Source of the DNA: Pohlia nutans
Lineage: Eukaryota > Streptophyta > Bryopsida > Bryales > Mniaceae
Reading direction: 5' to 3'
DNA length: 64,000 nt
NCBI GenBank assembly: GCA_022496805.1
Contig: CM040097.1
Location: 18,652,072 to 18,716,071 of the forward strand
Below are positions 1 to 64,000 of this stretch, one piece after another; position 1 is the stretch's first letter, and each line of letters starts with the position of its first letter. The translations under genes and the position numbers were made by a program. The notes under the pieces were generated by a model, which searched no databases, was not told where the DNA came from, and worked only from the letters and a program-made list of their open reading frames with translations.

Positions 1-1256
1 GCTATGTCTCTGTTAAAATCTCCACATAATATGTATGTGTGGTTTGGATGTGCTATGATTTGTTGTGTTATTTGTTGTTGTATTATTGTAATATATTGAA
101 TATCTTCTAAGTGGGAGGGCATGTACATGTGTAGAATTAGCCAAGGTTGTAAAGGTGCATTTTTTATTTGTATAATTTGTAAGTATGGCAAGATTTCAGC
201 TGGGGTAGGTAGTATGGTGATATTTCCTGGGTATGCATATTTGTTATTTATTAGAGTGAGGAGTCCGCCTCTTGCAGGGGTATACGGCATTCTTTGATGC
301 ATGCATCTTGTTAATGCGTGTGTGTTGTTGAAGATTAATTTGTATTTTGGGAATAGGTTTTGTATATATTTTGTTGATTTTGTTGCGGTTAGTTTGGTTT
401 CTTGTATTGTGATAATCGCTGGGTTTGTTGTGGTGTTTGAGATTAAGTTTTGTAGGCTTAGTAGGGCTGTGTTTAAAGATGAGGCATTCCATGTAATGAT
501 GTGTGTGTTGTGGTTCGTTGTTTGTGACTCTTGGGTTTGCGGTAATGGTATATTAGATAGTGGGGGAGGGTGTGAATATTCATTTATAGGTTCATTGCAT
601 TTGAGAGATTCTATTAGTAAATTTTCGGGTAGGTATGGAAATTTGTTTGTTAGTATTTGCAGGTTTGGTGGATTATTGTTTTGTTTGATAAAATCATATA
701 GTTGTTTATGAATGGTATTAGGGGGGTTAATTAGGTTTTGGTTGGTGTTTTTAAATTCTGTGTATGGGTGTGGGTTTAAGATGTGCCGTTCGGGGAGGTT
801 TTGAAGAAGTGCCATTTTCTCAAGGAGTATTGTTGTCCAGTCTGGATCAGGTGTTTGTATTAATTGATGGTCACATGTTTCTAGTAGTGGACTTATCGTG
901 GTAATGAGTGCGTATAACATGCGAGGAGGTGGGTGGTGTTGGTTTTCGTTTATATATTTTGAGAGGTGTGGGTAATCTGTAGATGTTTCTGGGTGGTTTG
1001 GGTGTGTTGTTTTTAAACAAGGGGCAAACTTTTGTGCTAAATGTTGATATTCTGGATGTAGTTTTATTGTGCATGGTATAAAATATGTTTTGCTCTTATT
1101 TTTATGTGATGGTGGGTACGTTTTAAGTATGTTTGGCATTGGACCTGGGTTGGTTTCGATGTCACCGCAAAGGAGAAGTAGAAGTTTTGAGAAATGGTTA
1201 TTTTTATAGTTTGATATGGTGATAATTTCGTTTCTGTTAGGAAGGTGTTGTTGCCT
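1..1256 (-). mobile_element. LINE (non-LTR retrotransposon) ORF with 2A-like motif and AP endonuclease, 3' part outside window
   Basis: Read on the minus strand, the frame from 1256 to base 1 has no stop: 39 codons, then 379 codons from the ATG at 1139, running off the window. Codons 25-39 read LLLLLCGDIETNPGP (1184-1140), a perfect 2A ribosome-skipping motif (D-x-E-x-N-P-G-P) after a Leu run. After about 210 uncharacterised residues comes an exonuclease-endonuclease-phosphatase (LINE EN) domain: THIITWNASSLN, then AIITIQETKL (catalytic Glu), PARGGLLTL, and at the edge ILCGDFNRDI. Known: EN nicks target DNA for target-primed reverse transcription, and 2A motifs occur near the start of some LINE proteins. 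The reverse transcriptase should lie to the left of the window. The coding strand is A/C-rich, as in many LINEs. There is no in-frame ATG between the upstream TGA (1257-1259) and the 2A motif, so the true start is unclear. The long open frame suggests a young copy. Confidence 0.88.
1140..1184 (-). other. 2A-like ribosome-skipping peptide motif
   Basis: The frame reads five Leu, Cys, then GDIETNPGP, directly followed by Met-Pro-Asn. In known 2A peptides the ribosome fails to join Gly to the last Pro, releasing the upstream peptide and continuing from Pro. Here the released piece would be a short hydrophobic leader. The motif match is exact; activity is inferred. Confidence 0.85.
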
Positions 1257-1803
1257 TCATACATTGACTTCCTATGTTTTTCATCCCTTTCTATTGAGAC
1301 ATGCGGTTCCTAAAGTTGCAATTGCGTTTCATCCCTTTCGACATGGGCTCTATTTCCATCTTAAACCTCAAATTTTTCTACAAAGTGGACTCTTATTATG
1401 AAACCGCTCAGTGAAACCGAGGGGATAATTTTACATCAACAAAAAGAAAAAAAAATATCCTACATGAATCAATGGCATAATATTATGATAGGGCAACTAT
1501 TATTTATCACAATGTACATACAAACTTGTATGCTTACTTCTCCATTAATTTTTTGGATCTTACGTTTCTAACATTTTCAAGATCATAATGTTTAAAGAGG
1601 TGCAACGAGTGCAAAAAAATGTATTAAGGGAGTAATAAAAAATGGATACAAAGTTATTTGCATTTTCTACCAAAACATCAAGTCATTCAAAACACCCATG
1701 CACAACCAACTGAGTAATACTCGTTGTGCTATACTATATGGCTATTGCTACTACATAATGCCTGCAGCTCATAGTACCATGTGTCTCATATGATATACTA
1801 AAC
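1257..1803. other. LINE 5' flank, no gene seen
   Basis: This is the 5' side of the minus-strand LINE. Two copies of the 13-mer GAAAGGGATGAAA (minus strand, near 1285 and 1335) could belong to its 5' UTR. From about 1430 the sequence is plain AT-rich DNA with no coding signal. Confidence 0.4.
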
Positions 1804-2244
1804 CTATTGATATGCATGTAAATCATTCTGCAAACGTCCATTGTCCATTTCTTCCAATTGTAGTGCAATATACTCCACCAAATGCGGTTTTGCCTCTGTT
1901 GGAATTTTGATCTTTGGCTCCGTCAGCTCGCTATGCACTCGCACATTATTCTCTTGTACAAGCCCACCCCTTGTTTTTACCGGCATGTTTTTCCATGAGA
2001 ATATAGCCGCGTCTTTGACAACCCATTTGTGTCCCTCACCATATGGCTCTTACAATGCTTCTATGCAATTCATATACCTTGTTCTACTAGATCCCCGTTC
2101 GTCTTGCATTTCCCGTCCTCTCATGGGCCAATACCATACAACCTGCATCTTCGCAGCCCATCTGCCTTGTCCAAACTCTAGCACCTTCCCCACATAGAAC
2201 GATAAACTCAGTGTACGTGGCACTGACACGGTTAGTAGTTCCAA
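1804..2244 (-). pseudogene. Unrecognised decayed open frame
   Basis: One minus-strand frame runs from 2244 to 1804 with a single internal TAA at 2050-2052. The predicted text looks protein-like (VGKVLEFGQGRW, VVWYWPMRG, HKWVVKDAAIFSWKN, PVKTRGG) and Trp-rich, as in some transposon-encoded proteins. I do not recognise the family. It may be one exon of a transposon gene; the one stop suggests recent decay or a misplaced intron. Confidence 0.35.
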
Positions 2245-3379
2245 AATTCATGGAATACAAATGGCAATCTCACAGTACTTAGAAAAAGGATCCAAATGAA
2301 CATAATATTTGGTTCCAATATTCAAAAGTGTGCTCTTCTACACTCCAGTATTATGCTCTATACATTCTAATATTATATTTATTTCCCTGTTTATAAATCA
2401 AAACATTAAAAACATAGGATGCCAAAATAAATTAGAAAATGAACAAATGTTTGAAGAAAAGAAAGAAAGAAAATTAGAAGAGAAGAGAAGAGAAGAGAGA
2501 AATTTAAATATAAATTATTTATCTTGTAAAAATTGAAATTTCAAAAGAGACCTAGGAAAAAGGAATTATTTTAATAAAAACAAAAGATACCAAAAAAAAC
2601 ATTAGGAAAACAAAAACTACTAAACACAAAACAAAAACCCCAAAAAAACAAAACAAGAAAATTAAATGAAAACGAAAAAAAAAAGTTAAATTAATTTTCT
2701 TAATAATAAAATAAAATTAAAAAATTAAAAAATGTAAATAAATAAATAAAAGCAGCTGAGACCCGCAGGCCGCAAGGCTTGCTTTGGCTAGCTAAAGGCC
2801 AACAACCTTGACTACGGCCTTGGGTAGCCAACGGCCTTGGATGGCCAAGGGCCACGGCGTTGGCTGCCCTTGCCAACCCTGTGGAGCTCCGCGGGGTTGG
2901 CAGGCGCGTCTTTTGGGAGGGTGCGCCCAACTGTGAAATGAGTTTTTTAAAAGCCCATTCATGGAATTCCTAGTATTTAATTTCCACCCATCTCATGTTT
3001 TACACATTTCACATTTCACCTCTCAAAGGTAATGCTCTCACTACTTCTTTTTTGCAGATGACACTAGGTAGGGTTGTAATGCTCAATATATAGGCATTCT
3101 AGGATGTATAGGTGATATTCTCATCACCAAAAAAATTTAAATGCATATCTACGATGATTTTAACCTTGTGTTTTATAAATTTTTGTAGACATGTTTGATT
3201 GGAGCGAACGTCATGACGAATAACAAGTCGAGGTAAGCATTATTCCAAGAAATCCATTTGTTTGTAAAAACATATCATTCATATGTTGTTTTCACATCGA
3301 ATCATTTGATCTTACTTTTAATTACATATAGTTATGTATAATCACATTTTGAAAATCTAACTTGAATTGAACAAATACG
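2245..3379. other. AT-rich spacer with a GC-rich patch
   Basis: Positions 2440-2740 are A-rich low-complexity sequence (GAAAG and AACAAAA runs). Positions 2750-2940 form a sharp GC-rich patch made of short GGCCTTGG, GGCCAA and AAGGCC words. No convincing gene is present. The patch may be a relic of an element end. Confidence 0.4.
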
Positions 3380-4610
3380 CATCAGCTGTTAAATTTAACA
3401 TATTTAGTCCTAGGAACTCAAATTTCTCATAAATTTCTCTAATTCAAATGACAAACTCTACTTTAGGGTCCCTAGAGATTAGGGGAACCAAATTTCATGT
3501 TGGGTGTCAATAATTTCTCTTTAAAGCTGCTAAATATAGCATAATATACCATACATGATTAATTTGATATAAATTTCTGCAATTCTAAAGAAAAAACAAC
3601 ACATTAGGTCCCTAAAGGTTGGGGGCATCCAAATTTCATATTTGGTTCCGATATTTATAGTCAAAGCTGCTAAATTTAGTAGATTTTGCCATATATGCTC
3701 AAATTTGATGTAGATTTTTGCATTTCGAAAGACAAACATCATGTTAGGGCCCCCAGAGGTTAGGGGCATCCAAATTTGATGTTGGGTTCTGAGATTCATA
3801 GTCAATAGTTGCTTAATTTAGCATATTTTGTCTTACATGCTCAAATTTGATGTAGATTTCCACAATTCGAAAGACAAACACCACGTTAGGACCCGAAAGG
3901 TTAGGGGCACCCAAATTTGATGTTGAGTTTTAAGACTTATAGACAAAAGCAACTAAATTTGGTTGATTTTGTCATACGTGTTCAAATTTGATGTAGATTT
4001 CCGCATTGGAAAGACAAACATCATGTTGGGGCCTTTAGAGGTCAGGGGCAGCCAAATTTGATGTTGGTTCCGAGATTTATAGTCAAAAATGCTAAATGTA
4101 GTAGATTTTGCCATACATGTTCAAATTTGATATAGATTTCCGCATTTTGAAAGACAAACACTATGTTAGGGCCCCTAGAGGTTAGGGGCACCCAAATGTA
4201 ATGTTGGGTTCCGAGATTTGTAGTCAAAACTAAATTTAGCATATTTTGCTATACATGCTCAAATTCGTTGTAGATTTTCCGAATTCGAAAGACAAACTCC
4301 ATATTAGGGTCTCTAGAGGTTACGAGCATCCAAATTTGATATTGTGTTCTAAGATTTATAGACAAAAGCTGCTATGTTTAGTAGATTTTTCCATACATGT
4401 TCAAATTTGATGTAGATTTTCGCATTTCGAAAGACAAATACCATGTTAGGGCCCTTAGAAGTTAGGTTCACCCAAATTTCATATTGGGTTCCAAAGTTTA
4501 TAATTAAAAGCAACTAAATTTAGCATATTTTGCAATGCACACACGAATTTGCTGCGGATTTATGTGATTTGAAAGCAATACAGAACATTACAGTCTCTAG
4601 GGAGTACTGG
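3380..4610. repeat. Tandem array, about nine ~140-bp units
   Basis: The anchor word GAAAGACAAAC recurs near 3727, 3867, 4007, 4146, 4285 and 4426 (spacing 139-141), with more diverged units near 3441, 3585 and 4570. Each unit holds GTTAGGGCCCCTAGAGGTTA-like text, ATCCAAATTTGATGTTGGG-like text, then TTTGCCATACATGCTCAAA-like text. Frames through it are inconsistent and carry stops, so it is satellite-like rather than coding. Confidence 0.9.
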
Positions 4611-5839
4611 CTTTGGAATTTCATCTCGGATTTTTTAAATTATAGAAAAGATTTGGTAAATGTAGTTGTTTAGTTGAAGAAGTCCAAATTTGATTTAGAT
4701 TTGTTCAATTGACATTGACAGATCATTGTATGACGCTTGGAGTTGATGGATTATACCATGACCTCGAGGGAGTGAAGTATTGTCGTTTGGGAGAAGAAGA
4801 TATTAACTACACATATGAGCAGGTCGTAGTAGAGTAGTAGTACAGTAGTACAGATGGAGAAAGTATTTAAGGGAGATCCCTTTGATGTAGTAGGATAGTG
4901 TAAATATTATTTACTTTATAGTGTGTGCCTTCATTTTTATATGAAAAGACGCATTTTGTTTTGATTTTCTATCAAATAGTGATAAAACAGTATTGCACGT
5001 TATGTTTAATTTTCTTTTAATTCATGGAAAATTCAATATGAATGAATGTGTTGTTGCTATTCAAAAATTGAGAATATATGAAATTCTAAGGGAGTAAAAT
5101 TTCAAAAAAGTGCAAATTTTGCACCGTAGTGGCCATCGGACAATGCACTTGGCCAAGTGCAAAAATTGCTAATTTGGTGTTAATAAGAACTTGATTCCCA
5201 TCATTTAAAAAATCACCACATAGACAAAGGACAAACTCCTTTATGTTCAAGAATGTTACATGACTTCTGTGCAACTTCAAAGGAGTTTGAAATCAGTTTA
5301 AATGAGTCAATGCATGATTGAGATTATTAAGAAATCTAAGACAAACAAGGCATGTTTACTTCAAACTTTGAGAGTTTTGTTAAGAAACGTTGAATCAGTA
5401 GCACAAAAAACATCAATTTTTTATATATTGGGGCTAGTATGATTTTTAGGTTTTTCACCACCTTTGAGTGTGGATTGCTACCCAACTTTTGGAAAGGAGA
5501 AATTAATGACTTTTTACTAAAATTTAAGCAAATCAAGTTGACTATCAACACTAGATGTTCCAAAATGACATGTTTCACATGAAGATTATTTTCTCACATC
5601 TTCATGTACAATGCAATAATGTACATTAAAATTCATAAAATAACATTGGCAACATGCTGCAAACTTGCCACATATTGTATCATTTTCTAATTTTGTATAA
5701 CAATCTTCTTATGAAATTATTAGGCTACCATATTTTAAATGACTTCTCACATTTTTCAAAGGGTGACAAAAGGTGGGATAGTAAGGATAATCAAGATTGT
5801 TAAACTTTGTACATGTATTATAGTATGACTAAGTCACTT
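4611..5839. other. AT-rich spacer, no gene seen
   Basis: No protein-like frame, RNA gene or strong repeat was recognised here. Short open frames occur but lack protein character. Confidence 0.4.
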
Positions 5840-6071
5840 TTAACCCTTGAACGGCCTGAAAGCCCTTTGCAACCATATAGTATATTCTGTATTCGGTGGT
5901 ATTTCATCAAAATAAAAATGAGCAAATACTTTTCAGTACAAAGTAAAATCAATAATCATAATAACATGTATGTAACAATATATCACAATTCATGTATTAA
6001 ACCACAATTGAACAATTATAAGGCTAAATACGGGTTGTAGAAAGGGATCCCAAGGGCCTTTTGAGGGCTAA
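5840..6071. mobile_element. Candidate TTAA-flanked MITE, 232 bp
   Basis: The left end reads TTAACCCTTGAACGGCC. The reverse complement of the right end reads TTAGCCCTCAAAAGGCC. The ends are similar but imperfect and belong to the family of short CCC-start elements in this window. No coding capacity. Confidence 0.4.
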
Positions 6072-6212
6072 AGTGCTTAGTAATCATTTACAATCTTATT
6101 AGCATTGACAATATTCTCTCTACTGTAAGAGCAAACTTAGAGTGTTTAGTAATCATTTGCAGTCTTGAGGCTTTGTTCATCTCTACCCCTTGAGCAATGT
6201 TTCTTCGGTTTA

Positions 6213-6835
6213 TCACAACCTCAAGCTTGTAGAAACAATGGTTACCTCCGATGCTGCAGAATGAGTTACGTACTTACTATAATTCGTTGAATTGACACTT
6301 GGTGTGATGCTGATATGAGATAAATCATCTGTTAACATTAGGGACGAACTGAAATGAATAAGAAATGCACCATGCCTGAAAACATGCTTAATTCCTGGTT
6401 GCTCTAGTTCAGCATCTTGTCGACAAAGCTCGTTCAGCACGGCGTCCTTGCTGTATTGTTTCTTAATCTCCCAGAACCCGGGCTGGGCGCTACTGTTCTT
6501 CTCCACTTTCTCTTGATTCTCAAAGAAAATGGCTTGGGATTTATGGTCCTTCCACACCATCCTTCGGTACTTTTCTTCCTCGAAAGTTCCTGGCAATCGA
6601 AGTGACAGATTAATTAATTAATTAGAAGACACCTCGACCAGAGTCACTTAGCTTCTTCACTGAACGCTTCTAAAGACCAATTCAGAGAGAATGATTTCTT
6701 GAACAGAAAGAATTACGCACCTGAAAATACCAGTCGGTACACATGTACAACCTTCTTCTGTCCAATGCGGAATGCACGATGAATGGCCTGTCGTATCACA
6801 GCGGGATTCCAAAGAGTGGGGAATTCTTCATGATC
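6213..6835 (-). pseudogene. SNF2-family helicase C-terminal fragment (CLSY/DRD1-like)
   Basis: Two exons are visible. Exon A (about 6835-6721) encodes LWNPAVIRQAIHRAFRIGQ then KKVVHVYRLVFS, which is SNF2 helicase motif VI with its arginines. Intron 6720-6590 has GT/AG ends, and exon B starts at 6589 with GTFEEEKYRRMVWKDH. The joined order and the TFEEEKYRRMVWK segment match the end of plant CLSY/DRD1-type remodelers, which recruit RNA polymerase IV or V for RNA-directed DNA methylation. The similarity fades around 6340 and the frame stops at 6213. I found no ATPase motifs I-V upstream, so this is a truncated copy or the last exons of a gene with very distant 5' exons. Confidence 0.7.
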
Positions 6836-7029
6836 TTTCCTTTTGATTACGCAATGGCTTAGGTGGTGAACGCTTCGGCTTTGATGGTAACTTCATCATT
6901 TTTGTCGTCCGCCATTCTGAACCGTCTTTTGGAGTTTCAATTTTAATTGGAATTGCCATTTGATAATCACGTTGATGATTTTTGTTCACGTGGTAGCGGA
7001 ATTAGACCACTCAGCTCATTACACACAAG

Positions 7030-7590
7030 AATCATGTTGCACAAAAAAAAAAATTAAAAAACAACACAGAAAGTAAACACCAAACATAAAAACAAATCCA
7101 AAAAAATTAAAAAAATGAAAACAAAATATTAAAAACCAAACAGAATAAAACTACAAAAAAAAAAAGAGAGAACAGAAAATAAAAACCAAACCAAAAAGGG
7201 AATAAATAACAAAAACTAAAAATTAAACATAAAATAAAAATCGGGACAATAACTAAAAAACCAATACAAAACAGAAATTTAAAAACAAAACAATAACTAT
7301 AAAACAAAACAACATCAAAAATTAAAAACAAAACACGAGATTAAAATCTTAAACAAAATAAAAAGCAAAACAACAAACAAAATAAAAATAAGAAACCAAA
7401 CAAACAAAACACCAAATAGAACAGAAAACCGAACACAAAAAAACCGAACAAAACAAAAAAACCAAACAAGACAAAAAAGAATTCAAAAAACTTTTCATAG
7501 AAAAACAAAAGAAAACAAGAAATAAACCGAAAACAAAACAAAAACCAAACGAAAAGCAATACAAAAACAAACAAAAAAGACTTACAAGAT
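7030..7590. repeat. A/C-rich low-complexity tract (AAAACAAAAACC)
   Basis: About 550 bases consist of degenerate AAAAC and AAACC words. The Phe-rich frames on the minus strand are a by-product of this composition and are not taken as genes. Confidence 0.8.
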
Positions 7591-9260
7591 CTGTGAAGGC
7601 TTTGATTCGCTTGAAGGATTTTCAAAAGTGTGAAGAATGCGTATAGAATGTGGCATTTATACTTCAATACTGGAAATTAATGGAGGTTTCCATTAACTTA
7701 AGAGTAAGTAGTGGTAGACAATAATCGCGCACTAATTTGATGACACGTGGCATGGCAAAGAATGTACTCCAATCACAAACTAGTTTGAGAACAGTGGTGC
7801 ACACTCCTTGTCAACCGAGTCAGTAGCCAACAAGCCTATATTAAAACAAGGCCCCGTGGCTGTCTGTATGTGCTAGAACTGATGAGCTAGACTCTGACAC
7901 GGGGCAATCTACTTGTACATGTCCAAATTAATGTCGAATAACTGGAATAATTGGACAATACAACCTCTATAAGTATAACAAACATAAACTTCCCTTTTGT
8001 CAATATTAACTGTAAACTCACATTATGTCCAGAGAGGAAATATGGAAAGATGGTGCCATATGTAAATGTTAGCTTTGACTTCGCATCTGCTTCACGATTC
8101 CGACACAAAATTACTTTGGACTTACCTAGGTTTGGCAGATGGAGGATGATCAAGTGAGATTGGAATGTCCTTATGAGTCATCCTTTCAAAGACTTGACAA
8201 TCTGATTGCCTACTTCCTTCCTGTAGCATCCTTTATAACTCTTGATTCTGCACACCAGTCACTCTTATGAAGGATGAGGTTCCAAAGGCACTTCCAGCTT
8301 TTTAAGTATGCAATATAGCAAATAACAGCTCCAATACAAATCCACATTAACCAAATTGGGGTCGTAGTATAACTTGCAGGACGCCCTGAACATGATATTA
8401 AAGTAAAAGGAAAGCATGGCCAAGTAGTGACGTTATTGAATACCTTAGAGCGAGGAACATAATGCGATGAAAGCTGGAGTGACATGGACAATTGCTGAAT
8501 ATCCATGGTCGTCTCTCGCACCTGATCTTCTTGTAAATCGTGAGGGAGCAACATCTTGCGTAAAAAGAAAACAAGTAGTAGCATGACCATGATAAAGAGA
8601 CAGACATTACATCATGTGACGAGGACACAGTAGATTGAAGAATGAGTGCACGGGTTCGCTAAAAACCTGGACATTGAGTTTGGCAGATGGAAGCTGAGTT
8701 ACACTTTGCGGTAAGTTTAGTCGGATGAGATCTAAGTGCTGTAATTTGGTCCTGATCTCTGCAACGAGCTTCAATTTCATCCTCCACTTGTTGCTAATTT
8801 CTCAAGCTCGTGGGTCAATTCTTGCAGCTGTGTACATGAATACCACATAACGATTACGGTCGCCTCGCTACAAATTTTAACGAAAATATGCAAACTGGTT
8901 ACTTCACACGTACTTCACACAGACTTAAATATCAAGCAAGTGACTGGCATTAGCTAGTTAAAAGGATTTGCGACAATAACGTTCCATCAGGTGAAAAGGA
9001 GAAAAGCAAACCACTGGGGTTGCAAGCAAGCAATGCTGGTGCTGATGACGAAGAGCGATGGCTATAGCGAAACAGAGCTCTAGTTGCCTGCAACGAGGCT
9101 GGCGTTTCCATGAACCACTTCGCCCGTCAAATCCCAGCAAAACTCGTGTCCAGCTGGACATGCCACCTCGGATTCATTTGATCGGTGCTCTCGTTACCTT
9201 TCTCCACCCGTACACCTTGACGAAGCCTTCTTTTTCTTTGTTGAGAAATAACTCCAATTA
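7591..9260 (-). other. Weak exon-like frames on minus strand, unrecognised
   Basis: A 126-codon minus-strand frame (8210-8590) ends in a membrane-like stretch. A frame near 9100-9190 contains ACPAGHEFCWDL, which resembles the Cys/His core of RBR-type ubiquitin ligases (HEFCW). A third patch near 8700-8830 reads coil-like (ELTHELEKLA). These could be pieces of a decayed gene, but I cannot join them by splice sites. No function is claimed. Confidence 0.2.
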
Positions 9261-9859
9261 ATTCTCTTTTTTATTAGCTCTTACAGAAGGTTTCCGAATT
9301 TATAAATAACTGATTGTTTTTATTTTTTAACCTTATAATATCAAAGTAATTTGCATGCTAAAATGTTAGGCACATACTATTTATGTCATGGATGATGTGT
9401 GCAAAAGGATTTTCATAATAACATTTCTCTATTAGTAACAATTCATTGTCAAAGTGGTTTGAAAATTGAGAAAATTAAACCCAGGATTAAGCCCCTCAGA
9501 TTGGGTATATATTCTTTAAGGGTGAATTTTGATACTAACATTGAACTGTAACTGCCTAACCGACCATATTTAGTCCTTCCAAAATTTCGGAATTACCAAA
9601 ATCTCAACAAACTTTAGACATCCATAAATTTTGCAAAAATAACAATTTTTTAGCGTGATTATTTTCCGCTTGAAGATATTGAAACATGTTCTCTACTTCT
9701 ACACTTGGAACATCTTCTAAAAGTCAAACGATAGTTGATTGACTTTTCTGTCCTTCATGGTCCACAGATCCGGGTGCTTACAAGGCAAATTACCTTTTGC
9801 ATGTTCTACTCAATAATATTCCAAAAGTTCGACAAACACCCCCCACCGCTACAAGAACT

Positions 9860-10680
9860 GATCTCTAGTACTGAATCTCTAGCACTTAGCTCCGAGTTGG
9901 AAATTTCCTCAAACTCCAAAAAAGAAGATTGAATGGTTGATTTCGCTACCCACAAATTTTTTGTAACTTACTCCGTAAAAGATGATTCACTTGAATCGTC
10001 GGAAATTTCCTCTAACTCCCAAATAGAAGGTTCTCCAGTTCTTTCTCTAGCTTGTGATGGTTGTGCCCTTTGTAAAGTTTCCACAAGCTCATCGGACACT
10101 AAAGGAGTTCTTCGACAGAGTTCACTCAAGAGTCTTTGGTGCTCCTTCATATTCCTCTTGCACCAAAAGAGAAGAAGTTCTCTTACTTTGAAGAGTTTCC
10201 GTTAACACAAAAAGAGAAGGGTCTTCGTTTCTTTCACTAGCTTGTGATGGCCGCGCCCTCTTGGAAGCTCTTACACACTCATTGGACACCAAAGGAAAAT
10301 CTCCTAATTTGGTAGAGTTGACTCGGAGTCTTTGGAGCTTGTTCAGATTTCTCTCGTTCAAAAAGAGAAGAATTTATAATTCTCTCAGGAGTTTCCAGTA
10401 ATGCCAAAGGTGAAGGCTCCTCGTTTCTTTTACTAGCTTGTGATGGCTCTACCCTCTTTGAAGCTCCCACACGTCCACCGGTCACCAAAGAAGCTCCCTC
10501 AACTTGATGAGGTTCACTCGAAGTCTTTGGAGCTCCTTCAGATCCCTCTTGGACCAAAAGAGAAGAATTTCCCTTTCCTTCAAGTGTTTTCATTGACTGC
10601 GGCCTCTTTCGAGCTTGGTCACGTCTCTCTGCAAAATTTGGTACATAAATAGGGTAGTTGTCATCCATGTGGTGTATCCC
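9860..10680. repeat. Tandem repeat, ~190-196 bp units, about 3.5-4 copies
   Basis: The anchor AGCTTGTGATGG recurs with its last ten bases at 10051, 10241 and 10437. On the minus strand units read like PSQASKRNEEPS, SSLLVQEGSEGAPKT and similar text. Spacings of 190 and 196 are not multiples of three, and the protein text moves to a different frame in successive units. The array is therefore a decayed coding repeat or a chance-open satellite, not one intact gene. Confidence 0.7.
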
Positions 10681-10686
10681 AAACAA

Positions 10687-11440
10687 AGCTCAATACTATG
10701 CATTTAAACATAATAACAGTGCAACCAAAACGCATATAAAACTAATTGGCATGTATCTAAATAGATGGCACGATAAAAATAAAAAATAATCTCGTTTAGG
10801 TTCATTTAGCTTGAACATTAAAGAGATTACAAAAACAAATACAAGTAATTGAATATGAGAAGACTTCTAGGATCTTAGAATGCATAATTGTATCTTTTCT
10901 TTTAAACATTCATGATTGGGAAAATCCTTTTGTTTTAGAAACAATAAAAATGTATATAAAGAAGTAAAAACTTACTTGCCATGGTTGTTGGAAAGTTGTT
11001 TCAATTCCCACTTTCAATGTTTAAAGGTCTAAAGAGGATTGTTGTTTTCCTGTAAAACATTCACCAAGTAAACATAGCAAATTGTGTAGATTAGAGACAT
11101 TAGGAATTGTAAAGGAACTTCTCTAAATAATTTTCATTGATCCTACTCGTAAGTGCCATTTTCCTAATTGACAAAAAAATGAGGAAATTTTAAGACATAC
11201 CAACCACTATATTTTTCTATTCTAAATTGTTTTATATGAAAAAGTCCATTAGTAAAAACTAGAATCTATATTGGTGACAACGTAATTAGTGAATTATATT
11301 AATAAAAAAGCAACCAATGACATTTGACGCTAGCATCCTTTAATATGCTGAAAAGTGTTAGGTAATGTGCCAAAGAGTAAGCATGGACATAAAGAGTGAG
11401 TAGCAGAAGCATAAAGAATAAGCTAAAGTGCAAAAAACAT
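10687..11440. other. AT-rich spacer, no gene seen
   Basis: No protein-like frame, RNA gene or clear repeat was seen. Confidence 0.4.
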
Positions 11441-11459
11441 CATTTCTAAAACAACATGA

Positions 11460-11955
11460 GATAATAGAAGCATATAGCCCAAAGTGAAGCACCAAGGGCA
11501 ACATGAAGCACCAAGCGTAATGAAATGCAACAAACACAATGAGAAGCATGAAGCGCAACAAGAAGCACCGAATGCAACGAAAAGCACAAAGTGCAGGGAA
11601 AAACACAAAATGCAAGGAAAACACCAAGCGCAATGAGAAGCACCAAACTTAACGAGAAGTATCAAGTGCAAGGAAAAGCAAAAAAATGCAAGGAAACGTA
11701 CCAAGAGCAACCAGAAGCACTAAGCGAAAACAAAGCACCAAGGACAACCAAAAGCACTAAGCGCAATCAAAAGTTCCAAGTGCAACCAAAAGCACCGAAC
11801 ACAACCAGAAGCACCGAACGCAACAAGAAGCACAAGTGCAAGAAAATGAACAAAATGCAAGAAAACTTACCAAGCACAACATTCAAGAAGCACCAAGCGC
11901 AATAAAAAGCACAAAATGCAAAGAAACGCACTAAACGCAACGAGAGACAAAAAGT
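11460..11955. repeat. Minisatellite, ~18-19 bp degenerate unit
   Basis: The words AAGCACCAAGCGCAA and AAGCACAAAATGCAAGGAAA recur about 25 times with small changes. Open frames occur on both strands (a Lys/Gln-rich one on plus, a Phe/Cys-rich one on minus), as expected for a short repeat. I treat it as non-coding. Confidence 0.85.
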
Positions 11956-14387
11956 AACGTGGTCCTACATACCTGCATGAATTACGCAGCTGTTGAAGAT
12001 AATGCTACTAAGTATGCAATAGGGACAAGTCTAAATAGTATATGCTACCCTCGATGTCCTTTCTCGATGACAATGTCAACCTACTACTTTGCACTCTATT
12101 TGCACCTCACACTTCGCACTAAATAAACAGAACTTTCAAGGTCAAACTTTCTCTTCATAACATCACCCACGCTTGAGATGCTCCCACCCTCCAAGGATTC
12201 AAATCGGAGCTTGAATGGACACAAAGACCCTTTTAAGTACCCTTTCAACAACCCTGTACTTTTGGCAACGGTTTACATTCACTAGGTATTTTGATTGCTC
12301 CATAGAAGACAACTAGAACACACATTGTCTTTTGCATGAAATGACACCAAGTGAATTGTGAGGTATAACATTACAAAAGATAGGAATTAATTGAGAATGT
12401 CTCATCCTCAAATGGTAAAGGAACCATTTGAAAAAATAAGCAAAATATAAAATAAGACAATGAGTGAAGAAAAATATATAATTTGGTAAAAATTCAAAAA
12501 CTAAAACAACCGCAAAATATTGTCTAAAGAAGAAATGTTATGGTGTGATTCCAATTACTCTTTGCTATGGTTACAAGCCTAATACTTAAATTAAAAATTT
12601 ATCAAAAAATCCAAAAATAAATTAAAAAAATATGAATAAAAATACTCTATAAGCGTTGGAGATCCACAAATGGGACCTATAGTCACCAATACCATTTTTC
12701 CTAAACCAGCTTTGACCTAAGGTCGTCAATGCAATATTCAAATATAAGTTATAAATACTAGAGGAGATGTGCGATACTTTGCACTACCATTGACAAATGT
12801 TGGATTTGTTGATTGTTGTCATCAGTCTTAGGATGTGAACATTGTCTTAGATTCTTGCTTTCATATGTGAACCCTTTCACATCCTAAGACTAATGTTCAA
12901 TGTTCAATGTTGTTGTGTTTATGTGAATTGCCTTCATTAAATGGTTGGATGTTGAAGCTTCTTTTTTTTTTACTTTAAGAAACCAACTCCAATGTATAAA
13001 TCGCCAATGGAACTATAAGTATCAAAGTCAACCAAAAGCCCTACACTAACCCTAACACAACGTGAATCCTTTAGGTTAAGTTTTGCTTTAAATTTAAGTG
13101 TACAGTATCTCATATACAACTTTAGTGTTTGTATTTTCATAATTTCATCACTTATTCTTGAATCATGCCTTTTTGAATGCAAATGTCCAAAAGTTTAAAC
13201 AAGTTGTGAATATCATTGTATATCCAAGTTTATGTTCTTTTTCGAATAGAATATTTAAATCATGAATGGTATAAGAACATTATGCAAATTTTAAAGGTAT
13301 TCAACCGCTAAATGCCTACAACTTCTCCGGATTTGGAGAATTGCAAAGATGCATTATAAAATGCAACTAAGAGGGATATTTTGAACTTGATATATGAATA
13401 AAAGTTTTACATTATGAATTTTAGATTACATCCATACAATTTGATCTATGATTGCAGTCACGAACATTTTTGTATAAAATTTGAAATGTAAAATTCAAAA
13501 TTCTTTTGTAATTCGATTATGAATAAGATATTGACAATTTGTGGATGAAATTTGTTGGGATGAAATGTGATACTCTAAGTGTAGTGATTTTTGGAGATTT
13601 TTTGGTTGTTTAATTTTATGAGTTGATTTTTCCAAGAACACTTTTGATTCGTTTTGAACTAAAATCTTAGAATTTTTTGGTGGAAAATAGTAGCATGAAA
13701 TGAACCATTATTTTTTTACAAACCATCCCCTTTCTAATCGGATCACACATGCATGAAGCTATCTTGCCATACAATTTTGTAGTATTTCTTTTACTTGCAA
13801 AAAGTACATGACATATGAGAAAACGAAATTCAATTATGTACATCAATCAAAAAACACTTAGTTGGATAGTTCGAGGTTAAAAAGCTATGGTGTGTTTGGG
13901 TTTGTACCCTCGTTTGGCCCACGTTGAATACATGCCAATGCCTTTTTTAAATAACAAATGAAGTCTTTGTGTTTTTCCAAAATGACAACTCATAATTGCT
14001 TTTGATTTACTAATAATAATTTGTCTTCTTTCCAAATTTGGACCATTAATTCCACCATTGCAACTCCAAGCCAAAACACGAAATTAAAGAGCTATTCCAA
14101 GGTTGCTAAAATGTATTTGGCCCCACTTATTGGACATAAAGTACATTTTTTGTTGAAAGTCAAACATTTGGACAATGACTTCAATTCTAGTGGGTGCATG
14201 CATCCAAAATTGGTATTAAATTATTTTTTTAACACTACCAAACACACCATACCTATAATTTCAAATCACTTCTAGGAAAGGGTGCTATTTTCAACACTCT
14301 TTTCAACACTATTATTTGACACTAAAGTATTGAAAAATTTGTTGAAAATAGTGTAAAAAACAAACACCTTTTTTGGTACACGGCTAC
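11956..14387. other. AT-rich spacer with a small hairpin and one dispersed repeat
   Basis: A perfect 15-bp inverted repeat (AGTCTTAGGATGTGA at 12824-12838, its complement at 12877-12891) forms a short hairpin. Positions 13302-13500 match 58791-59000 (see the repeat entry there). No gene was recognised. Confidence 0.5.
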
Positions 14388-14549
14388 TTATTGCTAATAG
14401 TGGGGGTGGGTTTATAGTAAGGTAGGTTTTATTGCTAATAGTGGGGTTGGGTTTATAGTAAGGTAGGTTTTATTGCTAATTGTGGGGGTGGGTTTATAGT
14501 AAGGTAGGTTTTATTGCTAATTGTGGGGGTGGGTTTATAGTAAGGTAAT
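14388..14549. repeat. Minisatellite, 41-bp unit, four copies
   Basis: Four nearly identical head-to-tail 41-bp units contain TTATTGCTAATAGTGGGGGT and GGGTTTATAGTAAGGTAGG. Variants are limited to A/T and G/T changes in the first half; the last unit loses its final bases. High identity suggests recent expansion. Confidence 0.95.
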
Positions 14550-14983
14550 TAGTGAAGGCAACACTTAAAATGTAAAATCAGTGCAAAATGAAGATTTCAG
14601 CCACTCAGTAAGAATTTCTGCCCTTGCCAATTTCATGATTTTTGTAAAATAGAGCGTGTCTTTGGAATTAGTACCACACGCACTATTAGCAAAAAGAAAT
14701 GTAGTGATACCGGTAACACCACTATTGTTTGAATAGAATTAGAAATAGGGTGATGTTAGGATTCAAGGCCTCACCACAATTAGCAATCCCATTTGGTAAA
14801 CAACACCTATAAAAATTATTTTTCACACAGCCAAATGTTTCTGGCATTCTGGCTCTCCTTTCGGATGAGCAGTGTGATTTGAAGTGCTTTACTTGTTTTC
14901 CGTCAAGAGTGAATTCAACGCAGTTCAATTCATAAGGAACATGGCACTACCCACAACATACATTGATGCTGCAAAATTTATCC

Positions 14984-17900
14984 TCACTGTCGCAAGCTCT
15001 CCACAATGTAGGTCGCATACAAGTCCCTGAAATAGCATATTTTGAAAGCGTATCAGCCCATGTACAAAAAATAGAACTGAAACAATTTTGTTTCAACATT
15101 ATTTTTGACTCTATTATAGCATTGAATTGTGCAAACACTATTTTTACAGTATTTAAGCGCTAACAATAGATCAAATGTTTCATCATTGTTTTAGCACTAA
15201 ACGATGTACAAAGGGAAATTTGTGATAAAGAGGTAGTAGCTTTACTCCTTGTTTAAGTGGCTGCAAAAGTGTTACTCTCATTCAAGCAAGATTGATTTAG
15301 CACCACCTAATATTGTGACTCGAATAAAAAATGATGTAAAACATACTACGTGGACAAAAGGCATTGAATGTTGGCTTACATGGAGTGGCCAATGGCTTCA
15401 ACAGCACAATCAGCTCCGAGGAAATCATCCACAGCCACTTCCTTGTTTTCGTTTTTCTTGTCTGATGAAAAACCATTACAACAAACATCATGTCAGAAAT
15501 CACTGCATATTAATTACAGTGCGCCCCTATTTCATATTAAAATCAAAATCAAAAATCAAATTTCACGACAATTTCAAAAATCAAGTTCACTTCTAGTTTT
15601 ATTTGAACAACAAAGTATTGCTTTTACAAGTTCATGTAATCTGAATTTGCCTACTTTTGCATATAAGTCAGAAAGGGTCATTGTTCCTAATTGATTTGAA
15701 AATTAATGGATAAAGCAAGCATGGTTAAGAGGCTAGTTTATTGAACTAGGTCTGTCTTTTGCAGAAGAGACTAAAATGAAATAAAAGCGTCGGTGTTTCT
15801 TAATTACACAATGCCTAACCAGTGTACTTTCATAAAAGTGGAATTGGCTACTCCCATTTTTTTGAAAAAATAATTTCCTAAAAATTTGGACATCTCTTTA
15901 CATTGTAATTATTTTTTATCGACCCTGACAGCTAGGTACGGTAATCTTGTTTATCCATAACACATTCAACGTGACATTTCCATGTTATCTCTAACGGGTT
16001 TTTTTTACTAGTAACCACCAAACTAAAGACAGAAGGGAAAAGAAAAAAAAACATCTGCATACTTACAGTCCTCAAAGAAACGACGAATTTCAGCTAATCG
16101 ATGAGGAGGAAGATCCTTGATGTCCTTGAAGTGCCGGTACTCGGGATCATCAGCACAAACAGCAATAATCTTGTCATCTTTCTCACCCTGTTCCAGACAA
16201 GGGACAAAAAAAGAACTTAAAAACAAAAACAAATCTGGACTAGATTGATATTTTGTAGGTCAAATGATACACAAAAATTAGCACAGGAAAATTGTAAAAA
16301 TGATCCTATAGAGTTGGCACACCTGATCGATCATGGGCATGAGGCCAATAGCTCGAGCCCTGACAAACGAACCCGGGAGAACAGGCTCCTGCAATTAAAG
16401 CGTGGTAACCAGGAAACAGTGAGCAAATGCAAGGTTCTTTCCATCACAGAAATTCCTTTACATACAAACAGTTCAAAATAGCTGTGTTAATTTGTTATAA
16501 AGGTGGAAATGTCGGCCATTTCTAAAAATGACTGTTACAACATGCATTAAAACTATCCCCGCATTAGATTGATAAAGATTTTCATGTTAAGTTGAAATTA
16601 ATAAGCATTACATTCATATAGTACTTGTGTTGAATTAATGTTCCTGTAGTTAACTCAATGTTAATGAGATGTTAATATCCTTGTTAATAATCCAATAAGG
16701 AGATCTTTGAGATACCCTCTTTGAACTTGGACTTTCTAAGTTTGCTGTGGGCTTTAGAATTTTTTTGGTTATCAATGTTCCGCAGAATCGGTTCAGTTTG
16801 AATTATCATGAGTTGCAGCAAATTGGAGAAAAGAGAGAGAGCTAAAGAGCGGTACCGACTTGCATAATCACCAACACGTCCATGGGATCCTCATCTTCGC
16901 AGAGAGTGCGTGGAATGAAACCATAGTTATGCGGATATACAACCGAAGAATACAATATGCGATCTACCTGAAAAGAAAAAAACAAAGGGAGCAGGTTTCA
17001 TGAGTACAAATCAACATTCTTGAGGAGATTCTTGGAATCAACGAATCAAGAAAAGAAAACCACATTCTTCTTGTGCTCCATTTCGAGCAAATAAATTTCA
17101 TGATAAATTGCTATTCACAAGTAAGCTAGGTCTTCCACTCTCTGAAAGAGTGCAAGGCTCTATACTACTCTAAAATATTGCAGGAAAAAAAAAACTGCAG
17201 GGGAAAAAGCAATGAAACCTTGATAAGACCGCTCTTCTTGTCAAGCTCATATTTGACCTTGCTACCCTTGCCAATCTCTACCACGCAGTTGAAGACGGCC
17301 GGCGCGTTCGGCCCAATCTCCAAATCGTGCCACGGATGGGCGGCCACACTGCGGTGTTCCTGAGAGACAAAGCAAAGCATAACCAATTGAAGAAACTGAA
17401 AGGCAGGGTCACACAAGGCTGGAAAAATCTGCATTTTTATTAATACTGAAGAAACGTAAATAGCCTAGAATTTGATCCTAGAAACATAAAGTATGAACTC
17501 AAAATATAGTTCGAACCCTGAAGTTCCACTTCATGCCAATCTTTAGAACACTAGTCTTTCCAACTAACACAAACTAAAACCTGACAAACAGTGCCTTCTT
17601 CTTTCCAATTACTAAACCCCGATTGTGTCTGCGTCTCTATCCGGTTGTGTAGCCACGACTGGCACACCATTTTTTTGGTAAAAGTGGGTACACGTCTAGA
17701 TTTCGCAATGAAAAAAAAACTGCCTGGAATCATCTGTGCAATAGTGTGTGTATTTGATCCTAGAAACGTATATTGTTTGAACTCAAAATATAGTTCGAAC
17801 CCTAGAGTTTCATTTGAGAGTCTCTTCACATTCAATCAGTTTCTCATATGCCAATCTTTAGAAAACCAGTCTTACTAAAACCTTACAAACAGTGCCTTCT

Positions 17901-18222
17901 TCTTTCCAATTACCAAACCCTGATTGTGTCTCCATCTATATCTGGTTGGCTGAAAACCTGACTGGTACACGTCTAGATTTTGCAATGAAAAAAAAAAACT
18001 GCCACAGTGTCTGCGTCTCTTCAATGACGAAACTCAGAACAGGGTACAAGAAAAGGGTACCATGGTGGCGAGGATGCGGGCGTTGAGAGGCGGGTGCTGG
18101 TGAGTGACGGGCGCAGTGGGAGCAGGAGCAGGAGGAGTAACGGGAGGACTAGGAGCCGGGGTTTCCTCTTCCAGAGCGGGAGAGGCCTCTTCCTTTACAT
18201 CGGCGGCATCGGCGTGAGACAT
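14984..18222 (-). CDS. PPA: Soluble inorganic pyrophosphatase (family I), 7 exons, 240 aa
   Basis: It hydrolyses pyrophosphate to phosphate, pulling biosynthetic reactions forward. Exons (minus strand): 18222-18061, 17359-17219, 16967-16860, 16388-16323, 16187-16067, 15461-15380, 15026-14984. Together they are 723 nt, and all phases close to a TGA. Visible blocks are [62 protein letters not shown] (metal-binding Asp signature), [40 protein letters not shown] and a final [13 protein letters not shown]. Length and order fit plant PPA enzymes. The first 45 residues are Pro/Ala/Glu-rich with no clear transit peptide, so a cytosolic place is likely. I chose [10 protein letters not shown] at 18222. 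The frame stays open to 18351 with a hydrophobic stretch, so an extended membrane-anchored form cannot be excluded. The signature has Glu where Ser, Gly, Asp or Asn is usual, and intron 3 has a weak donor (GTCGGT). Confidence 0.95.
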
Positions 18223-19182
18223 GGCGATGGACAGGAATGTGGCCAGGCCAATGTTCAGAAGCGCGAGCGCAATCACAAACTCCAGGCGCAGAACAAGCTC
18301 CAGCGTGACTGATGACGGACTGGGGAATGCAACACAACAACAAGAGGACACTCGGCAGATGTCTGTCTCACTAGCACTTTGTTACATGCGGTGAAACGCT
18401 CACTGTCACCGCTACCAAGCATGCAACACTGACCCAAAAAGTAGTACTGTACACCCAACGTATGAAAAGTTTGTGATAAAAGCAAAAGTTAGGAGATAGG
18501 GTATCTTTGGTGAATATACATACTAGGGTTGAAAGGGCAAGTTTGTGGTACACTGGTACAGCCACATGTGGCCTTGGATTTCATTGTCTAAGAGCATCTC
18601 CACTAGCACTCTGGGTAGCTCTATGGCTTTTGGAAAAATGGACGTGCATGGGTTGGTCAACAATTTGTAGTAGTTGAGGACTTGAGGCCCACAATGCATG
18701 CAACAAAAAGTAGTAAAGAAAAGTTCCAAAAACAAATTCTGCATTTGTTTATATGCGAAGTAAGCAACTGGGGCACATTGTTTCATGGCAACAAGCACTT
18801 GCAATTTAGCCCTTAAACGATAAACCAAGGCAACAGGCAGGAATCCTAGAAAAAATAGTATAGGAGCAGCAGGATGCAGACAACACCCCCCTACCCCCCA
18901 CGATCGTGACACATCTTGTCGTCTGGCCTCAATTGCTTTCCCAAAAATTCCATGGAATTTTAGTCGTTAGCTCCCTCCTGTCAACTTTGGTAGACCACAA
19001 CTCGTATTTGGGGCAAGATTCCATCCAAAATAAGCCTGAGGGCCTTACCTTTAGTTTAAGGGTTAAGTTACACCTTTATTGTAAGTGTTTATTCCCATGA
19101 AGCAACTTGCTCTAATTGCTTACTCTATACCTTGAGCACAAATAATGTCCTTAAGCGCAAGTAGCGATTGAATGGCCAACCT
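18223..19182. other. Upstream region of the pyrophosphatase gene
   Basis: This contains the promoter side of the minus-strand PPA gene. I saw no clear TATA box or second gene. Short frames here have no protein character. Confidence 0.4.
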
Positions 19183-19734
19183 TTAACCCCTAAAAGCCCG
19201 AGGGGTATTGGACAAAACATAGATGTGTTATAATATGTGCCTTCCATATGTTTGATGAAGTTTGGTTCAATAGACAAAATGTAGAGTATCATCTCTACGA
19301 ATTATCCGTACAGTCAAACTTCCAAAAATAACTTTAAATCTTTTTTTAATGAATTTAAAAGCATTAACCTTTGAAAATTTGTATAAATTCTAATTTTCAC
19401 TTTTAGAGTTTAATATTTAGCATGATTGGTTAAATTTGGTTTATCTATTGTAAACTTCATAAAAGCAAAAGAAATGATAGAGGGAACATCATTACTTTCC
19501 CCAAATAGCAAATTTTATAACACTAAGACAATGTTGAAGTGATTCACTTTGAAAAATTCTCCCGGGTGGAGTTTAACTCGGATTGACATAATTCAAATTG
19601 GGTTGGAAAGTAGACTTGATGTAGTATTTTAAATTTTATTTTATTTTTCAAAAAAATATTTTTTTTATATTCCGGGCAGCCCGTTAGATTCGGGTAGCGA
19701 CCAGAAAATGGTCGTTTGGGCGTTTAGGGGTTAA
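19183..19734. mobile_element. TTAA-flanked MITE, 552 bp, copy 1 of subfamily A
   Basis: It starts TTAACCCCTAAAAGCCC. The reverse complement of its right end reads TTAACCCCTAAACGCCC. It is homologous end to end with 30321-30868, which fixes its limits. No transposase is encoded. TTAA flanks and CCC-start inverted ends are the hallmarks of piggyBac-type elements. Confidence 0.85.
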
Positions 19735-20106
19735 GCACTCAATAATGCAATGTCCGACTCTTGAGCGTAAATAGTACAAGTCCTTCATTGATTTACATCG
19801 GGTAAGGCACTCCAACTTATAAGCCTATGAATGTGAGACAACTTTATTATTGGGATTTTGCCCTTGTACATAGTTGCCTTACATTGGTAAAATCACTTAT
19901 GAAGTGATTTATCCTACACAAAGTACATCTAAAAGCATTCTCAATAGAATGAGTATAAATGTTGACCAACTATCTCTACACATGTATATGAAATGTCACT
20001 CCAAATGCACTCAACATCTTCCCCAAATGTTCTTTCCTAAAATTATATGTTTGAAGCCCTATCGATATTGAAATTGACACATTTTGTTCATTCAGACACT
20101 TAGAGG

Positions 20107-20690
20107 TTAACCCCTAAAGGACTGGGGGGGGTGTTGAACTTAGCTCTTGTTTTCTTGACAAGCTCTTGTAGCAAGCTCAATTCCTCATTGGTGTGGGGTA
20201 ATTTTGACGATCAGCACCGTTGAAATTAAAGAAGACTTACATAGCTTTTGTATGAAAAAAGGATCGACAAAATCGCACAATTTTTGAGAAAATGCCACCG
20301 TTGAGAAAATTGATGAAACTTGTTTGGGGTATTTTGTATACATGCTGAAATCGGATTGTTCAAAAGTGCTCCAAAAATTCTGAAATTTTCATTGTGTGTA
20401 GAAATCATCATTTTAAACAAGTGATAAAAATTTCACGTAATTTGGAAGTGTGAGGAGGAAGATATGAGGGTCTGAAGTGACTCCTAAATACCCTCCTTGC
20501 AACTCAAAAAAATCACCAAAAATCGCTCACTTGATGAATTTCCGATCAGAAAGTACCTACAGATTCAGCTCTCAAAAAGAGCCAGGGTCTCTTTGTTGCT
20601 CATCCTACAATTCAAAGCCCAAGAACCCGAATTTCCTCACTTTCTAGTTCCAAAAGCCACGTGAAGGCTTTATGGTCCTTTAGGGGTTAA
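20107..20690. mobile_element. TTAA-flanked MITE, 584 bp
   Basis: Both ends read TTAACCCCTAAAGGAC when oriented inward, a 16-base perfect match counting the TTAA. The interior shares TGAGAAAATGCCACCGTTG with the element at 50532-50779 and shows no coding frame of note. Confidence 0.85.
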
Positions 20691-20894
20691 CCTTCTAGTG
20701 AATGATCTAGAAATAGAAAGTGCACTTCAAACCTCAATATTTAATGATAGAAATACCATCTAAGATTGTAGGTGAAGCTTTTTCTTCATTGTTACATTAA
20801 ATCTTCCTAGAAACTTCTAAATGATTCATTTGAAGTTCTATGGATATGGAATGAACACTTTTTATGTTTAGACACTCCAAGTGACATTTCTTAG

Positions 20895-21650
20895 TTAACC
20901 CTTTACAGCCCACGTGACCACATTGTGGTCACTGAGGCATGTTTTTGCAACCTACCAAAAAATCTACTTCAAATCAAACATCAATGTTTGAAGTTCGGAT
21001 GTAGAGCTTTGTCTTACGCACACACTTCAAAAATAAAATTTTGATTTGGAGTTGTGAAACTATCAAAGCACCTATATACAAAACACCAAAATATTGCAAA
21101 TACCTCAAATACAGCAAATACTTACAAATACAACACATGTACTATGAGGGATTTCTTGTGTTTGGAGAATTTTATCTTCTTTTATTTTTTGGATCATGCT
21201 CTCTTGTTCATGTTCCATTAGTGTATGTATTCCGATCTTGATCAATGTACCAACTCCTTTCATATTTATAGATATAAATTTTGTCCTAAACCATATATGA
21301 ATAAGTCACTCATAAAATTCACAATAATTATGTGTGAGTCCGTTCTTGACATGAAAGATTGCAACGGAGAGGTGTTGACATAGGTCATTGTTGAACCACT
21401 TCACCTTCATTTTTGAAAATTTAACCCAAATTCTATTTAACTTTGAAGTCACACACCCTCCAAAGACATACTATAATCTTCCAATTCAACGATCCGATCT
21501 TACCAAGGTTTAACCGGCACTTGTTTGATTAACCTATGCTTTTGTTTATACTGTTGAATACTATTAATAATATCCCTAATTTCAACAGAGAAAATTGGAT
21601 GGTAAAGGAATAAGAATTGGAGAAGAGAGAATTGGATGGTAAAGGGTTAA
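20895..21650. mobile_element. Possible TTAA-flanked element
   Basis: The left end TTAACCCTTTAC is matched by TTAACCCTTTAC on the other strand at 21639-21650. Near the left end is the 19-base palindrome GTGACCACATTGTGGTCAC. The right end lies in a 37-bp tandem duplication (21589-21660), so the pairing could be accidental. Confidence 0.35.
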
Positions 21651-21974
21651 GAATTGGAGACTATGCAATGCCTTCTATATCTGTAAAATGTACCATTCCA
21701 TTGCTTTGAGAAACTTTTGTATTCTATAGTATCTGAACAACCTATATTGTAACAAGTCATAAAAAAATTCAAAAATTCATTTGGTTGATTCTCATTGTGA
21801 ATACATTTGTCACAATATTGCTATTATTGATTTTATACTTTGTATATCATAGCAATTTGCAACTTCAAATTTTATATAATTTTTTTTTAGGTTTATATGA
21901 TGCAAGAGGTCCCTCCTCTAGTGTAGCGTTGTATTGAACAAAAATAATATTTGAACTCTTGACTAAAAATCCTA

Positions 21975-22590
21975 TTTTTCTACAATCTATTTTGCGTTTT
22001 TCCTAATCCAAGGATGTTTTAAAACTTCTAGTGCATTCAAACACTCATTTACATCTCATTTTAATGAGATCTTTTGCATCATCTGAAATGCCTAGCCACT
22101 CATCTTCTTCAAAGCAAAGTTCATTGTTGTGCATGATCTTGTTGTACGTTTCTTCAAATGTCTTGCCAGAAAAAGGCATATATCTAGATAAGAGAATGTA
22201 CAATATAACCCCTGAACTCCAAATGTCTGCTTTTGTCCATGATGACATGTCCACACTTTGGGAGCCACATACATCAGAGATCCAACAAGATCCATGAATG
22301 TCTCTCCAGGCTTGAAGAATTTAGATAATCCAAAGTCAACAACTTTGAGCTTGGAGTCTTCATGTTTTGTTTTGAATAACACATTATCAGGCTTCAAGCA
22401 CTATGAACAAAGCCATTTTTGTGGCATGTTTGTATGCCACAAAAAAATTCTCTGATCGTTTTTGTAGCTTTTGCCTCTAACTCATGGATACAATTGAAGA
22501 GCATTCTTCCTTCATAAAGCTTCATCACAATATACTCATAGTCATCATCTTGCATGATTTCTTTGATGGACACCTAACAAGTTAATTTGA
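21975..22590 (-). pseudogene. CDPK-like Ser/Thr kinase pseudogene fragment
   Basis: Reading from 22590 down: EIMQDDDYEYIVMKLYEG, FCGIQTCHKNGFVHS, then after a frameshift LKPDNVLFK, LKVVDFGLSKFFKPGE and LVGSLMYVAPK. After a second frameshift come ADIWSSGVILYILLSRYMPF and SGKTFEETYNKIM, and at the end ALEVLKHPWIRKNAK. This order matches subdomains V-XI of calcium-dependent protein kinases. One base appears lost in the catalytic HxDLKPDN loop and another shift follows the APE region, where Glu is replaced by Lys. The ATP-binding lobe and the EF hands are missing. It is a dead fragment. Confidence 0.85.
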
Positions 22591-22599
22591 AAACCAACA

Positions 22600-23420
22600 C
22601 TCACTTAAACACTAGAACTCGTCTATAAGAAGGAGCTCCAAACATTTGCAATCAAAAACATTCAATCTGTATGATGGTAAAAATCCAAGGAAAATTTACC
22701 AACGCATGGATAATAAGTATTACCAAAGATGTTCTGTTGCATACACTGCATTCACAGTTGCATCCCCTTCAGTATTACAATAATAATATGAAACACCAAC
22801 ACAAAACTAACACACAACCTCATCAATAACCCACACTCACAACGAAGCCCTTGCCTTTGAGTACAGAGTTCCAAGCAAACCGTACTTCATACGCATCACT
22901 TTGTCTCCAAAAAAGTAGCCATCCTAAACCTCTGCAGCAAAACAGCCACTACCATGCTCCTTTTGCATTACATGGCCAGCTCCTTAGCCTGAGGCACACC
23001 ACACAGACATCCTCGTCAGTGCACAAGCATGACAATTGTTTCCCCACAACCCCGAAGGATAGTTTGTACTGTAGAAGAAAATCCAGCATACATTAGGGTT
23101 TTTTCCTCCAGATCCAATGCTTTGAAGACCCCAGACCCGTCCTGTTTGAAGACCCTCATGAATCCAGCTATGGCAGGTCCAGAGTAATTACCTGAAAGAA
23201 AGCGCCATCCTTAAGCCATATCCGGGGCTTGAATGCTCCAAACCGTGAGGCAGGCAATCTCTTCTAGTGCAGCTAATATGCCAAAAAAAACACTCGGACA
23301 TCAAGATGATGGAAACTACTGCTACTCTCAAACCTAAGAGACAAGACTGCCGAGGAAGCTTAAGACTTACAAGAACGAAGAAAGAATTAGGTTATTGTAT
23401 CAAGGCTGATCTAACGCACC
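22600..23420. other. Spacer, no gene seen
   Basis: Moderately GC-balanced sequence next to the small membrane-protein frame and possibly its 3' UTR. No recognised coding segment. Confidence 0.35.
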
Positions 23421-23426
23421 AGGAAA

Positions 23427-23546
23427 TTACGGCTGCTTGAGGAAATGGACAACAAGGTAGATGATGAGGACCGCCAGAGCTGAGTAGCCCACAGCGGCAA
23501 TTTGGGGGAGCCATTGGTAGAACAGCAGTCTCACAAACTCATTCAT
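23427..23546 (-). CDS. Possible 39-aa single-pass membrane protein
   Basis: An ATG at 23546 in good context (CCACCATGA) opens a 39-codon frame beginning MNEFVRLLFYQWLPQ, continuing with a strongly hydrophobic helix of about 20 residues and ending KQP. Short tail-anchored or subunit-type membrane proteins of this size exist in plants (for example TOM and OST subunits), but I cannot place it in a family. It lies 278 bases from the tRNA-Gly gene. It may be real or a chance frame. Confidence 0.4.
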   Translation of the reverse strand: MNEFVRLLFYQWLPQIAAVGYSALAVLIIYLVVHFLKQP

Positions 23547-23823
23547 GGTGGAATTCAGCTGCAACTTAGAGAACCTCCTCAGACCTCCTTCTCAGAACCC
23601 CAAATCCCACGCTTTACAATCTCCGCAACAATTGCTGCAATGAACCAAGAGATGGCAGAGTTAAAAACACCGACCACTCTGCAAAAGCTAGAGAACTTGA
23701 GGGGCTGGGTCTGCGTAGCCAAGTGTCTGTGAGATGGGCTTACATATGCACGACACGATAGCATCTTCCAACGTTTCTCCCGGAGGTTTCTAGTTAAAGT
23801 GAAGAAAAGTATAAAAACAAAAG

Positions 23824-23894
23824 TGCACCGGCCGGGAATCGAACCCGGGTCTGTACCGTGGCAGGGTACTATTCTACCACTAGACCACCGGTGC
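23824..23894 (-). tRNA. tRNA-Gly (anticodon GCC)
   Basis: 71 nt. The acceptor stem GCACCGG pairs perfectly with CCGGTGC, discriminator A. The D arm has TGGTCTAGTGGTAGAATAG (A box). The anticodon stem is TACC/GGTA with loop CTGCCAC, anticodon GCC at 23860-23862. The T arm is GGGTTCGATTCCC (B box). There is no intron and no encoded CCA, as expected for a nuclear gene. Confidence 0.98.
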
Positions 23895-24127
23895 CACGTG
23901 GACAGGGTCAGAAACTCCTGACCCAAACACTTGACATGTTAGAAGCTGAAATTAAACCATAGATAACTCAAAAAAATTCTCATACCACTACACAAGGAAG
24001 ACGAACATTCTGCTAGAGTTCCAGGAAATTTCTGTCCAGATTGGAGAGGAAATTCCCAGAAGTTTAGTATCCCAGAAAAGGGGTCTTGGAATTGTTCAGA
24101 CCAAGCAGAAAATAGGGCAGCCGCTAG

Positions 24128-24379
24128 GAAGTTGGGTTGAAAAATTAAGGTTGAAATTGGTTTCAACCTTTGGGCCGCATGAGGAGAGTAATTTCAAACC
24201 TTGAGAGAAATTCTCAACCGTGCAGCCCAAAGGTTGAAAATTTACAATGTTCCTTGGACAGTGCCTCCCCACCGTTCAACTTAACCCAATTCCAACCCAA
24301 CCCCTGTGTGGCCCTTGATTGGGTTGAGTATGGTTGAAAATACTCAACCCCGATGAAATACTCAACTCAACCCAACTCT
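24128..24379. mobile_element. Candidate MITE with AGTTGGGTTGA ends and internal hairpin
   Basis: The left end AGTTGGGTTGA is met by its inverse near 24368-24378. GGTTGA/TCAACC words recur throughout. An internal inverted repeat (TTTCAACCTTTGGGC near 24162, complement near 24225-24240) would form a stem. I see no clear target duplication. Confidence 0.45.
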
Positions 24380-25155
24380 CTGCGGCAACCCCCAAACCCA
24401 GCAGTAACATTGCTTGAATGTACAGGAAGCATAACCGAAAATAGATCCGTGTACATGTAAATGTAATACGAAGATGTCACTGCCACAAATGCAGATGAGA
24501 GAATTAAAACTAAGTAAAATTAAAAATTGCTCATGATACATTACATACATGTTTCTCGCTAGTAGGCAAGTCGGTACAAATCACTACTTTAGCGAAGACA
24601 CTAGTGGAAAGGAACTAGCAAAAAAAACAACGACCTAAGAAGGTGCTAAGAACAGGAATAATACACGTCTTTGAAAGCTAAACTTTCCTGTTGTGACTTC
24701 TGATGCCGAGGCTCGTACTCCTGCATTAAAAAGGGCTATTCAACTAGTGAACCTTTCGAGACTTCAAATAATATCTTTTTACATCTGTTCAGAATGATCT
24801 TCGCTCCATGAAGAGGTCACAAAATTCCTCGGAGACAGTTGGCTACTGTACGACCCAAACCACACGAGAGGGAAAATCACGTGAGCTGTAGACTAAACCT
24901 CGAGCAAAACCACTAGATCCTCTATCAACCAAACAAAAATTACATGGAAGGAGAAGATAGCAACCTCATAGACTCATGGTGCTGAAATCTCATATCCCGT
25001 TGAAGTGTTGTTGAATAAAATCACGCTTCAAAATCCGACTTGCAACCATAGAGAACCCATAGCTTCTTGAGAGGTCCGTCAATTCAGAATTCTGGAACTG
25101 GGAGTTCTAAAACCAAGGATGTTGAAGCCTATTGCCACAAGCACTCCCAACTCTT
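24380..25155. other. 3' side of PRP17, no further gene seen
   Basis: This includes the probable 3' UTR of the minus-strand PRP17 gene. No other coding signal was found. Confidence 0.4.
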
Positions 25156-26889
25156 TTAGTCCCAGTATTTGATGAGACCGTCCCAGCCACAGGTGGCCAC
25201 TTTCGACTGCTCCAGAGGATGCCATTCAGCTCCTATACAGACACCTTCATGACACTTGAGAGTGCGGAACACTTTACATGTTTTCCAGTCCCAGAACCAG
25301 CATCGACCTTCACCATCGCCTGACATGATGAACCGCCCATCTGGTGAAAAGTTCACTTGACATGCATACCCAGCAACAATATGCCCTGCAAATCGCTTCT
25401 TCTTGTTCAGCCTGAACCGCTCCCGGGTACTGTAAATTAAAATCTGGTTATCTAAGCTTTGCGCTGCAAACCAGTTGGTGTTCGGGTGGACAGTGATCGA
25501 GGGCATGGAATGCATATGCGGCTCACTAATGTACTTAATGACCACAGGAATCCCAAACTCCCACACACGCAACGACTTATCATCACTGGATGTTACAAAC
25601 CTCCGATTGTCATCGACAAAAGTAATAGTATTCACAGCGCCCAAATGCTGATCATATTCTTGACTAATCTCCCCAGTGTTCATATCCCACTGCACAATCT
25701 TCTTATCACTCATCCCCGCCAGCAACACGTTCTGCTTATCTTCATCCGGATTGAATTTCACCACATACGGAATCTTCCCCGTGCTAAACGCGGAAATCAC
25801 TTGTCCAGTCTCTGTATCCCAAAGCTTAATTTTCCTATCGTACGAAGCTGTCAAAAACTTCGACCCGTCGTTGTTGAAAGTAATGTCGCGAACTGCTTTC
25901 GAATGACCCATGTACGTTCGCATACACTTGCCAGTGCCGTGAACATCCCATATTTTGACCTTGGTATCCATGCTGGCCGAGAGAAGCAGATGACCATACT
26001 TAGGAAAAAACCGAATAGCAGAAACACCTTTAGTATGCCCACTCCATGTGTGCACCCATCGCTTCGGAATGTAGCAATGCTCATTGGTAGCCTTATGATC
26101 CTTTGGAGGACTAATCCATGACCGACCTTGGTAATCCGTTTCCTCTTTCCCATGAAACGTACTCTTATCATCAACCTCAATCTTCTCTCCTTTCTCCTTT
26201 TGACTCTTCTTCTCTGCATGAAGCTCAGCGTAAGCAGTTTGCTCCTCGGTAAGCTCGCCCTGTAGCCCTTCCTTCTCACCAGCCCACGGCGACTTGGAGT
26301 TTTTCAAAAGCCATTCCTCAGTCGCAGGATTCAACACCTTCTCTTTCTCCTCGTCGTCACCTTCCTCGCCCCGGGGCCTCTTTTTACGCTGTTTCCGATG
26401 CTCGTGCTGTGGCAGGTTGTACACGGATGCGCCATCGGTGGCTTCTAGGGTTTTGAGGTCGCCGACGATGTTGTTGGCGCCAGGGTCCGCCGCGAACCCG
26501 TAGGTGTAAAACGTGTTGTACTGCTCGTCGAACATGAAGGGGGCGATGGCGGCGTCCTCCACGAAGCCGATTTTGTGGTTGCGGAGGCCCTGCGCCACGC
26601 CGTCCTTCGCGTACGGGTGCGCGGGACCTGCCACGGGCGCCCACAGCTGCTCAGCCGTGGGATTGTAATTCACTTTGCGCTGTGACGGGTCCAACGGTTT
26701 CCGCATTGCTGATCCCGGAGTATTCACCACAAGCATCGAATCGCTCACCTCTGGAGCAGCGGACCGCCGAGGCTCCAGGAGCCGTATCGGGGAAGAATCG
26801 GGAGACGACGACAAGGCGCCCGAAGCCGTGCGCGTGGCGATGTTTGGATCCCCCTCCCCGCCATCGCTGTACTGCGCCAGAAGATCCAT
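25156..26889 (-). CDS. PRP17: Pre-mRNA-processing factor 17 (PRP17/CDC40), intronless, 577 aa
   Basis: PRP17 is a WD40 splicing factor that acts in the second catalytic step of the spliceosome. The start [14 protein letters not shown] at 26889 matches family practice; there is no upstream in-frame ATG. The N-terminal half has the family block [20 protein letters not shown], then YTYGFAADP, a Lys/Arg-rich segment ([10 protein letters not shown]) and the Glu-rich linker ending [16 protein letters not shown]. Seven WD40 repeats fill about residues 282-577, with [64 protein letters not shown] and the terminal [13 protein letters not shown]. Length equals the usual family size. It is higher in GC than its surroundings and has no intron, unlike the other genes here. 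Confidence 0.97.
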
Positions 26890-27001
26890 TGCGCCGCAAG
26901 TCTGCTGTCTATTTGTGAGCAAAAACAACCATCCGTGTGTCTGAATCGGGCGCGAGCAACAACGAGGAGAAGCAACGACGAGCAGAAGGAAAGGAAACGC
27001 T

Positions 27002-27030
27002 AAACCCTAATCAGAGCCCCAAACCCTAAA
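27002..27030 (-). promoter_or_regulatory. Two telo-boxes upstream of PRP17
   Basis: AAACCCTAA at 27002-27010 and AAACCCTAAA at 27021-27030 lie about 110-140 bases before the PRP17 ATG. Telo-boxes are common in plant promoters and leaders of genes expressed in dividing cells. Effect here is inferred. Confidence 0.6.
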
Positions 27031-27349
27031 ACTAGCAAAAGTGTCTCTCCGAACTATTGTTGAAAAAACCACATAATGAGGTGAAGTCCCAAGATGATGC
27101 ATGAATGAAAGGCAGAGAGCATGAAGGTTATTGAATGTTATGCATTATATAGACGCAGGCGCGTTAAAGGATTAAAAGACATTGAAATTACCATATACCG
27201 GTATCGTGGCCATGGTATTTATGAGAGACTTTACCAATAATATTGTGGTAAAATTCTTGCAAATATGATGAAAAATTGATCAAATGGATGAATGTACCCA
27301 TGTCATTCACGCATCCACAGTATATGGTGATTTCAGTGTACCAAGGTAA

Positions 27350-27400
27350 TGGTGGAGAGGTATCCAAATTGAATGGCGTGGTTGGCAGTTCGATTCCCGG
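27350..27400 (+). pseudogene. tRNA-derived pol III relic
   Basis: TGGTGGAGAGG at 27350 fits the A-box pattern. GTTCGATTC at 27388 is a perfect B box, followed by CCGG. Spacing is tRNA-like, but the stems do not form a full cloverleaf. It may be a tRNA pseudogene or a SINE head. Confidence 0.45.
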
Positions 27401-27479
27401 TTGTGAAATTGTTTCTCCACTTGATTGGAAAATCCTTGCAGTGGGTTGCGAAAATCAATTTATGTGTGTCTAAAAAATT

Positions 27480-28378
27480 GTTTCTTTTCGGACATCCTTG
27501 ATCCAAATCAAGGCACTACTCAAGAAAAATCGACTTATGGAAATGTTCAAAATTAAATTGCATCAAAAGGTTCAATGTATAGTTCCTACTAAAGAGTAAT
27601 TGACTAAGTGTTAAAAAGAACTTAGTGGAAAAAAACTTAAAACTTTGAAATAATCCAAGAGTTAGTACTCATACCTGAGTCAAAACTCATTTGTAAGTTT
27701 TAGTTGATGAAAAGAACTAGAAACACAACAATACTCAGCCGTAGGCTATGAAACCCAAGCTCCAATTTAAAAACTATGATCTATTTAGTAACTTGTTGTA
27801 CGAACATAGCTACCTGCAAACTTTAAAATGAAAAATTGACAAAAACTTCAAAGGTTTTGTTATCACAATGACTGAATTGTGAATGCTCCTCCAACTAAAC
27901 GAAGATACATCTTTTCTAAAGCAAAGTGACTGCAAAATAAAGAGTAGGAGTAAGAATGCAACAGTATTCTCCAAGCCTCCATTTATAAGAAAAAACTAAA
28001 ATTTCCTCGAAAAGTGGTATTCCTCACTTGTATCCATACCACACAACGTACATTAGCTGACGTGCACAAGGTGCACGTGACGTGCACGAGGTGTCTTTAA
28101 AATACCACAACTTGTTATAGTTGTTCACGGGAGAAAAAAAAAAATCAAACCTGCAAGCAGCAAGAATGGAATGAAAAACCCTAACGAGTTACAAAAGATT
28201 CGAGCAAATTGAAGCCCTGCGTGAAAACATGTTGACTCCTGATCTTGGAACTAAGAGCAATGATAAATAGCCACTATGCACATCGTGTCCTAATTGATAG
28301 CAAAAGATAGCACCAACAACCTTGTGTTTGAGAATGACTCGAAATTCATGGTACCCTCAAAATATCGGCCATTGGTGT
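27480..28378. other. AT-rich spacer, no gene seen
   Basis: No coding signal or clear repeat, apart from a short direct repeat of GTGCACGAGGTG-like words near 28060-28095. Confidence 0.4.
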
Positions 28379-28925
28379 TTAACCCTTAAACATACCACTC
28401 CTTTGTAGGAAAGTCAAACTACACAATTTAGCCTTCAAGATTTATCAAAATGTATTTTGTGGTACTTTTCATGCATGGAATTGAATGTTTCCTATCAGTC
28501 TTGAAATTTTCAGATTTTTTTTATTTAATACGGCCTTTTTAATAAATTTTAAAGTCAAATACTTCAAAAAATAATTTTTATTACAAAAAAGCTTTAAAAA
28601 TTTAATATTTTTTTGGGAGCAGGTACAAATTACAATGGAGAATCACATGATATGTTTTCCATAGAAATTTTCTATTTAAATTTTGAAATTCGAAAGGTGA
28701 ACATCCTATGTACTGTAATTCAAACCTTGAGCTACAAAGCTTGCACAAGCAATAAAATACTCAATAATTGGAATTTTTAAGATTTGAAAAGTGGAGTACA
28801 AACTAGACTTAATAAACTTCATTTTCTTAGTTGGATGTATTAGCAACAAAAGTCATCTTCAAGATCAAAATTGGGTTTGACCAACAAACGTACAGAAACT
28901 GGATGCCTGGACGTTTAGGGGTTAA
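28379..28925. mobile_element. TTAA-flanked MITE, 547 bp
   Basis: The left end reads TTAACCCTTAAACATACC. The reverse complement of the right end reads TTAACCCCTAAACGTCC. The ends are clearly related and lie at exact TTAA sites. The size is close to subfamily A, but the interior differs. No protein is encoded. Confidence 0.75.
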
Positions 28926-30320
28926 GAAGCATGCTTATGGGGAAGGAGACATGCTCATAGGGAGGAGATTTCAAACTTTAAAGAACATAAAGAAGGTAGA
29001 TGGACTTAGATGAGCATTAAAGCACAACCCCCAGTGTTATTGCAAGCATAGCGGGTAGGAAGGACCTTTCAAAAATCCCATGTAAGTTCCTAGTTACTTA
29101 TTCATAAAAAAATAAATAGTGTAGGCTGAATGTATTCAATAAGCTCTTAAGTGTAGCACGCAAGTACTTAGGATGAAATGTTTTTAGAAACTCAAGACAC
29201 TATTCATCACCATAGCAATATCTTAAAAAATAATAATCAATAATAAATAAAAAGACATTTAAAAAACCATCTACCAATAAAAAAATTTACTTCTTTAAAC
29301 TTTTGCTTAGTAGAAAAATAAAATTTTATTGCCAACAAAAAAATATATAAATTTCTCATTATTTAAAATAGGAATTATGCTCATGTGGCAACTTTGAATG
29401 TCCCTCACTTAACTTTACACTAGTGTTGGCCCTATGTCATTGGTTCAAGTGTTCCACATGATTTAGCCAAGCTTTTATTTTATTTTATTTTCATAATAAT
29501 TTATCCATAATTTAATTCAATTTATGGTGATCAAAAATTCATAACTTTCACACCGTAGGTTCTAAAGTCAAAATGGCTTTGGTGCACTCCTTCTCGTTGA
29601 AAGCTTTCTCATGATACAAGAACGCTTCTTGCATGCTCATGGTCCGGGAGATCTCCACGCAACATACAAAACAAAACAAACTACCAGTACCTTCCTTAAT
29701 GTATAGAGATTATCAGTAGTAGGACCCATGCTTTTGATAACATTGATGTTAGTATTTCCACAAATGCATGTAGAATATACATATACATATATATACACAT
29801 ATATTTTTATTTATTTGATACAATTAAAAGACAATTTTTAAATTTTATTACTTGTAGCATGATTTTAAAAATATCAGCTTTGAAAATTGGAAGAATTATA
29901 AATGCTTTTGTTTAACCTTTAAACATCCAAGGATTTTCCTTATTTTTGAGGGCCATTTCATCTTCATATTTTTCACTTTTTTGAATTTTTTTTTGTTGCT
30001 TTTCATAAGCAATACCACTAAACAAAGCCAAAGATGTTAAAATTTACCCCAATTGACTATTTCAGCTATTTTTTAAATTGCTTTAAAGTAGGTCACCACA
30101 ATATGCTCTTCCTATTACTAGTTTTTGTTCTTTTTTTCATATTTAGATGACATGATGAGTTTAAATTAGAAATTTTTGAATGAAATGGATAGGAACATTT
30201 GTTTGACATACATTGGATAAAAAAAACTTGACCAGACACAAACTCATCGACTTATGGATGACTTATTCAAAGTTTTGTTGACTTTAGATAAAGCTCCAAA
30301 TTTTTATGTCTATTTTTTAG
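28926..30320. other. AT-rich spacer, no gene seen
   Basis: Long AT-rich tracts with no protein-like frame. A TATA-type dinucleotide run lies near 29780-29800. Confidence 0.4.
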
Positions 30321-30868
30321 GTAACCTCTAAAAGCCTCATGGGTGTTGGAAAAAACATAAATGTGTTGTAATATGTACTTTCCATATGTCAGATGAAGTT
30401 TGGTTCAAAAAACAAAATGTAGGCATCATCTCTACAAATTATTCATACGGTCAAACTTCCAAAAAAAAATTAGATCTTTTAATAAAGAATTTAAAAGCAT
30501 TACCTTTGAAAAATTGTATGAATTGTAATTTTCACTTTTAGGGTTTAAATTTAGCATAAATAGTTAAAATTAGTTTACTATATCTATTGTAAACTTCATA
30601 ATAGCAAAAGAAATGATGGAGGAAACATCATTACTTTCTCCAAATAGCAAATTTATACCACCAAGACAATGTTGAGATGATCCACTGTCAAAAATTCTCT
30701 CGGGTGGAGTTTAACTCAGATTCAATAATTCAAATTGTGTTGGAAAATAGACATGATTTAATATTTTAAAATGTTTTTTATTTTTTCAAAAACTTACTTT
30801 TTTGTTTCGGGCAGCCTATTAAAACGAGCAATGACCAGAAAATGGTTGTTTGAGCATTTAGGGGTTAA
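30321..30868. mobile_element. TTAA-flanked MITE, ~548 bp, copy 2 of subfamily A
   Basis: It aligns along its length with 19183-19734, including GTGTTGTAATATGT, ATGAAGTTTGGTTCAA, the Arg/Gly-like CTCGGGTGGAGTTTAACTC block and CCAGAAAATGG near the right end. The left flank has mutated to GTAACC; the right end keeps GCATTTAGGGGTTAA. No coding capacity. Confidence 0.85.
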
Positions 30869-32173
30869 TATTGACTATTTTCTCTCACACACACACACAG
30901 ATATAATAAAATGATTATTGTTGGCCTATACTAAAAAAATTTAATGAGTGTTTCAAAAGCCTAGCCTCTTTAGAACCAAGTTGGCTACAAGAATATGTGT
31001 TTGGATTAGTGAAATACTTTTATATGATTTTATAAACAATAAAGAAAGCTGGTGATGAAGGTGCTCGAAGTGGTCTATAACTGTAATTGTTTGAAGAAAG
31101 ACATGGTAATGCATCAATTTTGCTAAGACCTATAAGGACTAATTCTAGATTATAAATTTTAATTCAATTCTATCAAGATGGATTTCACAAATTAATCATA
31201 AATAATTAGATATAATTTATAAGCTATTAATAATTAGATAATAATAATTAGATATAATTTTTAAGCTATTAGTAAGTAGATAATAATAACGCCTAGGGCA
31301 CATCTTTCGACACCAAAAGATATAGCTTCTTCAACAACCCTCTTGCAAGCACCACGAAGCTAGAGTGACGAGATACTCTTTGCATGAAATGGTTGCCATT
31401 TCCAGCAGTTGTTGCTCATAGCTTGATTCGTAGTCATCTAATTGTGACCAACCAAAAGCGCCATGCAGTCAAAGGAGTGCATTTAACTCAAAAACACAAT
31501 CATGACAACCATCGCAACAGAATATGTCACAAGGTTTTTCAGGCGTATCTTAAAATTAATGACGGTGCGTAAACCCCAAAACTTTAGTCCGGCCAAATTG
31601 TACGCTCGTGCCGGAACTTCCTCTTTATTGTAAGCCTCTACTCAATCATCCAACTAAAAAACATGTTCTATGTATGCATTGCCCTTGATGCAGTTGCGAG
31701 AGAGTAATGACCAAGTATTCTAGTTAAATTGCCACGAAACCCTCCACGCAGCTTCCACTCCATGTATAAAATGTCGTGGTTCTACGGCCACACAAAAACA
31801 TCCTTTTCTTTTATCATATAAACATATAATAATATAATTTAATTAAAGAAAATTGTTCACAATAATTTGATAAATAAAAATAAATGTGTATTGTTACATG
31901 GATTTTGTTATTTATCTTGTTATATATCTTATAAATTACATAATCTTGTGAACTCACAAACTTCAATCTTATGCATACAGTCTTGTGAAATTACTAAATT
32001 TATCAAATTGTAAATCAATTTCATATTTAATATCATTATATATATATATATATATATTTTAAACATGTTTTACAATAAAAATACATTCAATTGAAAAAAA
32101 AAAAGTGAGTATCAAGCAGTTTAGGAGATAACAAGTGACTTGGGAACCCTTCAGAAGGCATCAGTGTTTGAAA
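30869..32173. other. AT-rich spacer and left arm of a large inverted repeat pair
   Basis: No gene is seen. Positions about 31860-32095 match 39060-39350 in inverse orientation (CATAATCTTGTGAACTCACAAACTTCAATCTTATGCAT-type block), including a TA dinucleotide run at 32036-32056. Confidence 0.5.
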
Positions 32174-33607
32174 TCAACCAAATGCCATTTTAGAGAATGT
32201 CCAGTTTAAAATCGCTTCAACTCCATATACTAATTGGAATGGGGTTGCACTTGTGGTTACCTTGTAAGCAGTTCGATATGCCCACAATGCTGCAAAAAGT
32301 TTATCATCCCAATCTGTTCCTTTCCCAGAAATTGTCTTCGTTAAGATTTTACATAGTATTCCATTTGTCTTCTCCGGTTGTCCATTTGCCTTAGGATGGT
32401 AAGGTGTAGTCTTTCTATGTTTGATTTCATATTTTTCTGTCATAGACTGTATTATTTTATTTATAAAGTGTGTGCCTGTGTCAATTACCAATTCTTTTGG
32501 ACATCCGAATCTTGTAATAATATTTTCATAAAGGAATTTTACTACAGTCTGTGCATCATCCTTCCTTACTGCTGCTGCTTCAGCCCACTTAGTAACATAT
32601 TCTGTTGCTACCAAAATAGAACACTTTTGTCCTAATTTAGACTGAGGAGCAATAGGCCCAACAAAATCAATTCCCCATTTCTCAAAAGGAATTTGTGCTA
32701 TAATTGGAATTAATGGCACTGATGCTGAATCAGTTGGTCTTCTAATCCTCTGACAAGGATCACATTGTCGAGTATATTGGTGTGCATCCTTGAACAATGT
32801 GGGCCACCAATAACCTGCAGTTAAAGTTTTGAGAGCGATACTATCAACTGCAAAATGTCCTCCACAACTGTTCATATGACAGCATTCAAGTATAGATAGT
32901 ACTTTACTTTGAAATATACATCTACGAAATATACCATCTTTTCCCTTTTTATATAATACTGATCCAATCAAAGTAAATGGAGCACTTCTCCTGATAAAAG
33001 ATCTCTTTCATTCCTCCATATAAGTTAATGGAATTGTATTAGTACTTAGATATTGAATAATATTTTTATAATCTTCAGTAATAATATCAACTTCAAATAA
33101 TTGTGCATCTGGTAATGCATCTGGTACTGGTTCTTTCCCAAGATCATTACCTAAGCGAGATAAATGAACTGCGTTTCCATGTTTCTTGCCGGGACGGACT
33201 TTAATTGTAAATTTAAACTCTTGCAATAATAAAATCCATCTGGCGATTCTTCCACTAAGTTGCGGTTTATTGATCAAATATTTGAGAGCATCATGGTCTA
33301 CATGAAAAACAAACTCATAGCCAAGAAGATAATGTCGATATTTTTGAATTGAATAAATCATTCCTAGAGCTTCTCTTTCCGTTACTGAATAATTTCGTTC
33401 TGCTGCAACCAATTGTCTGCTTGCATAATAAATTGGATGATCAAATCCTTCGGTATCATTTTGGCTTAGAACTGCGCCTAACGCAACATTAGATGCATCA
33501 ACATAAACATAAAATAACTTTGCCCAATCTGGCGTAATTAAAATTGGTGCAGTTACTAGTTTGTGCTTGAGTGTTTCAAAAGCTTCCGTGCATTCGGGTA
33601 AACCATC
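32174..33607 (-). pseudogene. Truncated Ty3/gypsy pol: RT tail, RNase H, integrase
   Basis: One minus-strand frame of about 478 codons is interrupted only by TGA at 33008-33010. It opens inside the RT/RNase H joint (LPECTEAFETLKHKLVTAPI) and has RNase H motifs YVDAS, VTEREAL and HVDHDAL. The integrase follows with zinc-finger residues (H..CGGH, CDPCQR) and core acids in GIDFVGP, VIDTGTHF and NGQPEKTNG. It ends soon after TPFQLVYGVEAI. Gag, protease, most RT and the LTRs are missing on this strand. The left break is at 32174 and the right break at about 33607, where unrelated plus-strand sequence begins. It is a truncated, dead copy. Confidence 0.92.
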
Positions 33608-33615
33608 TAGGAGGC

Positions 33616-35685
33616 TAGGAAGGGGGCTGTCACCGATTAGGGTTTTCCCAGTTTCTCTAAACTCGTGTGCAGCGTAGCGACAAAGTTGTTTTCAAGCTTA
33701 GGGTTTCAAGTGTTTGTTGCTGATTCTTTGTGTATGTGTGCGAGTTTAGTTTTTAGTTGCTAGAATGGGTGTTAAGCGTGTTGTTTCGAAGAAGAGGCCG
33801 CGGAAGCCACGCCCTAAAGTTGTTTATCCGGCGTTAGGAGAGTATTATTTGTATCCGTTAGAGCCAATCACCTTAAATGTTTGTTGGACGCGTGCGACCC
33901 AGCCAGAGTTCAGGAATGCGCAAATGTATACCTTCATTTGGAACTCGATGAAGTTTCCAGGGTTTGAGGAGCCGCTCGTGAAGGAGTTTCTTTGTAATTA
34001 CGACACTAACGACAATATCAGTATAGTGCAAGGGCGGACAATTGCGATTGATGAGCAATTGGTGTCTGACGCTCTTTCTTTGCCGATGAGTGAGCAGACG
34101 GTTGATCCCTCAGCAGAGTCAGGAGATTTTGTGGTTGCGTCTTATTTCAAGACTGGAGCTGAGGCGCACGACAAGAAGCAGGGTTGGAAGACTGTAGAGG
34201 CGATCACACCCGAGTTGTTGGAGTGGTTGCGATTTGTGCAGCGGAGGTTGTTGTACCTATCAATTCAAACGATGAATGGCATGGTTTTCAATTGGGCACA
34301 TTACGTGGCAACGCGCATCCATTACGAGGTGGACAAGAAGCTGCAGAAGGGTACTTTTCCGGTATTATTGTGTGTTTCCTACCTCTCAATTATTGTGCGA
34401 TATGTTTTGAACAATCCAGCTGTTGTGGAGAAGAGGACGAAGTTATTACGAACTAATCTGTCAGCAGACCTAGTAACGCCGGCGCCGAAAATTCACAGTC
34501 TTTTATCCGAAGAGGAGGATGTGCCGATTACTCCGAAACCATCACCAGGAGAGGCGCAAACACCACTGGAGCATGGCGATCAAAACCTAAGCCCACACCC
34601 AAACCACAGCTGCGTAGCTCACGAAAACCGTCCTCAGATTTTTCTCGACCAAATGATGCAGAGGCCGGTCCAAGTAACCTAACCGTAGTTCCGGGACCGG
34701 TGAAGGCGAAGTTACATGCAGGTCTTAATCAGCTGATAAAGTACGTGGACGAGCTCGCAGATGAAGAAAACCTAAAGGTGCAGTTGGCTGCGGAGCGTGC
34801 TGTCAATGTCAGGTAGAAGGACGAAGTCCAGCACCAGAAGGAGATTATACGGTTGCAGCAGGCCAAAGTCCAAGAAGTGATGGCGAAATTCGACGAGCTG
34901 CAGCTTGCAAGTACTCAAGATGCTGTCACCATCGGGGAGTTGAGGAAGGATGTGGAGTTCTACCGGGCAGCAGAATTGACTTGGAAAGAGGTGCAAGCTA
35001 CATTGCAGCTGGAGTTGACAAAGTATAAGGGTGCTGTAGCTAATCTGGAACAGCGCACCACTACCCTTTCTGCGGAGTTGGATCGCACTCACACACGTGT
35101 TGCCAAACTAGAGACAGTGCAGGAGCAGGTGGCCGCATTGGATGAAGCCCAAAAGCGCATATTTTAGTTGGAGGCTGTTCAAAATCGTGAAATGGAGTTG
35201 GCGGCTCAAGTCACGAAGTTGGAAGTACAATTGCAGCAGAAGTTTGTCAAACGCTCCTCTCCAGAGCAGATTGCTGGAGCGCTACCTTCAGCCGCTCAGC
35301 CTACGGTGGAGTTGAAGGAGTTGCAGGCAGAATTGGACATGAAAAATGCGCGGATTGATCAATTGGAAGCCCAATTGCGAACATTTGGTATGCGCAATGA
35401 GGAATTACGTGAACAATTGGAGGGCACAGATCAGTCTGAGGAAGAGGACGATGAGGAGGAGGAAGTAGATGAGGCAGAACCTATGGATACAGATGTTCGT
35501 GTTGACGTTCTTCCAAGTGAAGCACCTATTCTTCTTAATGTGGAGGATGTAGTCTCGAGTTAGTTGCAGATGGAGACTAATTTTTGCAATGTATATAAAT
35601 TTTGTGTATAAAGCTGTTCCAAATTTTCCATGTTATTATCATCTTTCTATGGTTTGCGTGGACGCTGCACATTAGGAAGGGGGCT
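33616..35685 (+). mobile_element. Transposon-derived block bracketed by a 13-bp purine-rich repeat
   Basis: TAGGAAGGGGGCT occurs at 33616-33628 and again at 35673-35685. Purine-rich words like this serve as polypurine tracts next to 3' LTRs. Between them lies the broken coiled-coil ORF. If 35673-35685 is a PPT, an LTR starting TGTAAACTGAGG at 35687 would follow. Confidence 0.5.
33765..35563 (+). pseudogene. Broken transposon-type ORF with coiled coil and acidic tail
   Basis: It starts with a basic leader (MGVKRVVSKKRPRKPRPK). A globular part follows with the pattern LVKEFLCNYDTNDNISIVQG, then RTIAIDEQLVSDALSLP, which resembles the 'putative plant transposon protein' family found with plant LTR elements. 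A shift near 34600 moves the frame; after it come TAG stops at 34814 and 35165. The second half is a long heptad-rich coiled coil (34700-35420) and an acidic end (EEEDDEEEEVDEAEP). There is no protease or polymerase. The reading order suggests a gag-like or accessory protein of an LTR element that is now dead. Confidence 0.7.
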
Positions 35686-35686
35686 A

Positions 35687-37140
35687 TGTAAACTGAGGAT
35701 TTTACGAATGGAATTTTGACGTTAAAATGGTGTATTTAACGATCTATAAACGAAGCTAAAAGAAGTGGAACGAATGAAAGAAATATTAAATGTGCAAAGT
35801 AAAAATGTTTCATTTTAATGATCAAAGTTATGAAGCAATATTAAGGAGAATAAAATCAGTTTATATGGATTATAAGTGCAAGAAAATATTAAAAGGAAGT
35901 ATAAAAATGTTAGTAGAAAATCTAGATAAAATTTGGTAGCAGAAACGGAGTTGGAAATGGGAATTCAGCTGTGCAGTCCATTGCTAACGGAATGGAGCAG
36001 ATGGATGAAACAGACTAGTGTAATGGAAGATAGTCCGTTGCTGATGGAGTTGTGGAAGAGTGAAAGTCCGTTTAGATGTCCGTTGGGGAATTGGATGACC
36101 GTTGGTGGATGAAATCTAACGGAGTTGGGTCCGTTACAACGAACAGAGTGACGGAGGGGAGCATTGTAAAGGCCGTTGTGAGCAGGCTCAGTTCCATTGA
36201 TAACGAAGGGTGATAAAGGTTCCGTTGTGCAGAGTATCAGTTCCGTTACTTGAGGTTCCGTTGTCCAATTCCGTTGGGTGTAGTTCCGTTGCGTTAGCAG
36301 TTGAAGTTGAAGTTGAAGTTCAGTGGGAGTTTCCGTTTGGCAGTCTCTTTTGGTGGTTCCGTTTTGACAGTTTCAGTTATGTAATTTCCGTTGTAGTTTC
36401 AGAACGGAGTTAGGTTCCGTTTTAGGCCAACCGGTTGGTTATTTTCAAGGGGTATTTAGTGGCGGTTAAATAATTAATTTGAGGCATATTTGGAAAGTTG
36501 TGGCTTTTGAGTAAGAAGTATAAGAGTTTTGAAGTTGAAGTTTATTATTGCAAAACCATCCACAAGAGATTGGGTAGCCAGGGGAGCATAAAAGCATCCT
36601 CTTTAGTTTTATTCTATTTTGTGTTGAGATTAGGTGATAACAATTGAAATATAAATTGAGATGTAAGTGATTGAAATATAATAAAAACCATAATTGAAAG
36701 GTGATTTTGCGTGTGTGTGTGTGTAAAATTTGTAGGAGAGATTGTGAGAACATTGTATGAAGTGAATTGCAAAATAAAGTGGAAGAGAGATATTGAATTG
36801 AGAGGATAATTAAATTGAAGTAAAATTAAATTGATTGATAACTAAAATTAGGTTTGAAAGAAATACTTAATCAAAGTTATTAACATTGAATTAAAATAAG
36901 ACCGAATTAATAAGGAAGTAATTGATTGAATGATAGGAAGATTGATTTAAAAACTGGAAGTGTAGGGAAATTGAGAAGAGAAGTGATTTATACAAGTTCT
37001 TGTGTGATTTTATTTTATTATTCTTAGTGACATGCAAGTGATTGTGACCGTAGCTTATACTCATTAGTGTTTGAATCTCCTGTGGTTCGTTCCTGAACTA
37101 TACTGTGCTTTTAACAATCACATACAACGACAATTTACAG
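35687..37140 (+). repeat. Putative LTR or element 3' region with AACGG cluster
   Basis: A TG start follows the purine-rich word at 35673-35685. From 35940 to 36430 about 19 copies of CCGTT/AACGG occur, many as TTCCGTTG. Downstream are AT-rich stretches and a GT run at 36710-36724. A possible end is TTTACA near 37139. No second copy of this LTR is in the window, so the limits are unproven. Confidence 0.4.
35944..36422. promoter_or_regulatory. Cluster of ~19 AACGG/CCGTT motifs
   Basis: Counting both strands by eye gives about 19 copies in 480 bases, against about one expected by chance. AACGG is the core of the plant mitosis-specific activator (MSA) element bound by three-repeat MYB factors. 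Function here is inferred only. Confidence 0.55.
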
Positions 37141-39815
37141 GGGTATGTTATTAAAACGCACTCACGTGTATTTCTAATCTTCATTTTAAGTGCACTCCCC
37201 GGGGGGAAATGTCGCCGGTTGAGCATATTCAAAATAAATTTTATTCGTCGTCTATGAACGCACAGTTCAGAAACACGATCAGATAAAGAAGAATTGTAAA
37301 GACCGCAGTCCATATCACTCAAAAGGAAGCTCGGAAAATTTGGAGAACAAAATCGTCATGTTATTCCATAATCATCCAATGGTTGTCCACTATGCAGACT
37401 ATGACCACATAGTTCTGCATTGTACAGTCAAGTCATTAAGGTCTAACCTCGGTTACCAATGCAAAAACAAGAGTCCAAGTCACAATGCAGCCTCGATGTA
37501 CCTGACGACGACACCACCGGGGGCTCCATGAGACCGCACCACGCTCCCCACGGGCTAGATCAACATACCCTCCACTCACACATCATAATCTCAATGCGTA
37601 CCTGCAACTTCCAAAGAATTGTGAAAGGTTTAATTATGATTGTGTTGAGCAAGGACATTCCAATATCATAAACACTGATTGATGATTTGAGAGTATTCAC
37701 ATGTTTAAATGAAATAATAATAAATGTTTCAAAAATTGAAAATTGAAAAAATCATAATCATTTGTTAAATGTATTTCTTTTTTTGAGTAGTCAGATTTTT
37801 ATATTTACTTTATTGGAAAATGAAATGTGATTTTAATACACCAAACAATGTGTTATTTGGATATGTTATGCTATAATCATGAAAGTTAAAAGTTTTATTG
37901 GTACATGTATTCAAATCACTATTTGGATTATAAATACATATCGATTAAAAGAATGCATTGTACACCAATTGAACATTCTATCAAATGGCCTTTTTAAAAT
38001 CTTTGGTGGTTTTGGTTGTTTTATGTTATCCTTGGCTACAATCTTCAAATAAATTAAACCTAGACATTCATCATTTTGACACCTAGAGATTAAAGTTGCA
38101 ATAAGTTATTCTATGTATTTTTAAATGAAGGATTTACATAATACTAACCAAAAAATTAAACTCCATTCGAGTTTAACTCCACTGAGGAGAATTTTTCAAA
38201 GACAAACACTTCTATATCGTCTAGTGTTACAAATTTAGTAATTGGGAAAAGTAATGATGTTTTCTCCTTGAAAAAATTGATCCTTTAAATTTTAGAATAG
38301 AATGTCAAGTTTTAACCAATGATACCAAATTGCAAATTTTAAAAATAAAATTTGTATTTTTGATAAAAATATTAAGTTACATGCTTCAAAATTCATTATG
38401 TCATAGTTTTAGGAATTATATTTTATATTATCAACTTGGAAATTTTTATTTTATTCTTGTTCTTGTTCTTATTTTAAAATCTAATCTGATGATAATAGAA
38501 AACATCTTTGAACCTTTTTTTTAAACAAACTCTTGTATGAATCTAAACAACATTGTATGTTCTTAGAGCCTATGCCATTCGTCCTCTATATGCCGTGTCA
38601 TGTACATTGCATTAAGTTATTCTATTTCTAGCATGCTATTGCATCTCACTTTGCACTTGCATGCTATGTGGCAGTCTAACATGTAGAATTGCTGACATTA
38701 GCCATTGATTTTTTTCTAGCACGACAATGTTGTTTTATGGGTGGGACTCTAATTACGAGCTTTTTTGGGTATAAAACAAGCACTAGCACTTCAAATGATC
38801 AACTATGAAATTTAATTTTTTACATACAACAATTGCATTCAAATTCAAGTATTTTCCACATTGTCCAATATGTTGTATACTATAAGCTTTTATACTTACA
38901 ATTTGGATTTCTTTCATATATAAATATGGTATAGCTCTTTGAATCAAAATGATTATCAACTATATTTTGTTTTGTAAGGCAAGGTAATTATCTAAGCAAT
39001 TTTGAGAAGTTGTGCAAGTTCATCCAATTGTCACAAATGATAGTGACATTTTTCAAAATTTAATCTTTTGAAACATTTATTAAATTATTTTTTTATTGTA
39101 AAACACATTTGTTAAAACTTTTATTTTTACTTTTTTAAATGACATTAAATATGAGAATGATTTATAATTTGATAAATTTAATTTTCAAACTCAATTTAGT
39201 AGTTTTACAAGACTATATGCATAAGATTGAAGTTTGTGAGTTCATAAGATTGAAGTTTGTGAGTTCATAAGATTATGTGATTTATAATTCATAAATAAAT
39301 AAAATAAAGTAATGAAAAGATTAATTAATTTATCAAATTGTTTTAAATATATATATTTAATTAAAATTAAAAAATGTATTAAATGTTATTAAGTATTGAA
39401 GTAGAGTTCTAAGGAACAACATTATGAATGTCAATTTTTTTAATTCGAAAGGTTTAGAACTATGACATTATATTCATTGTTTTTTTTGTATATTAGAATA
39501 TGAAACATAATTACAAATTTTATATTAAATTGAAGGTTTTAGACCTGAATGCAGTGAAGATGGAAATCATTTTGTGGAGTGTGGATCTAGATTACAAATG
39601 TATGGATCTTAGTATCAATGTTTTTAAACTTAAGTTGTACTCTTTTTGTACTTGGGACCCTATGTAAAATCCAAATATAGTTTGAATGACCTGAATTTAA
39701 CTTGAAGAGATGGTATGAGCAATACAAATCCTTCATGAGATTCATCATTTTCTTCATCCAACAACTACCTCATATCATCCAAAAGCCATTTTTTGGTCTT
39801 GCAAGCAGTTAGGGG
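37141..39815. other. AT-rich spacer with element fragments and an inverted repeat arm
   Basis: Positions 38150-38480 match the interior of subfamily A MITEs in reverse orientation (AGTTTAACTCCA, GGGAAAAGTAATGATG). Positions 39060-39350 are the right arm of the inverted pair with 31860-32095 and contain a 23-bp tandem duplication (AAGATTGAAGTTTGTGAGTT...). No gene was recognised. Confidence 0.5.
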
Positions 39816-40598
39816 TTAATCCCTAAGCATCCCTAGTATTTTTGGGCTTAAAAACATCATTTTTTAAATGTATTATAGGTGTAAATGTAAATGAGGTATA
39901 GAAATTTCAACTGTACAATCTTGTAGTATACATGTTGTAGATGATGTGGATCAAATTTGGTGTTATACGACCACATAGATTGCAAGATCATAATGTTTTA
40001 GTGTTAAAAATGGATGCTGAAATTTTCCTAGCAACACATTAGAGGTGAAATTCGTTTTCAAAACTACTCAAATGAAAAAAAAAATTAACTGTAAAGTAAT
40101 TCAAAATCATCATATAAACACATTGGTACCAAAAAATACTCATGAAAAAAATTTGATGTGCTCTAAAATGACCTTGCAATGTCAAAAAGTAGCCCGAAAA
40201 GTGACCCATGCACTAAAATGACTCCCAAACATTTAGAACAACATGGATTGACATGAAAATTTTATCATGATAACTTGGCTTCAAGGGAATCTAACCCAAA
40301 ACTTAATTTTTATTTATTTATTGAAAACAGACATTGGATGAAGGAGATACAAGCCCCCGAAGTTACAACCCATCAAAATGCACAAAAACTATCCAAAAAG
40401 ACCCTTGCTTTCAAATGATTCCCAAGAATTCAATTCATCTCGGATTGATATGAAAATTTTACCACTCAAACTAGACATCATTGAGGTCTTTCCAAAATTT
40501 CATTGAAATTGAACACTATATGCAAAAGTTACAGCTGTTCAAAGTGAAAGTAACTCAAAAAACGTTCAAAATATGGACGCCAGTATGGTTAGGGGTTA
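39816..40598. mobile_element. TTAA-flanked MITE, ~783 bp
   Basis: The left end reads TTAATCCCTAAGCATCCC. The reverse complement of the right end reads CTAACCCCTAACCATACTGG. The same left TTAA is preceded by AGGGG, so a second element end may abut it. No coding frame of note. Confidence 0.55.
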
Positions 40599-40599
40599 G

Positions 40600-42374
40600 G
40601 AATGTTATGAGGGTTTGAAGGTAACAACCATAACATTTAGTAGCCTTCACTGGCTCCGCCTTGCTCTTGAGGAGAATGTGTGCACATATTCTGCATTATC
40701 ATGTAGAACAATCAGTAGCTACCCATGTTTTTCCACAAATGGAGGTTTTGGAGAACTAGAAGGGAAGGTTACCATACATGATCTTTGCTCACACATCCCA
40801 ACATGTCCCTCACTTTTAAAGAGAACAACATTATAAGTAATAATACTTTAACTCAAGAATGTTATGGTGCATGACTAGAACCAATAGAAAATGGGTCACC
40901 TGAATAAAAATTTCCTTGAACACTGCACCACTTCTTTGTGTCCCTCCATTGACAATCATAACATTCAGTAGTCTCTGTGATTGTTGCCTCCCTCTAACAG
41001 AATGATGTGGAATATTCCACATCATTTCATCCCTCCAATGAAATGATGTGGGATATTCCACATCACATCAGTAGCTATGGGGGCATGTGGCATTAAACAA
41101 GAGCAATCAACCATGGTGAACAGTAATCGAAAGCACTCATTCAATCACAATTCAACAGTGTTTTGTAATTGTTTATTTGATTCAATAGTTCATTCAATTA
41201 GAAATCACTGGTCACTCCATATATAAAGGTGGATGAAACTAAAAGGCAGTCTCTTCGAAGGCTATTGAATGTTATGAATGGTTTATGACCTTCCTACTTC
41301 CTTCCCAAGTCTCTGAAAAATGAAAAATAAAGGGCTACACTTAATGCCCTACATGGATGAAAATCACATGATGCATTACAAAATCACTAGATGGATGAAA
41401 AGGCAGAGTGGCTGAATGCTACTAAATGTTATGAACTCTGAGAGTCAAAGAAGTCCAGCAGTCAAAAAAGGCAAGTCAAACAGGACTCCTCTCCTTCTCC
41501 TTCATTTCCTCTCTCTTCCTCTTGCTCGTGGTGAAGAAATCATCGACACCCACAGAAACTACTTTCGTAATTTGCTTCCTCTGACACTTTTGGAGCCCCA
41601 CGCCCACCTCCTAGTTTGCTCCTCCGTCACTCGCTCCCTTCAATTCCATTTTAAGAAAACGAAATCAAACGCTTTCATACACAAAACCATTTCCTTGTAC
41701 AACGTTATTTTTCTCAACAATCAGGAATCGTTTCTAGTTGGAAGCAAAATCAGTTGCATTGGATCTGTGCTGTTGTGATTTCGTGTTCTATCAATTGGGA
41801 CTCGCGCCTTCGGTGACGTAAGTGGTCGTACTTGTGCCATGCTAGAAGCATTATGCTTTTTTTCTTGTACAAATAAGCCCATTGTTTGAATAATCATCTG
41901 TGTGCAGATACCTGCTTGAAAGTACGTGAATAACAAGGATGTGTGCCTCGTGATTCCGGTGCAACATTTTTCCTTTGCAACTCCAGGTTCGCTAAACCAC
42001 CCTTCTTCCGTAATCTGCTTTCAAGGCCATCGTGGAGCTAATCCAGAGTCTATCATTCTTCTTCTTGTACATGCGCATTCTCTTTGTGGCAATAGGGTTT
42101 TGATTGCAGTAACCAGTTCCCACAAAATAGGTACTATGTTAATTAAAGTCCTTTCTAGAATGCTGTGTCTACGGAAGTGACCGTGTGGAAGAGGGAGAGT
42201 TTTTTTGCCATTGTTGCTCTTTTGAGAGGTTGTCAGTACTCCACCAGGGGTTTGTGCTATCTAATAAAAGTAATAGCATCACTAAAGGTAGTAGAAGGCA
42301 GGAGGTCTCTCCATGAATTGAATCATGCGTATCTTGATCAATCTCCCTGTAATGTTGAATTGTTGCGTGTAATA
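40600..42374. other. Upstream region and probable 5' leader of PANK
   Basis: This holds a perfect 24-bp palindrome (41002-41025), a TATATAAAGG box near 41219 and a CT-rich stretch at 41480-41660 that looks like a plant 5' UTR. Short words (CTATTGAATGTTATGA and relatives) recur near 40630, 40962, 41262 and 41416 and are shared with 27115-27150. No separate gene is recognised. Confidence 0.45.
41002..41025. repeat. Perfect 24-bp palindrome
   Basis: ATGATGTGGAAT is followed directly by its reverse complement. A near copy (GATGTGGGATATTCCACATC) follows at 41046-41065. Paired palindromes of this kind may be a dimer binding site or a hairpin. Confidence 0.9.
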
Positions 42375-43014
42375 TTGTTGTCAACTTGCACAGCTTTTCA
42401 GGGTTTTGATACAAAATTGGACTGAAAAGCCCTGTGAAAGTTGATGTCCTGTCAATTGTTCAGGATCCTCAACCTCCTCTAGAGTTCCCACACTATCACT
42501 AATTGTGGCACACATTCGAGAGCCGGGACCTCAGATGGTAAGATCGAAGAGGTTTGAGTGTAACATTGTTGTCACTTTGCACGGCTTTTCAGGGTTTTGA
42601 TACAAAAATCGGTGCCAATTTTACTGAAAAGCCCTACAGTCAAGCTTCATGTCCTGTCAATTGTTCAGGATCCTCTGTATTTCCCACACTATCATTGATT
42701 GTAGCTCATATTCAAGAGCTGGGACCTCAGATGGTAAGATCGAAGAGGTTTGAGTGTAACATTGTTGTCACTTTGCAAGGGTTTTCAGGGTTTTGATACA
42801 AAAATTGGTGCCAATTTTTCAGTGAAAGTTGATGTCCTGTCAATTGTTTAGGATCCTCAACCTTCTCTAGAGTTTCCATACTATCATTGGTTGTAGCACA
42901 CATTCAAACTGGGACCTCAAGATGGTAAGATCAAAGAGTTTCGATCTTCGCAAGGGTTTTGATACAAAAATTGGTGTCTAATTTTACTGAAAACCTCTGA
43001 TGTTGTGACAACAG
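42375..43014 (+). repeat. Tandem repeat in PANK leader, ~190-196 bp units, 3.3 copies, each with splice sites
   Basis: Units start at 42375, 42565 and 42761, with a partial unit from about 42950. Each full unit has an acceptor-like TTTTCAG (AG at 42401-42402, 42591-42592, 42787-42788) and a strong donor-like ATG|GTAAGA (42538, 42734, 42925). The last, partial unit runs into the real acceptor (AG 43013-43014) of the first PANK coding exon. Confidence 0.85.
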
Positions 43015-43025
43015 GATCGGTGAGC

Positions 43026-46000
43026 ATGACATCATGGAAGGCGCAAGCACCTGCAGCGTTGGAGGTTCCCAGCATCGGAGACTCCGTGCTGTCGCCCGTG
43101 GATTCCAGTTTTCTGGAAGGCGCGTCGTCGCTGGCCCGGTTCGGCCTGGACATCGGCGGCACGCTGTGCAAAGTGGTGTTCTTCGAGCCGGACGAAGCGC
43201 ACGCCGGCAAAAGCAGGCTGTCTCGCACAAGCTTTGAAGACGAGGAGGATGCGTCGTGTTCGAATGGCCACCAGGAAACGGAGGAGGATTCTTCAATGTG
43301 CAAGCGAACTCGGCTCACCCCTCGCAACGTCTTCCACAAGGGCGCCATGACGGCTCGCCAAGCTCGCAAGATGTGGATCTCCAGTCACGACCCTGTCCAC
43401 ATTCCTGGACGAGGCACACTGTATTTCAAGTGCTTTGGTGTGTCCCAGATTCCACCATTGTCTTTTGTTTCTCCTGCATTTCTTGCTAGAAACGAAATGA
43501 AACTTGTGCTTGCACAAATCGTTCAAATCAGCTCCTTATAATGTGATCATTGATGGCTTTACTCTTTTTGTATTTGTTGTCCATGCTTGTTTCTTCGTTC
43601 TTAGAGTTATTCTTGAAGTCGTTCAAAGCGGGGGTGCTGTTCAAAGTAGGGCGAGTCTCATCGGTAAGTAGGATGTTCCATTGAGTAAGTTTCCTGCTGT
43701 GGCTGTTTCAGAAACTTGGAAGATAGAGGAGTTTCTAGCCCTCACCAAGGAACATTCTTTGGTTAAAAAAGGGCGAGCTCTTGGTGCCACTGGGTACGTT
43801 CTAGTGATTTACTGTTCTAACACTTAACCCTTAAAGGACCAAGGATTCATAGTTTTAAAATGACAAATTCAATTGATTAAATCAATCATATTGTGAAAAA
43901 TATAATTCAGATTTTATATCACTGGAATCAGTGAAGAACATTGCATGTGTTGATCAAAAGACAAATAAGTTTGAATAAAGGAAGTCTACATAAGTTCTAT
44001 AATAAACATGAGGCCCAATTTGGGCTTCTTGGTCCTTTAAGGGTTTATGAGGTCGGACAGCTTTTGATTGGATCTGATAACTCAAGTGAGATTGAAGATA
44101 TAGATGCCAAATAGGTTCAGGATTTCTTTTTTGTTACTTCTGTTCCTCGTTACTCAGGTTTTGATGTGGAGGCTCACATAACAAAACCTCACTTGTTTTG
44201 AATGACCAAGTCTGTGTATACTGCCTGTGATTGTGACTGGACAGGGGCGGTGCACGGAAATTCAAAGATCGCTTTCTTCAAATAGCTGGTCTCCAACTGG
44301 AGCGTGCCGATGAGCTCCACTCGTAAGTCTCAGTACTAAATGCTTAGCTCAACAACCTGATAATTACCATTTTTAGTGTCATTAGTAGCGTTGGGTTTGC
44401 ACCATTTCCACTGTAGCACTAGTTACAAAGACATCACTAAGTCAATGTGAGAAATTAGCAATGTCAACAGTCAAGCTTGTGCAACTTTAGAATCATGTGG
44501 CAGATTTGATGACTCATGACTTATGAGTTGGGAATTTTGCTTTCAAATGTTGAACTGAACATATTAGTGGAAGTATGTGAAAGAAAGTACATGTCAATGG
44601 ATCACTGAATCTTACATATGGGCCAATGGTGTGAGGACCTGGTTTCAAGAATGTTATGCTTGTCGTGTACAGTATGACCATTTTTTATTTTATTCTTTTT
44701 TCTTGTTTTGTTATATTTTCTTTTCTTTTTGTTTATGACAATAAGTAACCAGTAGGTTTGTGAAGTCTGGTGCGAGGTATTGATTTTCTGGCGAGGCACG
44801 CGCATCACGAGAGCTTTGAATACCCTTTGGGCTCATTTCAAGGAGGCGCTATACAAAGACCGCTGAAGGAGATGTGTAGTGAAGAAGAAGACAGGTCTGC
44901 AAATAATGCGCAGGCCCATTCAGAGTCAGATGAAGTTCCGAATGGAGCGCAAGGCCCAGGTCTTGCCTCTTCAGCTAATGGTCGGCTCGGGGCAACTGAA
45001 GCTCTATATCCATATCTCGTGGTATGTGCTCTGCATTATGAAACCCTAAACCCTAAACCCTCAAGGTTTCTTGCGTTAGAAATGCTTTTGTAACTGTCTG
45101 TCATGTGCCAGCATGTTGTGTTCTAAGTTCCTTTGCTTCAAGATTAGCATAATAAACACATTCTCTTGAATAACTGAATAAGGGTCAAGACAAGACTACA
45201 GTGGTATTACTCTTTTTTGTGACCATGCTCTCTTCTTGCTAACTTTAGCTTTATGTTTGTCAACTCTCATGTTTACTTGCCAAAGCTCAGAGGTTTATTT
45301 GGGTTGAACGCAGGTGAATATTGGCTCAGGTGTGAGCATATTACGAGTTGATAGTGCGGAAAATTTCGAGCGTGTCGGAGGAACCAGTCTCGGGGGAAGG
45401 TCTGGCCTCTGAAATTGTGTGATTTGCTTTGAATTGGCATTTGTTACTAATGAGCATTGTGTTCTGAAAATGCTTTTGTGAATTTCGTTAGTCATGCAGA
45501 ACAGAGTCTGTGTTTGGGAAAAACGGTGTTGTAACATAGAGAATGCTATAGAACTGATTGCAAATTTATGAAATATTTCTCTTTTATAAATTGTAACAGT
45601 GTTTTTGCTACCTTTAATGTTGTGTGATTCTGCTTCTGATATGACTCCTTGTCTCTCACAGCACGTTTCTTGGATTGGCCTCGGCTCTTACTGGTTGCAC
45701 AACGTAAGCTTTCGGCCTCTTGTGCAATGATGCAAATTTTGAATGGTCTTGATCTACATTGATTATGAGACCATTTTCATAGCAAAACTGAACAGGATCT
45801 GATGTGGAGTTTTAATTTCCCATCTTTGAAAGTGCTTTGATATGTTTTTATTTTTATTTTTTTGCGTAACAGAGGTGGTTGATAATTGTGCAGTTTCGAG
45901 GAGGCAATCAATTTTGCGACGGAGGGAGACTCCACCCAGATTGATATGCTGGTTGGAGACATCTATGGTAATTCATAGATAATTTTTTATAGTTTATAAT

Positions 46001-47855
46001 TGAATTACAAGGGATGGTGATTATAATTGTCCCTTCTCGCTTTCAGTCTTTTAATTGCATAAAACCTCTCCAATGCTGTTTGGCATTTGGTCTTCTCCAT
46101 TTTAGTGCTAAGTCTAATCAGAAAATACTTCAGATGTTCTCTCAAATCTTTTTGATGCCACAATCTAAGATCCAATAAGAAGTGCTGGCATTTAAAAAAG
46201 AAATTAGACAAAAGAATCATCAAATTGTAACTACTACGTCTTCAATCAGTTGTAGGATCAGACAAATGAGAAGTTAATCACAGTATGCAGATTTTCGAAT
46301 GACTTGTAACAGAGATTTTATCCTAGAGCTGTACAATTAGTTGGCTACCCACTATTAACTCCTGTAAAGTGTGCCGGTGATCTTCCCAGGCGGTGATTAT
46401 ACAGAAATGGGCTTAGCTGCAACAACAGTTGCAAGCTCCTTTGGCAAGGTACTTCCTTATTGTAAATGTCTCAAGTAAATGCAGGTCTGCAGAAATTTGA
46501 TTCCTGTATTCGTTTGGTGCACCTAAAGGTTAATTTATCTTATTATAATCCTAATGGCCCAAAGTGGCTGGAGTGGGAAGAAATCTTTTAGGAAGCTTCG
46601 AAGGTAACAAAAGATACCAATAGAAAGAAGACATCATGCCCTACATGTTTTAACAATAGAAATATGTTTTGAAAGTTACTAGAATTGGCTATTAGCTTCC
46701 ATAGTTAGGTTTTATGTTTAGCTTAGGCTTTTAGTCATAATTTTTGCGTATTTTCATTTCAATATTTCCGTCTTATTTATTCAATTTGTTTCTGCTTCAT
46801 TACAGTTGGTGCAGCCAGAAAGACGAGAAGCAGCAATGAAGACTCCCCACAACCTGGCCAAGGCTGTGTTGCTCATGGTCACCAACAATATTGGCTCCAT
46901 TGCCATGCTGCATGCCCGAGCCGCCGGAGTCCGCCAAATCATGTTCACAGGCAGCTTCTTGCATGAGAATCAGGTCCTTCTCCCTCAAATCTTATTCCTA
47001 TTGCTTATTGCTAGTACATCTCAAATCTGGAAGTCTATTGAAACAACAATAGGCTTCGCTATACAGCATTGTTTTAATGCAAAGAACAACGTTGAAACAA
47101 CATATGATGTCAATTGGATGTTTTTGGTATTGAAATGATGCCTAAATGACGATATATAGTGAAGCTTCTTATGTTTCAATAGCCAAAGATTCACAAAGTT
47201 ATTACTGCTAAGTTAATGTTACTCTAATAGAACATCAAATCAACATTGACTTAATGTCAACTTAATGTTGACTTAGTGTTAACTTAATTGTTGATAGTAT
47301 AATATCAAATTAATGCCAAGGATACCAACATCACACTAGCATTAAGTTATCACCATTTGTGTTAAACTTGACATGAGGACTCCATGAATTTAATGCTTAA
47401 AAACTTGACATTAAAAACTGTTGTGATGGTAAAGCTTTGTCCTTTGTAAGGCATTCAGTAATTTTCAACTGTTGTGTGCGTGATATTTTTCAACTTCATT
47501 CTGTATATGCAGCTTGCAATGCGGCTACTGGCAGTGGCGATGGAGTTTTGGTCCAAGGGCAATATCAAGGTGATCATACTCTTTCCTGGTTTCATGAAAG
47601 ATGTTTTTAATGTGCTACTACAAATAAAAAACCCATTTGAGATAACATGAAAAATGTCACATTGAATGTGTTTATGGATAAGCAAGAGAAGGTTACTCAT
47701 GTTTGTTGTTATGTTTTATCTGTGTTTTTACACTTTGAATGATATTGCAGGCTGTGTTTTTGCGTCATGAAGGACATGCTGGAGCAATGGGAGCTTTGCT
47801 TAGTACTTTGGACCCTTCCAACTCCATTGACAACCTGCTTCTTGATGCTAGGTGA
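43026..47855 (+). CDS. PANK: Pantothenate kinase, single-domain eukaryotic type, 11 exons, 472 aa
   Basis: It phosphorylates pantothenate, the first and controlling step of coenzyme A synthesis. Coding exons: 43026-43437, 43712-43793, 44245-44322, 44766-45021, 45314-45399, 45662-45703, 45894-45967, 46390-46448, 46806-46973, 47513-47569, 47751-47855. They total 1419 nt with every GT/AG junction in phase. Motifs are FGLDIGGTLCKVVFF (ATP-binding loop), ALGATGGGARKFKDRF, VVNIGSGVSILRVD, RVGGTSLGGSTFLGLASALT, GGDYTEMGLAATTVASSFGK, VTNNIGSIAMLHARAAGVRQ, IMFTGSFLHENQLAMRLL and FLRHEGHAGAMGALLSTL. It ends there, so it lacks the C-terminal DUF89 phosphatase domain of the fused plant PANK2 type and resembles plant PANK1. 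A non-coding leader exon upstream is implied by the acceptor at 43014. Intron 2 carries a MITE and intron 4 a telomere-like repeat. Confidence 0.96.
43824..44047. mobile_element. TTAA-flanked MITE, 224 bp, in PANK intron 2
   Basis: The left end is TTAACCCTTAAAGGACCAAG. The right end, inverted, reads TAAACCCTTAAAGGACCAAG, a 16-bp perfect inverted repeat with one flank mutated. It lies wholly inside the intron and leaves the splice sites free. The interior is AT-rich with no frame. Confidence 0.88.
45041..45061 (+). repeat. Interstitial telomere-like repeat, three AAACCCT units
   Basis: Exactly three AAACCCT units lie 20 bases into PANK intron 4. AAACCCT is the plant-type telomere unit and also the telo-box core. 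Confidence 0.85.
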
Positions 47856-48750
47856 TGCAACTAATCAATTATACCATATCACGGTTTTTCCGTCATAATA
47901 GTTTCTATTCACTATGCATAGGTTAGAAATTAGAAACCCCATTTATTTTCTACATCATCCTATCTTGCCACTTACACATTCGGTATAGCTTCACACTTAT
48001 TGTATTCATTCATTAATAACATACTACAAGCATTTGTCCATTAATGACATTATACAAGCATGCATTCAGTAGTACAGTCTACCCTCGATAATACGATATG
48101 ACAATATTATTGTTTCAAGCAATACACATGTGACAAGTCATTTCTGTGACTAATCCATGCTTACCACCTTGAAGTTAGGGCTTCTCAAACATGTTATAAT
48201 AGAGGACAATTGTAGGGAGTGTCAGTGCAAAGTTTTGCAACGAGCTTTGGAGTGAGGACGTGGTCCATATCACCTTGAAGGGCATTCGCAAAATTCTGTA
48301 GTTTTACTTTGCATGTAGAAGGCAAGAAATTTGGTGAGTCACAATTATGGGGGTAGATTGCGGGATGGCAATACGTCCTGATGTCAGGGTCGGCATTTCT
48401 CGTCGAATATTTTTTTTCGGGAAAGTTTCTTTTCAACAAATGCCAAATTATATGAATATCCTAAAAGATTCTCTTTTTCACCATACAAAATGATTTTAAG
48501 AAAAAAAAAATTGCTAAAGATTTGGGCTTCTCTTTTTATGAATTATGTTTGCTGACCCTGATAGCTGGGTATGGTACTGGTAGTATATTACAAGCAATCA
48601 TTCAAGTGCAAGCATTCACAAAAGTAGTCAAAAGATACAAGCGAATCAAGTTTAATAAAAATGAAAATAAAATCACAAACATAAATGTTGGAATTTTTGT
48701 TCTGAGAAACAATTTTCTATGATCTCAAAAACCCAACTTTGTTCATATCG

Positions 48751-48834
48751 TGTATTGGTATATATTTATGTATTATATAGAATTTGGAAGTGTGTATTGG
48801 TATATATTTATGTATTATATAGAATTTGGAAGTG
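48751..48834. repeat. Perfect tandem duplication, 42 bp x 2
   Basis: Two identical head-to-tail copies begin TGTATTGGTATATATTTATG. Perfect identity in AT-rich spacer points to a recent event. Confidence 0.95.
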
Positions 48835-49613
48835 TATATTCATTAATTGCGGGAACTATGAGTGTCTAGATGACATTCAAATTATTGCACAAAGTGTGTA
48901 ATCATTGCCCGCATATCTAAGCCTAAAAAACAAAACGCCAATTTATTACGAAATATGAACTACCGTAGTATCATAGCAAGGTCGTTAAAAAAAATTCAAA
49001 AAAAAAAACGAAGGTAAAAACTTGGAAATTATGAGGACAAGAAACGAAAATAGAATAAACTGTTTTTAGCTATATTTTGCTCAAAAAATATTATTGAAAT
49101 CTATTTTTAGCCAACGAACCTTATTTTTCAAAAAATAATAAATATTTGGTGACTGGGTGGTGACCCTACTATGCTACTATAGTACTTTCATTTTTGATGA
49201 CCTAGGGAACACTAAATGGTCACCAAGCCACTACACTATAGGGTTACTTGTTTATGCCGTTGCGAACGAATGCCTCTCCACGTCTGTTATTCATCCATCC
49301 ATCCAACATCCAAGGCACCTCAGTGTGAACACAGATCACGGCCCCGAGCCCGGCACAGATACCGGGTCCAAGCAACCCGGCCCGTGATGCGTTCCTAACG
49401 GTCAGAAATCCCGCCAACGGGTCCAAACTGTCGAAGCCACAGCTTTGATGAGAGAATGCAGATTGTCGCCGGCCCCCTGCCCCCCGTGGTCATCGCAGTA
49501 AGTTAGTTGCCGCATCAGTAGGGCGTTTGCACCTCGCGCCTCGCCTTCTCTGTCCCGTCATTTGGCACTTTATTTTGTCTCATTTGGTGCATAGTGGTGG
49601 TAGTTCGAGGCGC

Positions 49614-49653
49614 TTAGGGTTTAGCAGCGGGCTCAAGTGATTGGTAGGGTTTA
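49614..49653 (+). promoter_or_regulatory. Two telo-boxes upstream of MPS1
   Basis: TTAGGGTTTA at 49614 and TAGGGTTTAA at 49645 lie about 660-700 bases before the MPS1 ATG, in a GC-richer stretch that looks like promoter or leader. Confidence 0.5.
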
Positions 49654-49993
49654 AATTTCATCAGCGATGTGAGAATATGTCGGTGAAATTGCCTTTGAGG
49701 CTAACGCTGGGAATGTGTCGAGATTCATAGAATTTTTTGATAGATAATGTTCGTTTTTTGAGTTTTTGAGAGGTTTTGCTTGTTACGAGGTGGCTGTGAG
49801 CTTAAGCCGGGCGTTCGTAGATTTCAGGTGGATCATTTGTGAAGGATTTTGCGCGGTGTTAGGGATATATATTTTCGCATTGTTTGGAATGGGAAGCGTA
49901 GGAGGAATCTCTGGTACTGGAGGTTCTTACAGCGATGAATCGTCGTCGTCGTCTTAAGGAGGTACTATGTCTTGTATTACTCGCCCGATCACG

Positions 49994-50262
49994 TTGCTGA
50001 ATTAAGCTCCTGGGATATGAGTTTGTGAAGTGGCAATTTGGACAAGTATCTCGCTATGCGTTAGAGCCTTGACATCATTTATGTAATGTCCTAAAAACCT
50101 CAAGGTGCATTTGGATGGTTTCACGAAGGTTGCCTTGGTGAATTGATCTCCTGGGATATGAGTTTGTGAATTAGCAATTTGGAGGATCTGACTATGCCTT
50201 AGAGCGTTGACAGTGTTGATAAATGTAATGTCTTAAAACACTCAACGCGCATCTGAATGGCA
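49994..50262 (+). repeat. Direct duplication, ~141-bp units, before MPS1
   Basis: Copy 1 (49994-50120) and copy 2 (50135-50262) share CTCCTGGGATATGAGTTTGT, TAGAGC.TTGACA and GTAATGTC.TAAAA blocks. The duplication ends about 50 bases before the first MPS1 ATG, so it lies in the leader or core promoter. Confidence 0.85.
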
Positions 50263-50309
50263 GTGGTGACTGACGTACAGGGAGACGGTCCGATTGGAGT
50301 TAGGTAGCG

Positions 50310-53300
50310 ATGGTCTATCCAGACAGCACGATGGCGAGATGTGAGCCGAGCTTGGATAAGGAGAATGTAGGCCCCCGAGCTCATAGGTCTGAACAGGCTG
50401 GATCAGGTCGAACCGTCTTGAAGCAGATTTCATCGCTGCAAAATCAGGTATTGTTCATTGTGGTGATTTAGTTTGAAGTATTCGCTTGCCAGTTTCCGAA
50501 CACAATGTGGCTCCGTTCTCCATAAGGACTGTTGACCCCTAGGCGTCCACTGTGTATTTTCTGTAGTGTAGGAAAATTGGACCCCCTGCTGCAAATCATC
50601 CGTTTGTGTGAAAATGACTTCAGTTTGACACGATCGACACTGTTGATCTTGTAGTAGAACAAGATCTTTAAAATAATGTTTTGCAATCAGAAAACCGAGG
50701 TAAAATGAGAAAATGCCACCGTTGCAAAGTTCAGTGATGCAGATGGCCATATTGGACGTTTTAAACGCTTAGGGGTTAACATGATAGGCAGCAGTGTAGA
50801 ATATCTGCGGGAAAAAGCCACTAATTAGCATTTTGAGCGTACATCCCAAGGAGCGTGGAAGTAAAATATTGGAAACTGAGAATGGCGATCCCAACTTAGC
50901 CTTACTCGTCTAGACTTGCAGTTATTGACGAGTCTTCTGCCTGATTTCAGACTCCTGCAGTGGTGACCTCTACCAAGACGAATCTGGGATCCACCGAGAA
51001 GGAATGGCTGAAGAATGCCTTATCCGATTATTCTAGTGGGAAGCAATCTGCTGGGTCGCTTGAACGCCTGAAGGAAAAGATTGGGCAGCTGAAAAGTGTC
51101 GGTGCTCTGAAGCCTTTACCTTCCAAAACAGCTTCGACATTTGATTCTCATGCTGTCGGTGAATTACATTCTCGAGGCCTTTCATCGAATGTGTCTGAAG
51201 CCACCGTTCACATCTATAGGGATGAGGGGGTTTCAAAGTCAGGAGGTATTCAAAAGGAAACTTTGAAAGCAGAGAGTCAAAGACGTAACCGAGAGATTAA
51301 CTCCCGGAATGTTTCATTGCCTATTCACGAGCAGAATCCAGCTGAGCAGGATGTAGATGACCGTGGAAAACCGAACACTCTTTTGACGCCAATACAGTCT
51401 TCGGCTGGAAAGGATTACGGGTCGTTGATGCAGAGCCATGGATCATCGTACTCCCGTGGAACTCCGTATAAGCAGAAACTTCCGGGTTCCGATTCTATTG
51501 AGAGCTCAAGTGAGTACTGAACTTTTACTTGTGTCCTGTTCAAGTCTCTTATTTTCAGACACTGTTTAGTCCTCAAGTAATGTTAGTTTCCAGGTATGTT
51601 TCTTTTCCGTTGCTTTTTGAATTCCGAGCGATGTTATGGTGAAGCTGGTTCATGTGATGTATATAATGAGGATGCTTTCATAAGATGTCCCAACCAAGGG
51701 AGGCATTCGCTGTCTTCAATTTTGTGCATTAAACTTTTAGGCAACTTTTTTTGGCAGGACGATCAGTTCAGAACAAAGTAGATAGAGGAGAGCATTTTAT
51801 TAGCGAGAAACAATCTGTCAGTAGCTCCCTAGTTGAAGCGAAGAGCGTTGTGGTTCAAGACCTTCAAGGAAAATACGAGACTTCACGGATTACCAGTCCT
51901 CAAGAGGAAGAAGCCAAGAGCAGTCGCGAGAGTTCTGTTGAGCGCCATGTACTACCGAGCAGCGCCCTTGTGGATAAGATCATCAAGCGTGCAAAAATCT
52001 CTAGTTTCGGTAAATTTATTTCTGTTCTTCTTCTTGGAACGACATATTCTGGATATTTTTCCAATGAGCACAATTTTTTGCTTGTACTTAGTTGAGGCTA
52101 CTGACTTGATTTCCTAATCACTGAATTTTCATGTTTCATGCATCATGGGCAGGTCCTGCACTGAGGGTCCGCAGAGATGACCCAAGGGCTTATTCCAAGG
52201 CTGATTGCAGTCCTGAATCTGAGAAATCAGCTGACGGCGACCAGACGAGTCCCGAGGCACTTTATGCATCGAAAATGACTGACAATCATGGAAATCTTCA
52301 TACAATGCCTAAGATATCAGAGGCCGGGACCTTCTCGTCCAGCAAGAGCAATCAGAGGGTTAACCAAAATGCGTCACTGCAGACAGATGATGATTTTTTA
52401 AGTGAGCACCGGAAACGAAAAGCTGAGACTGATCCTTCTACCACAGATACTTCTTTTCTTCTTACAGGAGTAGGCAACGATAGACAAATCTCTGTTGCTG
52501 TTGCCATGGAAGCCCACGAGGTTGGCAGTAAAGGAGGGAATCTAGTGCAACGGGAACGCGAAGGACGTCGGGGAAGTGTGGAAAGAGAGACTAGGACAGA
52601 GCCTACTGCTTTGGAGCAAAATGACGAGAGGTGGATTGAGGATGTCGCTGGTCACCCCCTTACAGGTTCCTGCACGAAAGGCACTCCAGGACATGAGAGG
52701 GAGCCTTGGGCGTGGAAAACAGCAAGAGACGCGCGTGCGTTGACTCTTCCATCACCGACATCGCATGAGCATTCAAAGTCTGGGAAAGTAGTTGGAGGCA
52801 TACCACCTCGTTATGTCCCCCCTGTAAGAGCCGTCTGAACCTAACTCTCAAGAGCACATAGACGAGAGAATTTTTTTTAATCTTGTGGTGATTCCTAGGA
52901 TAAGGTGGTTGACTTGTATATATCAGCTTACTTGGGTGGATACCATCATTCCTTGGTGGTTGTATTGTCATTGTTTTCATGTTTTCCAATTTATGCCAAT
53001 CATTGTGAGTTTCTCTCAGATTAAGAAAAACTCAGGACCCTTGGTCTTGGTCTTTAATTTTAACGTATTGTGATTGGGGAATCCTTTGGTGTTCCTCTTA
53101 GTGTTTCTTTGCTCACAATGAGCTCATGGATGTGTTGGGACAGATTTTAGAATCTCGAGAGCGAAAAGCAGAAGAAAATGGCTCACCTGCTTCGGATGGT
53201 CTCAAGCATCATTTTGGTGTTCCCAAGCAGATGAACGAAGTAGAGAAAAGTGAGCCAAATAATGGTGTCATTCCTCACTCAAATCTTCATGTGAAAGGCC

Positions 53301-55416
53301 TTGCCTGTGCTGCTGATGACAATGCTGTCAATCATCTCTCCAACACTTTTAGTACCATCAGTATCGAAGAGAAGGTTGCTTCTGGTTCAAACGGGGCTGA
53401 GAAAACGTCCACGCAGGGAAGAACCCAGGCTCATGTTTCTGGGCACCACGTGAATTTCGTCCCCGCTGAAAGTGGATCTAATACTGGAGTTACAGGTGTG
53501 ACTGGATTAACTGGGGTGACATCACCGAGTAATTTGATCCCGCATAAGACTGCTGTGACTTCGTCGCATGGGGTTGAGCTGCAACATAGATCTCATAGTC
53601 AGCAACCATTAAGAGAGGGGGATCGTGGATCTGACATGCCTGATCGTAATGCACTTCCGAAACCAACAGGTAGATCAACTGTAACTGCTGCTGAGGTTCC
53701 GCTACACGATGTTAATGAAGGGCAATCTGCTAAAGCTAGTGATTCATCTAAGGACAGAGGAGAAAAGAATCAAGAGCACAGCCATCACAACCCACAGCCA
53801 CCAAGAAAAATGCGGACAGAGGTTGAGAATGAGAAGTTTGTTTACGTCAATGGAATACGTTACCAGAAGTTGGGCAAAATTGGAAAGGGTGGCAGCAGTG
53901 AGGTTTTCAAGGTTATTGCGACTGACTGCTCTATATATGCTCTGAAACGTATTAACTTGAAAGGTCGGGACTGGACAACTGCACAAGAATTTTACCAAGA
54001 AATTAAGTACCTAAAAGCATTGCGTGGGAAACGTCATATTATTCAACTTATTGATTCTGAGGTATGTGATGATGTATTCTTACTAAGATGCGCATTTCAT
54101 TTCTTCATTCAGCTTTTGTTTTAACGAATCCTGGTGTATGTATCTGATGGATCTTGTGTGCCAATGCAATTACGCGTTAATCAAGAGTGGAGTTTACTGC
54201 TATAGGTCACAAACAAGAAGGTGTTGGAGAAAAAATCGGAGAGCGGAGATATTACGGAAGAATCCTGTATCTACATGATCCTGGAGTACGGGGAGATTGA
54301 TTTGGCTGGCATGCTTTCTTCAAAGCGCAAGGAAATGCAAAGCAACAATGAAACTGAGCTTGATGAGAATTGGCTTCGCTTCTACTGGCAGGTATTAATC
54401 TCTCATTTCGTTATATTGCGTCATCTGTCCACCCTTCCAAGGTTGATTAAAATGTTGCAACCTGCTCTTGAAACTTGAATTTGAATTCTTACATTTCCAG
54501 AGTTAATGTATGGCTTCATGGTGTATTTTGATAATCTGTCGCAAGGGTGTCTCGTGGGGAATAGAAATGATAATGCAGCTGGGTTCCAAAGTCATTTTGC
54601 CTCCCTGCTGGCTTGCTAATTTTCTTTGTTTCACTGGATGACAGCAAATACTGAAGGCCGTAAGGACTATCCATGACGAGCGTATTGTGCACTCTGATTT
54701 AAAACCAGCTAATTTTATGCTCGTGAGAGGAGAACTAAAGCTCATCGATTTTGGAATAGCAAGAGCTATTCAGAATGACACCACCAATATTGTAAAAGAA
54801 AATCAGGTATGTTACCAATGTCCAAGCTCGATCTTTAATTGCCTGCATACATACTGCTTGTTTTCAGATCGTCAATTCTATATTTCTGTACTTCATTTAA
54901 GAGGTTTAATATGATGGTCAGGTCATTTAGGATTCGCTAAGGTTCCTTGTCGCTCATCTCGCTTCTTGGTTTGCACAGACAGGCACATTGAACTACATGT
55001 CTCCAGAGACGTTTTTACAAAATCAAACAGATAAAGACGGTCTGGAAATCAAGATAGGGCGAGCATCAGATATTTGGTCCCTGGGGTGCATATTTTATCA
55101 GATGGTTTACGGGCAGACTCCATTTGCCGAGCTTTCGTTCTACTCCAAAATGCAAGCCATTACAAACCAGCACCACAAAATCCACTATCCTCGTGTCTCA
55201 AATCCCTGGTTACCAGATATGATAAAGAAGTGCTTAACGTGGGATCGTAGGAAGCGGCTGCGAATTCCAGAGCTTCTGGATCATCCTTTTTTACGGCCAC
55301 ACATAGCCCCCTATTGTTCTAGATGTGAACATCTTGTTACTCCAGATCCTCAACCGGCCTCCTATTGTCCCAGATGCGAGCATCAACGTCATTCCAAGGT
55401 TCCAGATGCTCTCTGA
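50310..55416 (+). CDS. MPS1: MPS1/TTK dual-specificity spindle checkpoint kinase, 8 exons, ~1114 aa
   Basis: MPS1 acts at kinetochores in the spindle assembly checkpoint and in chromosome segregation. Exons: 50310-50447, 50951-51509, 51758-52009, 52153-52823, 53123-54061, 54206-54391, 54645-54806, 54979-55416. They total 3345 nt, all in phase. The exon 5 acceptor (AG at 53121-53122) is the least certain. The kinase domain starts near residue 785: [16 protein letters not shown] (about 788-803), YALKRI (Lys about 814), [12 protein letters not shown] (Asp 934), [11 protein letters not shown] (Asp 950), [10 protein letters not shown] (Glu 979) and SDIWSLGCI. The HSDLKPANF and LNYMSPE forms are typical of MPS1. 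The first 780 residues are Ser/Lys/Glu-rich and low in similarity, with a GVTG repeat in exon 5. The tail has two CxxC pairs (see findings). The start is the first in-frame ATG after a TAG; 50331 is an alternative. Confidence 0.94.
50532..50779. mobile_element. TTAA-flanked MITE, 248 bp, in MPS1 intron 1
   Basis: The left end reads TTGACCCCTAGGCGTCC. The right end, inverted, reads TTAACCCCTAAGCGTTT. It shares TGAGAAAATGCCACCGTTG with the element at 20107-20690. It lies wholly within the intron. Confidence 0.75.
55310..55395 (+). repeat. Internal duplication in the last MPS1 exon
   Basis: Text coding for CCCCTATTGTTCTAGATGTG and for CCTCCTATTGTCCCAGATGC is a short duplicated segment. It gives the protein two copies of YCxRCEH, 17 residues apart. 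Confidence 0.8.
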
Positions 55417-58400
55417 AGTCTGAATTGGTGCACACTGAAGTAATAACGTGCAAGTCTTGGCCGGCTTTACCTAGTGCTTTGAGGTATACCCCTTACTATG
55501 TACATATACGTCCACTTGCTGATTTTGGAATATCTTGAGGTAATTTAGAAGAAACTCTATGCAGGTGGCCTTTCATCGAAGCTCAGTCGTTTTGCTTTGA
55601 ATTTTCCCTTGTTAGACTACTTGTTCTCCACTCCTTGTGGATCACACCTGTTGCCTTTCCTGCAGATGATATAACTGCGTTTGTATCTGAAGTTGTACAC
55701 TAGTTTGCTAGCGTGCTTATCAGCACTTGGGGACGCTGTAGCATTTGCAAAGCACCGATTCGTAATTAATCTATTACAATGTACTATTTTGAAATTGTCT
55801 TCTCTTTTGATTCCTTTCCTAGGTGAAGTTGATGCTGTTCATAGATGTGATTGAGCTCTGATTCTCTGTCAATGCAGTTGATTGAAGCCATTTATCATGA
55901 TAGACTAGCAATCTACAGGAGCAAGTAGTAGAGCTCTCTATCCAGCCTTTTCACCTCGGCAGGTAAATTTTTAACACTGGAAAACATAAACTTAATATCC
56001 TATCATGAAATTTCCAATTACTCTTTGTGCAGTTTCCCATTTCACGACAAACGGAGAGTTCGTCTCATTCACCACCTTGTGAATTTCCTTGTTGTAAAAG
56101 TCTGGAAATTTGGGGTTGTGAATGTACGTGCTTCATGCCCATGAAAGTGAATAAACTGGTCAACCATCTTTCCTCACCATGTTACAAACTGTTGCCAAGG
56201 AAATTCTGATCATTGAGAAAAATCCTTCTGTAGCTGGATAATTGTATAAATTTTTCATAATCCATCAAACTAACGAGTGTTCTTGCATTAGAGTAGAAAT
56301 GTGCTTGAAATGGCCCCAAGACACACCCATTCTTTCAGGAACGGTGCATTATTCCGTCACTACAGTACCTCTCAGTGGACATTAACATTTCATTTCATTC
56401 CATCACTATTTGATCCGTCTCAATCACTCAGTGTCACTTAGCACTCATTTGTGTCATTCTTTTTCTGACTAGTGACAGTGCTAATATGCATATATGGCAC
56501 AAATTATGAAAGTTTGCCTTACGTACAACTTGGCATCATTTATTCACAGAAACTGGTTCAAATGAAGAGATCTACTGGTTCTCAAGAATCCAAATCTCTC
56601 ATATTCTCTCTACATGATACCATTGAGTAGTCCAAAAAGATATATACATTAAAAAGCTTGCAAAATTAAATGCTATAGGCAAGAAGCCAATAAAGGCTTT
56701 TACATTGTATAATAAGACTTGAAATTCGATATATGATTTGGGGTTTGTTAGCATTAACAACTTAAGTCAAATATTGACTTAATTACATCAAAATTGACTA
56801 TGAACAAGACTTAATTACATTGAGATTGACTACTGTATGAATAAAAGGAGATGAAACTTTTTTTTTAACACCATTACAATTTAAGAAAACTTCATTCTCA
56901 AATTTTTTTTATTTAGAAAATAAAATGAATTATTAGATCTAAATTAGTTAACTTATTTATTTTATGTTTTTTATTACGATATTCTTCTATCAAAGAAAGA
57001 TATTATAGCAAACATTTTGTTATAATAAATATGTGTTTTTAGTAAATGTTTATATGTTAGATGCTCTTTAGGGATACAGGCTGAAGTCACTTGCACGCAA
57101 ACATTGTTTTGACACTTACATAAGCGTAAAATATATAAATGCATGAGACTTCTGTACACCAAGTCTAATGAATTTATTGTAAATTTTGATCATACAATAC
57201 ACATGTTTCTAATGATAAAACTTGAAGGGTAGTGAAGGACTAAATCTAATATATATTCTTTGGCTTTGGTTGTGCTATCATTTATCCAAAATTAAAGAAC
57301 TTCGAATTCCTCAAGTATTGATGTGCATTGGTTCCCACTTTGCAAAATCTTTTATTTCTATTTGTACTTGTGATCGCACAATTGGAAGGCAATTGGTAGC
57401 TATAGTTGCTTCTACTTCATCTTCACCACTTATCATTTGAATGTGCATTTGTTAACAATTAGTTGTTAGTGACACTACTCTACTATCAAGCTTGTACCCT
57501 CAAGTATTCTATCTTAATAACTATGTTAAAATGTGTGCGCTAAAGCCCATGAGCATTGTAGTGAATGCTCTCTATGTGCACTATAGTATTCTGAAACGCT
57601 TAGTACATTTGGCACAAATGAATGTGATAGAATGTCATTGAAACCATAACATTACATTTTTCCATTGTTGAACATGGTGTTATATCTTTCCACTTTGAAA
57701 TTTAAATGCACTATGGCAACATATTCATATCACTACTCAAGTCAGTCATTCTTTTCTAAACAGGAATTCAAGACGTATGAATGATATTGTTGCAAATTGA
57801 TGGTTTGTCATTCTTACGTTAAGCCATGTCTAGAGGGAAGGCCAAGGAGTTGAGGCTGCCATGTTGCAATGGATGACCTCATGATGCAAATAGAACTATT
57901 AGCATAGCAAACAAGCTCAGGGATTTACCTAGATATTAATGTCTTTGCAAAAATTGCAATATGAGACATGGTATTCAAACCATGCAAAGACACTTGCAAG
58001 AATTTTAATGGGATCCGATTTTATTGAAATCAATGGTGGGTGAAGATTCCTTGGAAAGATTTTCAACTGATGGTGTCTGGGTAGATGAGGGTGGGCAAAC
58101 AACAATCAATGGAAATGTATTTAATGGATGTGTATTTCTAAACAAACATGTTTTGGAAGCTTGACGTCAACTATGACATCATTCATGCTTACTCTATTGG
58201 ATGTGTAATTCTTTGCAGCCAATATAAGAAATAGTTTGAAGCGTAGTTAGTATTCTTGTGATAACAAAAATACTGCAAAAAGATGAAGTAAACATCTGAT
58301 TATCTATATTTGAGTTGCTGATATTTCTCTCTCACAAATTCTGACAGTTCTCACATATTCTCACGTATTCTACTATCCCTCACTCGATCATCAATTAGTC

Positions 58401-58788
58401 TTCATGTAAAATTTTTGCAACCATCATTCATAGTATCTAGAGTTGGATTATCACCATGCTAATTCTAGCGGTAGGCTACTTTGTCACACTTTTTTAATCT
58501 ATTACTTGTGTCTCTAGTTTAGAATGAGATTTGAGGAGGTTGTGTTCTTGTAGCGTTTCCTAGCTTAGTGTATGAACCAACAATGATGCCAACTATTAGG
58601 GCTTTTTGTTCAAATTTCTTAATATTGTGAAAACTTAGTGGAAACTTAATTGGTTATATTGTGTACAAATGAAGGTTGATAAGGAGCAAAAAGTGAATAG
58701 AGGAATCAACCTCTTCGCAACAACTTGCGCTTCCAAGATGAAGACGTAAAAGAGAAACCTAATTATGAAAATAGAATGCCTTTTATAT
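55417..58788. other. 3' side of MPS1 and AT-rich spacer
   Basis: The first few hundred bases are probably the MPS1 3' UTR, possibly with a 3' UTR intron. The rest is AT-rich with no recognised gene. Short frames (56027, 57222) lack protein character. Confidence 0.4.
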
Positions 58789-59165
58789 TAACCCCTAAAC
58801 GTCTTCACTCCTCGCCAAATTTGGCACTTTTGCAAAGACGCATCATAAACTGCAACCCAGAGGAATAATTTGCATTTGATGTATGAATAAAAGTTGTACA
58901 ATATGAATTTTAGATTCTATTCATACGGTTTGATCTACGATTGCTATCACCAATATTTTTTTATAAAATTCGAAACTTGAAATTGAAAAATAATTTTGTC
59001 AATAATGTTGATTTGGTCAAACTAATTTTAAAAAAATAAAAAATGAATCCACGTCGATGAAATATATGAAATCTGCTCAAAATTTTTTTTGCCCTGCTGA
59101 AACATTATTTCAGGCTGCCCGGGAGATAAATTTGGCTACTTAGGAGAAAACGGCTTCCTAAAGCA
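58789..59165. mobile_element. TTAA-type element, left end clear, right end degenerate
   Basis: The left end reads TTAACCCCTAAACGTC. The following 200 bases match 13302-13500 (AAAGACGCATCATAAACTGCAAC..., TGAATAAAAGTTGTACAATA and later blocks). The right end near 59150-59165 (CTTCCTAAAGC) is only a weak inverse of the left. Confidence 0.5.
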
Positions 59166-59184
59166 TTGTGTACCCGGGCTCCAT

Positions 59185-59252
59185 CGCCAGTGGCCGAATT
59201 CCAACACCAGACCTTCTAACTCCAAATCTTGCTCTTTACCACCACACCACAT
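59185..59252 (-). pseudogene. tRNA-derived relic (possible SINE head)
   Basis: On the minus strand TGTGGTGGTAAAGAGC resembles an A box. GTGTTGGAATTCGG resembles a decayed B box at tRNA-like distance. It is related in layout to 62750-62812. Confidence 0.35.
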
Positions 59253-59329
59253 AAAAGTCTTGATGCAAGTCAATAAATATTTTTGATAATTATAAATGAA
59301 TGTAACCATTGGCAATTTTTTAGCAATGT

Positions 59330-59610
59330 AAAGAAAAAAAAAATTCCAATTTTCTTTTTGCATTATATTATGCAGGAATTTTCTATACCTAGTAAAAATA
59401 TCAAAAAAATTTGAATTTTTTTTTTGCCAAAATCGCGAAGGCTATGAACTAATTTTTAAAATTTTCAGCGGACTTTGGATGTTTTTAGCGATGTAACAAA
59501 CACTTTTTTTTCAAAAATTTAGCACTACATCATGTAGGCACTTTTCTATACCTAGAAAAAATTTCAAAAATTTTGAATTTGTTTTTTTGGTGCCCAAATC
59601 GGGAAGGTCA
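59330..59610. repeat. Direct repeat, ~165-170 bp spacing, two copies
   Basis: TTTTCTATACCTAG followed by a TTTGAATTT..TTTTTT block occurs near 59380 and again near 59550, with similar flanks. Subfamily A MITE text in reverse orientation follows at 59750-60010. Confidence 0.6.
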
Positions 59611-60858
59611 AATTGAGTTCGAAGAAAGTCTGGGTTTAAATTCAATTTAACCTGTAATGCTTTGAGAGATCATTTTTTTGTTGATGCCCCCTTTTAAGAT
59701 TTTGAGACTAAAATATTAAAAAATTGTTTAAGTTATAATTATTTTCTAATAGGAAATCAAGTATACTTTTGAATCCAATTTGAATCATGCCAATCCAAGT
59801 TAAACTTCACCTAGGGGAACTTTTTAAAAAACAACACCTCTACATTGTCTTGTGTTACAAATTTTACTATTTGGGAAAAGTAATGTAGTTCTTTTAGTAA
59901 ATCTATTTTGTTTTGCTTCTATGATGAAAAGTACAATTATAACCAATAATACCAAATTTTGAATTCTAAAAATATAAAATGTAATTTTATTGAAATTTTA
60001 ATGTTAATTGCTTCTCAATTCTATAAATGAAGAACTAAAAATATTTTGGGAAATTAGATCGTAAGGATATTTAAAGAAGATTCTAAGAATATTAATGAAT
60101 ATTCAAAAATAATGTAAACTATTTTGAAAAGATGCTAGAAGATTCCAAAAGATTCCAAAAGATTCCATTTTACAGTATTAAAATATTTTTGAGATTTTCC
60201 CTATTTATTATATTACGTCATTAAATCAATTGTTTTACAACATTAGACAAAAAAATTGTTCAAAACTATGACACTCGTAATACAAAAACACCTTTTAAAT
60301 AAGTAGTATAATATTATAATATTATGTAATATTTTAATTTTCTTTATATATAAAAATAATTTATTAACTATATTATTATATACAATGAACTTGTTAACTC
60401 TATTTTCAAAGAATTCATCTAAAATTTATATTTTTAAATCTATATTTTAATGTTTTTGTAAAACAGACGCTTCATAATGCACTTTTCAACATTTTTATAA
60501 TTGGTAAGTTATGGAATTTGTTGAATTTCTGTTGATTCGGTCACGAATTTTCTTACACTGCCTAAACCAACAGAAATTAAATGAATTGTTTTTGCTGTCT
60601 AACAGAAAGTTTGAAAATCAGTGAAAACGGTCAGTATAGTGCACAGAGCTACAAAATGATGTTGATTTTTTGTTGATTCAGTCGCCATCGTCTAATAGTG
60701 ATGCATTACTATATGTACAACTTACTTTATAAGAATCTCAACTTCCGATTCAACTTTGATTAGTAGACATTTGTAAACATTTGATCAATTTCGCTAGTCA
60801 CTATATGTCATAGCCATACACAAGTTGCCATGTAACAAAGCATGAGTGGAAAAGACAA

Positions 60859-61095
60859 ATGCAATGCCATCTTGATGCCCACATATTACGAGTAGGAATA
60901 CTAAAGGAGGGTCATAAAATGCTGATGCCGTCGAATGGCCCTTTTTCCGGTGGGCACTGGATCATTGTCATTATGAACAGACATTGTATTCACACCGACT
61001 TCAAAAATGGTTCGGAGTTTCTATCTATCTTTCTATCTATCTATTTGATAATGACAATTGTTAGGTTTTCTAGAGGAATAGGATGGCACAAGTAA
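60859..61095 (+). pseudogene. Possible Ulp1-like protease fragment
   Basis: The frame contains KMLMPSNGPFSGGHWIIVIM, which resembles the 'P-N..HW..VV' His motif of C48 (Ulp1) proteases often carried by plant transposons. No other C48 motif is visible. A CTAT microsatellite follows at 61021-61048. Confidence 0.2.
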
Positions 61096-61498
61096 AGACT
61101 AGTAAAGAGTTTGGATGAGATGTGGATTTATGTGCTCTAAAGGTGTACCATAGCCATATAGCACGTTTGTACAATACAAAGGTGTAGCAAATAATTGTTA
61201 TATATGGAAGAATTCATTTTACAATGTGCCAAATTCTATAAATATTCATTGACATTATTTTTTCACCATAAAATAAATAAAAATAGAAAGATAATTTTCC
61301 CAAAAATATAATTTTTATATCTGTAATTATTGTTGTATGACACTGCTATTGGGTACGGTATTTGCATTTGGCACTAGTATTGACTAATCTAAAACTGTAT
61401 CTAAACTCATTTAAAATGATCTTGCTAATATCAGACACATAAATTTGATAATAGGGTGTTTTTAATTCAATGTAACAAATGTTCCAAACACAAGGTAA

Positions 61499-61640
61499 TT
61501 AACCCTTAAGGACATGGGTTTTGTGATTCTCACACCTAAAATCTCTTTTAAACTCCAATTTAAGCATGATTCTCTTTTTAATTTACTTTGGTTCTACTCT
61601 ATAGAAGTATAGATGCTTTAACCCCTAAATGCTCACAGCC
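61499..61640. mobile_element. Two TTAA-type element left ends
   Basis: TTAACCCTTAAGGACATGGG starts at 61499 and TTAACCCCTAAATGCTC at 61618. I found no clear matching right end for either, so they are partial or nested copies. Confidence 0.45.
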
Positions 61641-62749
61641 TTGTTCTCACAATATTTTGGTCTAATTTAGCTCTTTTTTCATAAGGCCTTTTAGACTTGT
61701 GGAGTATATATTTTTTCATCTAACTGTAAGATCTTATTTAAACAATTGATAAGATACTAAGGAAGTGTTTGGATTTCCAAAATTACAGTGTATCTATGTA
61801 TATTATAGCGTTCGACTACCAATTTTGAGGCTTTGGCTTCTTTGGACAGGGGTAGTTTTTAGGGTAAACGGCCAAATAATGGTTCGTTGGAGTACAGGGG
61901 AATTCTGAAAAAAAATGTATGTGATTGAAGATGAGATATGTGCGCATTATACATAAAAATTAAAATAAAGTTAAACACAACTCTACATAATTGGCAAATA
62001 CCAAAGTGTGGTTGGTGCCACTTGCGAATAGGACAAGAAGAGCTAGTTAGAACTAATTTTATCCTGCCTATTTTTCCACAGCAAGATATCATTCTGGATT
62101 CTAAGGATTATTTTATACTGTTGTGGTGATCAAGGTGCCTTGCCAACACCTTACTTGCTAAATAAAGCCATGGCTTTATAGATAAACAAATAATGGAACA
62201 AAGTGACGTCCGGACAATCCCCCATGCACATTCTATTTCAACTGCCATAGTGCCTCTCATCTACGAGAATTTAGGCTAGCCTTCCACGAACAACTCACAT
62301 CGAGGACAACATTCTCTAGCCTGCACTTATTCGCCTTCTAAATCCGCCGCGTTGGCTCCGCCTTCAGCGTCGCGGCCGCGACCCCGCCCTCGCCTCCCAC
62401 GTTGACAGGTGGTCATCACCGCGCGCCGACTAGATTCACCAAATCCTTCAGTTCGACATTGACCTTCGCCTCCGTCATCTTCCTCATCGACGACATCACT
62501 CCCCTTGCACACTTCAGAAAATTCAGTGTCCAAATTAACACAGAAGCGTTGATATTTTTAGTTGTTTCGGACGAGTTGTACAAGACAATAATCAACAAAA
62601 ATTTGTGGATTTTTTCTATTGATCTCGTCAAATAAATAAATAAATGAATAAAAACTTATTTTTTTGCTACCCGAAATCGTCGGGCAGAATTAATTTTTTT
62701 TGGCTGATTGGCTCCTGTGGACAGCTAAGTTGAACACCCACGGTTGCTA
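61641..62749. other. Spacer with a GC-rich patch at 62330-62500
   Basis: The patch codes for an Arg/Gly-rich stretch on the minus strand (CQRGRRGRGRGRD). It has no further support as a gene. The rest is AT-rich. Confidence 0.35.
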
Positions 62750-62812
62750 CTCGGATCCGAATTCGAAACCTTACACTTGATGACCCCAACACTCTAACCA
62801 ACTCACCACCAT
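62750..62812 (-). pseudogene. tRNA-derived relic (possible SINE head, CAT anticodon-like loop)
   Basis: The minus strand reads GGTGAGTTGGTTAGAGTG (D arm and A box), then GGGGTCATC at the anticodon place, then GTTTCGAATTCGG (B box with one extra base). The stems do not close fully, so it is a pseudogene or SINE. Confidence 0.55.
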
Positions 62813-62874
62813 TAGAATTCGATGAACAAAGTATTAATTTTTTCTTACATATGTACTTACAATTCGGAATTTCG

Positions 62875-63231
62875 GAACTCAGCAGACTTTGAAGTTCATA
62901 TTTGCATAGTCAAATAATTTTTTTTAAACTCTTTGAACAAAGAAGAGCTGGGAAATCAAGTTAAATTTCATCTCCTAAAATCAGTTTGAGATTTTGAGTA
63001 TCAATTCAAAAGTTATATACAAAATTCAGAGAGGGTGTTTGAAAATATCAAAGAAAATATTTCTTGCTACCCTACTCTGAATTTTGTCTATAACTTTTGA
63101 ATGGACACTCAAAATCTCAAATTGATTTTTGGAGATTAGAGTTAACTTGGTTTTCCAACTTTTTAAAGTTCAAAGATTTTTGAAAAAATTATTTTACTAT
63201 GACAAAGAGGCCGCAAAAGTCTGCTGAGTTT
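62875..63231. repeat. Long foldback (inverted repeat), ~160-bp arms, ~29-nt loop
   Basis: The left arm 62875-63037 starts GAACTCAGCAGACTTT and contains GAGATTTTGAGT and ATTCAAAAGTTATA. The right arm 63067-63231 is its imperfect reverse complement, ending with CTGCTGAGTTT. Pairing is strongest in the inner 90 bases. A transcript would form a long hairpin. Confidence 0.9.
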
Positions 63232-64000
63232 TAAAAAAAAACAATCGTGAATGATTAAGTTAAAAGAAATTCAGAGTACATAGAACTTCAACCATCGTGT
63301 TTTAAATATTGCCCAAGTGAGGGTGTTTTAAATGTTTTAAGTGTTTTGAAAGTCATAATTGTATACTGTGATGCCTTTCAACTTTGGGGATTATATTCAC
63401 AATCTTGTTGAGAGTTTGTATAAAGAATTTCAAACCAATTGAATCTATTTGTCATGGGTGCCCGAAATTGCCCAAAACTAAAAAAAACAAACCTTTTGAG
63501 AAATAACTTTTTAATTGCAACTTGAATTGATCAAAAAAGTTTTAGGCATTAGCCTGATAGTGAAACACAAGTTTATTAAAAATTTCACATCTTATACAAG
63601 AATTGTATCAAGAAGGGCCTACTCAAAAGTGGAAAATGTTTTGAAATCATGACTCATGGTTTTGATGGTTGATTAACTATTTGGCATCAATGTGCCAACC
63701 TTGCCCTACTGCTATAATATAAGAACATTCCAAAATCTTATAAATGTATGAAGTCGAGTTCATAAATTGCAAAAGATTCTAAAGATTCTAAAGATTCTAA
63801 TAGATTATAAAAGATTTCAAAAAGATTCCAAAAAGATTTTAGATTTCCTACAATTTTGTTGATTTCGTCGTCGCACTGTTCAAATCAACAGAAAGTAGGG
63901 AACAAATCTGTTGGTTTTTACATAAAGTTCAAAAATCAGTGAAATCGATCATTACACTGTCCCAAACAACATAAATAAGTTGATTTTCTATTGATTTGGT
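63232..64000. other. AT-rich spacer with dispersed repeat copies
   Basis: AAGATTCTAAAGATTC-type tandem words at 63770-63840, and following text on TTGATTTCGTC and CAACAGAAAGT, parallel 60130-60680. This is a second copy of one unnamed repeat, cut by the window edge. No gene was seen. Confidence 0.45.

Follow-up and report, generated by a model that had tools for sequence, protein, structure and literature searches.

A conserved 2A (StopGo) motif in a LINE family with a copy most probably resident in a moss genome

Judging by sequence, a family of LINE retrotransposons carries a real, conserved 2A (StopGo) motif, and one of its copies most probably belongs to a moss; a known translational device, familiar above all from animal viruses, would thus appear in a new host lineage. 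Positions 3-1256 of the window (the whole analysed stretch of DNA, 64 kb long) likely represent the 5′ part of a moss APE-type LINE copy, itself probably 5′-truncated, from a family in which the 2A is predicted to release a leader peptide. The minus-strand frame from 1256 to 3 contains no stop over 418 codons and exits the window at its left end, whereas shuffling these 1,254 bases 2,000 times by mononucleotide gave longest open runs with a median of 83 and a maximum of 226 codons. An earlier note on this DNA, made from the letters alone, had reported such an open frame of 418 codons with an exact 2A motif, and both observations were borne out: the frame begins with a short remnant and LLLLLCGDIETNPGP, continues with a helical domain of about 180 residues and ends within an endonuclease, of which the first 166 residues are present. 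The features of the copy are as follows.

3 to 1256, minus strand: reading frame of the LINE copy, open over 418 codons and reaching the left window end; supported by a Pfam match and 201 relatives.
1250 to 1256, no strand assigned: inferred 5′ insertion junction, from a composition change point at 1253 that is uncertain by tens of bases.
1185 to 1256, minus strand: leader remnant ahead of the 2A, 24 residues without an in-frame ATG, GTG or TTG.
1140 to 1184, minus strand: 2A (StopGo) motif LLLLLCGDIETNPGP, with the core DIETNPGP at 1163-1140; supported by sequence and family conservation.
591 to 1124, minus strand: all-helical domain filling the interval between 2A and endonuclease, about residues 45-222, from an AlphaFold2 model.
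3 to 500, minus strand: first approximately 166 residues of an APE-type (EEP fold) endonuclease, including its motifs QETKL (404-390) and CGDFN (26-12).

The core DIETNPGP satisfies the pattern (D/G/C/N)(V/I)ExNPGP, for which base composition predicts about 0.0001 matches per window, and the only NPGP in the six-frame translation of the 64 kb is that of the LINE 2A. The predicted break lies between G (1145-1143) and P (1142-1140) on the minus strand. By eye, the upstream context LLLLCG resembles the L-rich class of 2A sequences in the available text of PMC12846837, where L-rich upstream hexapeptides end in (A/S/C)G ahead of p12 = D. Both the fit of the core and the similarity of LLLLCG to motifs 2 and 6 link the window sequence to L-rich viral StopGo/2A, and viral motif 6 is listed among those assayed active (PMC12846837, in the part available). 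The difference is one of setting: the sequences described there sit in viruses, whereas the window 2A sits in a plant retrotransposon (PMC12846837).

How well is the motif kept within the family? Of 194 LINE relatives, 50 have a 2A-type motif and 45 have the full core; the NPGP of P0187, being located in the reverse transcriptase (RT), is not a 2A and was excluded from the 50. To describe conservation by column, we used an alignment (A4) of the window copy with 75 of the 194 relatives (71 from the first 120), picked for length and spread; these relatives share 35-85% identity with the window frame. Letters are present in all eight 2A columns in 45 of the 76 rows, window included. In these rows no variation is seen in D, N or the last P (45/45 each), and little in the other core columns (V/I 44/45, G 42/45, first P and E 41/45 each). 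A G stands just ahead of the core in 42/45 rows, and L occupies each of two upstream columns in 41/45. The expanded core (D/G/C/N)(V/I)ExNPGP is fitted by 33 of the 45 rows, and three more have H at p14 in place of E, a substitution with which another, natural 2A showed about 90% activity or more (PMC12846837, available text). Besides these H rows, the 12 rows off the core comprise nine with NPEP, NPDP, NPRP, NLGP (three times), NFGP, DSE or DIQ. Such departures are to be expected in decaying copies, but also under weak selection; skipping by such variants is, to our knowledge, unreported. Averaged across the 14 columns that make up the 2A, the majority frequency is 0.79, compared to 0.49 in the 12 columns just upstream, 0.61 between 2A and endonuclease and 0.77 in the endonuclease. 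Since the endonuclease is conserved as well as the 2A, the latter does not stand out above it. Most of the 31 rows without 2A letters (27) start past the motif, and in 11 of these the first residue is the Met after NPGP; the other four (P0032, P0037, P0041 and P0114) have some upstream letters but no aligned 2A. In a tree of 74 of the 76 rows (P0068 and P0073, shorter than 230 residues, were left out), the 2A is found on both sides of the midpoint split, with the window copy sister to P0024 (support 100/98). On this comparative evidence the 2A is a family trait and not a chance hit.

Some frames contain more than one such motif. P0188 and P0029 each have two H-type NPGP motifs, and a second, decayed motif is seen in P0054 and P0091. 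In P0188 the segment between the two 2A motifs resembles, by eye, the start of the helical domain, as if the 2A and the domain had been duplicated together.

The region ahead of the 2A is variable. Among the 50 relatives with a 2A-type motif, 40 have at least 46 called-frame residues ahead of the (last) NPGP. We aligned 40 relatives having at least 40 residues ahead of the motif, together with the window copy. Within one subfamily the leader can be aligned by eye over much of 100 residues and displays the motifs RPRH or RPRQ (11 proteins), NLFTTTKF and, before the 2A, GYYFINKL. Another set of seven has an RPTGLA-like motif in the leader; one of them, P0002, is grouped with the window copy in the tree. 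Across subfamilies, clear leader alignment is limited to the last 20 or so residues.

Longer relatives appear to encode, in one frame, a short leader, the 2A/StopGo, the helical domain, the APE endonuclease and the RT (as P0126 does as far as YIDF). The prediction is that the leader leaves the ribosome after NPG while synthesis resumes at the next P without a bond being formed; the leader and the helical-endonuclease-RT enzyme would then come from one mRNA as two separate proteins. The endonuclease would nick DNA and the RT would copy the element RNA at that site; target-primed reverse transcription is the general mechanism of LINEs.

Alternatively, the 2A-like peptide might have lost the ability to cause skipping, or never had it, with leaky scanning or reinitiation allowing the endonuclease-RT to start at the Met next to NPGP. 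This Met is indeed common: 32 of the 45 rows that have 2A letters carry it, as do 43 of the 56 rows with any letter at that position. Because 11 of the 76 A4 rows were called as frames beginning exactly there, internal initiation could replace skipping. The window copy, having no in-frame start upstream of its 2A, points the same way. On the other hand, all 45 rows agree in D, N and the final P, and the L-rich context persists as well. Moreover, at the Met position 13 of the 45 rows show a substitution (R, K, I or L); P0078, P0080, P0086, P0089, P0092 and P0113 are among them and have the full 2A core. These substitutions weaken the case for initiation at the Met, and we regard it as rather unlikely; leader release by StopGo is the reading that we prefer.

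The assignment of the frame to LINEs relies both on its visible endonuclease and on its relatives. Pfam Exo_endo_phos matches residues 254-416 of the frame (E 1.3e-07), and a fold search agrees with an APE/EEP endonuclease. The earlier note had placed an intact-looking endonuclease about 210 codons past the 2A. The distance held, the domain starting about 214 codons and QETKL about 246 codons downstream, but intactness can be claimed for the visible part alone: the endonuclease is cut off by the window edge, and the SDH motif known from relatives falls outside the view. We found no further pieces of the LINE within the 64-kb window (tblastn, blastn). The domain preceding the endonuclease was modelled as all-helical, with pLDDT of at least 89 in 15 of 18 ten-residue blocks and of 70-74 in the remaining three. 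It has no match in Pfam, its sequence search returned a chance-level match alone (E 0.36), and its structure search gave no fold match, a result of little informative value since endonuclease matches filled the list. A profile of alignment A2 retrieved nothing from the PDB at E 0.01.

A search with the LINE frame yielded 201 relatives; the best 120, except for one piece filed under an archaeal bin, are drawn from ena or jgi records. Querying with the region from endonuclease to RT yielded 79 relatives, many having a precomputed RVT_1 domain. At E values up to 1, RVT_1 was detected in 29 of the 31 relatives aligned as A3; it was also detected in four of the 10 long relatives scanned. YIDF, QGDTLSP and YADDL are present in most of the seven relatives aligned as A5. 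The most complete view of the architecture is given by P0126, a single frame of 1007 residues with NPGP at 87, QETK at 340, GDFN at 467, SDH at 551 and YIDF at 1004. Neither P0126 (at E 0.01) nor P0129 has a Pfam match, and the parts of P0126 were named by alignment to relatives. Thus, the earlier identification of a LINE is supported by relatives that carry APE endonuclease or RVT_1 and by a frame that spans everything from leader to YIDF. Overall, the members of the family seem to be APE-type LINEs in which a single frame covers leader, 2A, helical domain, endonuclease and RT.

When compared with solved structures, the A5 profile of the RT scored highest with three R2 chains (110-126 bits), followed by LINE-1 ORF2 chains (74-77 bits) and by two chains named reverse transcriptase-like (63-68 bits), a ranking to be read with the small number of LINE RTs in the PDB in mind. 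The two reverse transcriptase-like chains are presumably those of silkworm R2. RNase H families are absent from the Pfam table for A3, in which many rows end early. The last 155 residues of P0171 contain a Cys-rich motif followed by a weak chromodomain-like stretch. At the C terminus of relatives, Pfam Chromo attained an E value of 0.046 and 14.1 bits, short of its cut-off of 25.1, and the PDB gave no match, which amounts to only a hint of a chromodomain there. A structure model of the P0171 RT and C terminus had a mean pLDDT of 39 and was discarded.

Scans of other sequence collections contributed little. Profiles from three alignments matched 30, 113 and 51 stretches in viral contigs, zero of which were confirmed as relatives. 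In genome contigs, 202 of 564 matched stretches were confirmed and 80 kept; these are bacterial, with 23-42% identity over short pieces, and were set aside, as they would seem to be ordinary genes of the exonuclease III family. One LINE piece, P0051, is filed as a protein of Candidatus Nitrosocosmicus, an archaeal metagenome bin and the sole named organism in the best 120 of 201 relatives; it presumably represents contamination.

The window copy itself is probably incomplete at its 5′ end. From the stop at 1257-1259 to the 2A, the frame has no ATG, GTG or TTG, and base composition changes at about 1253, close to the frame start. The sense strand of the LINE is composed of A 42%, C 29%, G 8% and T 21%, and the optimum for the change point is shallow, with an advantage of 4 to 5 log units over points 10 bases off. 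Because of the missing start and the change in composition, we consider the copy to be probably 5′-truncated near 1253. Such truncation is a common fate of LINE copies. Lacking an in-frame ATG, the copy as it is could not translate its 2A from an AUG of its own, and its 2A is probably a relic that records the design of the family. The suggestion of recent activity made in the earlier note therefore finds no support for this copy, given its apparent truncation and the lack of an in-frame ATG before the 2A; its 418 open codons suggest merely that it is not very old.

Evidence for the host comes from a single gene in the same window, about 24 kb from the LINE. This gene (25159-26889, minus strand) encodes Prp17, whose best named match is that of Physcomitrium patens at 86% identity, the next by score being Marchantia polymorpha at 77%, and one jgi protein reaches 91% (all among the best 120 of 2,598 matches). 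The best match among solved structures is 8xi2_W, an entry whose code occurs in a paper on the Chlamydomonas spliceosome (PMC11833078, in the part available). The identity of Prp17 upholds the earlier attribution to a plant genome, and on the strength of this one gene the window is most probably derived from a moss that is not Physcomitrium.

Could the LINE instead derive from some soil organism (a fungus, a protist or an animal) and have been joined to moss DNA by misassembly? It borders directly on the window end, G makes up 7.7% of its sense strand compared to 29.7% in the Prp17 gene, and its relatives stem from records without organism names. The position of the junction near 1253 is drawn from composition alone. 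However, an abrupt junction with the flank is just what is expected for a 5′-truncated LINE. The close relatives of the LINE and those of the window Prp17 also share the same kinds of source (jgi and ena), which is weak evidence. All in all, we consider misassembly improbable and residence in a moss genome the better explanation. The least credible alternative, a chance match in an ordinary moss L1 or RTE LINE, agrees with the report of these two superfamilies in plants (PMC9033089, available text) but is highly improbable as a whole, its chance component being excluded by the negligible number of expected matches and by family conservation, which leave membership in L1 or RTE aside.

Known 2A-bearing LINEs belong to the clades Rex1, Crack, L2, CR1 and Ingi. 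Odon et al. (2013) and Heras et al. (2006) reportedly described APE-type LINEs with 2A in animals and trypanosomes. Those elements likewise have the 2A in frame with proteins of a non-LTR retrotransposon; the family described here differs in its probable moss host, in the helical domain of about 180 residues without Pfam match after the 2A, and in the leader present in many relatives. Another parallel is offered by sea-urchin NLR proteins, in which 2A signal sequences are likewise located near the N terminus, releasing a small N-terminal piece, although these belong to animal immune genes, unlike the moss LINE 2A (PMC4981915, in the part available).

For land plants, the available text of PMC9033089 gives L1 and RTE as the only LINEs. 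These have in common with the moss family an endonuclease, a reverse transcriptase and a land-plant genome, but, unlike in the moss family, no 2A is mentioned for them in that text (PMC9033089). In Physcomitrium, two potentially expressed LINEs are described, whose trees agree with plant phylogeny (PMC7466625, available text). As to plant viruses, the accessible portion of PMC12846837 reports no evidence of natural 2A use and almost no 2A motifs, with host misassignment suspected in the six cases noted. Engineered 2A peptides do function in plants (PMC12846837, PMC4981915, both as available). Within the open-licence literature on plant LINEs, 2A and neighbouring subjects, we found no plant LINE with a 2A.

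A bolder interpretation, plausible but tentative, is that mosses, and perhaps other early land plants, harbor a lineage of LINEs, distinct from L1 and RTE, in which StopGo has served since its origin to release a small leader from the endonuclease-RT protein, sometimes with two 2A sites (as in P0188 and P0029). If true, land plants would have their first known natural 2A. A moss LINE family that has kept its 2A through deep divergence would bring land plants into the range of natural StopGo, would offer 2A peptides of plant origin, and would allow the reasons for the adoption of 2A by single-frame LINEs to be tested. Should an RT tree place the family outside L1 and RTE, plants would gain an additional LINE lineage.

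The window has several other features. A tandem array (3463-4533) consisting of 7.6 copies of an approximately 141 bp unit, with 78% match, lies about 2 kb from the LINE, and a nearly perfect tandem repeat with a 41 bp unit (3.9 copies, 97% match) occupies 14388-14547. At 32174-33691 on the minus strand are remains of an LTR retrotransposon, which we take to be of the Ty3 type, with RT_RNaseH and RT_RNaseH_2 in one frame and an integrase zinc-binding domain and rve in the next. Just beside them is a run of open frames (33750-35563, plus strand), of which the first, 310 residues long, has no Pfam match and the following ones look coiled-coil-like by eye. An exon-like frame at 42963-43541 (plus strand) has a sub-threshold match to Fumble (pantothenate kinase; E 0.00043). 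Finally, a split protein-kinase gene, presumably of the MPS1/TTK type, is located at 53102-55416 on the plus strand, with its kinase domain recognizable.
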